DNA of 64,000 nt from Candidatus Absconditabacteria bacterium. GTDB taxonomy: Bacteria > Patescibacteriota > Gracilibacteria > Absconditabacterales > Absconditicoccaceae. Under the pieces are notes generated by a model that had not been told where the DNA came from, did not search any database, and saw nothing but the letters and a program-made list of their open reading frames with translations. The translations under genes were made by a program, and so were the position numbers. Of the stretch, positions 1 to 64,000 are shown one piece after another. Location: the NCBI GenBank assembly GCA_028693445.1, contig JAQUVI010000001.1:372001-436000 (forward strand), written 5' to 3'. Within the stretch, counting starts at the first letter, position 1; each line of letters starts with the position of its first letter.

Positions 1-1035
1 TTTTGGAAGATTTCTTTCACATTCTTTGTAAGAAGTGATAAATCAGCCTCAATTGCTGTTTTGGATATGGCTGATAAGGTGAGTATAGATATTTTCTAAA
101 TTGCTTTCATTCAATCTCTTTCCATAAGGAGGATTAGAAACTATAGTCAAATCATTGAGTTCATAAGGAAGTAGAGGAGACAAAATGTCATGCTTCGTAA
201 ATGAAATAGTGTCATCAACTCATGCCTGTTCTGCGTTGGTTTTTGCTATTTCCAATATTTTTTCATCGCTATCGCTACACAAAATCTGATATTTTTTGTC
301 TTTATATTGTTTGTTTTTTGCTTCAGTTTTGATTTTCAAGTAAAGTTCTTTATCTAGGTTATTCCATTGTTGATATGCAAATGTTCTTTTGAGTCCTGGT
401 GCAATATTTCTAGCAAGTAGGGCAGCTTCTATTGCCAGGGTTCCCGAGCCGCAAAACGGGTCCCAAAAGGGACTACCATATTTCCACCTACTCAGCACTA
501 CCAGCGCGGCCGCCAGATTCTCTTTCAATGGAGCATCACCCGTCTGGATTCTATATCCTCTTTGATGTAGAGGAGCTCAAGAGCTATTGATAAAAATCGA
601 AGCGCGATTATCGATAATCATCACAAAAATATCCAAAGTCTCTTTTTTGGGATCCATAGGCCAGGTTCCATTGGGAGAGATTTGTTTATATACAGCTTTG
701 TTGGTTATGGCCTGGATAGTTCTGGTACTTTCTAGTTTTGATCATTTGCTATGTACGGTTACTACGATATTTTGTCCTGGATTGACATAATTTTTCCAGT
801 CCACAGTTTGTACCAAAGCAAACAACGCATCAAAATCAAAACAAGGACCAAAAGCCGCCTCCAAATAGACTTTATTTGCAATTCTACTCCAAAGGTTTAC
901 ACGCATCATATCGCGAAAATCTCCATCCACATATACTCAGGTTTCAAAACTATGATGAGGCGTAAGCCCTAAATATTGAAGTTCATTATTTACTAATTTA
1001 CTCAGTCCAAAGGGACAACTTACAAGGAAACGCAT
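1..1035 (-). CDS. THUMP-domain 23S rRNA guanine-N2 methyltransferase (RlmL-like), 3' end outside window
   Basis: Class I SAM-dependent RNA methyltransferase of the THUMP/UPF0020 (RlmL/TrmN-like) family. The start ATG at 1033-1035 gives MRFLVSCPFGLSKLV, and a THUMP-like region follows. Visible landmarks are the family signature SSGAPLHQRGYR, then APLKENLAAA, and the SAM-binding DPFCGSGT. The C-terminal region has NGGF where both G are TGA. Several TGA codons sit at expected Gly positions, so the frame is continuous although it appears broken under the standard code. The reading frame runs off the left edge. The exact target (rRNA or tRNA guanine) cannot be decided from sequence. Confidence 0.85.
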
Positions 1036-1057
1036 AGTTTGATTTATATTTTAAAAA

Positions 1058-1191
1058 TTATTTTTTCATATTAGGTAAAAAATTATCTCCAGTAATTATA
1101 TTTTGTCCTGTTTGTTTCTCAAGGTTTTTTCTTGCATTTTTTGCTATCAAACTTTAGCAAGTCGTATCTTGATTGTTTTGTCTTTTTTCAT
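1058..1191 (-). pseudogene. Possible remnant of a DinD/BRO-like protein C-terminus
   Basis: An ATG at 1189-1191 opens a short reading MKKDKTIKIRLAKV that stops after about 15 codons. A different frame then reads AKNARKNLEKQTGQN followed by IITGDNFLPN to a TAA at 1058-1060. The second part resembles the conserved tail of DNA-damage-inducible protein D type proteins. The two pieces are out of frame, so I read this as a degraded fragment, next to RhuM and a LexA-like gene. The identification rests on about 25 residues and is tentative. Confidence 0.35.
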
Positions 1192-1216
1192 AGTGTGTAA
1201 TTATCTAAATTAAATA

Positions 1217-2182
1217 TTATTTTTTCTTTGTAAGTTTTTGAACTTCCTTGTCAAAATCAGAAATATAATTTTTATCTTCTTCTTTTCTGTATTTCTCATA
1301 TTCTATTTTTGCTTTTTCTATAGCTTCTTTATGACTTATACTTCAAGAATTATCTAATAATTCTTTTCCACTTGTTTTTAGAAAATCATCCAATTTGTTT
1401 ATCCAATTTTGCATTGTCATAGTTTGCATATTCATAGCTTGAAGTTCTGCAAAATCTAAGTACATTGATACAATTAGATTTAATTGTCTTAGTTCATTTT
1501 CTGTAAGATAGTTTTTGGCAATTCATATATCACGAGTTGTAATATATTTTCATTTAAAATTAGTCAGTCACATAAATTCTTTGTCTGAATTAACTCTTTC
1601 TTTTATAACTTCTGCAGCTGTTTTCCCGTGAATAGCATAATGTATTTTGTTTTGTACGGTAGCAAAGAATTGTTTTGTGAGTTCATCATCTCTTTTATAA
1701 TCTATTGCTGTTGTGTAGATATCAGTAATTTTTTGATAGAAGTTTCTTTCACTACTTCTAATGTCACGAACTCTTTGTAATAATTCTTCAAAATATCTAG
1801 ATTTTGCTCATTCTTGTTTTAGTCTATCATCATCCATAGTAAATCATTTCACTATATATTCTTTGAGTCTTTCTGTTGCTCGTATTCTAAATTGAGTTCA
1901 TTGTTGAGATTTTACACGATATCATACAGAAATGATGACATCTAGGTTGTAAAAAGCTACAGGTTTATCTGAAATTGCAATATGCATTTTTTGCATAGTG
2001 CTTTTTTCTTCAAGTTCTCATTCTTCATAAATTTTTTTGATATGTCTTGAAAGAACCGATTGATCCCTATTAAATAAAGTACTCATTTGATCTTGTGTTA
2101 GCCAAACAGTTTCTTTATCTAAGTTTACTTGAATTTTGGTTTGTCCGTCTTGTGTTTCGTAGATGATTAGATTTGAGGTCAT
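1217..2182 (-). CDS. RhuM family protein (virulence/Fic-island associated)
   Basis: 321-residue RhuM-type protein. The N-terminus has a helix-turn-helix-like segment (VWLTQDQMSTLF, QSVLSRHIKKI) and the family landmarks FYNLDVIISVGYRV, FRI-W-AT, LKEYIVKGF and DDDRLKQ. The codon at the conserved Trp of FRxWAT is CGA (1880-1882), one of the clearest cases of CGA read as Trp. Seven or more TGA codons fall on Gly positions. RhuM genes are common in mobile and defence regions, but the molecular function is not established. The neighbouring LexA-like gene is on the same strand 16 nt upstream, so they may be cotranscribed. Confidence 0.88.
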
Positions 2183-2198
2183 GAGATTGTTTTATAAA

Positions 2199-2807
2199 TT
2201 AAATCTTTTTATTAATTTGAGTAACTATTCCAATTATATTTATTTCACTTTCATCAACTATTTCTAAATCATCAAAATTATTATTCAAAGAGTTTAAGAA
2301 ATATTTACCATCTTTTTCTTTAATTCTTTTTATTTTGGCTTCATTATTATGACTTAGTAAAACCATATTAGAATCATCAAATCAATCTTGTATTTTTACA
2401 ATTACTGTATCTCAAGATTCTATTTTTGGCTCCATTGATTTCCCTTTTGCTTTTACAGCAATTAGTTGATCAGATTTGTTTTTTAAATTGTTTGCTGGGT
2501 ATGGTAGATATTCTTTTGGATATTCGTTTACAATTTCAGGTCATTTTATTCCACATTGGGCAAATCAAAAAATAGGAATGTAATAAATATCGTTAGCTAT
2601 ATTTTTGATAACTCTATATGTTCAGTTAGCTAATTTACTTATAAATCACTTTTTTTCCAATTGTTCTATTTTATTAGCTACTTTTTGAGGATGATTTAAT
2701 CATACAATATCTCAAATATATTGTAAAGTAATATTTTCATCAGAATCTTGATGTTTGTTTATAAAATTTAGTATTTTTTCTTGCATATCATCAAGTATTT
2801 TCTTCAT
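2199..2807 (-). CDS. LexA/UmuD-like S24 family peptidase-repressor
   Basis: 202-residue two-domain protein. The N-terminal ~65 residues (MKKILDDMQEKILNFINKH...) look like a winged-helix DNA-binding domain. The C-terminal part is an S24 peptidase: the Ser nucleophile lies in KGKSMEP and the catalytic Lys in NEAKIKRI. A candidate self-cleavage bond is the Cys-Gly in FAQCGIKG, as in UmuD, where LexA has Ala-Gly. Expected role is an SOS-type or prophage-type repressor that inactivates itself on DNA damage. It lies upstream of rhuM and probably controls the local accessory cassette, which is inference. TGA codons encode Gly at IFGFAQ and GIKGPE. Confidence 0.85.
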
Positions 2808-3212
2808 TTGTTTTATTTAGGTGTATAAATGTATCTTTTACTTTTTCAGTATAATAAATTATCTCTTGAAATCAAGATATTTTACACTTTAATATAAAAT
2901 GGAAAAAAGTATGAAAAGCACTTGATTTTTTATATGGCATTCATATATAAAAGGTACTATTTTATCCTTTTATGTAAGATCATGAAAAATCTGAATTTGA
3001 ATAAACAAAAAACACCACCAAAACATAGTTAGGCAGTGAGATTTTTAATAATGATATTGTTGTGCGACAATACTTATATGTTTTAGATGATACTTTTCAA
3101 TGGAAAATTAATATAAAACTTTGATATACAGATATTACTAGATTTCGTCTGAGGTGTCTGAGAACTATGAAATAGAAATCTAAATCTTTTTACTTTGTAA
3201 AATTATACAATC
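2808..3212. other. Gene-poor interval between divergent genes
   Basis: About 400 nt between the LexA-like gene (leftward) and the YjzC-like gene (rightward). Short recoded readings exist (one opens at an ATG near 2916 and stops within about 50 codons), but none has a recognisable motif. The interval presumably holds the divergent promoters; no convincing -35/-10 pair was picked out. Confidence 0.3.
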
Positions 3213-3392
3213 ATGGCAATATATAAAACTGGACAAGAAGCTCCAAAAACACAAAATTATTCTTGGGTTAAATATACTGATTGAACAACAACACCATCAC
3301 CTACAAATGAAGAAAAAGTAATACCTTTATCTAAAGGTGAGGTTTTTCCTCCTATAAATTCTTGTGATAAAGGAGCTTATTGGTCTGATTAA
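3213..3392 (+). CDS. Small YjzC-like protein
   Basis: 59-residue protein starting MAIYKTGQEAPKTQNYSW. It follows the pattern of the YjzC family of small proteins: (Y/F)KxGxxAPxxGxY near the start, then a LxxGxxFPP motif (here LSKGEVFPP), then a Trp near the C-terminus. Function unknown. One TGA codon (YTDGTT) is read as Gly. The next gene, a DUF2188 protein, follows after 26 nt and the pair ends at a shared terminator, so they form a small operon. Confidence 0.55.
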
Positions 3393-3418
3393 ATTTTTAG
3401 ATATTTAGTGATATTGAA

Positions 3419-3643
3419 ATGAGTAAACAAGTTCGAGTTTCTCCTAATCCTAGTTGATGATGGAGAGTACATAAATCTTGAAGTCAAAGAGATTCTTTAC
3501 ATACAGATACGAAACTAGAAGCTGTTTCAAAAGCTGAATCTATTGCGAGAAATCGATGATGAGAGACAAAAATTCAAAATATGGATTGAAAAATTAGTTG
3601 AGGTAATTCATATTGAAATGATCCATTTCCGCCAAAAGGATAG
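3419..3643 (+). CDS. DUF2188 family protein
   Basis: 74-residue small protein matching DUF2188: SPNPSGGWRVHKSGSQRDS, then DTKLEAVSKAESIAR, then the ending SYGNDPFPPKG. It has ten in-frame TGA codons, nearly all at invariant family glycines (GGW, RNRGG, DGKI, SYGNDP, among others), so it is among the best evidence in the window that TGA is Gly. The domain has no established biochemical role. It is cotranscribed with the YjzC-like gene and followed by a strong terminator. Confidence 0.85.
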
Positions 3644-3651
3644 TTTTCATT

Positions 3652-3676
3652 GCCCCATATTTTTATGGGGCTTTTT
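3652..3676 (+). terminator. Intrinsic terminator after the DUF2188 gene
   Basis: GCCCCAT / ATGGGGC stem (7 bp) with a short T-rich loop, followed by five T. It ends the YjzC/DUF2188 unit. Confidence 0.85.
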
Positions 3677-3693
3677 ATATACTTTTTATTAAA

Positions 3694-4590
3694 ATGTTAA
3701 TAAAACAAAAGAGAATTAGAGGCTTATCAATATTATCATTTCTAAAGAAATGAAATGAGGTTTGCTTTTGATTTCAAATAAATGATTCTAATGAGATCAA
3801 AATTAAAAAATTATGATTATTAGATATAGAAGATAATATAAATATTTTACCTCCTATTGTATGATCTGTTTCAACTTACAATGCTGAGTGAAAGGAAGAA
3901 AAACAAAAACATTTACCAAAGGAAACGCATTATTCTGAAATTTATTGGACAAGACATCAATGGATCTGATGATGAAGGACAAGGGAAATTACAGAGATAG
4001 CATATAGACCATATAAAAAATATCCTGTTAAGTATATTCAACCAGTGAATATTGAGATATATAAAAAAGATAAATGGATATATTCTCCAGTTTTTGTTTT
4101 ATGAAAAGATGATAAGATAATAGAACATACAATTAATTTATTTTTAGAGCTGTTTGGAGAATGTGAAATATTATGAGACAAGAAAAATCCCATAGTTAAA
4201 ACATCATGATTAGTTAGATTTAATCGGGAATTTATAAAATCTTGAACTACTTGGAATGAATTTAAAAATAAGATTGAGGCTATTATTCTAAAGAAAACAG
4301 AAGAACAAAAAAAAGTAATTTATAGAAGGTTATCTGTGGCGGAAAAACTATGGTTTAAACCTGTTGGTTATTGAATGTTTTGATTTAAGTGATATATTGC
4401 ATTTCAAAATCAGAAAAGGACTTACACTATCTTTGAAAATGTTAATTTTGGTAATGCAATATATATAACAGATATGGATTGGATAGATTTTTCTAAAAAA
4501 GATAAACAAACAATATTAAATTCTAAAAATCACAAAGATAGAATTATTCATAATAAATGATGGGAGAATAAATTAAGAAAATATTGTTAA
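3694..4590 (+). CDS. Hypothetical protein, 298 aa
   Basis: Continuous only when TGA is read as Gly (about 15 in-frame TGA). It starts MLIKQKRIRGLSILSFLKK and ends WENKLRKYC. No signal peptide or membrane segment. Positions about 85-100 (SEIYWTRHQWIGGGRTR) are the most motif-like part, but I do not recognise a family. The density of TGA-Gly marks it as a long resident of the genome. It overlaps the convergent membrane protein gene by 18 nt at its 3' end. Confidence 0.65.
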
Positions 4591-5121
4591 TATAAATCCT
4601 ATTATTGTTGCTAAATTTGCTATTAGAGATATTATATCTCCTGTTCTTGATCAGATTTTTATTCAAAAGGGATCTAATATTGTTATAGCTAACGTTTTTG
4701 CTATTTTTCAAATCCAATAGAATGGATTTATTGTATTTAAAATGCTGTTTGTAATATTGTTTTCGTATACTCCTATTGTTTGATTTATGGCATCTTTTAC
4801 GTGATCTGAAAAACTACGAATGATGTCATCAGAAAAGATATTTAAAATGATATCTACATTCTGATATTCGTAAGTTGCAAAAGGAGGTCTAAAATTTCCT
4901 GTTGTAGATATTCATGACTCTCTCATAACATTATGAACTATTTTTGATATTTTATTTATTCCTTCTCTAGCTTTTTTTGATTCATCTGATTCTATTGGTT
5001 GTATTCCAATATGCTGAGAATACGATATTCCATTGATGTAAATATCATATAAACCTTTAAATTCCATAATTTTTTTTAATATATATTTGTTTGTGAAATA
5101 GTCAATTTTTTTGTAATTCAT
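4573..5121 (-). CDS. Hypothetical protein with C-terminal membrane segments, 182 aa
   Basis: Starts MNYKKIDYFTNKYILKK. The soluble N-terminal ~75 residues are followed, after a TGA read as Gly, by FRPPFATYEYQNVDIILNIF and an amphipathic-to-hydrophobic C-terminus (SLIANLATIIGFILTIFS). No family recognised. It lies just upstream (12 nt) of the type IIG enzyme gene with the same orientation, but the order (this gene downstream) does not show a functional link. Confidence 0.6.
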
Positions 5122-5132
5122 AAATAAGTTTG

Positions 5133-8099
5133 CTATTTATCTAAAACAACTTTCCTTTCCTCCTCACTCAACCCATATAGATCAAATACCATATCATCAA
5201 TTTTCCTATCAATAATTTCAATTTGTTTTTCAATAATTTTTTTATCATCATCAAATTCAGCTTCTTTAAGTTTTTTTTGTGCTAGAAGCATTTGGTCGAC
5301 TAAGTCTATAATTGGCTTTTGTTGGGATTCAGAAACTATTGGAATTGGAAATTCTCTAAATACTCAAACTCCAATATCTACTCAAACTCATCTTTTTTTA
5401 CCATACCTTTCAAACCAAATTTCTCATAATTTCGAGTTCATTAATCATAATAAAAATTTCAATGAATATCAAGGTTCTTTATTGATTATTACAGAAAATG
5501 AAAACCCAACAAAATATCATTCTTTATCATAATAAAATTCTGGTGTTTTAAACATTCACTTACATATTAGTTTCGGATTTTCAAAGAATTCTCTTTTTCT
5601 AAATCTATGTAGTCAATATGGTTGATTTGATGAAGTGATAAATTGTTTCATTTTATCTAAATGTCCTTTCATATTTGGATATTTACCTGATTTTATTTCT
5701 TCTTTGATTAATTTGTCGCTGTAAATCAAATATTCATCTTTAAAGTCTATTCAATATCTATTTACATGACTTGTGTTTAAATATTTTTTGAGTAGTTTTT
5801 TTTCATCTTCATTTAAATTTAATTCTTTAACTTCATTTTTGTTTAGAACAAAAACTCAATCTCAAACTTTGAAATTTGTATTTTCTTTTAATTGATTCTT
5901 TGATATTTTATCTGTTGCTTCAACAACTCATTGAGATACTTCAAATAAATCGTCAAGTTTTTGATAATTTTTTCATTCAAAAATATTTATAGAAGAATCA
6001 AAGCTAATAGTTAAATTATCTTTTATTAATTGATTGCTCTCTATTTTTTCAGCCTTTTTATCATCTATTCCTTCTATTGAGAAATTGAGATTTTCAACTT
6101 TAAGATATTTGGTTTTTTTGCTTTTACTCGCTTTTTCTTTTTTATACATATGAATCATATGTTTTCCGCTTACTCATTGAAAAACTGGTAATGAGTCAAA
6201 ATCGATTATGTGAGTAAAAGTGATCTCGTTTTTTATTCTTTCTATTAGTGTTTTAGCTCAAGAACCTTTTGTCCAATAACTGTTAGTTATAAATCCTATA
6301 TGTCATTTTTCCTTTACGATATCAATAGCTCTGTGTAAAAACAAATACCAAAAATCCATCTTACCTTGATAATATTTTTGATAATTACTTTTTTTAATTG
6401 GTTCAAATAGTTGAGCATTATCTCTTTCTTTATTATATGGTGGATTCCCAATAACCACATCAAATCATTATTTCCCAAAAACTTCTGCAAACTCTTTTTC
6501 CCAGTCAAAAGCATTGATCTTTTTGATTGTTGCTTCATCGGGAGATGCTAAATTTGCATAAATACTACTATCTACCAAACTATTTCCACATTTGATATTA
6601 TTATCCAATTTTGGTAGAAGTGCAGCGTCTATTGTACTAAACAATTGGTTTGCTGTTTCTGCTGTTTCTCATTCCAAAAGTTTCAACAAAAGAGATAGTT
6701 TACTAACTGCTACTGCTTGACGATCAATATCTACTCAATAGATCATGTTTTTTAAGATTTCTTTTTTGTAGTTGAAAGAAAGATGAAAACTATTTTTGAA
6801 TTGATAAATCTTGGCTTCTTTAATTGATTTTTTTGTTGTTTCTTCGTCTTTTGTATGTTGTGTCAGAAATCGATTGAGAATATAATCGTATGCTCCTATC
6901 AAAAAAGCTCCACTTCCACAAGCAGGATCTACGATATTTAGTTCTAGTGCTTGTTTTGGTGTCTTATCTTTTAGGAGTTCTCAAATAGTATTTCTAACAA
7001 TATAATCAACTACATATTGTGGGGTATAAAAAACTCATCATGCTTTTTTGACATCAGGTTTAAATTCTGTCTTGATTGTTCTTCATTCTTTGACAAGAGT
7101 TTTTCCTAGAAATTTCTCATAAATATTTCCCAAAATATCTACTCCCAAAACAGAAAATTCATATGGACAAGCGGGATAATACAAAGAAAGTAATATTTTT
7201 TTGAGTATTTTATCATCTAATTCAAATTTTTTGAATATTTCTATATTATCAAAAAGTCAGCTGTTATATTTTTTGTCTGATTTTTCGAAATATGAAATTA
7301 GGTTTTTCCGAATTTCTTTACTATTTGCGATAGTCTCTAGGTTTCAGAGATTTTCAATTTTCTTATCTTCAGCTATTCTTAGAAAAATTATTTTGTCTAC
7401 AATATCTCCAACGATATTGTTTAATCTATCTAAATCCCAGTTTCTTTCGTGTCAGTATCTGAGATAAATATTTTTTGCTAGAGCATCTCTTCGGTCATCA
7501 ATCATGTTTAGAAAATCAACATCTACTGATTGTGTTCATTTCTTTTTACCTTCTTGGATATATTTATCTAATGCTCATTTTTCTACTGCTTCTTTGCTCA
7601 AAGTGTTGTATATCCATTCTCGATTTTCTTCAAATTCCTCAAAAGTAAAATATTTGATTCTTGCTGTTCCTGCTTTGTCTTTTGGATTTGGTTTAACTCT
7701 TGTGTCGTAAATTGCCAATTCTTCAAAATCTGTCAAAATTCCTATTGGTAATTTAGCTGTCCATGAATACCTACGAATTTGATAAGCTGGTTCTACTTCT
7801 TCTTTGATGTTTACTGATGGTTTTTTTGCTTCTACAAAAAATATTCTCCTTCATCAAAGACGAAAACTGTAATCTGGTGCTTTCGTGTTATTTCAAATTT
7901 TGAGCTTATCTTCTAGAACAACTTCTTTATATTGTTCAGAGCGTCAGAAATTATTGTTTACATCTCGTCCCAAAAGCTCAAAAAATTTATCTATAAATTG
8001 CTGTCTAGTGTTTGTCTCGTTGAAATTTCAAGATGTATAATCTTTGAGATTATAACGAAATTGATCTACTAATTCTCTTAATTCTTTGAGTTGTTCCAT
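5133..8099 (-). CDS. Type IIG restriction-modification enzyme (nuclease-methyltransferase-specificity fusion)
   Basis: 988-residue single-chain restriction-modification protein. Domains in order: an N-terminal PD-(D/E)xK nuclease (PD at residues 75-76, EAK at about 90-92, in APDYSFR...FFVEAKKP); a helical connector containing DD-W-RDALAKNI, whose conserved Trp is CGA (7491-7493); an N6-adenine methyltransferase with DPACGSGAFL near residue 388 and motif IV NPPYNK near 553; and a C-terminal target-recognition region. Such enzymes cut and methylate from one polypeptide, so no partner gene is needed. Many TGA-Gly codons indicate it has been in the lineage long enough to adapt. Recognition sequence unknown. 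Confidence 0.93.
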
Positions 8100-8249
8100 A
8101 TTGTTTTAACGAGAAATAAATTAACGATTTTATAAGTATATTTTGTTTTATTTCCAATCATTTTATAGATAAATTAAGACTCAGAATAATCTTGCAAGCC
8201 AATCCAAAAATATTATACTAATCCGATATTTATTTTTGTTTTACAAAAA

Positions 8250-8711
8250 ATGTCGTTTATCAACAAAGAAATTCATATTCAGACAAAAAAGCCTTTTGAT
8301 ATAATAGATATTACAGATCAGGTTAAAAACTTTCTCCAAGAAATAAATGCGAAAGATTGATTGGTAAATATTTTTACTCGCCATACAACTGCAGTTCTCA
8401 AAATAAATGAATCTGAAGACTGACTTTGGAAAGATTTGCAAATTTGGTCCGATAAAGTTGTCCCAATAGAGGATCGATACCATCACAACGATTTACCAAA
8501 TAGAGATCCCAAAACAATGTGCGCAAGCAAAGAAGAATGTCTCAACTGACATTCTCATATCAGGTCAATGTTGCTCGGTGTTTCTAGCGAAACTATCCCA
8601 GTAAGTGCTGGCGAGATGATGCTTGGAGTGCGACAGAGGATTCTCTTCCTCGAACTAGACCACGCCAGACCAAGAACTATTATTTTTTCATTTGTGTGAG
8701 ATGCCGCGTAA
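8250..8711 (+). CDS. yjbQ: YjbQ / UPF0047 family protein
   Basis: 153-residue member of the UPF0047 (YjbQ) family. Visible family features are FTRHTTAVLKINE, the YHHND motif, SHIRSMLLG, ETIPVSAGEMMLG and a C-terminal LDHARPRTI. The family is linked to thiamine phosphate synthase activity in some members, but its main role is uncertain. The conserved Trp after MMLGV is encoded by CGA (8631-8633). The stop overlaps the trmB start by 11 nt, so the two genes are translationally coupled. Confidence 0.88.
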
Positions 8712-9351
8712 AAAACTTGTCAGATTTCAAGATAATTCAGTAGATTCCTTAGTTATCCAACCAGGAAAAGAAAAATTTGAATCAGTGAGAAAAAACTGGT
8801 CAACTTTTTTTGGAAATATCAACCCAATTACACTAGAATTAGCCTGTGGAAAAGGGGAGTACACCGTTGGACTAGCTCCTCATTTTCCCGACAGAAATTT
8901 CGTAGGCGTAGATATCAAAGGAAATAGACTTCGATACGGAGCCCAAGCTGCCAAAGAAAAATGACTCAAAAATGTAGGATTTATCCGTGGAATAATTCAG
9001 AATATTTATGAATTTTTTGAACCTCATACTATAGAAGAAATACGAATTATACACCCAGATCCAAGACCAAGAAATTCAGATGCACGTAGAAGATTGACTT
9101 GTCCTCGTTTCCTCAAAATATACCAAGAATTACTTATTCCAGGGTGAATTATTAGGCTCAAAACTGATGACGCCGACCTATTCGCTTATTCAGTAGAAAC
9201 GCTTAAACAAGAATGACGAACAATTTTGGCACAAACAGATGATTTGTATAATAGTCCTTTGTTGGTAGAACATTTTGATATCAAAACTCATTACGAACAA
9301 AAATTTCACGAAAAGTGAAGAAATATCAATTATCTCAAAGCAAAAAAATAA
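8701..9351 (+). CDS. trmB: tRNA (guanine-N7-)-methyltransferase TrmB
   Basis: 216-residue SAM-dependent methyltransferase forming m7G46 in tRNA. Motifs: LELACGKGEYT (SAM binding), FVGVDIKGNRL, KNVGFIRG, IHPDPRPR and a C-terminal YEQKF...NINYL. Two CGA codons fall where homologues have Trp (8932-8934 in RL-W-YGA, 9217-9219 in QEG-W-TI). An alternative ATG at 8692 adds three residues; I prefer 8701, whose MPRKK start resembles homologues. Coupled to yjbQ. Confidence 0.9.
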
Positions 9352-9352
9352 C

Positions 9353-9455
9353 TTGACTTTGTGCTGCTTAAATATATAATAAAACTGGTTTTAGGGTTAA
9401 TAAATAGATTTTAAAGAGATTTTAAAGAGATGGTAGCTTTTAGCCATCTCTTTTC
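9353..9455 (+). ncRNA. Candidate small RNA A with own promoter and terminator
   Basis: Directly after trmB lies TTGACT (9353-9358), a 16-nt spacer and TATAAT (9375-9380). About 70 nt later comes a perfect hairpin AAAGAGATGG / CCATCTCTTT (9424-9454) with T-rich tail. The expected transcript is about 9387-9455. It shares the 5' word AGGGTTxATAAATAGA with the next unit and encodes no plausible peptide. Confidence 0.5.
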
Positions 9456-9474
9456 CTTTTGTATAAATTTAGCA

Positions 9475-9571
9475 TTGATTTTTATAAAAAAAACTCTATT
9501 ATACCAAAAGGGTTCATAAATAGAGTCAATAGATTTGATTTGAGGAGAGCTGTTTTTCGCTCTCCTTTTTT
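9475..9571 (+). ncRNA. Candidate small RNA B, tandem relative of A
   Basis: TTGATT (9475-9480), 16-nt spacer, TATTAT (9497-9502), then a transcript of about 60 nt beginning near 9509. It starts with the same AGGGTTxATAAATAGA word as unit A and ends in the hairpin GGAGAGC / GCTCTCC plus six T (9544-9571). The hairpin also lies just beyond the stop of convergent atpD. Confidence 0.5.
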
Positions 9572-9582
9572 GAATTTTAAAA

Positions 9583-10968
<1,386 letters not shown>

Positions 10969-10992
10969 GGTAATTAAAAAAGAATTAAAATA

Positions 10993-11895
10993 TTATTTTT
11001 GAGCTTGCTCTATAGCAGCTTTTGCATTTCCAATTTCTGATATTTCTTGGGTAATTTTGCCTTGACGAACTTTATTATAAATTGTGTTTACATTTTTTAT
11101 GATTTCTCAACTATTATCTTTTGCATTTTTCATGGCAATCATTCTAGATGCATGTTCTCAGGTTTTATTTTGAACAACTGCACTATAAACAATATATTTA
11201 ACCATTTCTTGGATTAATTTTTCCATCAGAATAGTTTTCGATGGTTCTATTGCCAATGCAGGAATATTGATTTTCTCTATTTTCTCCAATTTCACGTCAA
11301 TATCTTGTAAGAATGCATCAAAACTTTCTTTATCCAAAGGATATATTTTGAATCTCAGTGGAATCTGAGTCATTGTAGTTTTGAAATAATTGAAGTATAC
11401 TTTTATTTTGGAATATTTTTTTTCTGCGAGACTTTTTTTGATATAGGTGTACAAAGGAAGTAATTCTTCTTCTGAGAAATCATCTTTTAACTGTAGTGAA
11501 CCTACAATATTCCATCAATCTCTTACAAAAAATTCCAATCATTTTTTTCCGATAACAAATATATCTACTTTGTTTTTTCGTTCTGCATATTTTATAGCAA
11601 GATGTCTTGTTAGTTTTGATGTAATAGGACCACAAAGTCCTTTATCTGTGCTTACCAATACAATAAGTCTTCTTCATTGTGGATCCCAACGTTTTTCATC
11701 AAAATCAAACAAATTTATTTGATCTTCCAAAGCATGAAGAACATTTAGAAAATTTATCAAAAAATCTCTCAATACTTCTGTTTTCTTTTTCATTTTTTGA
11801 AGTTTGATCGTAGAAACAATCTCCAATGCTTTAAGTATTTTTTGGAGACTTTTTAGTGATTTTATTTGAGTTCTGAGTTGTCTTGTACTACTCAT
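10993..11895 (-). CDS. atpG: ATP synthase F1 subunit gamma
   Basis: 300 residues, central stalk. Typical N-terminal coiled helix (STRQLRTQIKSLKSLQKILK...MVSTIKLQKMKK-like) and C-terminal helix EHASRMIAMKNAKDN...NKVRQGKITQEI, which form the rotor shaft. Start ATG at 11893-11895. It sits between epsilon (upstream) and beta (downstream) in the operon. Confidence 0.95.
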
Positions 11896-11916
11896 AATGA
11901 GCTATATGTGATAAAA

Positions 11917-12375
11917 TTAATTCTTCTGTTTTATTTTGTAAAGTTTGATATCGGCAGATATTTTTTGTAAATGTAAGAATGCTTTTTCAACTTCATCCAA
12001 GCTTCATTTTGCTTTAATTTCTTCAATTTGTTTTTCCATTTCTATTTTCATTTTTTCCAACACTTCTTGGTCTGTTTGAATTTCTTTGGTAACAGTACTG
12101 GCCAATATAACAATTTGAGTTCCATTTACATATAAAAAACCAGATCAAACAGAAAGACAAAGCCATTCGTCTTCAAATAAAAACTTTGTTCATTTGATAA
12201 ATTCTTCTTTTTTGTCGTCATGAAGTTTGATTTTTACTATACCTGGTTTCACAATACTAATCAATGGTTGATGATTTTTTAGAATAGAAATCTCTCATAC
12301 CTGAGTAGGTATGGTAATTTTTTCTATCTTATCTTCAAAGATTATTCATTCTGGAGTATTGATTTGCAGGAACAT
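11917..12375 (-). CDS. atpC: ATP synthase F1 subunit epsilon
   Basis: 152 residues. N-terminal beta-sandwich typical of epsilon (MFLQINTPEGIIFEDKIEKI, TIPTQVGEISILKNHQPLIS) and a helical C-terminal domain (EVLEKMKMEIEKQIEEIKAK). It lies between atpA and atpG instead of after atpD, an unusual order. The long charged C-terminal helices suggest the inhibitory hairpin is retained. Confidence 0.93.
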
Positions 12376-12398
12376 ACGAAAAACTGTTTTTAAATAAA

Positions 12399-13907
12399 TT
12401 ATTTAACTTCAACCAAAGTTTCTTCTATAATAGTTTTGATTTGTTTTTCTATTTCAGGAGTAAGGTCTCTTTTTTCGATAATTTCATCTGTAAGTGATTT
12501 GAAACTACTATCCATTTTTGAATATAAGTTTTTTTCAAATGCTGCTATTTTATCCAATGCTAAAGTATCCAAAAATCAGTTGATACCAGCATAAATCAAA
12601 ACAACTTGTTTGTAAAAAGGTATAGGACTATTATTAGGTTGTTTCAAAATTTCTACAAGTCTTTTTCCTTTTTCTATTTTTTTCTGAGTACTAGCATCCA
12701 AATCTGAAGCAAACTGAGCAAAACTTGCTAATTCTCTAAAAGTAGCCAATTCAAGTCTAAGTTTTCCAGCAACTTTTTTCATGATTTTTGTTTGTGCTGA
12801 TCAACCTACACGAGAAACAGACAATCCAACATTGATAGCTGGTTTGATACCAGAATTAAATAATTCAGTTTCCAAAAATATTTGTCCATCAGTAATAGAA
12901 ATTACATTTGTAGGAATATATGCAGATACATCAGAATCCATTGTTTCAATAATAGGTAGAGCAGTGATACTTCCTCATCCAAAATCTTCATTTAATCTAG
13001 CGGCTCTTTCCAAAAGTCTTGAATGTAAGTAGAATACATCTCATGGAAACGCCTCTCTTCCTGGAGGTCTTTTCAAAAGAAGTGAAAGTTCTCTATAAGC
13101 AACAGCATGTTTACTAAGGTCATCATATATAATCAAAGTGTCTTTACTTTTTGACATAAAATGTTCCGCCAGAGTACATCCAACATAAGGAGCAATATAT
13201 TGTAAGATTGCAGGATTATTGGCAGTAGAAGCAACAACTATAGTGTATTCCATAGCTCATCTTTCTTGTAATAATTCTACAATTCTTCTGATTTTTGATT
13301 CTTTTTGTCATATAGCAACATAAACACAGATTACATCATTTCCTTTTTGGTTCAATATTGTATCTATAGCTACTGTTGTTTTTCCTGTTTGTCTATCTCA
13401 TATAACAAGTTCTCTTTGTCATCTTCCAATAGGTACCATAGTATCAATTGCTTTTATTCCTGTTTCCAAAGGAACATTAACAGATTTTCTTGTAATTACT
13501 CCAGGAGCAACTTTTTCTATAGGAGCAATTTCTTTTGCTTTTATAACTCATTTACCATCTATTGGATTTCCAAGAGCATCAATAACTCTTCCTACAAAAT
13601 GTTCGCTAACATTGATAGAGAATACTTCTCCAGTAGATTTTACAAGTTGACCTTGTCTAAGTCATTCTCCTTTACCCAAAATCAAAATACCTACCTGATC
13701 TTGCAAAAGATCCAATACAAGTCATTTTGCTCAATTTTCAAACTCTACAATTTCAGAAAACATTGCATCTTCCAAACCAGTTGCCAAAGCTACTCAATCT
13801 TTGATTTCCAAAATTTCTCCTTGTTTGGAAAGTTTTTGGTTGAGATCAGCTTTTTCTATTTGCTGTTCGATTTTTGCAAGTATATCTTGAATGTTTACTT
13901 TGCTCAT
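12399..13907 (-). CDS. atpA: ATP synthase F1 subunit alpha
   Basis: 502 residues. Walker [57 protein letters not shown] and [20 protein letters not shown] are diagnostic of the non-catalytic nucleotide-binding alpha subunit. Gly codons at conserved loops include TGA. Full family length. Start ATG 13905-13907, [13 protein letters not shown]. Confidence 0.97.
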
Positions 13908-13930
13908 AATAAAGAATTAATAAATAAATG

Positions 13931-14380
13931 TTATAAAAGCTTTTGAAGATCTTGATCTATATTTCTTTTGTAATACCATCATTCACCAGATATATAAGCA
14001 CCAAGTTCGAATCAATCTTGTTTTTTAATTTCACAATTTTGAAATTTTGATTTTAGTTTTTCCACAATATCATTTTCTTTTGGATTTTTAATAATATTTA
14101 CAGTAAATGTTGGTATATAATCTTTTGATTGTTTTTTGATTTCAGTAGAAATACTTTTTATAGAAGAAATATCCAATTTGTTATGATGTTTGAGTAGTAT
14201 TATAAATGTATATAATGTCTCATCATTTGCTTTTATGATTTCTAAAATATTAGAATCCAATAATCTCTTTTTGTGTTTTTTCAAAAGTTTGATAAGAATA
14301 TCAAAATAAAGGACCAAATCATTTGATGCAATATCAGCTTCTAGAAATGTTTTTGTTAACGCTTGATTACTTATACGCAT
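13931..14380 (-). CDS. atpH: ATP synthase F1 subunit delta
   Basis: 149 residues, shorter than the usual ~178 of OSCP/delta. The alpha-helical N-terminal domain and the C-terminal signature LGAYISGEGWYYKRNIDQDLQKLL (read in two parts: ELGAYISGEGWYYK, NIDQDLQKL) match the family ending in which delta contacts the b stalk. Position between atpF and atpA agrees. Confidence 0.85.
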
Positions 14381-14401
14381 TCTATTTGTAAAATATTAAA
14401 G

Positions 14402-14872
14402 TTAAATAGCTTCTTTAACAATTTCTTCCAAATATGATTTTTGTAAATCCATATCTTTTTGAAGAAGTTTTTTTACTACTACTTTTGATGTTTTTTTAAC
14501 CGATTCGATAAAATTGTTTTCTAATTCAATAGAAAGAGTTTTTGCCGTATTGTTTGCATCAACAACTATTTTTTCAGCTTTTTTATTGGCTTCCTGCAAT
14601 ATTTCTATTTGCTTTTTCAAGGCTATAGATTCTCATTCAGTGATTATATTTTCCTTTTTTATCAATCAATCAGAAATAATACCTTCAGCTTTTTTTTCTG
14701 CTTCTTCGATTTTTTCTTTGTAAAGTTCATCAGCTTTTTTAATCTTTTCTATAAGCCTTCTTCTTTCTTCTATTTGTTTAGAAATAGGTTTTGCAACAAA
14801 TCTAGAAAATAAGAAAAACATAATACCAAAGTTTATTATTTGCGCTGCTAATGAAGAAAAACTAATTTCCAT
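14402..14872 (-). CDS. atpF: ATP synthase Fo subunit b
   Basis: 156 residues. One N-terminal membrane helix (AAQIINFGIMFFLFSRFVAK) then a long charged coiled coil (KPISKQIEERRRLIEKIKKA...), the classic b-subunit stator. The C-terminus shortens to VKEAI. Start ATG 14870-14872. Confidence 0.93.
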
Positions 14873-14903
14873 GATACATTATAAAATACTAAATATGTGA
14901 TAA

Positions 14904-15356
14904 TTATCCAAGTAATGAAAGAGCAACTACTAATCCATAAATCGCACTTGATTCAACCAAGGCAAGAAACAAGATCATATATGTCATAATTTTACCTTTC
15001 ATTTCTGAATTTCTAAGAATTGCTTCCATAGCACCTGAAACAAGAAGTCATTCTCCAACTCCTGATCAAAAACCAGCAGCACCAACTGCTAATCCAGCAG
15101 CAATAACTCCACCAGGACTAACTGTTGCAGGATCCAATCCCATTATTTGCAATGCAATAATAAGTCCATAGATCGCAGCTGATTCTGTCAAAGCGATACC
15201 AAGGATAGTAAGTACTAGAAATGATCAACTAAGTTCTGGATTCATACCCATAATTTTCAAAGATCTTTGTGCAATAATTCATTCTCAAATACCAACTCCA
15301 AGTCCAGCCAAACCTATAGCCAAACCAGCTCATAAAAATAACGTTGTGTTGTCCAT
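14904..15356 (-). CDS. atpE: ATP synthase Fo subunit c, duplicated (four-helix) form
   Basis: 150 residues, twice the usual ~75-80, with two helical hairpins. Each first helix contains GxGxGEG (GVGIGEGII; GSGVGEGLL) and each second helix contains an ion-site glutamate in the ES..IYGL pattern (LTESAAIYGL; LVESSAIYGL). The glutamate of ES followed by Tyr, together with a second carboxylate in the GEG position, resembles the two-carboxylate Na+ sites of some Na+-translocating F-ATPases. Each protomer thus carries two potential ion sites. Several of the helix-packing glycines are TGA. Confidence 0.93.
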
Positions 15357-15381
15357 AAATATACAATAATAAAATAAAATA

Positions 15382-16263
15382 TTATTCAGATTCTTGTGCT
15401 ATTTTGATAAATATAGCAACCAATAGTGGAAATACAAAAGCTTGAATCAATGCTACCAAAAGTCCTTGAGCATACAAGATAAGTGGCCCCAAAACAGGGA
15501 AGTCTGCGGCAAAAAGATTTTGAAACATCGAATTTACTCATGTAACCAATAGTCAAAGCAAAATTCCTCAAGCAAGCATGTTTCCATACAACCTTGCAGT
15601 AAGTGAAATTACTTTTGCAGCAATTCCAATAATATCAAGTAAACCAACAAATAAAGAAATTGCTATATCAAATGCTTTAACAACTATTTTGATAGGATAA
15701 TAAACTATAGCTTTCATAGTTCATCTTTCTATATCAAGTATTCATTTTCCAGTAATAGGGATATATTCCAATATAAATTTTATAAATCCAGCACGACGAA
15801 ATTGAACATAAAGCATAATAATAATACTTACCAATGCCAATGCAAGATTAAAATTAAAATTTGTTGTAGGAATAACGATAAATTGAGGTAGTGCTTCTAT
15901 ATCAGTAAACATAACTCTAACCAAATCAAGAATATAACTCAATAAATTTGAAAACAAAATAATGAAAAACAGACTTACAACATATACCTTAAACACTTCT
16001 TTTTGAGCTTTACCCAAAATTTCTTCGAAAAACTCATACATATATTCAAATATCAAAGAAAATCAGATTCAAAATTTGGTTTTACGAAAAAATTTAATAG
16101 ACAATACAATGATGATAATCAATCCTATTTGTATCAAAACTCAACGCATAAGAGGAGTCATTGTGGAAATTTCTGTCCACCAAGAAATACTAACAAAAGA
16201 TAATATTTTGTCTAAATATGTTCATATTATTTTGAATATTCAAAGAATTGGCTCGGTAGACAT
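15382..16263 (-). CDS. atpB: ATP synthase Fo subunit a
   Basis: 293-residue polytopic membrane protein. The essential arginine lies in LTARLYGNMLAGG, followed by LFAADFPVLGPLILYAQGLLVALIQ and an FIKIAQESE tail. It forms the half-channels facing the c ring. The first gene of the operon, with a ~95-nt leader carrying a terminator-like hairpin. No atpI is seen upstream. Start ATG 16261-16263, MSTEPILGIF. Confidence 0.95.
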
Positions 16264-16281
16264 AGGCAATACACTCAAAAT

Positions 16282-16317
16282 AAAAAACCCTTTACAGCAA
16301 TAGATTACACAAAGGAT
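16282..16317 (-). promoter_or_regulatory. Terminator-like hairpin in the atp operon leader
   Basis: Read on the minus strand, CCTTT...AAAGG closes a stem-loop (16290-16317) directly followed by G and six T, about 20 nt before the atpB start. It resembles an attenuator. The stem is only 5 bp plus weak extensions, so it may be too weak to act alone. Confidence 0.35.
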
Positions 16318-16357
16318 TTATACAAAGCTCTGTTGAGAGTAGACATCCTATTTATTT

Positions 16358-16387
16358 ATTGTACAAAATCAAGATTATTTTTGTAAA
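16358..16387 (-). promoter_or_regulatory. Candidate promoter of the atp operon
   Basis: Minus strand: TTTACA (16382-16387), 18-nt spacer, TACAAT (16358-16363). It would start transcription near 16351, giving a leader of about 88 nt before atpB. Confidence 0.4.
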
Positions 16388-16466
16388 AATACATAAAAAA
16401 ACAAAACTCTTTGAAAAACACTAAAATATATATAAGTTATTGCTATATTTATTTTGGAAAAATTAT

Positions 16467-17825
16467 ATGAAAACACTTTTTCGATTCAGACAAGATCTAA
16501 GAATACAAGATAATCATTGACTGACAGCTGCGTTAAAAAACAGTAGCCAGATTTTGCCAATTTTTATTATAGATACCAAATTACTTCAAGAATTTCAATG
16601 ATTACAAGATTCAAGGCTTGGTTTTATCAAAGATGCACTTATTAATTTACAACAACAATTACAAACAATCAATCTGAATTTGTTGGTTTTGGTTGGCAAT
16701 CCAGAAGATCTTATTCCTTCACTTGTGCGTGAGTATTCTATTGATCAAGTTTATATAAATAAATCTTATGATAGTTATGGAGTAGGGAGAGATTTAAGAG
16801 TGCGTCTGGCGTTGAGGGAAATGGGCGTGCAAATGCACGTGGAAAATGATTACTTGCTTGTAGCGCCAGAAGTCTTGAAACCCTATCAGATCTTTTCTCC
16901 CTATTCCAAAGCTTGGGAAAAGGTCGTGGAACTAAGATTATACGAATTACCGAGCGACAAAGTCGCCCTCCTTTTCCCAAGTCGCGACATCTCTCAATTC
17001 ACTCAAAAATCACTTGATCAACTTCCATCTTCTCATCCTTATCGAAAATTTCAAGACCCATCCAAAATTCTCAAAAAGTTTGATTTCAAAAATTACGATG
17101 AAAAGAGGAATATGCTAGGAGCTGGCGGGACCAGTAAAATTTCGCCATATCTCAGATTCGGCGTTATCTCCTCCCGCCAGCTCTATCATTTCGCACACCA
17201 ATCAAACAATCAAACCTTTATCAAAGAACTGGCGCGAAGAGAATTCCGATATCAACTTTCTTATCATTTCCCAGAAAGTCTCGTCCAATCCTTCCAAGCA
17301 AAAAGAAGAGATATCCCGCGAGACAACGACAACAAACTTTTCGAGGCTTTTTGCCAAGGAAAAACTTGATATCCAATTATAGATGCCGCGATAAAACAAC
17401 TCAAAACAGAAAACCGAATGCACGGCCGCGCCAGAATGATAGTCGCATCATTTCTGACCAAAGATCTCCTTATCGATCGAAAGCGATGAGAAGAATTTTT
17501 CAAAAAGCACTTGCTAGATTATGACCAAATAGTTAACATCGGAAACCGACAACGATCAGCTTCAGTTGGCGCAGACCCAAGACCACTGAGAATCTTTAGT
17601 CCAATCCTTCAAGCCCAAAGATTTGATCCTGACGCCAAATACATCAAAAAATATTTACCAGAACTCAAAAATATTCCAGCAGAACAGTTGCACGACCCAC
17701 TTACATATTCATTAAAATACATAAAACCAATCGTCGATCATAGACTAGCTACCAAAAGAGCCAAATCCATTTATGATCAAGCCAAAAGTGAATATTATGA
17801 AGAAAATTATTCAGACTTTAATTAA
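16467..17825 (+). CDS. phrB: Deoxyribodipyrimidine photolyase, class I
   Basis: 452 residues, cryptochrome/photolyase family, repairs UV-induced cyclobutane dimers using FAD and light. N-terminal MKTLF-W-FRQDLR, FAD-domain motifs [23 protein letters not shown] and [20 protein letters not shown]. All five family-conserved tryptophans of LFWFRxDLR, LIDWxWGE and NWQWSAS are written CGA (16482, 17478, 17484, 17547, 17553), which strongly supports CGA=Trp; read as Arg the enzyme would lack its electron-transfer Trp. Oriented divergently from the atp operon. Confidence 0.95.
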
Positions 17826-17836
17826 TTTAAAAATCT

Positions 17837-19582
17837 ATGCAATACCTCAAAGTAACCAATCTTACCAAATCATATACGGACAAATCACTCGTTGATCATG
17901 TAGATTTTACGATTACCAAAAATCAGAAGATTGCTTTGATTGCCAAGAATGGAGCGGGGAAAACAACCTTGCTCAAATTATTGATGAAGGAAATCGATCT
18001 GACCGATGGCGAAATAGATCGAAGACAAGATATAAAAATCTGATATTTATGACAAGAGTATAAACTCGACAAACATGTAACGGTTCATGATTTTCTTTTT
18101 GATTTTGATACCAATGCGCATTGGGAACAAGAAGTTGAACTCAATATCAGTGTAGATAAACTGAGAATCAAATCATATCTTGGACAAACTATGGATACCT
18201 TGTCATGAGGGGAAGCGAAGCGTGTGATGTTGGCGAAGGTTTTGGCGGGAAATCCTTCAATGTTGGTACTGGATGAGCCAACGAATCATCTTGATCTCGA
18301 TATGATTGAATGGTTAGAACGATATCTCAAGAAACATCATATCACCTTGTTTATGGTTACCCATGATAGATATTTTTTGGAAAGAGTGTGTACTGATATC
18401 TGGGAGTTGGAAAGAGGAAAAATCCATCAATATAAAGGAAATTATTCCTATTTTTTGGAGAAAAAAGCTATTCGCGAAGAAAACGAAAAGATAGAAATGC
18501 ACAAACTTCACCAGTTGTTCAAAAAAGAACTTGCCTGGATTCGCAGAGCTCCGCAGGGAAGACAAACCAAAGCAAGTTTTAGAGAACAAAGATTTGATCA
18601 GATTGCCGAGAAATTTGGGACCAAAAAAGATCTTTTGAGAACAGAACATGCAAAGCTAGACCTTGAAGTAGAGGAAAGACGTTTGTGAGGCAAAATCTTG
18701 CATATCAAACATATGCAAAAAGCCTTCGGTCCCAAAAAAATCGTCAATGATTTTTCTCATGAATGCAGACACGGAGAACGCATAGGAATTATCGGAAAAA
18801 ATGGAGTCGGAAAATCAACGTTTATCAATATGATTATGGGGCAAGAGTCGCTTGATAAATGACTTATTCAAACAGGGGAGTCTGTAGTTTTTGGCTATTA
18901 TGAACAAAAGCATATTGATTTTCCGTCAGACAAAAGGCTTATCGATATTGTTCCTGACCCAAAATTGCTCGAAAAATTTCTCTTTTTTCCCAAACAACAA
19001 CATCAATTCGCACATAGTTTAAGCTGAGGAGAAAAAAGAAGACTTTATCTCCTTACAATTTTACAAAAAAATCCAAACTTTTTAATTCTGGATGAGCCAA
19101 CCAATGATTTAGATTTGATAACCTTGGGAATACTCGAAGAATTTCTTTTGGCCTACAAATGATGTTTGATCGTAGTTTCTCATGATAGATTTTTTATGGA
19201 TAAAATTGTGGACCATTTATTCGTCTTCGAAGGCGAGGGCGTAATCAATGACTTCCGATGAACCTATTCCGAGTACAAATCCGCCCAAGACCAAAAACTC
19301 AAAAAAGAAAAAACAGAAACGAAAATTGAAAAACAAGAATACAAACCGCAAATCACAGAAAAACCCAAAAAACTTTCCTACATGGAACAACGTGAACTTG
19401 ACCAACTTGCAAAAGACATCCAAACAATGGAGAAAAGAAAAGAGGAAATTCAGATTTTTTTTAATGATCCGAATTGTCCTTTTGATGATATCAAAAAATT
19501 CGGAATTGAGCTTAATGAGTTATTGAAACAATTAGAACTCAAAGAAAATAGGCGGTTTGAGTTGATAGAAAGAGCATGATAA
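17837..19582 (+). CDS. ABC-F family ATPase (Uup-like)
   Basis: 581 residues, two ABC domains in one chain without membrane domains. First: [37 protein letters not shown]. Second: [34 protein letters not shown] charged C-terminal coiled tail ends in the family's RW.ELxE pattern, where the Trp is CGG (19553-19555), my only good CGG=Trp case. ABC-F proteins act on ribosomes in translation rescue or antibiotic protection. Starts 11 nt after phrB, likely cotranscribed. Confidence 0.92.
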
Positions 19583-19598
19583 AAAAGTTTCCATAAAT

Positions 19599-19738
19599 TT
19601 GACAAAATTTAAATTCTGATTATAATATCTATGTTACCTAAGTAACAGATATTTATATCTTTCTAGGAAATTATGTACTAATACAACCATCTTATTTTAT
19701 TATAAAACAGGCTGTGATTATCTAGTCTGTTTTTTTGT
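19599..19738 (+). ncRNA. Candidate small RNA C upstream of the histidine kinase
   Basis: TTGACA (19599-19604), 16-nt spacer, TATAAT (19621-19626). The predicted transcript begins near 19633 with hairpin GTTAC-CTAA-GTAAC, then AGATA-TTTA-TATCT, and ends with AAACAG/CTGTTT plus seven T (19706-19738), about 105 nt in all. No coding potential. It could be an independent sRNA or a terminated leader of the kinase gene starting at 19810. Confidence 0.5.
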
Positions 19739-19809
19739 TTTTAGAAAAAAACTATCTTGACTTTTAAATATATATTGTTAAAAACACAATCCTACAATTT
19801 ATATATGAT

Positions 19810-21084
19810 ATGGTAAATATGGAAGTCAATAAAAAGAATATTTGCGCGGAATGAATGTCTCAGATATTAAAAAAGACCCAAGATAATATCTTTGTTTATG
19901 ATTTAGAAGGTGTTTGTTTGTATACAAATGACCATTTAGCAAATATATTGTGATTCGATCCCGTTGGTAAACATTTGCATGAAATATTTCCTCATAGATC
20001 ACAAGAACATATCAAAATAATTCTATCAGACTATAAAAGAATCCGAGAAACGCAAAAATGAGATATTATTCCTGTTCAAAAAGAAAAAGTAGCTAATGGT
20101 GAAACTCGTGTTTTTTCTGTAACAAGAGAGCCTATTACTTGGATGTGAAATCCCGCTATTGCATGAATTGGTAAAGATATAACTGAATTGTTTTTAGCCA
20201 AAGAAGAAGTAGAAAAAGCCAACGAAGAAATTAAAACGACTAATGAGGAATTATTAGCTATAAATGATGAACTAAATGAAAAAAACAAACAGCTTGAAAT
20301 AGCTAAAAAAGAAGCTGAAAAAGCAAAAGAACAAATGGAAAACTTGATGAGACATATTATTCATGATATCAGAAGTCCTGTTTCTACTGTATTGTGATGT
20401 CTCGATAATGTTTTATATCAAATTAGTTGATTTGATGAATCAAAAAAAGCAAAAATAGAAAAATTTCTAAATATAGCTTTGGTATCTTGAAATTTTTCAT
20501 TGGAACTTGTTAATGAATTATGAAATTATAGTAGAGAAAAAAAAACATGAATAAGAATAGAAAAAAAAGAAATATCATCCCAAGAATATATTGCAAATCT
20601 TAAAGACCAATGGAAAGCCTATCTTGATGAAATGAATAAAAAAAACAAAATAATGTGAGATGGTAATATCAAAAAAATTGAGATTTTATTGGAAAACTCA
20701 GATATTTTGCCGAAAGATATATATATAGATCCACTTCAATTAAATAGAATTTTGACAAATTTAGTAAGTAATGCTATAAAATTTACTGATGAATGATCTG
20801 TTTCTTTGTGTATAGAAAAAATAGAGGAATCAGAAAAAAAATGATGGTATCGTTTTCAAATTATTGATACGTGAATTGGTATAGATCCAAAAAATCACCA
20901 GCTTATTTTTGATGAATTTAAAAAAATAGATTCAGAATATGTTCCTCCTGTAAATTGACGAGGAGTTGGTTTGTCTGTTGTAAAATCTAATGTAGAAGCA
21001 TTATGATGATATATGTTACCTATAAAAAGTGAAATAGGCAAAGGCTCTACATTTTCTTTTGAAATTCCACTTATAAATAATTAA
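19810..21084 (+). CDS. PAS-domain sensor histidine kinase, cytoplasmic
   Basis: 424 residues. Order: PAS-like sensor (about 10-120; NIFVYDLEGVCLYTNDHL...ANILGFDPVGKHL), a coiled coil (EEVEKANEEIKTTNEELLA..., ~135-175), HisKA with the phosphorylated His in RHIIHDIRSPVS, then HATPase with NLVSNAIKFTDEG (N box), DTGIGID (G1) and GRGVGLSVVKS (G2). No membrane segment, so it senses an intracellular signal. No response regulator gene is adjacent. G-box glycines are partly TGA, confirming code use. Confidence 0.9.
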
Positions 21085-21158
21085 GATTAAAATCTCTTGT
21101 CATTTTCTAACCAATCAATAACTATCAATTATAAGCTATTAATTATAAACTATAAAAC

Positions 21159-21746
21159 ATGCAAATCGCCTCAGCTCAATTTATCAAAAGTGCTTCCAAA
21201 TTATCAGAATGTCCTGTTGCTCATTTTCCAGAATTTGCGTTGGTAGGGAGGTCCAACGTGGGAAAGTCTTCATTGATCAATATGCTTACCCAACGCAAAC
21301 AGCTTGCAAAATCTTCTGTAACTCCAGGTAAAACTCAGTTATTGAATTATTTTTTGATAAATGAAAGTCGATATTTGGTAGATCTACCAGGATATGGATA
21401 TGCAAAATATAGCAAAAGCCAAAGAATTGATTGGATGGATACTATGCAAGAATATCTCAACAATAGACCTACACTTAAAACAGTTTTTCTACTGATAGAT
21501 TGATCTATATCAGCTCAAGATATTGATTTTGATTTTATGCAGGTTCTTGCAGAAGACAACATACCATTTGAAATTATTGTGACCAAGACAGATAAAACCA
21601 ATCAAAAAGAATTGCACAAAAATATTACAGCATTTCAAAAAATGTATGATAAGCGTTTTGGTCAAAAGCCAGAATTATTTATGACATCTAGCACCAAAGG
21701 TAGAGGAAAAGATAAAATTCTAGAAAAAATAGAAAAATTTTTATAA
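21159..21746 (+). CDS. engB: Ribosome biogenesis GTPase YihA/YsxC (EngB)
   Basis: 195 residues, circularly complete GTPase needed for large-subunit assembly. G1 GRSNVGKSSLINML, G3 DLPGYGYAK, G4 TKTDK, G5 TSSTKG. The conserved Trp before YLVDLPGYG is CGA (21369-21371), and LLIDGS has Gly as TGA. Its stop lies 2 nt from the end of the convergent large ncRNA copy. Confidence 0.95.
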
Positions 21747-21747
21747 C

Positions 21748-22369
21748 AAAAAAAACCTTAGAAGAATCTTCCAAGGTCCCTTTGAATCTTATCAAAAGAA
21801 CAAGGACAGGTGATGATAAACCAATGTAATACAATACAAGATATAAAATACCAAAGGTAAAATAAATCAAGTACAATAATACAAAACAAAAAATGCACAT
21901 GTCCTATATTGAGCGAGTGCTATTTTTACTATAATATCATTTGGTTTTAACCAACCAAATATTTTACAAAGCAGGCGGTTTAATCTTTAATCTTGTGCCA
22001 GATATCTCTTTTTGCAAAGAAATACAATATTTGTAAGGGGACAAAAATCCCAAATAGCTTGTATATTCAAAACAAGTTTAAACATACAAAGTACCACAAA
22101 GCATAGATTGATAATCCAAACAAACCAAAAGATCAGAATATATTAATCCAAAGATAAACCAAAGGTAAATCTAAAAATCAATACAATCAAACCAAAAGGT
22201 GAGAATAGAAATCAAATAATATAAGCCCTTTTCAAACCAGCTAGCTAGTACAAAAAAGAAATATATTAATATACAAATGATACAAAAACAGTACAGGTCA
22301 ATTTGTTCTATGATAAAGATCCTACACCATCAGACAACAAGGTTTTTACGCCCTTCATCTTTTGATGAC
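21748..22369 (-). ncRNA. Large structured ncRNA, copy 1 (undescribed family)
   Basis: About 620 nt without a usable ORF. Minus-strand promoter TTGACA (22399-22404), 17-nt spacer, TATACT (22376-22381). The RNA starts near 22369 with hairpin CATC-AAAA-GATG. An early segment (22303-22320) pairs with a late one (21786-21803) to close the molecule in a ~16-bp helix. A conserved core with loop word GATTAAAGAT lies around 21975-22040. It ends at terminator ACCTTGGAAGA/TCTTCTAAGGT plus eight T (21747-21777). Promoter, 5' hairpin, closing helix, core and terminator all recur in the plus-strand copy at 39145-39791, while the T-rich filler between them has diverged. No known RNA class recognised. Confidence 0.75.
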
Positions 22370-22375
22370 AATATA

Positions 22376-22404
22376 AGTATACAGGAAAATGTTTTATTTG
22401 TCAA
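22376..22404 (-). promoter_or_regulatory. Promoter of ncRNA copy 1
   Basis: Minus strand TTGACA-N17-TATACT, a near-consensus sigma70 promoter. The same boxes and flanking bases (AAATTTGACAAATAAA and TATACTTATA) precede copy 2. Confidence 0.75.
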
Positions 22405-22736
22405 ATTTTTGATGACTTTTTTTGGTCTTTTTTGATATTAGGCTTTTGAAGCTGATTTTGTTTGGGTATTTTTATGCTTTTTTTATGGGTTTTGTAAAGA
22501 AAAATGATTTTTTATTGTAATAATTATATATTTTTTTTATTTAGAATTCTAGATTTTTGAAAAACAACTTAGTTTGTATAAATAATAAATAGAAAATTGC
22601 TAATTTGTGCTATAAGTAACAGAAAAATAAAAAATTGTCAACACGTAATGAATAAAAAACATTCGATTTTTTGTTTTTTTTGAAATAAAATATAAAATCT
22701 GGATACATAAAGATTTTTTGTTTTTTTACTTAAAAC
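22405..22736. other. Non-coding interval upstream of the small membrane protein
   Basis: About 330 nt of very AT-rich sequence between the divergent ncRNA promoter and the gene at 22737. I see no ORF with recognisable features, no repeat and no stable hairpin. Confidence 0.4.
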
Positions 22737-22976
22737 ATGATTAAAAGCATCAATATGTGGTTTAAAAACACATTTAAACTAAAAGGTAAAAAATCAAATA
22801 TACATACTTTGGTAATAGCTATTGCTATTGTTATGATTTGGAGAGGTGTCCGAGGCATCTTAGATAAATTCTTATTCCCAAATCATGAATTGTTAAGTTA
22901 TATTGTTGGGGCTATAATATGAATTATCATCATCTATATTGATGATAAAAAAATAGATGAACTCTGACATCATTAA
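22737..22976 (+). CDS. Small two-helix membrane protein
   Basis: 79 residues. Basic N-terminus, first helix NIHTLVIAIAIVMIWRG, then V-W-GILDKFLFPNHELLS, second helix YIVGAIIGIIIIYI, and an acidic-basic tail. It fits a common small family with a WRGxWxLLDxxLFP motif in CPR and other bacteria, as I recall it. The second Trp of that motif is CGA (22851-22853). Function unknown. Followed by the CBS protein after 25 nt. Confidence 0.65.
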
Positions 22977-23001
22977 TTTTAATTCTTAAATCTTACAAAC
23001 T

Positions 23002-23502
23002 ATGGAATTTACAAAAAAAGCATTTAAAGGTCTGAGAGAAAGACAAGCTATGCTTATGGAATCTCAATTTGAACGCAAAAAGTTTACTGCTGAAGATGTG
23101 ATGATTAGACCTATATTTTTATATCTTGAAGATGATATAGAAACAATACTTGAAAAACTTCAATCAGAAGAAATTAATTATTGTGTAGTTGTAGATGAAG
23201 AGAACCATTTTATTGGTGAAATATCTGACGAAATGTTACTAAAAATTATTGCCAATACATCAGTGAATGAGCCACTTGTTAAAATTTTGGATATATGATA
23301 TAAAAGAAGTATCAATTACACACACACCAGAGATTATGTTAAAAAACATAAAAATATTATTACAAAAGAAACGTCTTTATATGAAATCATGAAACTTATA
23401 GATAAAAAGTGATTCCAATTTATACCTGTTGTTGATGAAGAAAAAAAAGTAATATGATTAATTACTCCAAGTAGTATATTGAAATTCGTTTTGGAAATAT
23501 AG
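23002..23502 (+). CDS. CBS-domain protein
   Basis: 166 residues with two CBS motifs: AEDVMIRPIFLYLEDDIETI...NYCVVVDEENHFIGEI and YVKKHKNIITKETSLYEIMK...FIPVVDEEKKVIGLITPS. A stand-alone CBS pair usually binds adenine nucleotides and regulates a partner. Here the likely partners are the neighbouring membrane transport genes, which is inference. Two Gly codons are TGA. Confidence 0.85.
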
Positions 23503-23570
23503 CAATCATTTAATATGTAAAAATGTATTTAATACTATATTTATCAAAATTTATATCATATAATATACAA

Positions 23571-24146
23571 ATGGTAAGAAAATTAATGTCAAAAATAAAA
23601 TATCCAAAATTACTTGTTTTTCTTGTAACAATTTTAATAGCAACCATTATTTTTTGGGAATGAATGCATTCTGAACTTATTAATAATTTTTTCTTGTCTT
23701 TGTGATATAGCTGAGATTTTTTGTGATGATTGCTGTATTCTTATTGATTTACTTCAACTTCAGCAACGGCAATTTTGTTGATAATAGCAAAAGAAAAAGT
23801 TTTGTGGATTTCTATATTGGTCGCTTGAATATGAGCTTTTATTAGTGATCTTGTAATTTATCTTTTTGCTAAAAATTCGTTGCTTCAGGAAGTTACAATG
23901 TTTAAAGAAGAATCGTACGTAATAAAATTCAGAAACTTTCTAAAAAATACATTTTGACGAAGATATAGATATATTATGCCTGTTGTTGCATACATTCTTA
24001 TCATGAGTCCTTTACCAACAGAAATTGGAATAACTATACTAGCAACCAGAAAAAATGTGTCTATGAAATTGTTTATGGTAATTACTTATATATTACATAC
24101 TATAGGAATAGCTACAATTCTTATTATAGGTAAAAACTTTTTTTAA
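23571..24146 (+). CDS. Integral membrane protein, about 5 helices
   Basis: 191 residues, mostly hydrophobic helices: LLVFLVTILIATIIFW, GGLLYSYGFTSTSATAILLI, KVLWISILVAGIGAFISDLVIYLF, RYIMPVVAYILIMSPLPTEIGIT, MVITYILHTIGIATILIIG. The arrangement with an acidic residue in GIGAFISDL and PLPTEIG recalls small VTT/DedA-like proteins, but I cannot assign it firmly. Confidence 0.65.
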
Positions 24147-24272
24147 AAATCACTAACTACATATATTTTTCGTCAAAATATGGGGAAATCGTACTGATTT
24201 TGTTGGATATATTTTGAAAACAAAAAATTCTGATTATACTTATAATGTTTTAATTGCTAATTATATTAATCT

Positions 24273-26900
24273 ATGAAGTACGTATGACTTACCAATCACG
24301 AAGTAAAAAAACTTTTGGAAACTTATGGTTACAATGTGATCAAAGAGCAAAAGAAAAGAAGTTTGCGATCAATTTTACGAGATCAAGTAAAATGAAATTT
24401 TATGGCATATTTTATGGCTGGAGCAGCATTGCTTTCTTTTGCAGTAGGAAAATGAACAACGGGATATTCAATACTTGGCGTAATTTTGGTTATCGTAATT
24501 GTATGATTTTTTCAAGAATATAAAGCAGAAAAAGCTGTTGATGCACTCAAAAATATGCTAGAATCATTTTCTACAGTTATCAGAGATGGCAAAGAAGTTC
24601 AAGTAAATTCAAAAGAATTGGTTCCATGAGATATTATATTATTGGAAACAGGTGAAAAAATTCCTGCTGATTGTGTTATTGTAGAATCAAAAGATTTGAT
24701 GGTAAACGAATCTATCCTTACCTGAGAATCAAAAGAAGTTTCCAAAACAGCTATAAAAGATAAAAAAGCATCTCATCAATCAGAAAATCTTGTTTTTATG
24801 TGAACATATATTGTAAATTGACGCGCTGTTGTTGAAGTTTTGAAAACATGAATGCATACAGAATTTGGTAAAATTGCAGGTATGATTTCCGCAGCAGAAA
24901 AAGAATTACCACTCAAACATAAGATAAATAAATTGGTAAAGTTTATGGCAGCAATTGCAATTGTAGTATCAATAGCTTCTATGTCGATAATGTTTTATAA
25001 TTTAGAATCATGGACTGCTCAGCATATTATAGAAATTATTTTGATCGGTATTGCTCTTATGATTTCTGCTTTCCCAGAATGACTTCCAGTAGTAATGATC
25101 TCCACATTGGCATGATGAGCATACAAAATGGCAAAGAAAAAAGCTATTGTAAATAGAATGTCTATCATAGAAACGCTTGGTGAAACAACAGTAATTTGTA
25201 GTGATAAAACCTGAACAATCACCAAAGGTGAGATGACGGCAAAAGAATTGATTACCTATGATCGTGATGTAGAAATAGAGTGAATTTGATATGATATGCA
25301 AGGAAAGTTTTTAGAAGATAAAAAATCAATTGATCCTATCCAAGACAAAGAAATTTATCAGGTAATAGAATCAGCTGTTTTATGCAACAATGCACATATT
25401 ATCAATCACAAAGAAGGAAGAAAATTTAAGTGAACACCAACAGAAATAGCATTGATGGTTTTGGGACACAAAGCAAATGCTGTAGAAGATATTGTACATT
25501 TCGAAAGACTTGAAGAAGTACCATTCAATTCAGAGAGAAAAATGATGAGCGTGGTTGTAGAAAAAAATTGAAAAAAAATATTGTACAGCAAATGAGCACC
25601 AGAGTTTTTTATGAAACATTGTACCCATGTACAAATAGGAAATCAAATAGTTCCTCTGGATGTAAAAGAAGAACATCATATACGACAAAAAATAACATCA
25701 CTTACCGATAAAAAATATAGAGTATTATGTTTGTGATACAAATATATAGAAAAAAATCAGACGTGAATGTTGGAAGAAAATATTATATTCTTGGGGGCAG
25801 TTTGATTGCAAGATAGCCCAAGAGATTGAGTAAAAGAAGCTATTGAAAAATGTTATGATGCCTGAATAAAGGTAAAAATGATTACCTGAGATAACAAAGA
25901 CACTGCAGTTGCTATCGCAAGAGATGTTGGAATTATCGGAGAAGCAGTAACAGGTGATGAACTAGATAAAATGACCGACGAAGAACTTATCGAAAGAATA
26001 AATAATATTATGATATTTGCCAGAGTGAAACCTGAGCACAAGCTCAGAATCGTAAAAGCCCTCAAAGGGCTGGGTGAGATTGTAACAATGACAGGTGACG
26101 GCGTAAATGACGCACCAGCCCTCAAAGAAGCCCATATCTGAGTGGCTATGTGAATCAATGGAACAGATGTTTCTCGTGAAGCAGCAGATCTTATTTTGGA
26201 AGATGATAACTTCGTAACAATCGTGACAGCAATAGAGGAGTGAAGAACAATATTCAAAAATATTCAAAAATTTGTGGTATATCAAATATCTTGTAATATT
26301 GCAGAATTAGCAACAATATTTTTTGCTGTTTTGATGTGATTGCCAGTTCCTTTAGTAGCAATTCAAATCTTATTTATGAATTTGGTAACAGATAATATGC
26401 CAGCACTTACTCTTTGATTTACAGCAGGTTCTTGATATATTATGAAACTCAAAGCAAGAAGAAATTCTGAAATTCTCAATACCAAGAAAAAGATATTAAT
26501 GGTTGGTGTCTGATTGTTTATGGCCGCATGAGCATTGGTTGTATATTATATTACTTTAAATGTTTTGAACTGGTCTCTGGTAGCTGCACATACAGCAACA
26601 TTGCTTACATTAATTATGTTTGAGGTTAGTAATGCTTTCAATTTTAGATCTCTTTATACTTGATTTTTCAAAACAAATTTATTTAGAAACACACTTTTGA
26701 TCTATGCAGGAGCTGTTTCAATATTGGCAACATTAGCTATTATGTATATTCCATTTTTGCAAAAGATTTTTGAAACAACAGGACTGCCTTGGTATACATG
26801 GTTGGTTACAGCTTTGATGTCATTGTCAATAATTGTGGTAGTAGATATTGCAAAATATATCAATAAAAATTCATTTGAAGATTATTGAACAAATGCTTAA
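24273..26900 (+). CDS. P-type cation-transporting ATPase (P2/Ca2+-type)
   Basis: 875 residues. N-terminal [16 protein letters not shown] (cation ATPase N domain), actuator loop LTGES, M4 SAFPEGLPVV, phosphorylation site CSDKTGTIT, nucleotide binding YSKGAPEFF, hinge [14 protein letters not shown]6 [14 protein letters not shown]. The M4 PEGLP and M6 NxxTDxxPA motifs suit Ca2+ (SERCA/PMR1-like) transport, though Na+ or K+ cannot be excluded. Glycines in the key motifs (PEGLP, TGES, DKTGT) are TGA. A Ca2+/Na+ exchanger gene follows 300 nt downstream. Confidence 0.93.
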
Positions 26901-27134
26901 TTAGAACTTAGGGCTTAGAACTTAGAACTTAGAGCTTAGGTAATTAGAATCGAGTAATAAAAAGAATAAACAAAGGGAAATAATTATCACTAAATCAATA
27001 TTATTTGTAGCCAAAAAGCAGCGATACAATTTTAACTAGACTTTAATTCTAGACAATAATACTGCCTTAATGAGAAATGAATTTTATTGTCTTTTATTGC
27101 GAGATATTTCTGGGAACTTAGAACTTAGGGCTTA
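26901..27134. repeat. Short direct repeats AACTTAGRGCTTAG
   Basis: The word (T)TAGAACTTAGGGCTTAG and close variants occur in tandem at 26901-26940 and again at 27113-27134, in the intergenic space between the P-type ATPase and the exchanger. No ORF or strong hairpin is seen. Confidence 0.5.
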
Positions 27135-27207
27135 AATTTTCTAATAAGCTTGAATTGTTTATCCAAATACTTATCAAATCCCTAACTTTATTAATTAAAT
27201 TAGGTCT

Positions 27208-28407
27208 ATGATATTTGCTATACTAATACTTATTCTTGGATTGTTTCTTTTGGGTTTTGCAGCAAATTATCTTATTATTGCTAGCGTAAGAATTGCTAAT
27301 TATTTCAAAATATCTCCATTGCTTATAGGACTTACAGTAATTGCTTTTGGTACATCTGCACCAGAATTATTCTTGTCTGCCATGGCTGCGCTCAATTGAA
27401 GTTGAGCACTTTCTGTATGAAATGTTATAGGATCAAATATATTTAATCTGGGTTTTATTCTTGGTCTTAGTGCTATAGTTGCACCAATTATAATTCAAAA
27501 AAAAATTGTTTATAGAGATGGTATATTTTTATTGATAATTACTGGTCTTATTTTTGCTATGCTTTGGGATCAACATGTAGCTTGGCGAGAATGAGTAATT
27601 TTACTTCTTTCTTTGGTTTGATACAATAGTTACCTACGGATCAAAAAAGATCCTCTAATGGAAGAAGAAGTTGATTCACCAAAACCAAAATTAAAGAATT
27701 TGTTATATTTGTTTTTCTGATTAATAGCATTGGCTTTTATTCATACAACAACAATAGATGGTCAATTTATAATATCTATTGGTTATTCTTTATATTCTAC
27801 TATTTTTCTGTGAATATTGGCGTTTCTATTTTTTATAGCAGTGTTTAAAAAAGATATTCCAGAATTTCATGATATAGGTAATTGAAATCTATTAAATATC
27901 ATAAAATTGGTAGCAAGTCTTGGTTTGTTGGTAATGGCTTCAGAACATGTAGTAAATTCTGCTGTTTATATTGCACAGGTGTTTGGTCTTTCAGAGCGAG
28001 CAATATGAGCAACAATTGTTGCGGCAGGTACAAGTTTACCTGAAATGGCGGCAACAGTAGCAGCTATTATCAAAAAAAATTATGATATGTGAGTTGGAAA
28101 TGTGATAGGTTCAGATATATTTAATATTTTGGGAATTATAGGAATAAGCTCAGTAATAGCACCATTAAATCTTACTTCAAAATGTATTATTTTGACTAGT
28201 TGTGATACATGATTTTGGCAAATGTTGTTTAGAGATAATATTTTTTCTGTACTTATTTTGTTTCTTACTTTAGGAGTTACTTTCCTTTTTATGAGAACAG
28301 GGCGAAGGCTTTCAAAGCGAGAATGAATCGCTTTGTTTTCTTTTGCTTTATTGAGAATGGTTTTTGAAATAAATCCAAATTTCTTTGTTAAAATTTTTGG
28401 TGGATAA
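27208..28407 (+). CDS. Ca2+/Na+ antiporter, CaCA family
   Basis: 399 residues with the two inverted alpha repeats that form the exchanger pore: FGTSAPELFLS...VGNVIGSNIFN (about 48-90) and GTSLPEMAATVAAIIKK...VGNVIGSDIFN (about 275-310). About ten membrane helices. Exchanges cytosolic Ca2+ for Na+ (or H+). CGA codons in AW-W-EG and SK-W-EG positions fit Trp before EG. Together with the upstream P-type ATPase it forms a Ca2+ export locus. Confidence 0.92.
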
Positions 28408-28438
28408 TATTTTATTATTTTAAAATAAAAAGCTTCTG

Positions 28439-28466
28439 TTGACATAATATATTAAATATATAAAAT
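28439..28466 (+). promoter_or_regulatory. Promoter of the acyltransferase-like gene
   Basis: TTGACA (28439-28444), 16-nt spacer, TAAAAT (28461-28466); ATG at 28504. Confidence 0.5.
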
Positions 28467-28503
28467 TAGTCGTTTGTTTATTTTTTTGTAAATTTTTTAA
28501 AAA

Positions 28504-29571
28504 ATGGTTAACCTTAAACAGGATAAAAACACTGAGCATGCCTATCATAAATATTATCGAGAGAGAAGTGTGAAAAATTGAGTTCCTTTTTCTAAGTTGA
28601 TGAAAGATTGTCTTAATAAAACATATTATCCAATAAAATCAGGGAAGTATGATATAGCTCAAAAATCAATATTTGAAGTATTAAATTCTTATACACATAT
28701 TGTACCATTCGATAGAGAAAAATATGAGTCTGTAATGGCTTCTATTTTAACAGTTCCAGAAGATAAATCATGTTTAATTTTGTTTAATCATGATAATTTT
28801 GCTACAATGACAGCTTTTATTAGAGAAATGTATCAATCTGCCAAAAGGTTGAAACAAAATAATCCAGAACGAGACATTGATTTAAAAAAAATTGTCCATA
28901 CTATCGTAGGTCCTGCTATTACAACTCAAAAACAAATACGTTCTATTAATGGGATATCAAATGTTTTAAAAACCGTACCAGCAAGAGATAATATTCCAGA
29001 AATAAATCCAAAATTAGATGGTATAAGATTGAAGTTTATTAAACATTTTCTTGAACTATCAAATGTTTGATGACAGATTTTTTTGATGGCACCAACAGGA
29101 ACAAGAGATATTATCAATCGAAACAATGATTGAACATTGAAATCAATTATGTTTCAAGATGATGAATCTATTCCTCAAACAACAAAAATAATCAAATTAT
29201 TTGCAGAAAAATGAAATAAAATTGTTTTGGTATGAACAAATGGGGCATGACTTAAAAGACCAGGAGTAAAAAGAGTAAAAGAAAGAGATAATAATCGAAC
29301 TACGGCTGATGTTTATATTGATTCAAAAGAATTGACTTCAAAAGAATGTATATCTTTGATAGAAGAAAAAAAATTAATGGAGACTATTGCATCATTAGTA
29401 AGAGATAATCAATGAAATAGTATAGGACAGACTATAGATTCAGATTTATTTGATATGTATAAATGTTCTGATCAAGAAATAAATATAGAACAAAATAATT
29501 ATCAAAATCATCATTTTCAAGATTCTATACGCAAAAAAATTGTTAGAAAATTGTATGAATTGTTTAAATAA
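28504..29571 (+). CDS. Possible glycerolipid acyltransferase-like protein
   Basis: 355 residues. The segment CLILFNHDNFAT followed ~70 residues later by KTVPARDN and then FLMAPTGTRD resembles the NHxxxxD ... (P)EGTR block order of PlsB/PlsC acyltransferases, but the match is loose (the HxxxxD acid is displaced and EGTR is TGTR). No membrane helix. It has its own promoter. I therefore offer the family only as a hypothesis; otherwise hypothetical. Confidence 0.4.
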
Positions 29572-29656
29572 GTAAACTCTTACTTGCTATTTTACTTGGA
29601 AATCGTAGCATAGACAAACGCAATTATTGCGTATTATTTTATTTATAAAAAAATAA
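29572..29656 (+). promoter_or_regulatory. Intergenic hairpin before the DEAD-box helicase
   Basis: Palindrome ACGCAAT-T-ATTGCGT (29620-29634) followed by a T-rich stretch. It could terminate the upstream gene or form a leader structure of the helicase mRNA. Confidence 0.4.
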
Positions 29657-31055
<1,399 letters not shown>

Positions 31056-31057
<2 letters not shown>

Positions 31058-31083
31058 AAAAGCGGAGAAATCCGCTTTTTTAT
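31056..31083. terminator. Bidirectional terminator between helicase and ABC-F genes
   Basis: AAAAAAGCGGA-GAAA-TCCGCTTTTTT: GC stem, GNRA-type tetraloop, A-run and T-run on either side. It serves both convergent genes. Confidence 0.85.
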
Positions 31084-32549
31084 TTGACTAATTTACCTAG
31101 ATCAACTTTTTCTATATAATCTAATTGATTGACAAATACTTCATCATGACTGACCATAATCATAGCACCTTGATATTTATTTAAAGACTGAGCGATCACA
31201 GGAAGGTGACGAAAATTTATATGGTTTGTTGGTTCATCGAGGATGAGAAGATGCGGTTTTTGGAGGACAAATCTTGCATAACAGAGGAGTCATTTCTGTC
31301 CTTCAGAAAGAGAACCAATAGTATTTTTGAGTAAACCACCTGTAAGTAAAAATTGTGCAGCAACACGATAAATATCTTGATCTGTCATATCCCCAGCAAC
31401 TTCACGAAGATCTTCCCATACAACTTTTTCCATATCCAAAGCGTTGAAATCTTGACTATAATAACCAACTCTTACATCTTCATGAATCATAGCATCATTG
31501 TCATGAGCATTTACCAATTTTTTAAGAAGCGTAGATTTTCCAATACCATTGGGTCCAGATAAAATATATCTTTGTCATTTTTTAATCACAAGAGGTAATT
31601 TATGTGTTACTACTTCATGAGCGGAATTCATTAATCAGATTTTATGTATTGATACAATAGGTCCTACATAATTATCAAATGGAATAATAAATTCTTTGAT
31701 AGTTTTATCATCTTTTCTTACTTCTACAATATTATCTTCAGCTTCTTCTACTTCATCTCTCATTTTGCTAGCTAGTTTGCGCATTTTACCTCATTTATTT
31801 GAGAAGAAATTGATTTTTTCTTTGGCATCAGCAATTTTCTTTTCAGCTCTAGCATTTTGCATTTGTTCTTTTTCTATTTGAGCAGCTATTTGTTCTACAA
31901 CATCATAATAATCTCCCCAATATTGTTCGACTTGGCAACGCATTTTATTGAGATATAAAACCCCATCAGTAAAAAGATTAAGAAAATCAGCATCATGGCT
32001 AATTACCACAACGGTTTTGTCATATGCCATCAAAAAACTAATTAAATCACCAATACCTGTTTTATCTAGATTATTAGTTGGCTCATCAAGTAAAAGAATA
32101 TCAGGATGTTGAATCATCGCATATGCCAACAATAATCTAGCTTGTTGTCATCCAGAAAACTCTTTGATCGGTTTATTTGTTGGGGCATTGAAATTTACTG
32201 CCTTCAAAACTTCAGTAATCTTTCTATCTATTTGATAATCTTTTTCTTCAAACGCGGTTTCAAAAAACTCTTTAATTGTAAGATCTAATTGTTCTCTAGG
32301 AATTACTTGTCTTGCGATAGCAATAGTATTACCATTTACGATATTAATTTTACCAGATTGAGGTGTAAGTTCTCAAGTAATCATCTTAAAAATTGTTGAT
32401 TTTCCAGCTCAGTTTTGTCCCATAATAGTTATTTTGGTGTTTTGACGAAGAGAAAAGCTACTTTCTATCAAAATAGGATGTTTCCCATCATTATAGGCAA
32501 AAGATACATCATCAAAACGAAGAATAACAGGGTTTTGATTATTTGACAT
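31080..32549 (-). CDS. ABC-F family ATPase, second member
   Basis: 489 residues, duplicated ABC domains. Domain 1: GQNGAGKSTIF, FSGGQQARLLLAYA, LLLDEPTNNLD. Linker with charged coiled coil (EKEQMQNARAEKKIADAKEK). Domain 2: [35 protein letters not shown]. Shorter than the copy at 17837 and of a different subfamily. Predicted ribosome-associated factor or resistance-type protein. Confidence 0.92.
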
Positions 32550-32573
32550 AATGTTTATTTTAAAATGTAAATT

Positions 32574-34394
32574 CTATTCTAATTTTCCTTCTTTTTGTGC
32601 TATTTTTCTAGCGTTTTCTGTAAGATAAATTTTTCTAATTCTGATATTTTTTGGGGTTATTTCTACATATTCATCTTGTCCAATATATGCAAGACAGTCT
32701 TCCAATGTCATAGGAACAATTGGTTCTAATCTCATTGCTTCATCATTTCCACTTTCTCTTACGTTTGTTTGTTGTTTATTTTTTGTAAGGTTTACATTCA
32801 TATCTCATGGCTTTGCACTTTCACCAACGATCATTCCAATATACATTTCAGAAGCTGGTTGTATAAATATCACACCTCTTTCTTGTAACTTCCAAATACT
32901 ATATTTCATAGCTTTCCCATTTTCCAAACTAATCATAGATCAAGTTGTTCTTGTTGGAAGATCTCATTTGTGCTCTGTATAATGAGAAAAAGAACTATAC
33001 ATAATTCATTCTCATTTGGTAAGTAATACAAATTTTGACCTAAATCCAAGTAATCATCTTGTTGGTACATCAAATTGTAATGTTGTTAATCCATGATGAG
33101 TCATCATGTCTGTCATTTGTCATTTTCTTTTGGCAAGTATATCTATAATAGTTCAAGACATTGATTCATTAACATTGATAACCACATGCTCAATTGGTTC
33201 CATTTTTTTACCATCTTCCATTTTGAAAATTACTTGTGGAGCAGAAACTTGAAGTTCAAAACCTTCTCTTCTCATAGTTTCAATCAAAACAGAAAGATGA
33301 AGTTCACCTCTTCCTGAAACAGTAAATCTATTTCCTCATTTATCAAAATCTATTTCCAATCACACATTGGTTTGCAATTCTTTTTCTAATCTTTCCATAA
33401 TATTTCTAGAGGTTACCAATTTTCCTTCACGTCATGCAAAAGGTGAATCATTTACTAGAAAATCCATTTTTAATGTTGGTGCATCTACTTTTATATGAGG
33501 AAATGGTTCGCATCATTCAACACCAATAGTTTCTCATACATATATATTTGGTAATCATGCTATAGTTGCGATATCTCCACATTGAGCAATTTTTGTTTCT
33601 ACTCTTGAAAGACCAAGTGTTGTATATAGTTTTGAAATTCTACCTTTTCTTTTGTTTCCATTGTTATCATATACGACAACATCCTGTCATGTACGTACAG
33701 TTCCTTCATAAATTCTTCCAATTCAAAGCCTACCTACAAAATCATCATAACCAAGATTAGCAACTTGCATACGAAATGGTTTATCAGAATAATCTGGTGC
33801 TTCAGGAACTGTTTTTTCTATCAATTCAAACAAGGGAATAATATTTCCTGTTTTTTTTGCTTCTTCAAGATCCTTGAGATCATTAAATGCGTAACCACCT
33901 TTGGCACTACAGTAAATAACTGGAAAATCCATTTGTTCATCTGTAGCTCAAAGCGTAAAAAATAAATCAAAAAGCTGATCAACTACCCAATGTGGTCTAG
34001 CAGTATCTTTATCTATTTTATTGATTACAACGATTGGATTAATACCAAGTTCCAACGACTTTTTGAGTACAAATTTGGTTTGTGGCATGGGTCATTCATA
34101 AGCATCAACAACCAAAAGTACGCTATCAACCATTTTGAGCGCTCTTTCTACTTCACTACCAAAATCAGCATGACCTGGGGTGTCGATAATATTAATTGTA
34201 TTTCCATTGTAATGTACCGAAGTATTTTTGGAATAAATAGTAATACCTCTTTCTTTTTCTTGGTCATTACTATCCATAATCAAAGTCTGATCTTCCATCT
34301 GTTTCATAGTTCCTGATTGGGTAAGGAATGCATCAACTAAGGTTGTTTTTCCATGATCTACATGGGCAATAATTGCTATATTTCTGATAGCCAT
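32574..34394 (-). CDS. typA: Translational GTPase BipA/TypA
   Basis: 606 residues, full length. G1 AHVDHGKTT, switch region [10 protein letters not shown]3 [10 protein letters not shown]4 NKIDK, G5 CSAKGG; then EF-G-like domains with [24 protein letters not shown] and the BipA-specific C-terminal domain ([18 protein letters not shown]). Ribosome-binding GTPase for subunit assembly and stress growth. Read from a long leader holding a terminator-like hairpin. Confidence 0.97.
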
Positions 34395-34412
34395 AATTTC
34401 ACTCTAATGAAT

Positions 34413-34507
34413 AAAAAAAACCGCACAAATGCGGACCTATATAAATAATCAGCGTTGTTTTGATACGATATTGGAATATATTATAAGAAATTTCTAATGA
34501 AAAGCAA
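34413..34507 (-). promoter_or_regulatory. bipA promoter and terminator-like leader (possible attenuator)
   Basis: Minus strand: TTGCTT (34502-34507), 16-nt spacer, TATAAT (34480-34485), start near 34473. The ~80-nt leader contains CCGCA-TTTG-TGCGG (34421-34434) followed by eight T (34413-34420), i.e. a complete intrinsic terminator ending about 20 nt before the bipA ATG. Transcription would stop here unless an alternative structure forms, or the 60-nt product is itself an sRNA. Confidence 0.6.
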
Positions 34508-34603
34508 TAGTGTTTACTATTTCAAAAATCTTATATATTTCCTTGATAAAAAGTCAGAATTAATTAAAGAATTATGTTGATATTTTATTTTTTATTATAT
34601 TGG

Positions 34604-36397
34604 ATGTATCGTACGCATACCTGTTGACAATTGACTTGAAAGAATATAGATGAAAATGTGATTCTTTCATGATGGATAAATAAAGTGAGAAATTTAGGAG
34701 GAATGACATTTATAGATCTTCGTGATAGATATGGGATTACTCAGGTAACATATGATCCAAGCAGACATAATTTTCCATTACCAGAAATAAAATCAGAATA
34801 TGTAGTGCAAATTTCAGGAACAGTTGTTTCTAGGCCAGATTCTATGATAAACAAAGATATGACTACTGGCGAAATTGAAATTTCGCCAACAGAAATAAAA
34901 GTTCTTTCTACATGCAAAGAATTGCCATTTCCTATTGATCATGAAGCTCCTGTAGGAGAAGATATAAGACTAGAATATCGTTATCTTGATCTGAGGAGAG
35001 AAACTATGAAACAAAACATGATTGTTAGGCACAAAATTTACACAGAAACTATCAAATTTTTTGATCAAGAAAATTTCCTTCATATAGAAACACCAGCATT
35101 TGTAAAAAACACGCCAGAATGATCTAGAGAGTTTATAGTTCCTGCAAGATTTGAACCAGGTAAATTTTTTGTACTTCCTCAATCTCCCCAACAACAAAAA
35201 CAAATGTTGATGGTGGCAGGAATGGATAAATATGTACAGATAGCAAGATGCTTTCGTGATGAAGATCCTAGGGGAGATCGTCAACCAGAATTTACGCAAG
35301 TTGATTTTGAAATGTCTTTTGTAGAGCAACAAGATGTTTTGGATATTATTGAGAGATATTATTTATATATTACCAAGACAATTTTCCCTCAAAAGAAAAT
35401 CACACAAGAACCATTTCCTATATATACTTGGTATGAAATGATGGATAAATATTGATCAGATAAACCAGAACTTAGAACTGCAGAATTTGGATTTCAAGAA
35501 CTTAGTGATCGAGGAAAGACTTTGGATTTTGGATTGTTCCAACAATCATCTTCTATCAAAGCAATTTTATTACCAAAATCTCTTAGTAGATCAGAAGCAG
35601 ATAAATACGAATGATTTCTCAAACAATACTGATCCAAAGGATTGGCTTGGTTGTCAATGACTTCTGAGTGACTCAAAGGATCTATATCCAAATTTATTAC
35701 TCCAGAAGCTTTGGAAAAATTACCAAATAAACTCCAAGGAGATTGGACTTTATTGTTTCAAGTAGGGGAATGGGAAGATGTTACAAAATATCTTGGAATG
35801 CTTAGAACAAAACTGATACAAGACCTTGAATCTCTAAAAGATAAAGAAAATGAAGTAAGTTTTGCTCATATAGTAGATTTTCCGTTGTTTGAGACAGGAA
35901 GTGATTGATCGCTTGGTGCTGTTCATCATCCATTTACAAAACCAAAAGATGAAGATATTCCATTTGTAAAAGCATTAGGGAAAAAGATGAGTGAGGGTTG
36001 AGTAATGACAGAAGAAGATAAACAAAAACTTTTATCTATCAAAGCCGACTGTTTTGATATTATTTTCAATGGTAGTGAGGCTTGATGAGGAAGTATTAGA
36101 ATTCATGATAGAGAGCTGCAACATGCAATATTTGCAATTTTATGACTTTCAGAAAAACAAATACAAGAAAGATTCTGACATATGCTCAAGTCATTTGAAT
36201 ATGGAGTACCGCCACATGGTTGATGTGCGTTTGGATTGGATAGAACAGTTATGTTATATCAAAATATGGAAAATATTCGTGAAGTAATCGCTTTCCCCAA
36301 AAATCAAAAATATCGCGATCTTATGATTGATGCTCCAGGAGAAATTGATGAAAATCTATTGAGCGAATTATGATTATCAGTTATTAAAAAAGAATAA
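34604..36397 (+). CDS. aspS: Aspartyl-tRNA synthetase
   Basis: 597-residue class II synthetase. N-terminal anticodon-binding OB fold ([34 protein letters not shown]), motif 2 [19 protein letters not shown], bacterial GAD insert, and motif 3 GVPPHGGCAFGLDR. The start at 34604 restores the canonical YRTHTCG opening with Gly as TGA; an ORF caller using the standard code would start late. Full length. Confidence 0.96.
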
Positions 36398-36420
36398 TCT
36401 TTAATTATTTATATTTACAC

Positions 36421-36555
36421 ATGTTCTTAGATCCTTTTTTCCATCCACTTGCTTGGTGATCTCCAGGGGGAGTTGGGTTTTTCTTACTCTGTCTTGGTGG
36501 ATTTATCTATCTTCTTAGTTTAGCTGATAGAAATAAAGTAAAAGCAAAAAAATAA
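36421..36555 (+). CDS. Small membrane peptide, 44 aa
   Basis: MFLDPFFHPLAWGSPGGVGF then LLCLGGFIYLLSLADR and a lysine-rich tail KVKAKK. One hydrophobic helix with a positively charged end. Starts 23 nt after aspS and is followed by a strong terminator, so it is likely a real last gene of the aspS operon. Family not recognised. One TGA codon. Confidence 0.6.
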
Positions 36556-36562
36556 TTAAATA

Positions 36563-36594
36563 AAAAGCTCACAGAAAAACTGTGAGCTTTTTTG
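36563..36594. terminator. Terminator after the aspS operon
   Basis: AAAGCTCACAG-AAAAA-CTGTGAGCTTT stem with T-run; A-run on the other side lets it also serve the convergent surface-protein gene. Confidence 0.85.
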
Positions 36595-36610
36595 GCTTTT
36601 GGAAGTTGGT

Positions 36611-38437
36611 TTATTCTTTCACAAACAATTTGGTTTGTGAAAGGGTTTCGTTTGTTATTAGATATACTCCTTTTTCTAAAAAGGAGATATCTATAACTTT
36701 ATTTTTTTTGTTTTGAAAATCGCTTATAATGATTTTTCCAAACAAATCAATAATTTTTATATTTCCAAATCCTTCAATAGTTATACTTTTTTTTGCAGGA
36801 TTAGGATATATTTTAAATTCTGACTTTGAAACTTTTTGTATCTCTATTGTCGATACGTCAATAGTTTCAGAGTTTTGACAACCATAAATATTTTCAACCA
36901 ATACTGTATAGGCATCATTTTGCAATACAACAATTGTTTGTGTTGTATCTCCAGTTGGTGACCATAAATATTGGTTAAAACCACTGCCAGCGTCAAGAAT
37001 AACAGAATCATTTAGATTTGTTTCTGTTATATGAATTTCTGGTAATTCATTTACAATCAAATCAAATATCAATATACTATCACACCCCCATTGAGATTGT
37101 AGAGTGTCTAGGTAAGAGCCAGATTCAAAATATTGTTCTCCCTGCCAGATGATTGTGTCACCTTCGCAAATATTTGATTCAATTGTGGTTTCATATTCGT
37201 TGTTTACAATCAAATCAAATATCAAGATACTATCGCACCCCCATTGAGATTGTAGAGTATCTAGATAAGAACCAGATTCAAAATATTGTTCTCCATGCCA
37301 GATGATTGTATCACCTTCGCAAATACTTGATTCAAAAACTGTCTCATATTTCCTAAAGACAGTTAGTTCCAGTGTTAAAGTACTATCGCACCCCCATTGG
37401 TTGTTTAAAAAATTTTTATAAGTACCATTGGCGTCATATACTTCTCCTTGCCAAAACACAAAATCACCTTCACAAATTGTGTCAAAAAATATTGTATCAT
37501 ATGTTGGCATAATATTTAAAACCAATGTATTTACACTATCACAACCAAATTGAGATTGCAACGTGTCTGGATAAATTCCAGACTCATAGTAAATTTTCCC
37601 ATTCCATTCATATCCATTGCCGTAATCACATATATCAACAAACGAACTTGTTTGGTGATTTTCTACTGTTACCTCAATACTTTTTGTAACATTGTCACAA
37701 CCAAATTTTGAAATAGCAGTAGCTGTACAAATCATAGTTTCGGTTGGGGTAAATAGGATATTATTTTCAATACCGTTATCCCAGTATACATTTGATACAT
37801 AACTAGTATCAATTATATATACTTTTGCTTCTTGCCCCATACAAACAGTAGTGTCATTGCATATTTCCAAAACAGCTTGTGGAAATACAGTTACTTTTAT
37901 GCTGTCTTTTTTTGCAACGCATTGATTTTCTACTGTTGCCACGTATGTTTTTGTTGTATCTGGAACAAAGTAAATTCCATTTTCTACATTGTTGTCCCAA
38001 TATATTGTACCATTGGAATAATATGCAGATAATTTTATACTTTCACCCTGACAAATACTAGTATCACTTGAAAGGTTGATTGTAGGTTCCAAAATTTCTT
38101 CTATTAAAATAGAATCTGTTTCAGCACTAGCATGATTATTGCTAATGACTACATGATACCAACCAGCATTTATATTGTGCCACCATATAGTATCTCCAGT
38201 TCCATTTAATTCTGATTCAATATTTTGTTTATTGCTTTTTAGTTGATAAGTATTTTCTATTTCAGAATTTTCCAAAAATAAAGAAACTCCATCATTATAA
38301 AAACAGAAAACACTGTCAGAGTGTTGTAAATTATAAATGTTTGGCAAAAGATAAACAAAGCATGTATCAGGATAAGTGTATTGATATATACTATTGTTTT
38401 TTGTTGTACTGGCTTTTATTTTTAGTTTGATTTGAGC
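36611..38437 (-). pseudogene. 5'-truncated Bacteroidota-type surface protein with type IX sorting domain
   Basis: About 608 codons open, yet no ATG and no signal peptide: the frame enters after TAA at ~38438 as AQIKLKIKASTTKNN; the first near-start is TTG at 38345-38347. Contents: Ig/PKD-like segments with paired Cys (SICQGESIKLS, TVCMGQEAKVY), then repeats ending in GCDS (51-residue period), then a C-terminal sorting domain KIYPNPAKKSITIEGF...KGVYLITNETLSQTKLFVKE (as two parts), as used by the Bacteroidota type IX system. It contains no TGA codon and only GGN glycines, unlike every native neighbour. Probably a transferred, N-terminally truncated gene; no T9SS components are visible here. Confidence 0.8.
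37051..37356. repeat. 153-bp tandem repeat inside the surface-protein gene
   Basis: Two nearly identical units starting at 37051 and 37204 (period 153 bp, 51 residues) encode ICEGDTIIW.GEQYFESGSY followed by LDTLQSQWGCDSILIFDLIV. Two or three more diverged units precede them in protein sequence. Confidence 0.85.
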
Positions 38438-38470
38438 TTATACAATAGCTTTATTATATACAATTTTTTA

Positions 38471-38989
38471 ATGTGGAAACGATATATTATTGCAAAAGAT
38501 AAAATCTGATGAAATTGGCTATTTTTATTGATGGTTGCTTTTTTGTATATACTGACAATAGTTTTTGATTTTTCTAGTTCTATAATAATACTAAAAACTT
38601 TTTGAAAGATGTTTGTTGAAATTTTACCTACATTATTGTTGATTTCTTTGTTTATTTTTTTGTTTAATATTCTTGTTTCAAGCAAAAAAGTAACTTCATA
38701 CCTCAAAAAAGGGTGATATTTCAAAAAAATAATTTTCTCTGTTGTATTTGGTATAGCATCTTCAGGGCCTATATATTTATGGTATTGATTATTGAGAGAT
38801 TTGCACAAAATCGGACTAACTTTGTGACATATAGCAGCATTTAGTTATGCTAGAGCCATAAAAATACCAATGCTTCCGATAATGATTCTTTATTTTGGCA
38901 TAAAATTTTCTCTTCTTTTCATAGTGGTTTTATTTTTCTTTGCTTTTGTACAAGGATTTATTGTAGATTTTATTTTTAAAAGAATATAA
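38471..38989 (+). CDS. Putative permease-like membrane protein, 172 aa
   Basis: About five membrane helices. FGIASSGPIYLWYGLLRDL...GHIAAFSYARAIKIPMLPI resembles the SSGPxY and Ile-Pro-Leu motifs of the YraQ/ArsP-type permease superfamily (DUF318). Shorter than typical members (~300), so it may be a half-size form. Contains several TGA-Gly codons (native), in contrast to the adjacent truncated gene. Substrate unknown. Confidence 0.6.
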
Positions 38990-39110
38990 AATTTTTTTTA
39001 TGTAAAACAAATAAAATTTTATTTGTGATTTTGTAATAATAAAATTATAAAACAGAGTAAGCTAAGTTCTAAACTTGTTTATACAACCCCCAAAAAAAGT
39101 CACTAAAAAT

Positions 39111-39138
39111 TTGACAAATAAAAAAAATCGATTATACT
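39111..39138 (+). promoter_or_regulatory. Promoter of ncRNA copy 2
   Basis: TTGACA (39111-39116), 16-nt spacer, TATACT (39133-39138). Flanks match the copy 1 promoter. Confidence 0.75.
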
Positions 39139-39144
39139 TATACT

Positions 39145-39791
39145 GTCATCAAAAGATGTTGATTGTAAAAAATTGATATCTGTATGATGTTGGATCTTTA
39201 TCATAGAACAAATTGATTAAACTATTTTTGTATCTTATGTAATTTATATTCTGATTTTATTATTAAAATTTAGTTTATAATTTGGTGTTTATTATTTCTA
39301 TCGGTATTTCAAATTAATTATTCTCTTTGGGTTTAGTTAAATTGATTATTATCTAGATTTAATTTATACCATTATATCATGCAAATAATTAAATTCTGAA
39401 TTTATTCTTTATGTTTGTTTTATTCTTTATTGGATTTTCTTACATTAGGATTGATTTATGTTTTATTTATTGTTTGGTATATTATATTTTGATATTTCTG
39501 TTTATTCAGACTATTTAAAGATTTATTCTTTATTGCAAATATTATATTTCTCAAAAAAGAAATATCAGACAAAAGATTAAAGATAAAAAGGTCTGCTTTG
39601 CAAAATATGTTGTTTGTTTATCCATCTTCATATTATAGTAAAGATAGTGTTATTTCAATATTGGACTTTTGAAACCTTTCTTTGTTTTATTATATTTTTA
39701 TTAATTTGTAATATTTCATTGTTTATCTTCATAAGTCCTTGTTCTTTTGATAAGATTTATTAAAACCTTAGATTTTTTCTAAGGTTTTTTT
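39145..39791 (+). ncRNA. Large structured ncRNA, copy 2 (undescribed family)
   Basis: About 647 nt. Starts at the same GTCATCAAAAGATG 5' hairpin as copy 1; the near-identical GGATCTTTATCATAGAACAA block (39192-39211) pairs with TTGTTCTTTTGATAAGAT (39739-39756). The core at about 39530-39615 contains a hairpin TATTTCT/AAGAAATA, then CAGAC...GTCTG closing a loop with GATTAAAGAT. In copy 1 the matching pairs change (GAAATA to GAGATA with T·G pairing; A-T to G-C in the second stem), which favours a conserved RNA fold. Ends with terminator AACCTTAGA/TCTAAGGTT plus T-run (39763-39791). Confidence 0.75.
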
Positions 39792-39880
39792 GTATTGTAA
39801 ACAAAAAATCTTTTAAAATATTGCATTCAAAAAGTAAAACGTTATAAGATAATAGTAATTTATTTTTTTCTCTTAGATAT

Positions 39881-41272
39881 ATGAAGACAACTGCTATTAT
39901 GAGTATTTTTAGCGACTATAAATCATTCCTTAATCAAAATGTCGTTGTTAATTGATGGATAAGGAGTGTAAGAGATTCCAAAAGTTTTGGATTTATAGAA
40001 CTTAATGATTGATCCTATCTAAAAAATATTCAAGTAGTATTTGAAAACGATTTATCAAATTTTGATGATATTTGTAAATTTACAACTGGTTCAGCTATAA
40101 ATGTTGAATGAGTATTAGTTGCTTCTCAATGAACAAAACAAGCGTTTGAAATTAAAGCGAAAAAGATAACTCTTGTTGGTGATTGTCCAACTGATTATCC
40201 ATTACAAAAAAAATGACATAGCTTCGAATATCTTCGTGAAATTGCACATCTTAGAACTAGATCAAATACTTTTTCAGCAGTGTTTAGAGTTAGAAGTTTA
40301 TTATCTTTTGCTATTCATCAGTACTTCAACGAAAATGGTTTTGTTTATGTACATACACCAATTATAACAGCAAGCGATTGTGAAGGGGCTGGACAAATGT
40401 TTCAAGTATCAACATTAGATTCTTTGAATATACCAAAAGATCAGGAGTGAAAAGTAGATTTCTCCAAGGATTTTTTTGGAAAACAAGCTTCTCTAACTGT
40501 AAGCTGACAATTGGAAGCAGAAACTTTTGCTACAGCATTCAATAAAGTATATACATTTGGACCAACATTTAGAGCTGAGAATTCAAACACAACAAAGCAT
40601 CTCTCAGAATTTTGGATGATAGAACCAGAAATAGCATTTGCAGATCTTAATGATGACATGAATCTTGCAGAATGACTTACAAAATATATCTTCAAATATG
40701 TTTTGGATCATGCTCCAGCTGAGATGGATTTTTTTGAAAGGTTTATTAATCCTGATGTTAAAAAAAGACTTGAGAGTTTGGTATCTTCAGATTTTAAAAG
40801 AATAACATATACAGAAGCAATTGAATTACTCAAAAAATCTAGCGAAAAATTTGTTTATCCAGTAGAACGAGGTATGGATTTACAAACAGAACATGAAAGA
40901 TATATCTGTGAAAAATTATTTAAAGGACCAACTTTTGTGACAGATTATCCAAAAGATATAAAAGCTTTTTATATGAGACTCAATGAAGACGGTAAAACAG
41001 TCGCTGCTACAGATTTATTGGTTCCATGAGTATGAGAGCTTCTTGGTGGCTCACAGAGAGAAGAGAGATATGATATATTAGAACAAAAAATAAAAGATAT
41101 GTGATTTGATGTAGCTGATTATTCTCGATATTTGGATTTACGTAAATATGGTACTGTTCCTCATTCATGATTTGGTATGGGATTTGAAAGGTTGATTATG
41201 TATGTGACTGGTATGGAAAATATTAGAGATGTAATTCCTTTCCCTAGAGCGCCAAAAGAATGTGAATTTTAG
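39881..41272 (+). CDS. asnS: Asparaginyl-tRNA synthetase
   Basis: 463-residue class II synthetase. OB fold with [13 protein letters not shown]; motif 2 [10 protein letters not shown]...[11 protein letters not shown]; motif 3 [12 protein letters not shown]. Two invariant tryptophans, in [14 protein letters not shown] and [12 protein letters not shown], are CGA (40868-40870 and 41126-41128), decisive for the code. Follows ncRNA copy 2 by 89 nt. Confidence 0.96.
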
Positions 41273-41292
41273 TTTGTATGATTAAAATTATG

Positions 41293-41322
41293 ACTCAAAT
41301 CAAAAATGATTTGAGTTTTTTT
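41293..41322 (+). terminator. asnS terminator
   Basis: ACTCAAATCA-AAAA-TGATTTGAGT stem (10 bp) plus T-run. Confidence 0.85.
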
Positions 41323-41417
41323 AAAAATAAATAAAAAAATCTCAGGGATTTGAAACTATGATTAATCTGTTTAATCGTTTGAGGTTTTTGCTGAATGAAA
41401 AAAACATATAAAAAAAC

Positions 41418-41445
41418 TTGCAAAATATATACACATCTATATAAT
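41418..41445 (+). promoter_or_regulatory. Promoter of the fic gene
   Basis: TTGCAA (41418-41423), 16-nt spacer, TATAAT (41440-41445); ATG at 41486. Confidence 0.55.
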
Positions 41446-41485
41446 ATATATACAAAATAGGTTTTTTTATACATATCTTGTAAAT

Positions 41486-42553
41486 ATGCAAAAAATTACG
41501 CAATTATTAAACACATACGATTTTGAAACTATTTGAGTTTTAAAACAACTTTCTCAAACTCACAAATCTTTGTGAGAGTTAAAAGGTCTTGCTGAAACAA
41601 TACCCAACATGTTTATTTTGATTACTACATTGAGTTTACAAGAAGCCAAAGAAAGTTCTGAAATAGAAAATATTATAACTACCAATGATGAGTTATATCA
41701 AAGCAATACCAAAAAAAAATATTTTACAAGTATTCCTGCAAAAGAAGTATATAATTATGCAGATGCTTTGTTTTATTGATATCAAATTGTTTCCACAAAC
41801 AATCTAATTACGACCAAAGATATAATACACTTACAGCAAATGATCGAAGAAAATAATGCATGAATCAGAAAATTGCCATGAACAGAACTAAAAAATGACA
41901 AAACAGGCGAAATAATATATACTCCACCACAATCGCACAAAGAAATTATTGATTTAATGTCAGATTTAGAGTGGTTTATTAATACCTCAAGTCAATTAGA
42001 TCCTTTGATTAAAATGGCGATAATTCATCATCAGTTCGAAAGTATTCATCCATTTTATGATGCAAATGGTAGAGTGGGTCGTGTTATAAATGTTTTGTAT
42101 TTAGTTAAAGAATGATTATTGGATAGCCCTATTTTGTATCTTAGTAGAAGTATAAATAAACACAAAAACGATTATTATAATTATTTACAAATAGTTCGTG
42201 ATCAGTGAACTTGGGAAACTTGGGTTATTTGGATGTTGGAAATGATAGAACAAACAGCTAAACATACAATAATATTTATCAAAAACATAAAAAATCTGAT
42301 GATGGAATATAAACATACTATTAGATCAAGATTGCCCAAAATATATAGTCAAGAATTGCTAAATAATATTTTCAAACATCCCTATACCAAAGTAGAATTT
42401 TTAAGAAAAGATTTGTGATGTACTCGCATCACAGCAGTTAAATATTTGGAAGAATTAGTAAAAATCTGAATATTAAAAAAAATAAAATCTGGGAGAGATA
42501 ATTATTATATCAACACCAAACTTTTTGCCCTTCTACAAAATATTTCTTGATAA
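41486..42553 (+). CDS. Fic family protein with N-terminal inhibitory motif
   Basis: 355 residues. Fic active site HPFYDANGRVGR (about residues 190-201) with all catalytic positions of the canonical HPFx(D/E)GNGR except Ala for the first Gly. Upstream SSEIEN fits the (S/T)xxxE(G/N) inhibitory helix, so it is a class II autoinhibited Fic. C-terminal winged-helix-like segment (FLRKDLGCTRITAVKYLEELVKIGIL). Predicted AMP transfer to a Tyr/Ser/Thr of a target protein; the target is unknown. In this family such proteins act as regulators or in toxin-antitoxin and host-interaction roles. Confidence 0.92.
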
Positions 42554-42626
42554 ACTTTAGAGTAGTTATGAAAAGAAATTAGAATCTGATTGTGTTTGGA
42601 CAGTATGTAGGATATTAAAAATTGTC

Positions 42627-42671
42627 TTGATTTCGTAGTACAATACCCTACAATATTGTAGGTTTTACTAC
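42627..42671 (+). promoter_or_regulatory. Promoter and operator palindrome of the AbiE pair
   Basis: TTGATT (42627-42632), 16-nt spacer, TACAAT (42649-42654). The -10 lies inside the perfect palindrome CCTACAAT-ATTGTAGG (42647-42662), flanked by GTAGTA (42635) and TACTAC (42666). AbiEi antitoxins are known to autorepress through inverted repeats, so this is a likely operator. Confidence 0.6.
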
Positions 42672-42681
42672 TACAAATTAA

Positions 42682-43266
42682 ATGGAAAACAAAATAGCTA
42701 TTATTAGGGAAAAACTAACAATTTGCGGACAAACCTTTGTACAAAAGGATTTTTTGACAAAAATTTTGGATAAATTTGCCCCCAACTATAGTATAGAAGA
42801 TTTGTGTACCAAATGACTTCTTACTCCAATCAAAAGAGATAAACGATATATAAACAACAAATCAAGAAGTTTTGTAAATCCTTTTGTGGTTGGTGCTCTT
42901 TATATGTGAGATGATACATATATGTTTGGATGACTTAGTATTTATAATAGATATGGGTTTTCAGAGCAGGTAGCAGAACGGTATACCATATACAACACCA
43001 AATATTCATGAAAGAAAATAATTGGACCATGTAAATTTATTTTTGTCAGACAAAGAGAGAGTTTCTTTTATGGTGGTATAGAGCAAAAAGTCGATAAATA
43101 CTTATACAAAGTTATGTCAAAAGAAAGAGTTTTTATACAATTTATCAAAGAAAATAAAAAATTCGACACATTACCATCAACAATAAACAAGAAACAGTTA
43201 CAAACATTAGCCAAAAAATACGTAAGCAAGAATTTATATACTAAAATATCAGCATTATGTTTATAG
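42682..43266 (+). CDS. AbiEi-type antitoxin
   Basis: 194 residues, starting MENKIAIIREKLTICG. A winged-helix-like N-terminal part and FVNPFVVGALYMGDD / YGFSEQVAERYTIYN in the middle follow the layout of AbiEi-like transcriptional regulators. It overlaps the downstream nucleotidyltransferase toxin gene by 10 nt (ATG inside the last codons), the usual coupling in type IV AbiE toxin-antitoxin systems. Sequence identity to AbiEi is judged by eye and by context. Confidence 0.7.
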
Positions 43267-44114
43267 ATTATATAAACGATTTTTTGCCCAAATATCAAAA
43301 TCTGTCAAAAGAAGAGTTTTTATCTATACTAAAAAAATCAAACACATGAAAATTTGATGAGTATAAATTAGAAAAAGATTTTTTACTGACATTAATTTTG
43401 ATTAAATTTTGAGAAAAATATCCAGATTTAATATTTAAATGATGAACTTGTCTAAATAAAATCTATTTCCCATATTTTAGGTTAAGTGAAGATTTGGATT
43501 TTGTTATCAATAAAGAACTAGGAAGATCAGCTAGACAGACTTTATTGAAAGAATACGAGAAGAATTTTATTGATAATCTCAAAATATTGGATATAAAACT
43601 CAAACATGAAAGAACAAAATTTGATGAACATAAACTGGCAATGTTTGTTTTTGAATATGAATCAACATTGGACAATTCTATACAAACCATCAAAATAGAT
43701 CTTTCTCTCAAAAAAAGTTTAATGCTTCCAAGTATCCAAAAATCTATTATTGCAATATATAAAGACAGCGTGTTGGAAGAAACTATTTTTCAAAACCACA
43801 CAATAAACTGTATAGATCTAAAAGAATCGGTAGCTGAAAAAACTAGAGCAAGCCTTACAAGAAAAGAGCCAGCAATTAGAGATTTTTTTGATATACGATA
43901 TATCAAAAACAATACCGAATTTGATTTTGAAGATAAAGGATTCAAACAACTTGTGCATAAAAAACTAGAAGAAGTAGATTTTAAATATACAATAGATAAG
44001 GTCTATAATCTTTTGGAACAACAAGTATTGACTGATCTCAATCCTGTCCTCAAAGACAACTACGATTTCAATTTCCCAGAGATATATCAGTTTATTTTAT
44101 CACATAAAAACTAA
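43257..44114 (+). CDS. AbiEii-type nucleotidyltransferase toxin
   Basis: 285 residues. Nucleotidyltransferase core: LIFKGGTCLNKIYFPYFRLSEDLDFVI, where GGT...R.SEDLDF carries the metal-binding acids; later EKTRASLTRKEPAIRDFFDIRYI and a C-terminal helix. AbiEii toxins transfer nucleotides (GTP-dependent) and stop growth during phage attack. Two TGA codons (KGGTC region) encode Gly. Confidence 0.85.
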
Positions 44115-44132
44115 GCGTTGATTTACAAGTTT

Positions 44133-44327
44133 ATGTCTGATATTGATACACAAAACAAAGAACTTGGTGCTGATGGGTTTTTTGTCGGTGAATACGAAAA
44201 ATACGCTTGGTCCAATATCATGGACAGGAAAATAGGGACTCATGATAAATTGTATCTCTATAGCGAGTGATTGGAGTCACTGAATTATGTTCTGAACCCT
44301 GAGTGTTGGATTATAGCGAGATTCTAG
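44133..44327 (+). CDS. Small hypothetical ORF, 64 aa
   Basis: MSDIDTQNKELGADGFFVGE... WIIARF, with one TGA (SEGLES). 18 nt after the AbiEii stop, same strand. No family recognised; may be a gene fragment. Confidence 0.35.
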
Positions 44328-44515
44328 AGGAGATTTATAAATTTTGAGAGTTTGGGATGATGTTGGAAAATAGGGGAGTTTTGGAATAAGGATAGATTCC
44401 GGTTTGGATTGAACAGTATATAGGAGATTGATAATATAGGAAATTGATATTGTTTCTAATTTAAGTATTTATATATTAGACTCATAAAAACTATTTTAAT
44501 AAACTAATTATATAT
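44328..44515 (+). promoter_or_regulatory. Intergenic region with promoter of the retron unit
   Basis: TTGTTT (44450-44455), 16-nt spacer, TATATT (44472-44477), 39 nt before the DUF3800 gene. The first 120 nt of the interval hold nothing recognisable. Confidence 0.45.
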
Positions 44516-45214
44516 ATGAAAGATATATATGTTGTATTTGATGAATCAATAAACTCTTGTTTAACTTCTTTGTCTTGTATTGTTTTTGAAGATAGTGAAT
44601 TATTCTCTTCTATATTTAAGATAATTAATATAATAAAAGCAAAACCATGACATAAAACAGAAAATTTTCCTCATTATGCATATGATGCTTATACATTAAG
44701 AAGTTTTTTTATAGACGAAATAAGAAAATTACAATTTAGATCTTATATTGTTTTCTCAAATAATGAAAGGGAGTCTGAGAGTACTGAAAAAATATATGAT
44801 GTTTTTCTTATTAATTTATTGAAACCTTTGATTTTAAAATATAAAAATAGATTTAAATCTGAAATAAAATTTCATTTGTTTTTTGATAATATATGAACTA
44901 AGGGTTATTTTGATAATATATTAAGTAGTATACAAAATTTTAATTATGAGATAAATATTATCAAAAAAAACGAAATGTGACATATTACAGCTATACCTGA
45001 CTATGTTTGCTGATGTTTATCTGATTTTCTATTTAATCCAAATCCAGATAATCCAAGTTCTCAATGAAATACAATATTTATTAATTTAATCGATAAAATA
45101 TGATGCATTAAAGCCATAATTGAAGATAAAACTATCTTTTTTGAATTTTCTAAAAGAGGTATAAGGAAATCTTTTATTGATAAATTTAAGTGAATATTTA
45201 AGAAAAAGCAATAA
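44516..45214 (+). CDS. DUF3800-like protein, putative retron accessory/effector
   Basis: 232 residues. N-terminal VVFDESINSC is the acidic D-E-S opening of DUF3800; HKTENFPHYAYDAY and KFHLFFDNIGTKG give further acidic positions; TAIPDYVCGCLSDFL matches the family's C-terminal (Q)lxDlvaG. DUF3800 has an RNase H-like fold and is suspected to be a nuclease. It lies directly upstream of the retron RNA and RT in one apparent transcript. As I recall, DUF3800 proteins are accessory proteins of one retron type (Mestre and colleagues' classification). Several TGA-Gly codons. Confidence 0.75.
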
Positions 45215-45223
45215 GATTGATTA

Positions 45224-45345
45224 TTAAAGGAAATTTCTTAATATGAAAAAGTATAGTCTAATACTATTTTTTAGAATACGAGTTCGTATTCGTTCTATAG
45301 AATTTACTGTTATCCTAGTATTAGACTATACTTTAAATTTTTATA
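45224..45345 (+). ncRNA. Candidate retron msr-msd RNA
   Basis: Between the DUF3800 gene and the RT. A 19-bp perfect inverted repeat (45248-45266 with 45316-45334) encloses an inner hairpin GAATACGA/TCGTATTC (45274-45291) and a small palindrome TTCTATAGAA. Upstream, ATTAA/TTAAT (45224-45243) closes another small hairpin around GGAAATTTC. I read the long hairpin as the msd (reverse-transcribed) part and the upstream hairpin as msr; the a1/a2 ends and branching G are not identified. Confidence 0.65.
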
Positions 45346-45354
45346 TATATAAAT

Positions 45355-46275
45355 ATGAAAGAGAAAATACTTAAAATATCTACTTTAGATGAATTGTCTG
45401 AGTTTTTTAGCGTTTCAAAGTCTTTTTTTAATGATTTTGAAAGCAAAAGAGAAGATTTAAACTTTATAGATAAAATAAGGATTCCTAAGAGAAAATCTTG
45501 ATATAGAATTGTATATAATATATTAGATGAAGAATATAGAAAGGTGGTAGAAAAAATAACATATATATTAAATGAATTTTATATTCCACATCAAGCTGTA
45601 CATGGTTTTGTTTCTTGAAAATCTATCGTATCTAATGCAAGTAATCATTTAAATAAGGCAATTCTAATAAATTTGGATATAAAAAATTTCTTTGAATCAA
45701 TATCAATAGGAAGTGTTATGGCGATATTTATTAGAATATGATTAAATAATCTTGTAGCTGATATCTTTTCAAGAATTGTATGTTATAAATGACATTTGAT
45801 AGCATGATTTTCAACAAGTCCGGTGATTTCTAACATGTATTGCTCAGTTATGGATAATGATTTCATGATATTAGCCAAATCTGAATGATATAGATATACT
45901 AGATATGCAGATGATATAACATTTTCTACAGATAATGTTAATCTTTTGTCTAAAATGAAAATAAATCAGATATTAAATAAATTTCAATTTGTTATTAATG
46001 AGAAAAAATATTTCATACAAAGAAGAGGTTGAAGTCAATATGTTACTGGATTGTCTGTGTGTGAAAAAGATTCGCCAAGAATACCAAAATCTATAAAGAA
46101 AAATATTAGGTTAGAATCTTACTATATAAAAAAATATGGTATTGAACAACAAAATAAGAGATGAAAGACTAGATTTTTATTAGATAAATATTCTATTATG
46201 GGTTGGATATCATATATGAATAAGATAGAACCGAAATTAGTAAAATATATAGCTGATAGTACAAGAAGTTTATAA
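45355..46275 (+). CDS. Retron reverse transcriptase
   Basis: 306 residues. Palm motifs ILINLDIKNFFESI (RT2/RT3 area), STSPVISNMYCSVMD, active site TRYADDITFS with YADD, and retron-specific region X NAxxH (SNASNH) and region Y VTG (YVTGLSV). HGFVSGKSIVSNA is typical of retron RTs. The enzyme would copy the adjacent RNA into multicopy single-stranded DNA. No maturase or HNH domain, which excludes a group II intron RT. Gly codons in conserved loops are TGA, so the retron is adapted to this code. Confidence 0.93.
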
Positions 46276-46310
46276 ATTATATTTTAAATATTTATTTTTT
46301 TATTTTAGTA

Positions 46311-47123
46311 ATGAACTATTCAGATTACATAGATATAAGAAAAATAATTTCACTGTTGTTTTTGTTTGGATTACTATACTTACTTAAGTTATTTTTAAGT
46401 GATGGTTTATTCTGATTTTGGTTGTTTGGATTGATAGTTTGATTATATGCGTTACTAGTTTTCTTTTTCTTTGCAATAATGGATAAATCTTTTTTTAACA
46501 AACAATACTGATATTCTAAATTAAAAGATTTTTATCCTAAGACAATTATAGAGAAACTCAAAGCTATGCATCCAAAAGACTTTGAGGACTTTATAAAACT
46601 ATTATTCGAGTTAAGAGGATATAAAATAATTTATAAGTCATTTTGGAAGAAATATTTCTCATCACGAATAGCAAAAAAAGATTGATGAATAGATCTTATC
46701 GTTGTAAAAGATGGTAAAAAGATTTATGTTCAGATTAAAAAGAAAAATACAGATATGATTGGTGTAGAAGTAATGAGATCATTTTATTGAGCTATAGTTA
46801 ATAAACTCAAGTGAGAAGATAAGTTATTGTTAATTACTACATCTATTTTTTCTGAAGATGCTGAAAAATTTGCCAAAGAAAATAATATAGAAATAATGAG
46901 TTATAAGGAAATTGAACAAGAAATAGATTGATTAGAAAAGGATATAAATAACAAACAAAAGATAGTGTTGTTTTTATCTAGAACAAATTATTATAGTAAT
47001 AAATATAATCAGAATATAAGAACCTGCCCAAAGTGTTGAGCTCCACTAAAATGGAGAAAGGAGTGATTCTATGGTTGTCAGAATTATTATAAGACAGGAT
47101 GTGATTATAAGGAATATAAGTAA
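46311..47123 (+). CDS. Membrane-anchored Mrr-type restriction endonuclease with zinc ribbon
   Basis: 270 residues. Two N-terminal membrane helices (LLFLFGLLYLLKLFL; FWLFGLIVGLYALLVFFFF); then Mrr_cat: MHPKDFEDFIKLLFELRGY, KKDGGIDLIVVKDGKKIYVQIKKK (PD-ExK family D...QxK), FYGAIVNKL; and a C-terminal four-Cys zinc ribbon CPKCGAPLKWR...GCQN...GC. It begins 36 nt after the retron RT on the same strand, so it is either a retron partner or an independent defence nuclease. Three TGA-Gly codons in KKDGGID. Confidence 0.9.
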
Positions 47124-47582
47124 ATTACAGTCATAACAATACTCTGTTATATGGTTTTAATAAGAACCTATTAAAACCTGTTATTTATAGGGATATATGT
47201 GTAAGAAAATTAAATCAGACAAAAAATAGAGTTTATAATGATGTAATGCCGTATTACTAAAATAGTCTTCTAAAATAAAAGTTAATTTATTGACAAAAAA
47301 TACGTTATTTTACAAGGAGTTTTTTGACTCTATAAAAAGGATAAAAAAAAGACAATATAAGTTGAAAGAAGTTGAATATAAAATGGGTAATAATGATAAC
47401 AAATACCAGTCTTTACCATTATGGACTCTTCAAAACATACACAAAAGAGTTTTTAAGTAAAATAAATCAATAGAAACATCGGTTCTGACCATTATGGACT
47501 TGATTTTTAGAGTAAAATTAATACTCTATAGCTTAATGATTTCGGTTATTTTTAAGTTTTCCAAAGAATTAAATTAATAGAA
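47124..47582. other. Non-coding interval with short direct repeats
   Basis: No ORF. Contains TTGACA...TACAAG at ~47293, two copies of ACCATTATGGACT (about 47415 and 47490), and one copy of an 18-bp word TGATTTCGGTTATTTTTA (47537-47554) repeated at 48356-48373. Contains no tRNA. Confidence 0.4.
47537..47554. repeat. 18-bp direct repeat, left copy
   Basis: TGATTTCGGTTATTTTTA; identical right copy at 48356-48373. The pair brackets the HEPN-like gene and its promoter. Could be a module boundary, operator or promoter element. Confidence 0.55.
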
Positions 47583-48239
47583 TTATTTTTCCTCAGATAT
47601 TAAAAATTTAAACTTTTCTTCAAATTCGTAATCGGTAATATTAAAGTACAATTTTAATATATTACCTAAACTTTCCTGGCAAAGTTGAAAATCTTTTTTA
47701 TTGAATTTATTCCAATCTGTATCTAAATTAGTACTACCTATATGTAAATGAATTTTGTTTCTAAGTTTTCTTAGTGTATTTATATATCAATATATTTTGT
47801 TATCATCCCCAAAGATTTTCTCATTCTGTGCAATTTCTTTCATCTGATCTAATTTCATCTCCTTATCAAAAGGTTTTCCTTTTTTATAGATAATTGAATC
47901 TATTTTTGTTTCATCATCTATTGGATTAGAAAAAGAGGCTACTTTTTGCCATGTGTCTTTTGTTTTTCATCTTGTTTTTAATTCGTAAAATAGGATAGCT
48001 TCAATAATACTAGTAGCTGTGATGATAAATGTTTTAATATTCATAGTTCGATAAACTATATGCAAATTATTATCAGGAAGATACTTTATTGAATCTATTT
48101 GATTAAGCATATCAAGATATTGAATATTATAACATATATTTTTAATAATAACATATTCTTGTGAACTATTTGATGGGCGAATGATTTTTTTACTTATTAA
48201 TCATTCATAATAAGATACTGGAATGGGTGTTTGAAACAT
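47583..48239 (-). CDS. HEPN-like hypothetical protein
   Basis: 218 residues, all-alpha pattern, starting MFQTPIPVSYYEGLISKK. The motif LRKLRNKIHLH (about 165-175) resembles the RNxxH-type catalytic or dimer motif of HEPN RNases seen in defence and toxin proteins. A hydrophobic IIEAILFYEL segment precedes it. Single ORF with no partner on its strand. Identification as HEPN is tentative. Confidence 0.5.
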
Positions 48240-48355
48240 CTTTATTTAAATAATTATCTAAAATAATTTGTATATAGTTATATTGGTTTAATAATAAATA
48301 GTTTATATAAATTAATTATATATTTAAATTTTATAAGAAAATAATATAATATTAG

Positions 48356-48373
48356 TGATTTCGGTTATTTTTA
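48356..48373. repeat. 18-bp direct repeat, right copy
   Basis: Identical to 47537-47554; 22 nt before the gene at 48396. Confidence 0.55.
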
Positions 48374-48395
48374 TAACCTAACAAAACCTAACATT

Positions 48396-49004
48396 ATGGG
48401 ATGATATAGAGGGGGTGGAAGAGATACAACAGATCAATATAATAACATCAATATAAAAAAATTTAAAGAACGATGATATCTTAAGGAATGATTATCTTTT
48501 TCCTGAACGATTGAGTGGAGTCGTAATTGAGATGTTCAATCAAGTATGGGGGTCGGTTCCTATGCAGATAATACAGCTCTTTGGTTCTCTTTTTCGTGAA
48601 TAGATAGATCTACCCAAGAAAGAAGAAATTATTATCATGTAATATCATTAGCTAAAACAGACTGTAATTATTGAGGATATAGATATTGGTTTGTATGTCC
48701 TAAATGTGGAAAAAAATATTGAAAGCTTTATATAGCAGGAAATCATTTTCATTGTAGAAAATGTTTGAATTTATGCTATGAAGATCAAAAGAGGGGTGAT
48801 TTATATAAAGCTTTTAATAGAGTTTATCCTAAACGGGCGGAAGCTGAAGAACTTTATAAAACTATAAAGTATAAATATAGAAATGGAAAAATTACTAGAA
48901 AATATAAAAAATATAACAAGCTTATGAGGGTTGATTTTGATAGATTAGATATTGAGGAATTGCTTTGTTCTGATAATAAAAAATTAAGAAGTTTGTTAAA
49001 ATAA
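48396..49004 (+). CDS. Zinc-ribbon hypothetical protein of a phage/plasmid-associated family
   Basis: 202 residues. EWSRNGDVQSSMGV, then GGYRYWFVCPKCGKKYGKL, then HFHCRKCLNLCYEDQ: two CxxC pairs form a zinc ribbon. This order (WsrnG ... WFxCPxCG ... CRxC..L.Y.SQ) is a widespread uncharacterised family in mobile elements. The N-terminus is Gly-rich (MGGYRGGGRDTT) with TGA Gly codons. Its last 9 nt overlap the convergent XRE gene. Confidence 0.7.
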
Positions 49005-49196
49005 ATCTTTAATCTCAACTCAGAGAATCTTAGCCATTTTCTCTATATTTTCTAAAGATAGATTCTTTTCTCATCTCTCAACTATCCCAATATAGGTTCT
49101 ATGTAATTTGCATTTACTAGCAAATTCCTCCTGAGACCATCAGTTTTTCTTTCTAAGTTCACGTATTCTTGCACCGAAAGTTTTCTTAATATCCAT
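48996..49196 (-). CDS. XRE-family helix-turn-helix regulator
   Basis: 66 residues, essentially one HTH_3 domain: ARIRELRKKNGWSQEEFASK, CKLHRTYIGIVERGEKN and LSLENIEKMAKILGV. WSQEEFA...HRTYIGxVERG is the standard DNA-recognition helix arrangement. Probably represses nearby island genes. Two TGA-Gly codons at family glycines. Confidence 0.92.
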
Positions 49197-49342
49197 AGGT
49201 TAATAGTTAGAGAATAATTGCTATTATAATTAGATTATGAATACTATAAATCTACAGACTATAAATATCATTAAAGTATTGAATAAAGCATAAAAAAGAG
49301 TACATATGGATTTAGATATAATTTATTTTTTATATAATGTGT

Positions 49343-49663
49343 ATGAAAAAAACTTTTGTATACCTTCTTGGTGTTTTTATGGTAATGACATTAACTTGAT
49401 GTACTATTGATTGGAATAATGAAAAAGCAAATGAAATAAATAGGCTTGAAGGTGAAATTTCTAGTTTAAAATCAAAAATTGAAGATCAAAATTTTGAGAA
49501 GAATCTTAAGTGCAATGCTTTGTTTGATGGGCTTAAAAGAAAATATTATAATGTTTATTCGGTTTATTATGATGCATATATGGATAGCTGTTATGTAAAA
49601 TATAAGGATACAAAAACAAAAGAGTTAAACGAAGCATTATTAGAAGATTTTTGACCCAATTAA
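49343..49663 (+). CDS. Small lipoprotein 1
   Basis: 106 residues. Signal MKKTFVYLLGVFMVMTLTGC ends in a lipobox LTGC (Gly is TGA), followed by a short coiled coil (EINRLEGEISSLKSKIEDQ) and CNALFDGLKRKYYNVY. First of four lipoprotein genes in tandem. Function unknown; surface-exposed. Confidence 0.7.
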
Positions 49664-49688
49664 TAGTATTTATCTTTTAAATTATAAA

Positions 49689-49937
49689 ATGAAGAAACTA
49701 CTAATATTAGTTATTCTTAATATCTTTTCTTTGTCTCTAATGTGATGCTGATCTAATAGTGATTCAAACAAATGTGGAAGCCCAAGTAATCCATACGGCG
49801 ACTGAGGATGACATGATGCTTGATTTAGCCGAGCAGAAGAAAAGTGATGAGTTTGTGAATGAAATTCTAGTTCTTTTAATGAATGATGTGAAGAATACTA
49901 TTCACAATTAGACGAATACGAAAATTGTAAAAGATAA
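49689..49937 (+). CDS. Small lipoprotein 2, Gly- and Cys-rich
   Basis: 82 residues, signal MKKLLILVILNIFSLSLMGC (lipobox LMGC, Gly by TGA), then a Gly/Asp-rich segment and CEGNSSSFNEGCEEYYSQL. About 13 TGA-Gly codons. Unknown function. Confidence 0.65.
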
Positions 49938-49960
49938 ACTTTTATTTTTTAATTAAATAT

Positions 49961-50275
49961 ATGAAAAAAATATTTTTAACATCTATTTTTGCTTTCTGAC
50001 TCATCGTATTATCTGGTTGTAGTAAATCAACATGGCAAGGGGCATATTATAATTGATGAACTAATGATTCAGATATTGTGTATTGACCAATATTTACAAA
50101 TTATGAAGGTTGTAAATCTTGGGCTATAGGTAATGCATCAGATGCATACAATAATTATGCTTATTGTGCTAAAAATTGTCATGATTCTGTTGCGGGGACG
50201 CCTATTTGTGAAGAAGTAGTAAGAACTTGGCAACCATTACCAGGAAGTAATACATTTGATAATTATAAGAAATAA
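49961..50275 (+). CDS. Small lipoprotein 3
   Basis: 104 residues, signal MKKIFLTSIFAFGLIVLSGC with lipobox LSGC, and mature part with four Cys (CKSWAIGNASDA, YCAKNCHDS, PICEEVVRT). Unknown function. Confidence 0.68.
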
Positions 50276-50298
50276 TTTTATTATTTTAATCATATCTT

Positions 50299-50688
50299 AT
50301 GAAAAAGATATTTATATTTTCTCTATTTCTTTGTATTATCTTCCTATGAGGTTGTTCTATAAATAACAAACTTTCTATTGATCAATTGTTTGAGAAAAAG
50401 CAAGAATGTATTACATATAAATTAGATTTACAGAATAGAATAGATAAAGATACAGAAAATTTAAAGGGTGTTTCATACGTATATTATGAAAGAATAGAGG
50501 AAATATTCTATAGTAGAATAGAAAACTCTTGTTTTGCTATTACAGATGAGATGTTTGCCTCTACTCAAGACTCATGAATAACACGTAGCAAACGGATAAT
50601 TAATTTACTTACCAATGAATCTACAGATTATAAAGACGATCAAATGTCTATGTATTATGATAGAGTTAAAGAACTTAAATGAGAATAG
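50299..50688 (+). CDS. Small lipoprotein 4
   Basis: 129 residues, signal MKKIFIFSLFLCIIFLGGC with lipobox LGGC. Helical, charged mature part. Fourth consecutive lipoprotein; unknown function. Confidence 0.68.
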
Positions 50689-50711
50689 ATTTATTTTTCT
50701 ATCAACAACCC

Positions 50712-51008
50712 ATGATGGATGATACTAAAGACTTTCTGAAAGAAACTTTCTGAAATGATAGAAAGTGAATATTTGAATTACTAACTCTAGGATGAAACTG
50801 ATCTAAACAAAGCCCTTTTATACTCAGAAGAGATGAAATTAATGACTATACTTGAGATGAGAAGATGATTATGAATTTTCTATATAAGAGATATGATAAG
50901 ATTGCCCAAAGATTAGTTAATAATAATTGAAAAAATATAGATGAGATAGATATTGTATGTTTAGAGGATGGTGCTTTAAAAAAGACTATATCTCTCTGAA
51001 AGAGATAA
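50712..51008 (+). CDS. Hypothetical protein, 98 aa
   Basis: MMDDTKDFLKETFGNDRKG... KKTISLGKR, with about eight TGA-Gly codons. Cytosolic, charged. No recognised family. Placed between the lipoproteins and the recombinase tail. Confidence 0.55.
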
Positions 51009-51012
51009 ATTA

Positions 51013-51231
51013 ATGGAACTTGAAGTTTTTATAGATATATTGCAAAAAGCCAGTTCTTACTACAAGAAAGCGAATTATGTTCAAAAAGCTAAGATATTCG
51101 ATATTTTGTTTTTGAACATTGTTGTAGACAAACAAAAAAGGCTTCACCTTGCGGTAAAACCTTGATTGGAATCACTATTTGAGAAGAAAATCTCATCTGG
51201 TGGAGATGACGGGAATCGAACCCGTGTCTAA
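51013..51231 (+). pseudogene. C-terminal remnant of a large serine recombinase overlapping ssrA
   Basis: 72 codons: VFIDILQKASSYYKKANYVQ, then KIFDILFLNIVVDKQKRLHL, AVKPGLESLF, i.e. the Y.kA...k..il..lF.Nl..k..L.v..k pattern at the end of serine integrases. The N-terminal catalytic part is missing. Its end runs antisense into the last 34 nt of the tmRNA gene (SSGGDDGNxTRV), as expected for an integrase gene abutting its attachment site at a tRNA-like 3' end. Confidence 0.6.
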
Positions 51232-51565
51232 AAGGCATAATCAACAATTTCTACCACTATAGAGTATCTATAGGCCAGGATTTTTTGTGTTACTAGTACA
51301 GGCGAGCTTTAGCCGATAAACAGGCGAGCATTTTGTCCTAGCAACATAATGTTTTCCTTCTTAGGGCGACCTGAAAGATAGAAGGAGTCAGCAGTCAGGT
51401 TGAGAACGTTCCAAGCTACCTAGGCAGCATATGCAGGAACGAGAGCGAAAGCTCTTTTAAGTGTTTTGTTTGCACTTTGATTTGGTCCGTAATTAAACTC
51501 TAGAACCATCGAGTAGTGGCTGTCATCAATTATGAGGTCCCTTTATCAAATCCAGAGACATCCCC
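51198..51565 (-). ncRNA. ssrA: tmRNA
   Basis: 368 nt, minus strand. Acceptor stem 5' GGGGATG pairs with CATCTCC, discriminator A and encoded CCA (51198-51200); T arm GGGTTCGATTCCC. The tag frame starts at GCA (51471-51473) and ends at TAG (51420-51422): ANKTLKRAFALVPAYAA, ending Ala-Ala as usual for degradation tags. Promoter TTGTTT-N16-TATAAT at 51576-51603. Serves ribosome rescue; its 3' end is a classic integration site. Confidence 0.95.
51420..51473 (-). other. tmRNA proteolysis tag reading frame
   Basis: Resume codon GCA to stop TAG, 17 residues, ANKTLKRAFALVPAYAA. The stop is TAG, in keeping with TGA not being a stop. Confidence 0.85.
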
Positions 51566-51575
51566 ATACACTTTT

Positions 51576-51603
51576 ATTATACAGATTTTCTCACAAAAAA
51601 CAA
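51576..51603 (-). promoter_or_regulatory. ssrA promoter
   Basis: Minus strand TTGTTT (51598-51603), 16-nt spacer, TATAAT (51576-51581), starting about 4-5 nt before the mature 5' end. Confidence 0.6.
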
Positions 51604-51678
51604 TCAAAAACATTTTTTATCCTTTGAATATATGTATAAATTGATTATAGGTTACATATTTATGTCATAATTTTCTAC

Positions 51679-53403
51679 ATGCAAGATTCTTATCATCGAA
51701 AAATATTTAAAATACTATGAACCTTTGTTTTGCTGCTGGCTCTCTTTTTGGGGATTCCTATACTTGTCTATGTAATGGTCTATGGGTTTGGGGCTTTTCA
51801 ATTGTTTCATATGATAGGGTATTCAGGGCCTTCGTTGATGATGGATTTGTTTGTAAATATGGTTCCTATCATAATGTATTCTACTTTTGGATTAATTTGA
51901 ATCTGACTTTTGATAATAGCTATCTTTTTCCAAAAAAAATGAGCATATAAATTATTATTGATAATATCTTGGATACTTTGTTTTGTATCTATTTTGTTTA
52001 TTGTAGTCAAAACATATGCTTACATTCCCAAATTTATTATGAGTGTAATAGCAGGAAGTGTCCTAGTTATTGGAGGATTTATTTCATGGTTTTCTTGCTT
52101 TTGGGGATATAAGCAAAAGAAATTATTGTCTTACTGGATTCCATTGTTGGTTCGAGGAATATCGGTTATAATTGCATATATGCTCTTATCTCTATTTCCC
52201 GATCCAGGAATAATGATAGATTATATAAATTTTGTTGGTGGGGTAGAGGCGTTGATGTATTCTCCTTGGATAATAGATAGTAAAGAATTGATATTTGCAG
52301 TTGGATTTTTTGTATTGATATGGCTTTCTCGTTTGATGATATGATCAGTCTTATTTTATCAAGAAGTCTCACAAAACCGCAAATATCATCGAAAATTATT
52401 TTGATTATCAGTCTTGGCTATAACTATTGTCTTGTGAGTTGTTGTTTATCTCAGAAAAGATCTTATCGTAGCTCCAAATTATGATATATCTCAATATCAA
52501 AACATATTCATCAAAAAATGATATCAAGAAAATGTTGCTACCTGAGACAATATATATTATCGTCAAAATCAATGGTTACTTGATCATACAAACTTTTTGG
52601 ACATAACAAATCAGAATTCTTTTGTTGTTCAAAATTATCTTTCGCAGACAGGAATTATACAAAGTGGGTTTGCCGATTTTTGGCAAGAATTTTCCGGAGA
52701 TTTTCGCAGTGAATTTTCTAATATTGCTTTGATATCTTCTGGTGATTATTCTATGGTCCCTATAGATATTCCACATTATGACGCTATGCCCTTTCCAGAA
52801 GAAAGACTTAGAGAAAGAACAAGTATAGTAAATGCTGTTGCTACCCAGTTGTGTAGGTTGGGGCAATGCCAAGAATGATTTGCATATCGAAAAGATCGAT
52901 TTGTTTTTGCAAATAAAAGACTTGAGAATGGGGCGGGGATATTTTGATCTCTTGTTTCTATAGTAACAGTCCAAAAATCTCTTTCTGGCGCACAAGAAAT
53001 GTTGCCATATCTTTCCTCTCAACAAAAACAAGAATTGCAATCATTATTAACTCCTTATGATACTTGATATCTATATCACAATATGATTGTTCAAGAATAT
53101 TATTTTGTGCATCAAATGGGGATAGAAAGTAGTAAATATTTTATCAAAGAACAAAACATTTCTGCTCCAAAATTTCTTTTGGATTTGGCTTATACAGAGT
53201 ATCTTATCAAAAAACATTTTGTAGAAGCTCTTTCTAGACAGCAAAATGAAGATATGTTTGATCATGAAAATAAGCGAAAATTTTCTTATAATATACTAGG
53301 AAATTCTATACTCAATGCATTATTGCCAAGAGTTTCTCATATTTACAATCGTTTTGAAGAATTGGAAAAACAGAGGATAGAATTAGTTAAAATAATAGAA
53401 TAG
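51679..53403 (+). CDS. Large membrane protein with extracytoplasmic C-terminal domain, 574 aa
   Basis: Six or seven N-terminal hydrophobic helices (residues ~10-270; for example TFVLLLALFLGIPILVYV, LLLIISWILCFVSILFIVV, FAVGFFVLIWLSRLMIGSVL) then a soluble region of ~300 residues (NQWLLDHTNFLDI..., NGAGIFGSLVSIVTV). Seven or more TGA-Gly codons. CGA occurs where Trp is plausible (AY-W-KD-W-FVFAN). Family not recognised; surface or transport role likely. Confidence 0.7.
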
Positions 53404-53434
53404 TTGTATATGTGTGTTTTTTTGAGATAATATA

Positions 53435-53462
53435 TTGATTTTTATTTTCTATGTAGTATAAT
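53435..53462 (+). promoter_or_regulatory. Promoter of the secreted-protein gene at 53486
   Basis: TTGATT (53435-53440), 16-nt spacer, TATAAT (53457-53462), the same spacing as native promoters. Confidence 0.5.
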
Positions 53463-53485
53463 ATAAAAAATAAAAACTAAAAATT

Positions 53486-54082
53486 ATGAGAAAAATATTT
53501 TTTTTTCTGCTTCTAATTGCTACAATAGGTGTGGAAGCGCAGATTATTATAGGAAATAATATTGAAGAAGACTATTATTTCTTATATAGACTGGAAGGTA
53601 TAGATGTTCCAGTCGATGAAATTTCCAATGTGGCTGACAAGTATTTGTTGGTCGCAGGCCATAAAAATAGGTTTAACTATTTTTATGTGTTTGAGTTGAA
53701 AACTTTTCAATTGGTATTTGGTAAGTCAATACCAAAAACAGAAAAGTTTGATGGATCTCTTTCATATGCGTATGAAAAAGATTCTATCATTTACTTCCCC
53801 AAAGAAACTTTTGCAAATACTTATTTTGCAATAGATTTGAGTAGGGACACAATTCAAAACTTTTACTGTGATCAGACACCAAAGATGTGTCCCTTCATAG
53901 AAAGAAAGGTTCCAGTAAAAGTTTGTTTTGGGAAGGATCTCTTTTTTGTTTATGAAAGACAAAAAAGAGATAAGAAGAAGGTCTTTATACGTGTTTCCAA
54001 AGCTTATTTGAGAGAGCTAAAGAAACAAAAAGAAATTGACAACAAGACAGCAAAAGAGTATTTGCTGTCTGGGAAAAGATAA
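53486..54082 (+). CDS. Secreted protein of probable Bacteroidota origin
   Basis: 198 residues. Signal peptide MRKIFFFLLLIATIGVEAQ with a cleavage-type A-Q end usual in Bacteroidota. Mature part GNNIEEDYYFLYRLEG..., CDQTPKMCPFIERK. All glycines are GGN and none is TGA, and no CGA/CGG is used, unlike native genes. A/T-rich leader with no Shine-Dalgarno. Own promoter with native 16-nt spacing. Function unknown. Confidence 0.75.
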   Translation: MRKIFFFLLLIATIGVEAQIIIGNNIEEDYYFLYRLEGIDVPVDEISNVADKYLLVAGHKNRFNYFYVFELKTFQLVFGKSIPKTEKFDGSLSYAYEKDSIIYFPKETFANTYFAIDLSRDTIQNFYCDQTPKMCPFIERKVPVKVCFGKDLFFVYERQKRDKKKVFIRVSKAYLRELKKQKEIDNKTAKEYLLSGKR

Positions 54083-54084
54083 AA

Positions 54085-54112
54085 AAAAGTCCGATATTTT
54101 TATCGGACTTTT
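54085..54112. terminator. Terminator between convergent genes
   Basis: AAAAGTCCGATA-TTTT-TATCGGACTTTT, 12-bp stem, works on both strands. Confidence 0.88.
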
Positions 54113-54115
54113 CTA

Positions 54116-54577
54116 TTACTCTACGATTCCCATCTTTGGGAAGAAGCTATATATGATATTATAGAATGAACTTACAACTTTATCCAATCATTTTTCTTGA
54201 CCAACCATTTTTTCTGTCAGGATTCATTCCAATTTAAACATTTCTTGTTCTACTTGTTTTCCAAGTCTTTGGAAAAGATCCATATCTTCATCAGGATTTT
54301 CGTTGATATCTCTAAAAGCCCAGAAAAGTTCTTCTTGTGTTTCAAAAAATCTTTGGAAAAGTTGTCCTCATTTGGTTTTGGATAATCAAGCAATTTTTTC
54401 TTTTATATATCAATCAATAATCTGATTTATTTCATCTTCTTTAGCCTTATCTATTCACGTAAAAATTGGTCAAAATACAGTATGCTTTTGTAAATCTGAC
54501 AAAAATGGAACAGATTGTTTTTGCTCTTCTAGATTTTTAACAATAGTTATAATTTGTTCTTGTTCAGCTGGATTCAT
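54116..54577 (-). CDS. Hypothetical cytosolic protein, 153 aa
   Basis: MNPAEQEQIITIVKNLEEQK then a helical, charged protein with ELFWAFRDINENPDEDMDLF. TGA-Gly codons show native status. No family recognised. Confidence 0.65.
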
Positions 54578-54611
54578 TGAGGAAGGTCTAATTTATAATG
54601 TAAAAATTTAT

Positions 54612-54712
54612 TTATTCTCTTTGTCACTCTAGATCTTATTCTCTTTGTCACTCTGAATGAAATGAAGAGTATAAGAGAACTTATTCTCTTCGACTACGCT
54701 CAGAGAGACAAT
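54612..54712. repeat. REP-like palindromic repeat cluster
   Basis: TTATTCTCTTTGTCACTCT occurs at 54612-54630 and 54636-54654, and a third related arm at 54681-54699 continues into CGACTACGCTCAGAGAGAC, whose GTCACTCTGA and TCAGAGAGAC ends are inverted. A small palindromic element of the REP/MITE kind between genes. Confidence 0.55.
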
Positions 54713-54768
54713 ACTTCGCAAACTTAGTATAGCAACAGAAATTTTAGTAATGTATAAACTTGATAACT

Positions 54769-55035
54769 TTATAACTTCTTCATCCATAATTTCCTAATTG
54801 CATCCAATGATAAGGTAGAAAGCAAAAATCCAATAGTAGGTACAATAGCATTGATAAATGGTTTTGGAAGCCCTGCAGAAAAGAAAAATATAACTATCAC
54901 AATATAAGTCAAAACAGCTATACTTACTTTTCTCATCCAACTTGTTTCCCATTTTTTATCTTCTTCTACGCGTTTGTTTCTTGCTTTTATATCTTTTATT
55001 TCTTTTTCTAAATTTTCCAATGTTGATGGATTCAT
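54769..55035 (-). CDS. Small two-helix membrane protein, 88 aa
   Basis: Coiled N-terminus (STLENLEKEIKDIKARNKRV) then VSIAVLTYIVIVIFFFSAGL and TIGFLLSTLSLDAI with a lysine-rich end. No TGA, but short. A common small-protein architecture in CPR genomes. Function unknown. Confidence 0.65.
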   Translation of the reverse strand: MNPSTLENLEKEIKDIKARNKRVEEDKKWETSWMRKVSIAVLTYIVIVIFFFSAGLPKPFINAIVPTIGFLLSTLSLDAIRKLWMKKL

Positions 55036-55120
55036 AATCCTTTATATAATAATAAAAATACCCCAAAGAGGCATCCAACAACAAAATGATAGGATTTCGA
55101 ACAAAAAAATCAATCTGATT

Positions 55121-56782
55121 TTATATTTCTTCCATATCCATTCCTTCCAAAAAAACACCTCAATTGTACGTGTCTTTTTTGATTTTTCCAACCAAAGAAA
55201 TATTATTTGATTTTATATTTATAGCGTCTTCACCTTTTCCCCAAAATAGGGAAGTGATTTTTTCTTCGCCATGCGTAGCATGGATTTTGAGATGTCATTT
55301 ACCGTTACTTCCCACCTTTTCTACTTTGTTGATACGCATATTTTCAAGCAAAAAAGTTGGTTCGGCATTGCCTTCTCCAAAAGGAGCAAGTTTGTTAATT
55401 TTACACAAAGAATCAAGATCCCATTCGTGATGATAAAGCTTGGTATCTATACTTATAATTTTTTTGAGATCTTTATCTGAAATTTTCTTTTCACAGTAAT
55501 CGTGGAAATGAGCAACCAGTTCATCGAGATGATCAAGATCAACAGACAATCATCATGCTCATCTATGCCCTCCAAATCTTAGAAGAAGATGCCCAGCAGA
55601 TTTAATCATTTCGATAATATCAAAATAATCTGGCCCTCTCAAACTAGCAACTGCACTATGTTTTTCTTGATCTATTTTCATAATCATAGATGGTTTATTG
55701 TATTTTTCGGTAAGTCTACCAGAAACAATTCCTACAATTCATTCATGAAACTCTTCACTATAAGCAACAAGCATTTTTTTATCCAAATCAATATTTTGCT
55801 CTGCAAGTTTAAACATAACCTCTTGTATACTTCTTCTCTCGGTATTGATTTGTTCTAAATTTTCCAAATAAGGAATCTGTTTTTCTCAAGAGTAGAGTAG
55901 TGAATAGAGACTATCATAAGGTGATGTCATTCTTCCTCACGCGTTTATTCTTGGTCCAATTACATATCCTATATGATAGGTATCAATAGGCTGTTTTATA
56001 TTTAAAAAAGACAAGAATCATCTTAGTGAAGAAGGAACTTTACTCTTTTGATTATTTAAAATTTCGAGTCATCTTTTGACAATAATTCTATTTTCGTGAA
56101 CCAAAGGAACAACATCCGCAACAGTACCAATAGCAACAACAGGCAAGAAATAATTAAAAATCTGATTTCTTTTGTCTTGGTCAAATGTGCTTCTTGTAAG
56201 TAATGCACAAATAAGTTTGAATGCAACTCCAACTCCAGCCAATCATTTAAATGGATAGTTTGGAGAAACTTGAGGATTGACTACAGCGATAGCTTGAGGA
56301 ATGCTTTCCAAGTCTTGATGATGATCAGTGATAATGAGATCTATTCCAAGTTGCTTAGCATACAAAGCTTCTTCCAAAGAAGCAATCCCATTATCAACAG
56401 TAATAACCAAATCAATTCATTTTGATTTCATATTATCTAAGTGGTTTTTTTTGATACCGTATCCTTCTTTTATTCTATCTGGATATTGAATACTTACGTT
56501 TTTATAATTAAGATATTTGGTAATAAATTTATACAAAATATAACTAGAAGTCACCCCATCAACATCATAATCACCAAAAACCATAATTTTTTGCTTATTT
56601 TTTATTGCAAAAATTATCCTTTCTACTGCAGATTCCATATCGTTAAGTAAAAAAGGATCCAACCAATAATCTTGAAGCTTTGCTTCCAAAAAAGCATCAA
56701 TATCATCAGTAATATTTCTAATTTTGAGAAGTCTAGTAAGTAGTTCTTCGCTTGGATTATCATAAAGTACTTTATAGTTCAT
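55121..56782 (-). CDS. recJ: Single-stranded-DNA exonuclease RecJ
   Basis: 553 residues. DHH phosphoesterase motifs: FGDYDVDGVTSSY (motif I-like), ITDHHQ, VAIGTVADVVPL; DHHA1 domain with GGHRGAGGL (usual GGHAxAAG) and C-terminal OB fold APFGEGNAEP. 5'-3' ssDNA exonuclease in recombination and mismatch repair. Several conserved Gly are TGA (for example HRGAGG). Confidence 0.93.
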
Positions 56783-56927
56783 AGCTAGATTTTTGTGATT
56801 TAGTAAGAATTTATTTCGAAAAAATATTGTAAGATTTTTATTTTCAATTACAACTAAAAACAGTTGCTATTTTTTTCTTTTTTATTATAAGAACCATCAC
56901 AAAAAAAACCAAAAAAAACCAAAAATT

Positions 56928-57449
56928 ATGAAAAGAAGTATTTTATTAGTAAGTTTTTTCTTTGCAAAAATTTTTGCATTGTTGAGCTATTTTGATGTAG
57001 GTATTCCTTCTAATATGCTTTATATATGCATAATAGTTACAGGAATATTGGGACTTTTATTATTAATAGGTCCATATAAGTCTAAAAGAGATACAAAACG
57101 AATCAGAAGATCAATTATTTTTGTATCTTTATTTACATTATTGTATTATTTGATATTACCTGTCTTTGAATATATATTTGTGACAGAAAATTTGAAAAAT
57201 ATACTTGTTATAAATTTATTTTTAGGCTTTTCTGTTCTAATAGGTATTTTGGTTGGAATATCTGGCGAATATCTAGAATTTAAAAGACCTATTCAAGCTA
57301 GATGGATTTGTGTATCAAAATTTCAATATTCTAGAATAATTTTTTCAACAACAATGATTATTGTTGCTATTGTATCAGCAGGTTATATTAAAGCTGGAAT
57401 TCCTATTGATGGTATAGCTATTGCTGCAATAATAATTGCTTTCCCATAA
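56928..57449 (+). CDS. Membrane protein, probable import, 173 aa
   Basis: Four to five helices (ILLVSFFFAKIFALLSYFDV, GILGLLLLIGPYK, VSLFTLLYYLILPVFEYIF, MIIVAIVSAGYI). No TGA codon; one CGA (DTK-CGA-IRRS) in an Arg-rich stretch where Arg fits better than Trp. A-rich leader aaaaacc...aaaaattATG as in Bacteroidota. I group it with the other standard-code-like genes. Function unknown. Confidence 0.6.
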   Translation: MKRSILLVSFFFAKIFALLSYFDVGIPSNMLYICIIVTGILGLLLLIGPYKSKRDTKRIRRSIIFVSLFTLLYYLILPVFEYIFVTENLKNILVINLFLGFSVLIGILVGISGEYLEFKRPIQARWICVSKFQYSRIIFSTTMIIVAIVSAGYIKAGIPIDGIAIAAIIIAFP

Positions 57450-57460
57450 TAACCCAATAA

Positions 57461-57486
57461 AAAATCTGTATTTTACAGATTTTTTT
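57461..57486 (+). terminator. Terminator after the gene at 56928
   Basis: AAAATCTGTA-TTT-TACAGATTTT plus T-run. Confidence 0.82.
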
Positions 57487-57607
57487 TGATATCAATATTT
57501 TCTTGGATTGTCAATACCAAAATATAATTAAAGAGTCAGATTTTTTGAGTTTTTTTATATTCTGAATATAATAGAAATGTTTTATATATATTGTTAAAAT
57601 AGTTTAT

Positions 57608-58468
57608 ATGAATTATATTACTGTAGATCATTTGGCACATATAACACATCATACAAGGAGAAAACACAAGGTTTTTGGCTTTTTACGTGAAATAAAATTA
57701 TTATTGATTTTTTGATTGATTGCTTTTGTATGAGTGACTATTTTTACAAATGCTCAATTATTCCTCACAAGTATATGAGATTTGTTTTATCCTCAAAAAA
57801 ATATTAACGTACAAGATATAAAAACAGTTATGAATCAAGACAATACGATTTCATCTATAATAGATTATCAATTTCAAAAAGAGCAGGAGATAGAGAAACT
57901 TACTCAAAAATATCAGACACAAGATAGTAAAATTGCTATTCCATTGGCACAAGATATGCAAGAATTTTTGGCAGAGCAAACAAAGTCATACGATTTTATG
58001 TTCAATACTTTACCACCTACAAATAGACTTATAGTACCAAGATTTAATGTAGATGATCCAATTGTTATAAGTAAATATACAAATATGAATGAGTTTATAT
58101 ATAAAAACTACAATGAAGAACTAAAAGAATGAGTAGTAAAATATCCAACAACCCCAGAACCAGGTCAATCTGGTAATACGTTGATTTTTTGACATACTAG
58201 TCAAGAACGATGGAAACATAATCCTTATGGTATGGCTTTTGCTCATATTGCAAAAATGGAACAATGAGATATTCTTCAGATTGTTTGGAAAGGACAATTA
58301 TACGAATATAAAGTAGTAGATATACAAATAAAATATCCACAACACGTAAATGAAACTTATATGGAATACGCAAACCTTCATAAAAATTATCTAACATTGA
58401 TGTGATGTTATCCAATAGGCACAGCAAAACAAAGAATTCTAGTAATAGCAGAGCAAATTACACAATAA
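57608..58468 (+). CDS. Sortase
   Basis: 286 residues. One N-terminal membrane helix, FGHTS (catalytic His), LTLMGCYPIG (catalytic Cys) and KQRILVIAEQ (catalytic Arg). Class E/D-like sortase. It would attach surface proteins bearing a sorting signal to the envelope; no clear LPxTG-type substrate gene is next to it. Gly codons in FGH and MGC are TGA. Confidence 0.9.
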
Positions 58469-58492
58469 CAAAAAAAGTTTTCAGTTCTCTTG

Positions 58493-58531
58493 AAGTTTCC
58501 TTAATTATATTTATATAAAAGGAAACTTTTT
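58493..58531 (+). terminator. Terminator after the sortase gene
   Basis: AAGTTTCCTT ... AAGGAAACTT stem with ~16-nt loop, then T-run. Confidence 0.75.
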
Positions 58532-58549
58532 ATTTAGTAATTTTTTCTT

Positions 58550-59368
58550 ATGAAAAAGGCTTTATCTGTAATATGAATGCTTATACCTTTTTTCTTTTGA
58601 ATCTTATGGATAGTTAGTGCTCTTGTTTTGAGTGAATCAGCAATTGAAAATACAAACATTATGATAAACCTTTTGTATATTAAAACATTTTCTGGAATAG
58701 GTTTTCTGATATGAATTGTTACTATGCTTATATGAATAATCTATTTATGAAGAGAAAAATGACTTACACAAAGTGAAATTATCAAACCCACATGGAAATT
58801 AGCAAGAAGAAATGTTTGGAAATTCTGATTTGGAATAGCTTTGATATTTATTTTACAGATAACTCAAAATGAATTGTCAGATCCAAGTCGCCCTACCACA
58901 TTATTCGTTTCGATTTTAATTATATTATTGGGTCTAGCATATCTTCGAATTGATTTGGGATTAAAAAATTTGAGTCTTTCTATTATTCAAGAAAAAAAAG
59001 CTAAAACATTTGATATTTTTGTAAATCCTGATAAATTTTTAAAATACTTTTTGGCATATTTACTTACTTTATTGTTTACTATTTTTGGTATAATTTTGTT
59101 TGTTATACCTGGAATTTTTGTTGCTTTAAGGCTTAAAATGGTTCCTTATTTGATTTTGGAAGAAAACATTGGTCCATGGGATGCTATCAAAAAATCTTGG
59201 GAACTTACAAAATGAAAAGTCGCAAATATTCTTGCTTTAAATATAGTTCTTGGCGCTATAAATATTTTGGGATTAGTTGCTATTATAGTTGGTTTATTTT
59301 GGACATTACCTTTGTTTTATCTAGCAAATGTTATGTTTTACAAAAAATTGCTTTTACTTAAAAAATAG
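58550..59368 (+). CDS. DUF975-like membrane protein
   Basis: 272 residues with about six helices. IFGIILFVIPGIFVALRLKM then VPYLILEENIGPWDAIKKSW is typical of DUF975 (and related YciC-type) membrane proteins. TGA codons abundant. Function unknown. Confidence 0.75.
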
Positions 59369-59391
59369 ATTCTGAATTTTATTTCAACGAT

Positions 59392-59418
59392 CCACTGCTT
59401 CGTCAGTGGTTTTTTTTT
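59392..59418 (+). terminator. Terminator after the DUF975-like gene
   Basis: CCACTG-CTTCGT-CAGTGG plus nine T. Confidence 0.88.
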
Positions 59419-59444
59419 AATCCAAACATGATTTAATACAATCA

Positions 59445-59573
59445 GTGAGCGCTTACATTTTTAGGTTAAGAAAACACAGCGTTGCCGATTTGTTTGTGTT
59501 TTCTACCGTTAAGAAAATGTAACAGCTCACGAGGGGTTTTTGGTTACTTTTTGACCCGGAAGCAAAAAGTAAC
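59445..59573. repeat. Long imperfect palindrome plus second hairpin
   Basis: 59445-59530: GTGAGC...TTACATTTT pairs with AAAATGTAA..GCTCAC, and inside it AGAAAACACA with TGTGTTTTCT, a ~86-nt near-palindrome. 59543-59573: GTTACTTTTTG / CAAAAAGTAAC. Intergenic, no ORF. Resembles a MITE or REP element; the second hairpin motif is common in such repeats. Confidence 0.6.
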
Positions 59574-59606
59574 ATAGAAAATAATCTCAATTGTGTTATT
59601 TACCTT

Positions 59607-60860
59607 CTATACTTCTTTTAATAAATCAGTTATGATTGTATTAGAAACATCCATTCCTTGATCAGTCAATAATAATCTATCATCAACATCATAAAGCAAT
59701 CCTTCATCTTTATAGGATTCAATAATCTCTTTATAATTTGTTACCAAGAGGGGAATATATTTTTCAAGATCAGTTACTCCCGTATCAGTTCTAAGTCCCA
59801 AGAAAAAAGATTCAATCAACAAATCTTTTTGGGTCATAAACGTAGTTTTCTTTGAATCAATATAGTTGCCCTTGATATATTCCACGAGATTTGATGTATT
59901 AGTCCATCTCAATGCTTTCACTTCTTTATTTGTTTTTTCAAACCCTAACCCACCTAATTTATCTAATCCATCTAATCTACTAAACGATGAAGCACTAGGT
60001 CAAAATCCTATATAATTTTGCATAGTTCGATAAACTCTATTGTGAATACTACTTACTCCAGGTTTGGAAAAATTAGAAGATTCATATCTATGATATCAAG
60101 CATCCAAAATTATATCTTTGAGATAAGCAAATTCTGTAAAAATATCGTCATCACTTCCATAGTAAGTTCCAGAAATTGCTTGATCAGGAGTTTTGCTTTG
60201 CCACTTAGACCCAGGAAATAATTCCAGAGTATAAAGTGAAAAACTATCTGCAAATTGACTCTTGGCGAAACGATCAAAAAAATCTATTTTCCCAGGATCC
60301 CAAAGTTGGGCTTCGCCCTTCCTCGTTTCGCCAAACTTTCCAAACGCGATAAAATCAAAATTAAATACCATATTTTCTTGTTTAATTTCCCTTAACCCTC
60401 TGATAAAATCAGTCAATCCCGCAAAACTCACTGGTCTTCCTACATCTTGCAAAATTTGATTATCAAAAGTTTGAATACCAAAACTAAATCTAAGTCTCGG
60501 TCGTTTTTTGAAATGTATAAAAAAATAATTGATCAAATTATAAATTTCCTCGGTAGGGTAGGGATTAAGTTCAATATTAAGCTCCATAACTTGGCTTGTA
60601 TCAAAATGTTGTCCAAGAAAATCCACGATTCCCGTGAGTTGCTCCGGACTCAATACATTTGGTGTACCACCACCAAGATAAATCGTTTGAATTTGTTTAT
60701 TGACGATATGTTGTGCAGTTTTTTCTATTTCTTGATACAATGCTTTGAGATAATCATCAATCATTTTATCTTTTATTTCCGGATTAAGAAAAAAACTATA
60801 AAATGAGCAATACGGACATTTCTGAGCACAAAATGGAATATGTATATATATTGAAGTCAC
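59607..60860 (-). CDS. hemW: HemW-like radical SAM enzyme (coproporphyrinogen III oxidase-like)
   Basis: 417 residues. Radical SAM CxxxCxxC in [39 protein letters not shown]-terminal [18 protein letters not shown], where the conserved Trp is CGA (60027-60029). HemW is thought to be a heme chaperone rather than an oxidase. Presence in a reduced genome suggests heme use or a moonlighting role. Start ATG 60858-60860. Confidence 0.85.
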
Positions 60861-60918
60861 AATAAAAAATCAGAATATAAATTATGCTAAACTAAATATT
60901 ATACTTAAGAAATTATAC

Positions 60919-60927
60919 TAACTTTGC
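60919..60927 (+). promoter_or_regulatory. Bacteroidota-type -7 box before the UVR gene
   Basis: TAACTTTGC matches the Bacteroidota sigma(ABfr) -7 element TAnnTTTG, ~100 nt before the ATG at 61026. No native-type -10 is found nearby. Confidence 0.4.
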
Positions 60928-61025
60928 AATCCTTTTTTATCTCGATTTTGGTCTTGACAATTCAAAGAAAAATATTAAAAGTATGACACAAAAATATAAA
61001 GAAAATAACAAACAAAAATAAAACT

Positions 61026-61802
61026 ATGAAAAAGAAAAAAATTAAGATTGTGCCTCCTTTGTTGAAAATGGAAAAGGACCATGAAATATATATTTCTAGA
61101 AGTTCTTGGGAAATTCGGTGGAAAGATGAAAAGTTGATGCAGTATATCAAAAAAGATGCAAAACTTTTCCTTCATTCATCAGAAGAAACACTTCTCATTA
61201 AAAGAGTAGGAGATGGACAAACATCAGGAGATTTTAGAATAGATTTTCCTGAAAAAGAGTACTATAGTGCCAGTATTGAACCTATATCTGATGAAAGTAA
61301 ATATTTACCACCATCAGAAATTGATTTTGAAATAGTCACTTTAGCAAATGCTGAGAGTTTGATTGACTATACGTCATTCAATTTAAGTGAATTGAGTGAT
61401 ATTTTCAATAATTGTTTGGATCAAGTAAATATTGATGTTGCAAAATCTAAAATAGAAAAAATACTAAAGGCTTTGCCAGTAGTCGCCGAAAAAGAATTTC
61501 TTTTTTTTGATGATGGAATATTAGATTCAACAAAAGAGTTTTGGAAAGAAACTCTTGCTGATGACCAAGAAATCAAAGAGAAAAAACGAAAAAATTTCGC
61601 TGTAACCTTTGATGAAAAAGTACTTGAGGTTGTTGAAAAAGTAAGAAAACAAAATCAGTCGAAAGATGAATTGAAAAGATTGTCAATTGATGAGCTTAAA
61701 ATTCGTCAAAAAAAAGCATCCGACGAAAGTAATTTTGAACTTGCTGCTGAAATCCGAGATTTGATATCGGCTAAAACGGTTCAAAAACAAGGAAAAAAAT
61801 AA
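61026..61802 (+). CDS. UVR-domain protein written in apparent standard code
   Basis: 258 residues, no TGA codons, A-rich leader without Shine-Dalgarno. N-terminal part unrecognised (MKKKKIKIVPPLLK...); C-terminal UVR-type helical pair KIRQKKASDESNFELAAEIR DLI, split here: ELKIRQKKASDES, NFELAAEIRDLI. In the conserved AAEIRDLI the Arg is CGA (61755-61757), and a second CGA (61587-61589) sits in KEKK-R-KNF. These require CGA=Arg to fit. UVR motifs mediate protein contacts in UvrB and related proteins. Confidence 0.7.
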   Translation: MKKKKIKIVPPLLKMEKDHEIYISRSSWEIRWKDEKLMQYIKKDAKLFLHSSEETLLIKRVGDGQTSGDFRIDFPEKEYYSASIEPISDESKYLPPSEIDFEIVTLANAESLIDYTSFNLSELSDIFNNCLDQVNIDVAKSKIEKILKALPVVAEKEFLFFDDGILDSTKEFWKETLADDQEIKEKKRKNFAVTFDEKVLEVVEKVRKQNQSKDELKRLSIDELKIRQKKASDESNFELAAEIRDLISAKTVQKQGKK

Positions 61803-61812
61803 TTTATTTAAT

Positions 61813-61841
61813 AGGTGGGTTTTTTTTACCCCACTTTTTTT
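61813..61841 (+). terminator. Terminator after the UVR gene
   Basis: GTGGG/CCCAC stem with T-rich loop, then seven T. Confidence 0.6.
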
Positions 61842-61908
61842 AAATAATCTATTGAAAATAAGTCAATAAAAAATATTATATAAAAGTTTTTTTAGTTATA
61901 TTGTAAAA

Positions 61909-62730
61909 ATGTCTTTGAAAGCATATGCGTTGGATGTAGATGCAAATCTTTTACATACAGATAGTAAGATTTTACTTGAGAAAAAAGATGAACTTTGAAT
62001 ATGGAAATTGACAGAAGTTTCTCAATCAGAATTTGATACTTTTGTAAAAGATAAAGAAAATTATAGATTTGTAAATTGAAATTCTGAAGAATCTTTGATA
62101 AATTTTAGATGAAAATGAAAATTTCAGAAAGATATTTTTGATGCAATTGAAAATGGAAGATTTGGCCCAAGTTGGGATGCTTTTATAAAAGCAAATTTAG
62201 AAGCCAGTCCAATAAGTATTATAACAGCTCGTTGACATCCTATAATAGATATCAAGAATACTCATAAAGCAATTTTACATGAGGTTTTATCTGAATATCA
62301 ATTAGATGAATTGATAGATAATATGAGAAACCATTTATGATGAGATATGTTTCAAAAAAAAGAGAAAATGATAAACTTATTTTTGAAAAATAATTATTAT
62401 TGTCCTTGTTCTGATATACCTTTTCTCAAAAAGATAAACAAAAATCCAAACGATCCTATGTATGAGAAGAAAACAAAATCATTTGAAAATTTTGTTCAAC
62501 ATGTTATATCTGTTTTTAATAATTATTATGGTAAACAATTTATGAACAAAAGGCATATTAGCGTTTGATTTAGTGACGATAGTAAATCAAATATTAATTG
62601 AATGGAAATATTTATAAAAAAAGAGCTTATAAAAAAATATCCAAATATAACATATTTTCTTTATGATACTTGAGATCCTCATAAAGTAAAAAAAACATCA
62701 TTCAAAACGTGTCAAAACAAACCAAAATAA
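61909..62730 (+). CDS. HAD-superfamily-like hypothetical protein
   Basis: 273 residues. Opening KAYALDVDANLLHTDSKILL fits the DxD opening motif of HAD hydrolases; later SPISIITARGH (motif II-like T) and DDSKSN / DTGDPHK near the end. At least ten TGA-Gly. Phosphatase-like function plausible, substrate unknown. Its 3' end forms the leader of the next gene. Confidence 0.5.
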
Positions 62731-62751
62731 TAATCAAAAAAACAAAAAATC

Positions 62752-63285
62752 ATGAAAAAAATTATTTTATTAGTTTTTATGTTGGCATATGGAAATATGT
62801 ATGCTCAGCTGCTAAGTCAACAAATATTTGAAGATACAAAACAATCAGGTTTTTCTGTGGAACTGGGAAATTTAGTAGTTATTGTCCCATCTGCACCTAT
62901 TGAAAGGCAGTGTCAGTTTGTGGCTTATAGATCAGTAAATAGTCCTTATTTGGAAATGTTTGATCAACAATTCTTTGATACTGCATTTATTGTATTATCT
63001 CATTATGATAATAGTGAGATATTTATGCTAAAGAATTGGAGAGATATGTTTTCTTCTGATGGTAATCTTATTGTCAAAGAAAGATTTGTCCGCTTTTTGC
63101 AAACAACTAATGAAGATTATAATCTTTCTACCAAAATGTTGTTTTCGAATAATACTATGGAAGTTTTGCAGATTGGTAAGGTAAAATTGCATATCTATAA
63201 GGAAGCAATCAAAAAAAGAAAAAACAAGATTGGTCCGATTCCTGATGGCTACTATTACATCACAACTAAGCAACCCCTGAATTAG
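62752..63285 (+). CDS. Secreted protein of probable Bacteroidota origin, 177 aa
   Basis: Signal peptide MKKIILLVFMLAYGNMYAQ (Bacteroidota-type AxAQ end), then LLSQQIFEDTKQSGFSVELG. No TGA, no CGA, all Gly GGN. A-rich leader aaaaacaaaaaatcATG. Ends in TAG inside a terminator stem. Function unknown. Confidence 0.72.
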   Translation: MKKIILLVFMLAYGNMYAQLLSQQIFEDTKQSGFSVELGNLVVIVPSAPIERQCQFVAYRSVNSPYLEMFDQQFFDTAFIVLSHYDNSEIFMLKNWRDMFSSDGNLIVKERFVRFLQTTNEDYNLSTKMLFSNNTMEVLQIGKVKLHIYKEAIKKRKNKIGPIPDGYYYITTKQPLN

Positions 63286-63297
63286 GGGTTGCTTTTT
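63268..63297. terminator. Terminator between convergent genes
   Basis: AAGCAACCCCT-GAAT-TAGGGGTTGCTT plus T-run. Both convergent genes stop inside this stem. Confidence 0.88.
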
Positions 63298-63881
63298 GTT
63301 GTTTCTTCACTTTTGTTTTTAATTCGTTTTCCCAAATTAAAATAGATATGTTTTGTAATAAAAAATAAGATCAAGCCTCAAATCACATATCAAGCAATTT
63401 GTTGTCGTCATTCTAGAAACGATGTTAATTGTTTCAAGCTAACACTTCATAGATATCATATGGTTAGATAAACAGTCTTTACAAAAACAGAGATAATAAA
63501 AGAATAAAAAAGAAATCGCTTGATATCAAATTTTCTTGCTCAAGCAAAAATCAAAGAAGGAGCTGATAGATAAGGAGTGAATTTAGCAACAAGAAAATAA
63601 ATAAAAGGAGTCTTATTCAATGCTTTTGTCAAAAAATGTTTATCTTTATAAATATAAGAAACTTTTTTTAAAAAAGGAATTTTATTTGAAAATCTTCCTA
63701 TACTATACAAAAGAATATCTCATATAATATCTCCCAAAAAAGCTATTATAGCAACATATTCTATACGAAGTCATCCTTGAGCCGCAACTCCTGCACTAAT
63801 AAAAGAAGTAATAGGTCATTCAATAGTAGTAAGAATAAGAAGATAGAGATAAATATTATGTTTTATAATTTGCCAAAACAT
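63282..63881 (-). CDS. VTT/DedA-family membrane protein
   Basis: 199 residues, about five helices with FISAGVAAQGGLRIEYVAIIAFLGDIIGD (split: FISAGVAAQGGLRIE, AFLGDIIGDILL), the DedA-like xGxxxGD motif, and KFTPYLSAPSLIFAG with the conserved Pro/Gly before the last helices. DedA proteins are lipid flippases or proton-linked transporters. Many TGA-Gly codons. Confidence 0.82.
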
Positions 63882-63971
63882 ATAATAGAAAATAAGAAAC
63901 AAAAATTAGAATTATTATATATGATATTTTTTTAGATAAGTTTTGATATTATATGGACTGAAGAGAAAAAT

Positions 63972-64000
63972 ATGTTTGAGAAATTTAAAAAATCATTGGT
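63972..64000 (+). CDS. Start of a gene cut by the window edge
   Basis: ATG at 63972 followed by FEKFKKSL; the frame runs off the right edge. Only nine codons visible, so identity is unknown and the start is uncertain. Confidence 0.3.

Follow-up and report, generated by a model that had tools for sequence, protein, structure and literature searches.

The window, a 64,000-nt stretch of DNA (G000:C11:372001-436000), comes from the genome of a Candidatus Absconditabacteria bacterium (G000; 1.17 Mb in 11 contigs), and with genetic code 25, as used among SR1/Gracilibacteria, its reading frames stay open. Within it lie two paralogous non-coding genes, copies A and B, of 622 and 647 nt respectively, each running from promoter to intrinsic terminator (Table 1). 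When copy A was used as a blastn query against its own genome, copy B was matched with E values of 2.2e-27 and 5e-18, far beyond chance. A third copy of 507 nt, copy C, was found in Candidate division SR1 bacterium RAAC1_SR1_1 (G002, CP006913.1:292446-292951), where it has the same promoter and blocks as A and B. The similarity among the three copies starts in the A-tract upstream of the -35 box and stops with the terminator.

A sequence-only reading of this DNA had proposed that both copies carry a near-consensus promoter, and this was borne out: both promoters are of the sigma-70 type and match 11 of the 12 consensus positions, with spacers of 17 and 16. The extents proposed for the two genes also hold. 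The terminator of B was detected by the terminator scan; that of A was missed, although a hairpin and T-run can be seen clearly in both its sequence and its fold. The A-tract with the -35 box occurs three times in the window (A, B and position 19581), against an expectation of 0.03. At the third site, 19581-19738(+), a TATAAT box comes next, and then a candidate transcript of ~105 nt that has a terminator (folding z -2.0); no relative of it was found among the fetched loci.

Table 1. Features of copies A and B, with positions counted from the first nucleotide of the window.
Feature	Position	Strand	Remarks
Copy A	21748..22369	(-)	predicted 622-nt transcript
A: A-tract element AAAAAAGTCATCAAAAATTTGACAAA	22397..22422	(-)	upstream of and into -35; common to B and C
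A: promoter	22376..22404	(-)	TTGACA-17-TATACT
A: P0	22325..22367	(-)	5' hairpin; two-sided changes between copies in 4 of 10 inner pairs
A: P1 5' strand with extension P1d (GGATCTTTATCATAGAACAAATTGA)	22298..22322	(-)	early block of the sequence-only reading
A: P2 5' strand (CTGTTTTTGT)	22282..22291	(-)	long-range helix
A: U-rich arm	22077..22278	(-)	variable
A: hairpin Ha	22058..22076	(-)	
A: hairpin Hb	22038..22051	(-)	two-sided changes between copies in all 5 pairs
A: conserved core	21901..22036	(-)	model R1; three-way junction J1/Hc/Hd, hairpin He, P2 3' strand
A: Hd loop ACAAGATTAAAGATTAAACC	21977..21996	(-)	20 nt, mostly unpaired
A: P2 3' strand (GTAAAAATAG)	21920..21929	(-)	
A: GGAC arm (Hf)	21804..21904	(-)	GGAC...GTCC
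A: P1 3' strand (TTGTTCTTTTGATAAGATTC)	21784..21803	(-)	late block of the sequence-only reading
A: terminator hairpin and T-run	21748..21776	(-)	abuts 3' end of engB, which is on the other strand
Copy B	39145..39791	(+)	predicted 647-nt transcript
B: A-tract element	39093..39118	(+)	pattern search
B: promoter	39111..39138	(+)	TTGACA-16-TATACT
B: P1 5' strand with P1d	39192..39216	(+)	
B: U-rich arm	39235..39493	(+)	variable
B: conserved core	39533..39666	(+)	
B: Hd loop	39571..39590	(+)	conserved
B: P1 3' strand	39739..39758	(+)	
B: terminator	39762..39791	(+)	terminator scan

The code-25 stop-to-stop frames of A, B and C match one another only in different frames, as expected for similar DNA with indels, and none is common to all three; the earlier claim that the copies share no ORF thus stands, and a protein-coding gene was rejected. 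The same reading had matched the RNA to no known class. A cmscan search of A, B and C against Rfam, at E values up to 5, agrees with it, returning only scattered sub-threshold chance matches and no family; the best of these was the ylbH leader, on the opposite strand of the 3' end of A (23.7 against a gathering score of 50). At Rfam gathering thresholds the window contains a tmRNA alone (51198-51565(-), 82 bits), a gene that Rfam finds and ARAGORN misses.

We consider it very improbable that the RNA is a highly diverged housekeeping RNA (RNase P, tmRNA, 6S or SRP RNA) or the remnant of a mobile element. Pairing of the 5' and 3' ends is known in several housekeeping RNAs, but no Rfam family was returned here, A, B and C have no match to RF00010 or RF00023, and the genome has its RNase P RNA (G000:C1:160747-161075) and its tmRNA gene elsewhere. 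Two copies in one genome could likewise suggest mobility, yet A and C are syntenic rather than mobile, both lying tail to tail with engB, and no match was found in phage or plasmid collections.

Copy B directly precedes asnS, has the same orientation and stops in a terminator ~90 nt before that gene, an arrangement that would suit control of asnS in cis through a leader or attenuator. However, the ends of A and C meet engB, which is encoded on the opposite strand, and no gene follows either copy in its own direction, so the RNA is no leader in general; moreover, neither RAAC1_SR1_1 nor G001, a further genome of the same genus, has a copy before asnS. The placement of A and C largely refutes a leader function, which we regard as extremely unlikely.

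Each folded alone, A, B and C arrive at the same frame, consisting of P0, P1, a core three-way junction (J1, Hc and Hd) and then hairpin He. P1 is formed by the early block GGATCTTTATCATAGAACAA and the late block TTGTTCTTTTGATAAGATT; it closes the molecule, joining the 5' and 3' ends around P2, the U-rich arm, the small hairpins and the core, and most of its pairs have a probability of >0.9 in all three copies, even though the 3' strand of C differs (TTGCTCTATATAAAGTCC). Located between the 5' strand of P2 and hairpin Ha, the U-rich arm is 202 nt long in A, 259 nt in B and 94 nt in C, without clear similarity. In all three copies Hd carries an A-rich loop, AAGATTAAAGAT, whose sequence is invariant and most of whose bases are unpaired. 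These folds revise the sequence-only reading in part. The early and late blocks that it had listed as separate motifs are indeed conserved, but as the paired strands of one long-range helix, P1. The 5' hairpin is present, not in the 4-bp CATC-AAAA-GATG form but as a longer two-part hairpin of ~15 bp, and the conserved core is retained as a three-way junction, with GATTAAAGAT sitting in the loop of one of its hairpins, most of which is unpaired.

Compared with dinucleotide shuffles (40 and 24), the sense strands without the terminator gave folding z values of -5.9 (A), -6.9 (B) and a modest -2.9 (C), against -2.1, -2.0 and -1.1, respectively, for the antisense strands. A table of 102 pairs was also drawn up by hand. 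Of 303 cells in it, 292 pair, and 17 of the pairs have two-sided changes, whereas slid-partner controls give 109-148 pairing cells and 1-4 two-sided changes; because this table was partly hand-fitted (Ha, Hb and P0 in B), it is biased toward the structure. When the core was aligned with MAFFT, 95.7% of cells paired, and the four pairs with two-sided changes compare with a mean of 1.3 in shuffles (5 of 500 shuffles reach 4), while the count of further pair types is unexceptional under the same control (73 of 500). P1, P1d and P2 have no two-sided changes, those in P1 being one-sided only. The comparison comprises three sequences, of which two are paralogues from the same genome; this is too few for significance of the R-scape type, and the compensatory changes among them lend the fold good but not final support. 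Overall, we are highly confident that the gene genuinely encodes a structured non-coding RNA; the case for the RNA is good, and its function is what we infer.

Across 49 genomes of the family and 353 of the class (stricter filters), only A, B and C score convincingly with model R1, built on the core. They are also the only real matches of model R2, built on the 5' domain, in the 49 family genomes, where its weaker matches form a continuum of noise (best 0.023) and were rejected. Among 84,980 species genomes, the exact core pattern was found in RAAC1_SR1_1 alone. The homologues elsewhere that the sequence-only reading had called for thus amount to one, with none further in the 353 class genomes, and since RAAC1_SR1_1 is the sole other carrier among these, the "family" is three copies in two species. 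Its known range is very narrow and confined to a single genus, and divergent relatives may have been missed. In G001, wider filters gave two weak core matches (E 5.4 and 9.6) that are not credible, and the neighbourhoods of engB and asnS hold no copy. With no credible match in this genome and none beside its engB, the RNA is dispensable in the genus.

Several further candidates were rejected. The best core match in other genera (L112 in G041, E 0.027) falls within a 389-aa frame predicted to be coding, and the P1 3' block with two mismatches is scattered through most genomes of the family, unlinked to the other blocks in the profile search. In viral contigs, the exact core and exact 5' patterns found nothing. 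The exact P1 5' block gave three matches there, with no convincing core score (L132 at 19.5 bits, E 0.34) and none in the profile search, and a loose loop pattern gave 120, of which the core model was run on 80 loci and matched none.

Bacteria have few large structured RNAs whose function is unknown: OLE, ROOL, GOLLD and a handful more. ROOL (Rumen-Originating, Ornate, Large) is a homo-octameric cage. OLE, ROOL and GOLLD form RNA-only assemblies or oligomers, the solved ROOL being 659 nt long with a linker that has no sequence similarity among homologues, and GOLLD is often >800 nt and encoded by phages or prophages near tRNA islands (PMC12286853). OLE (Ornate, Large, Extremophilic) is an RNA of Bacillota with membrane and other protein partners (PMC10898510, PMC12054373). 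The RNA described here is like ROOL in its size, ornate fold and dissimilar linker, and like GOLLD in its large size and in combining a conserved 3' part with a variable one. With OLE it shares a length of about 600 nt, a structured fold and highly conserved nucleotide blocks. Unlike all three, A, B and C have no Rfam match, even at E values up to 5. They differ further from ROOL and GOLLD, which belong to phages or prophages and often lie near tRNA islands, in having the chromosomal neighbours engB and asnS, and the window contains no tRNA; from OLE they differ in phylum, and no obvious candidate for an OLE-type partner (OapA and others) adjoins A, B or C.

The likeness to OLE, ROOL and GOLLD in size, end-to-end closure, conserved core and variable arm leads us to prefer a scaffold RNA. 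As a whole, a free-standing large structured RNA gene with a trans-acting structural or scaffold role is the best explanation, and we give it an even chance of being correct; for a scaffold mechanism in the manner of these RNAs, to which this one is unrelated in sequence, the analogy brings us slightly short of even. The RNA would be stable and made in quantity, and would act in trans as the structural or scaffold component of an RNP or a homo-oligomer. Its invariant loop and core may form a docking surface for a protein or RNA partner, with the variable arm acting as a spacer. That it builds an RNA-only homo-oligomer or cage, chromosomal, specific to Absconditabacteria and independent in origin from ROOL, GOLLD and OLE, seems a rather long shot.

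The same loop might instead serve a trans-acting antisense or sponge RNA, in which AAGATTAAAGAT would pair with U-rich mRNA targets while the fold presents and protects it. We consider this unlikely. The loop is invariant while the surrounding stems vary, and its mostly unpaired state in all copies would suit such a role; however, the exact complement of its 12-mer occurs in RAAC1_SR1_1 only in the RNA gene itself and in G000 at one other place, and 600 nt is large for an antisense RNA. Shorter or imperfect targets could nevertheless exist. As there is no conserved exact antisense target, a structural role is favoured for the loop.

The near-invariance of the P1 5' strand despite the changed 3' partner in C means that this strand may carry a second constraint. 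One hypothesis is a switching RNA or ribozyme with open and closed forms, perhaps with catalysis, in which TAAAGAT of the loop and the 7-nt ATCTTTA of the P1 5' strand would pair, in competition with the P1 3' strand. The match of 7 bp (8 with a G-U pair) has a shuffle chance of about 0.02-0.03, uncorrected for other comparisons, which is weak statistically, and the energy model strongly favours a closed P1; a switch of this kind is therefore quite improbable in our estimation. Whatever its role, this is a previously undescribed RNA gene of 507-647 nt, with its own promoter and terminator and an elaborate conserved fold, in one genus of tiny, uncultured Absconditabacteria; the literature consulted, which covers the field in part, describes no structured RNA in this group. 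For a reduced code-25 Absconditabacterium of ~1.2 Mb, two copies with strong-looking promoters would be expensive to keep and would demand a function, and a new chromosomal large RNA would test whether such RNAs arise repeatedly.

Some neighbouring genes have features of their own. The engB gene is nearest to that of RAAC1_SR1_1 (78%), and asnS (39881-41269(+)) is nearer to genomes of genus g14 (77-79%) than to the same-genus RAAC1_SR1_1 (71%), from which a transfer or replacement of asnS is possible. In a defence-like cluster downstream of asnS (41486-46272(+)), genes for a Fic protein and an AbiEii-type nucleotidyltransferase, the latter preceded by a small gene, are accompanied by one for a 232-aa product with no Pfam match and one for a reverse transcriptase (PF00078). 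A link between the RNA and this reverse transcriptase, 6 kb from B, was rejected, as none lies near A (in the listed stretch) or C. The 577-aa product of the gene at 36611-38344(-) is Bacteroidota-like and bears a sorting tail for type IX secretion (PF18962), and the gene has no in-frame TGA although the genome uses code 25, which could reflect a recent transfer or an assembly chimera.

Follow-up and report, generated by a model that had tools for sequence, protein, structure and literature searches.

Standard-code genes with type IX sorting domains persist in the recoded genomes of Absconditabacteria

Genomes of one family of Absconditabacteria (SR1), a lineage which we take to read TGA as glycine and CGA and CGG as tryptophan, keep a set of genes written in the standard code. 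The set has been passed down at the same loci, under purifying selection and for so long that synonymous sites are near saturation or past it, and its genes differ from native ones by a distinct kind of leader. We favor, with moderate confidence, the explanation that this is a host-directed gene set, kept by the recoded lineage and translated in a Bacteroidota host, and that an open frame at positions 36611-38437 of the window (the whole stretch of DNA analysed, 64,000 nucleotides) is a broken member of it.

A truncated adhesin frame between recoded genes

The features of the window are listed here by position.

34574-36397, plus strand: native left neighbour, aspartyl-tRNA synthetase (named by eye from sequence); 16 TGA among 43 Gly codons
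36562-36594, no strand: hairpin with flanking A and T runs, terminator-like, read by eye
36611-38437, minus strand: 5'-truncated T9SS-cargo-like adhesin frame of 608 codons, ending in TAA, with neither start nor signal peptide
36635-36811, minus strand: T9SS type A C-terminal sorting domain (residues 543-601), by PF18962 and TIGR04183
37058-37669, minus strand: GCDS repeat region (about residues 257-460), read from the translation, limits by eye
38471-38989, plus strand: native right neighbour, membrane protein with TGA and no Pfam match; 6 TGA among 12 Gly codons
53486-54082, plus strand: gene of the standard-code class with a Bacteroidota-like signal peptide (MRKIFFFLLLIATIGVEAQ); 0 TGA among 8 Gly codons, A-rich leader; weak alone (P = 0.008)
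56928-57449, plus strand: membrane protein of the standard-code class; 0 TGA among 11 Gly codons, one CGA in an Arg-like context (TKrIRRS), A-rich leader
62752-63285, plus strand: secreted protein with signal peptide MKKIILLVFMLAYGNMYAQ; 0 TGA among 7 Gly codons, A-rich leader; weak alone

Under code 25 and code 11 alike, the frame at 36611-38437 (minus strand) runs for 608 codons without a stop. The initial annotation had described about 600 codons free of TGA with all glycines as GGN, and this holds: none of the 35 Gly codons is TGA (P = 1.1e-9, given the TGA share of 0.445 in the sampled part of the window genome). The frame also contains 13 TGG and no CGA or CGG. The proposed C-terminal sorting domain is matched by Por_Secre_tail PF18962 at 42.4 bits (E 9e-11, residues 543-601; cut-off 27 bits) and by TIGR04183 at 32.5 bits (E 6e-8; cut-off 23 bits), and the GCDS repeats are visible in the translation. 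Because the frame opens right after a TAA at 38438-38440 and its first Met is only residue 199 (or a TTG at 38347), it lacks a start, a leader and a signal peptide, as had been noticed. Among the marks of T9SS type A cargo, the sorting domain is thus present and the Sec signal peptide is absent from this frame, which is a 5'-truncated relic of a surface adhesin. The Bacteroidota type of the cargo, the truncation and the suggested pointer to a Bacteroidota partner are all supported.

The flanking genes are rich in TGA glycine codons on both sides, in agreement with the same annotation. The start of the right neighbour sits 34 bases from the truncated 5' end of the fragment, and the hairpin separates the fragment's 3' end from a small plus-strand frame at 36421-36555. 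The contig measures 444,707 bases and both of its ends are far from the frame; ARAGORN, run with the bacterial code, found no tRNA genes in the 64-kb window. The suggested search for a donor was made: a scan of genome contigs gave no relative, phage and plasmid searches gave one distant match each (24-28% identical), and no close homologue of the fragment appeared in these searches. The window genome encodes two further sorting-domain proteins above the cut-off, both with a signal peptide and 0 TGA.

Sorting-domain genes across the family

Sorting-domain proteins occur in 30 of the 49 genomes of the family and in 41 of the 242 sampled from the whole class, 12 of those 41 lying outside the family. 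Homologues within Absconditabacteria, which had been named as evidence that would speak against transfer, therefore exist for this kind of gene, mostly intact and many of them syntenic. We entered 95 places and left four weak family places and one outside the family (G116) out of the fetch; the outcomes are counted over the 68 family places above the cut-off. In 55 of these frames, from 27 genomes, TGA never encodes glycine (0 of 2,800 Gly codons). The other 13 comprise one that spans an N gap, four with one or two TGA near an end and eight that truly carry many TGA, and the latter two groups count against our preferred explanation. Frames with many in-frame TGA, such as L107 (G068:C2), L063, L068 and L097, are either weak matches or relatives written in the native code.

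Of the 66 family frames with at most two TGA, 58 begin with a signal peptide as judged by a simple hydrophobicity rule, and the proteins contain Ig/PKD-like repeats (Ig_7, PKD_6). They are like the T9SS type A cargo of Bacteroidota in their Sec signal peptide, repeats and C-terminal sorting domain; they differ in lying in recoded SR1 genomes behind TTGAC/TATAAT promoters instead of TAnnTTTG. The type IX translocon is likely absent from the family, since SprA (TIGR04189) was found in 0 of 49 genomes, a result to be read with the fact that no control genome gave a match either.

CGA and CGG keep their standard meaning, and the class extends beyond cargo

The accessible text of PMC8629427 gives the prediction that CGA and CGG are translated as Trp in Absconditabacteria. 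In alignments of native genes, CGA stands opposite W 215 times and CGG 40 times, with R outside the seven commonest partners; this signal is clear in most genomes and weak in G008, G032, G027 and G068. In cargo genes the partners of CGA are R, Q, K, A and H, and it is W that falls outside the seven commonest, though two cargo CGG do align with W. Cargo CGA codons lie in the n-regions of signal peptides (MKrIIFLF), within the sorting-domain motif (DMIGrQL, DIHGrQV, DHLGrMV) and at C-termini (FIKr, FMKr). In the orthologous pairs of families D, E, F and G, CGA is paired with R, Q, K and others, never with W, and one CGA is common to both family E copies; in families A-C, the oldest, CGA is nearly absent and Arg is scarce as well. 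With Arg-like contexts and R, Q and K as ortholog partners, the cargo genes use the standard meaning of CGA and CGG. This holds for the class of genes; the window frame itself has neither codon.

The standard-code class is not confined to cargo. In a sample of G017 (20 stretches plus three fetched for cargo genes; 439 kb, 346 genes, TGA share 0.65), 29 genes are free of TGA at P < 0.01, among them purB, purC, prs, ndk, a radical SAM enzyme, a methyltransferase, DUF5662 and UPF0182. These 29 genes have 26 CGA/CGG against 146 TGG, whereas the native genes of G017 have 660 against 472. TGA-free genes of G000 include purA and PhoH. Both CGA codons of NDK align with Arg of the solved relative 3pj9, and two of the three in purB fall on the Arg of LRR and LRNLGVP of solved lyases; judged from these alignments, enzymes of the purB/NDK type would probably be dead if CGA were read as Trp. 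PHROGs matched two of ten non-cargo TGA-free proteins, a sigma factor and PhoH.

A second sigma-70 factor, which by eye resembles the Bacteroidota primary sigma, occurs in about nine family genomes (L306:17608-18465 in G034; L312-L319). It is TGA-free with CGA at Arg in G034 and TGA-free in G064, and it carries 3-12 TGA in seven others. We considered the G034 copy as a host-directed factor and set this aside, its relatives in other genomes being mostly native-coded.

Cargo genes share A-rich leaders and parasite-like promoters

The 681 native starts have almost no Shine-Dalgarno sequence and instead show a T-rich tract around -23 to -19, centred near -21; five-base Shine-Dalgarno motifs precede 1.2% of native and 7.8% of cargo starts. 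The leaders of cargo genes, counted for 51 of 58 starts after seven with a doubtful start codon were left out, are A-rich: A occurs at -6 in 80%, -12 in 69%, -13 in 67% and -3 in 61%, compared with 35%, 33%, 31% and 43% of native leaders. In the G017 sample, A-rich leaders precede 25 of the 29 TGA-free genes and 90 of the 308 native ones (p = 2e-9); in G034 the counts are 8 of 11 and 51 of 228. Adenines at exactly these four positions promote initiation in Flavobacterium johnsoniae, and A-3 and A-6 likewise help in E. coli, as stated in the accessible part of PMC6847099, so that an A-rich leader is no proof of a Bacteroidota ribosome. Leaders of 26 Bacteroidota cargo genes have a similar but weaker A profile.

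Upstream, TTGAC is found within 250 bases of 34 of 51 cargo genes, against 10% in shuffled sequence. It is often part of ATTGACTTTT followed by TATAAT at the usual spacing, and the arrangement is common to unrelated cargo genes from many genera. The Bacteroidota promoter TAnnTTTG, which we had expected if the host expressed these genes, was not found to be enriched upstream of cargo genes (14%, with 19% for native genes and 38% for the 26 Bacteroidota leaders). The existence of two promoter kinds explains why E. coli genes stay unexpressed in Bacteroidetes, again in the available text of PMC6847099. From the TTGAC/TATAAT promoters and A-rich leaders together, transcription of the cargo looks parasite-like and its translation host-like. 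The rarity of TGA as a stop codon was also considered as evidence and was dropped, given that Bacteroidota cargo genes seldom use it either (2 of 31).

The genes are old, which weighs against continual influx

An all-against-all comparison places many cargo genes in orthologous families at the same chromosomal sites.

Family A: G017 and G034; syntenic
Family B, a three-gene operon: G015, G024, G061 and G059; syntenic, the last gene also copied in G064, G063 and G032
Family C: G024, G061, G060 and G059; syntenic
Family E: G023 and G068; at the same chromosomal sites
Family G: G000, G002 and G001; syntenic

Orthologues within families are 30-72% identical. Their dS is 1.2-3.7 or saturated in families A, B, C, D, F and G, and dN/dS, where computable, is 0.06-0.19, with 0.42 for the G000-G002 pair; the mostly low ratios place the cargo proteins under purifying selection. 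The few synonymous changes or sporadic presence that would mark recent transfer are thus not what we see, dS being high or saturated in these six families and A, B, C and G being syntenic. Over the same time, Gly columns of cargo orthologues changed among GGN codons in 36-68% of cases and to TGA never, whereas in flanking native orthologues 31-79% of the Gly columns hold TGA on one side or both. Across 54 cargo pairs, TGA is found in 0 of 1,776 Gly-Gly columns, against 3,703 of 7,741 in 533 native pairs. Since orthologues with near-saturated synonymous sites still lack TGA, its absence is no sign of recent transfer.

The alternative of continual influx, in which DNA of Bacteroidota prey or hosts is taken up (ComEC, type IV pili) and genes are repeatedly replaced before TGA accumulates, strikes us as rather unlikely, although it finds real support. 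Uptake of host DNA has been proposed for Vampirococcus (PMC8080830, in its accessible text), a few cargo genes end in TGA, purB is found in only 5 of the 49 family genomes, and purA and PhoH in G000 are patchy or of undefined spread. (We had considered purB as proof of synteny between G017 and G034 and set it aside, the neighbourhood being shared but the gaps different.) The synthetase beside the window frame offers a further point in its favor: its orthologue in G002 is 82% identical, and the gap downstream holds different TGA-free minus-strand genes in the two genomes (36400-38470 in the window genome, G000, and L088:3648-4352 in G002). Read by eye, the G002 gene encodes a signal peptide and is preceded by an A-rich leader and a TTGACTTTT promoter, and with this other TGA-free gene in the same place the gap seems to be a slot that takes in standard-code genes.

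Influx is harder to reconcile with syntenic orthologues of such depth and constraint, and with a promoter motif that is common to unrelated cargo genes and unlike those of Bacteroidota. In the family C tree, a branch (95/97) separates the six SR1 rows from the seven of Bacteroidota, in an alignment with sparse columns and long Bacteroidota branches, and the nearest Bacteroidota protein in a public scan is about 30% identical over most of its length. Repeated replacement also sits poorly with the 57 reciprocal orthologue pairs of the G017-G034 sample, in which 53 have TGA in both copies, three in neither, and only one is mixed (HU, 0/7 versus 1/8 TGA).

High expression does not account for both codon changes

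The genes could instead be so highly expressed within the SR1 cell that slow TGA and CGA codons are avoided, an unlikely account in our judgment. Its best support comes from the S-layer-like proteins (L076, L157-L178), probably the most abundant in the cell, whose TGA count varies between lineages from none up to 17. S-layer-like genes have 0 TGA in 7 of the 16 genomes read (G001, G008, G011, G013, G015, G023 and G028), some of the seven having been read partly, and because these are native genes the absence of TGA alone is weak evidence in those genomes. GroEL is likewise low in TGA in several genomes, and the TTGAC/TATAAT promoters of the cargo genes are strong. Against such selection, GroEL and S-layer genes are TGA-rich in G017 (43 of 54 and 17 of 65 Gly codons), where cargo genes have 0 of 64, 0 of 42 and 0 of 135, and in G022 (26 of 48 and 15 of 61), where cargo has 0 of 36. 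The S-layer leaders are of the native T-rich kind, and the class includes purB and DUF5662, which seemingly have no need for such expression. Expression level, moreover, cannot explain CGA at Arg sites, which avoidance would leave unaccounted for.

A very unlikely alternative is that CGA and CGG are ambiguous in the SR1 cell and that the class consists of old transferred genes with inert codon usage. Ambiguity through U34 wobble has been discussed for this group in the accessible portion of PMC8629427, and in some genomes not every native CGA site corresponds to W. TGA, however, can arise from GGA by a single change, and native orthologues have gained it freely in the same span of time.

That Bacteroidota contigs were joined or binned with SR1 contigs is less credible still. 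The window genome scored 6.15% contaminated, G064 has stretches with a very low TGA share (0.03), and one cargo frame sits on a contig that bears no native gene; yet TGA-rich native genes flank 45 of the 55 TGA-free frames on both sides and nine on one side (one on neither), and the same sites recur across different assemblies. With these frames, including ones in the one-contig genome G002, enclosed by native genes, the chimeric join that the annotation had asked to exclude is very unlikely as a general cause. The annotation's own proposal, a single transfer from a Bacteroidota partner followed by truncation, stands for the truncation and the Bacteroidota type of the cargo and fits the lack of a close homologue for the window copy, but as an isolated event it is refuted for the class by the 30 of 49 family genomes that carry such proteins. 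We give it almost no weight as an overall account; for the window copy by itself it may still hold.

A gene set probably directed to a Bacteroidota host: the proposed reading

We return to the preferred explanation, a standard-code set kept for translation in the host. Its products would come from ribosomes that use the standard code, in the simplest case those of a Bacteroidota host. This accounts most simply both for selection against codons which would be misread only on a standard-code ribosome and for export signals of use only to a type IX cell. Besides its ribosomes, such a host would contribute Sec export, a type IX translocon and the attachment to the surface for which the sorting domain calls. 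The cargo transcript is probably made in the parasite, as the promoters resemble those of the SR1 cell and not those of Bacteroidota, and RNA or DNA would then be handed from parasite to host. In this way the parasite would decorate the host surface with adhesins, and, in the manner of phages, it may boost nucleotide synthesis in the host, although purB and similar enzymes could work for the SR1 cell instead.

In a bolder form, which we put forward tentatively, SR1 would transcribe a standard-code regulon marked by a TTGACTTTT-type promoter and an A-rich leader, and the messages or genes would pass to a living Bacteroidota host and be translated there; the host would display the adhesins via its own type IX system and make the nucleotide enzymes. 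This would be a bacterium-to-bacterium equivalent of T-DNA in which the code difference keeps the two gene sets apart. Our search for delivery machinery identified none: TraG-D_C has matches in 45 of the 49 family genomes, mostly weak and none clear, and genus g16, to which G017 belongs and which shows the pattern best, has no match.

Agrobacterium keeps, in its T-DNA, genes built for the expression system of its host. The SR1 set is alike in its host-type translation signals and code and differs in a promoter that is not host-like, in the lack of any identified border repeats or transfer system, and in being known here from sequence alone. Recently transferred host genes in CPR bacteria share the Bacteroidota origin of the domains, whereas the SR1 set is old, syntenic and under purifying selection. 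The nearest published idea that we found, on the accessible text of PMC10746230, is that of phages of Absconditabacteria/Gracilibacteria which are code-11-compatible, avoiding in-frame TGA so as to fit both codes. The SR1 standard-code genes avoid TGA likewise; they are single genes and small operons at chromosomal sites in place of phage genomes, and they do not fit both codes, since CGA stands for Arg in some of them. Our search found no paper on Absconditabacteria and type IX secretion and, going by search listings alone, none on standard-code genes in Absconditabacteria genomes.

If the host-directed explanation is true, the code change is a direct, sequence-readable label of the parasite genes meant for the host, and the hosts and effectors of uncultured CPR bacteria could be read from their genomes. 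It would also be the first case, so far as the literature searched shows, of a cellular genome that keeps one genetic code for each of two cells. Should translation in the host prove wrong, long-lived standard-code genes in a recoded genome would still require a new explanation.

Some further observations touch on these subjects. The TGA-free purA, purB, purC, prs, ndk and PhoH of G017 and G000 (L266, L277, L279, L274, L081, L082) recall the metabolic genes of phages. Sorting-domain genes are also present in families f7, f10, f12 and f15 (L116-L134; 12 sampled genomes), where a few of them stop at TGA and continue beyond it when read in code 25. Within the window, a HemN-like radical SAM protein at 59607-60860 has only 2 TGA among 29 Gly codons, low for the window genome.
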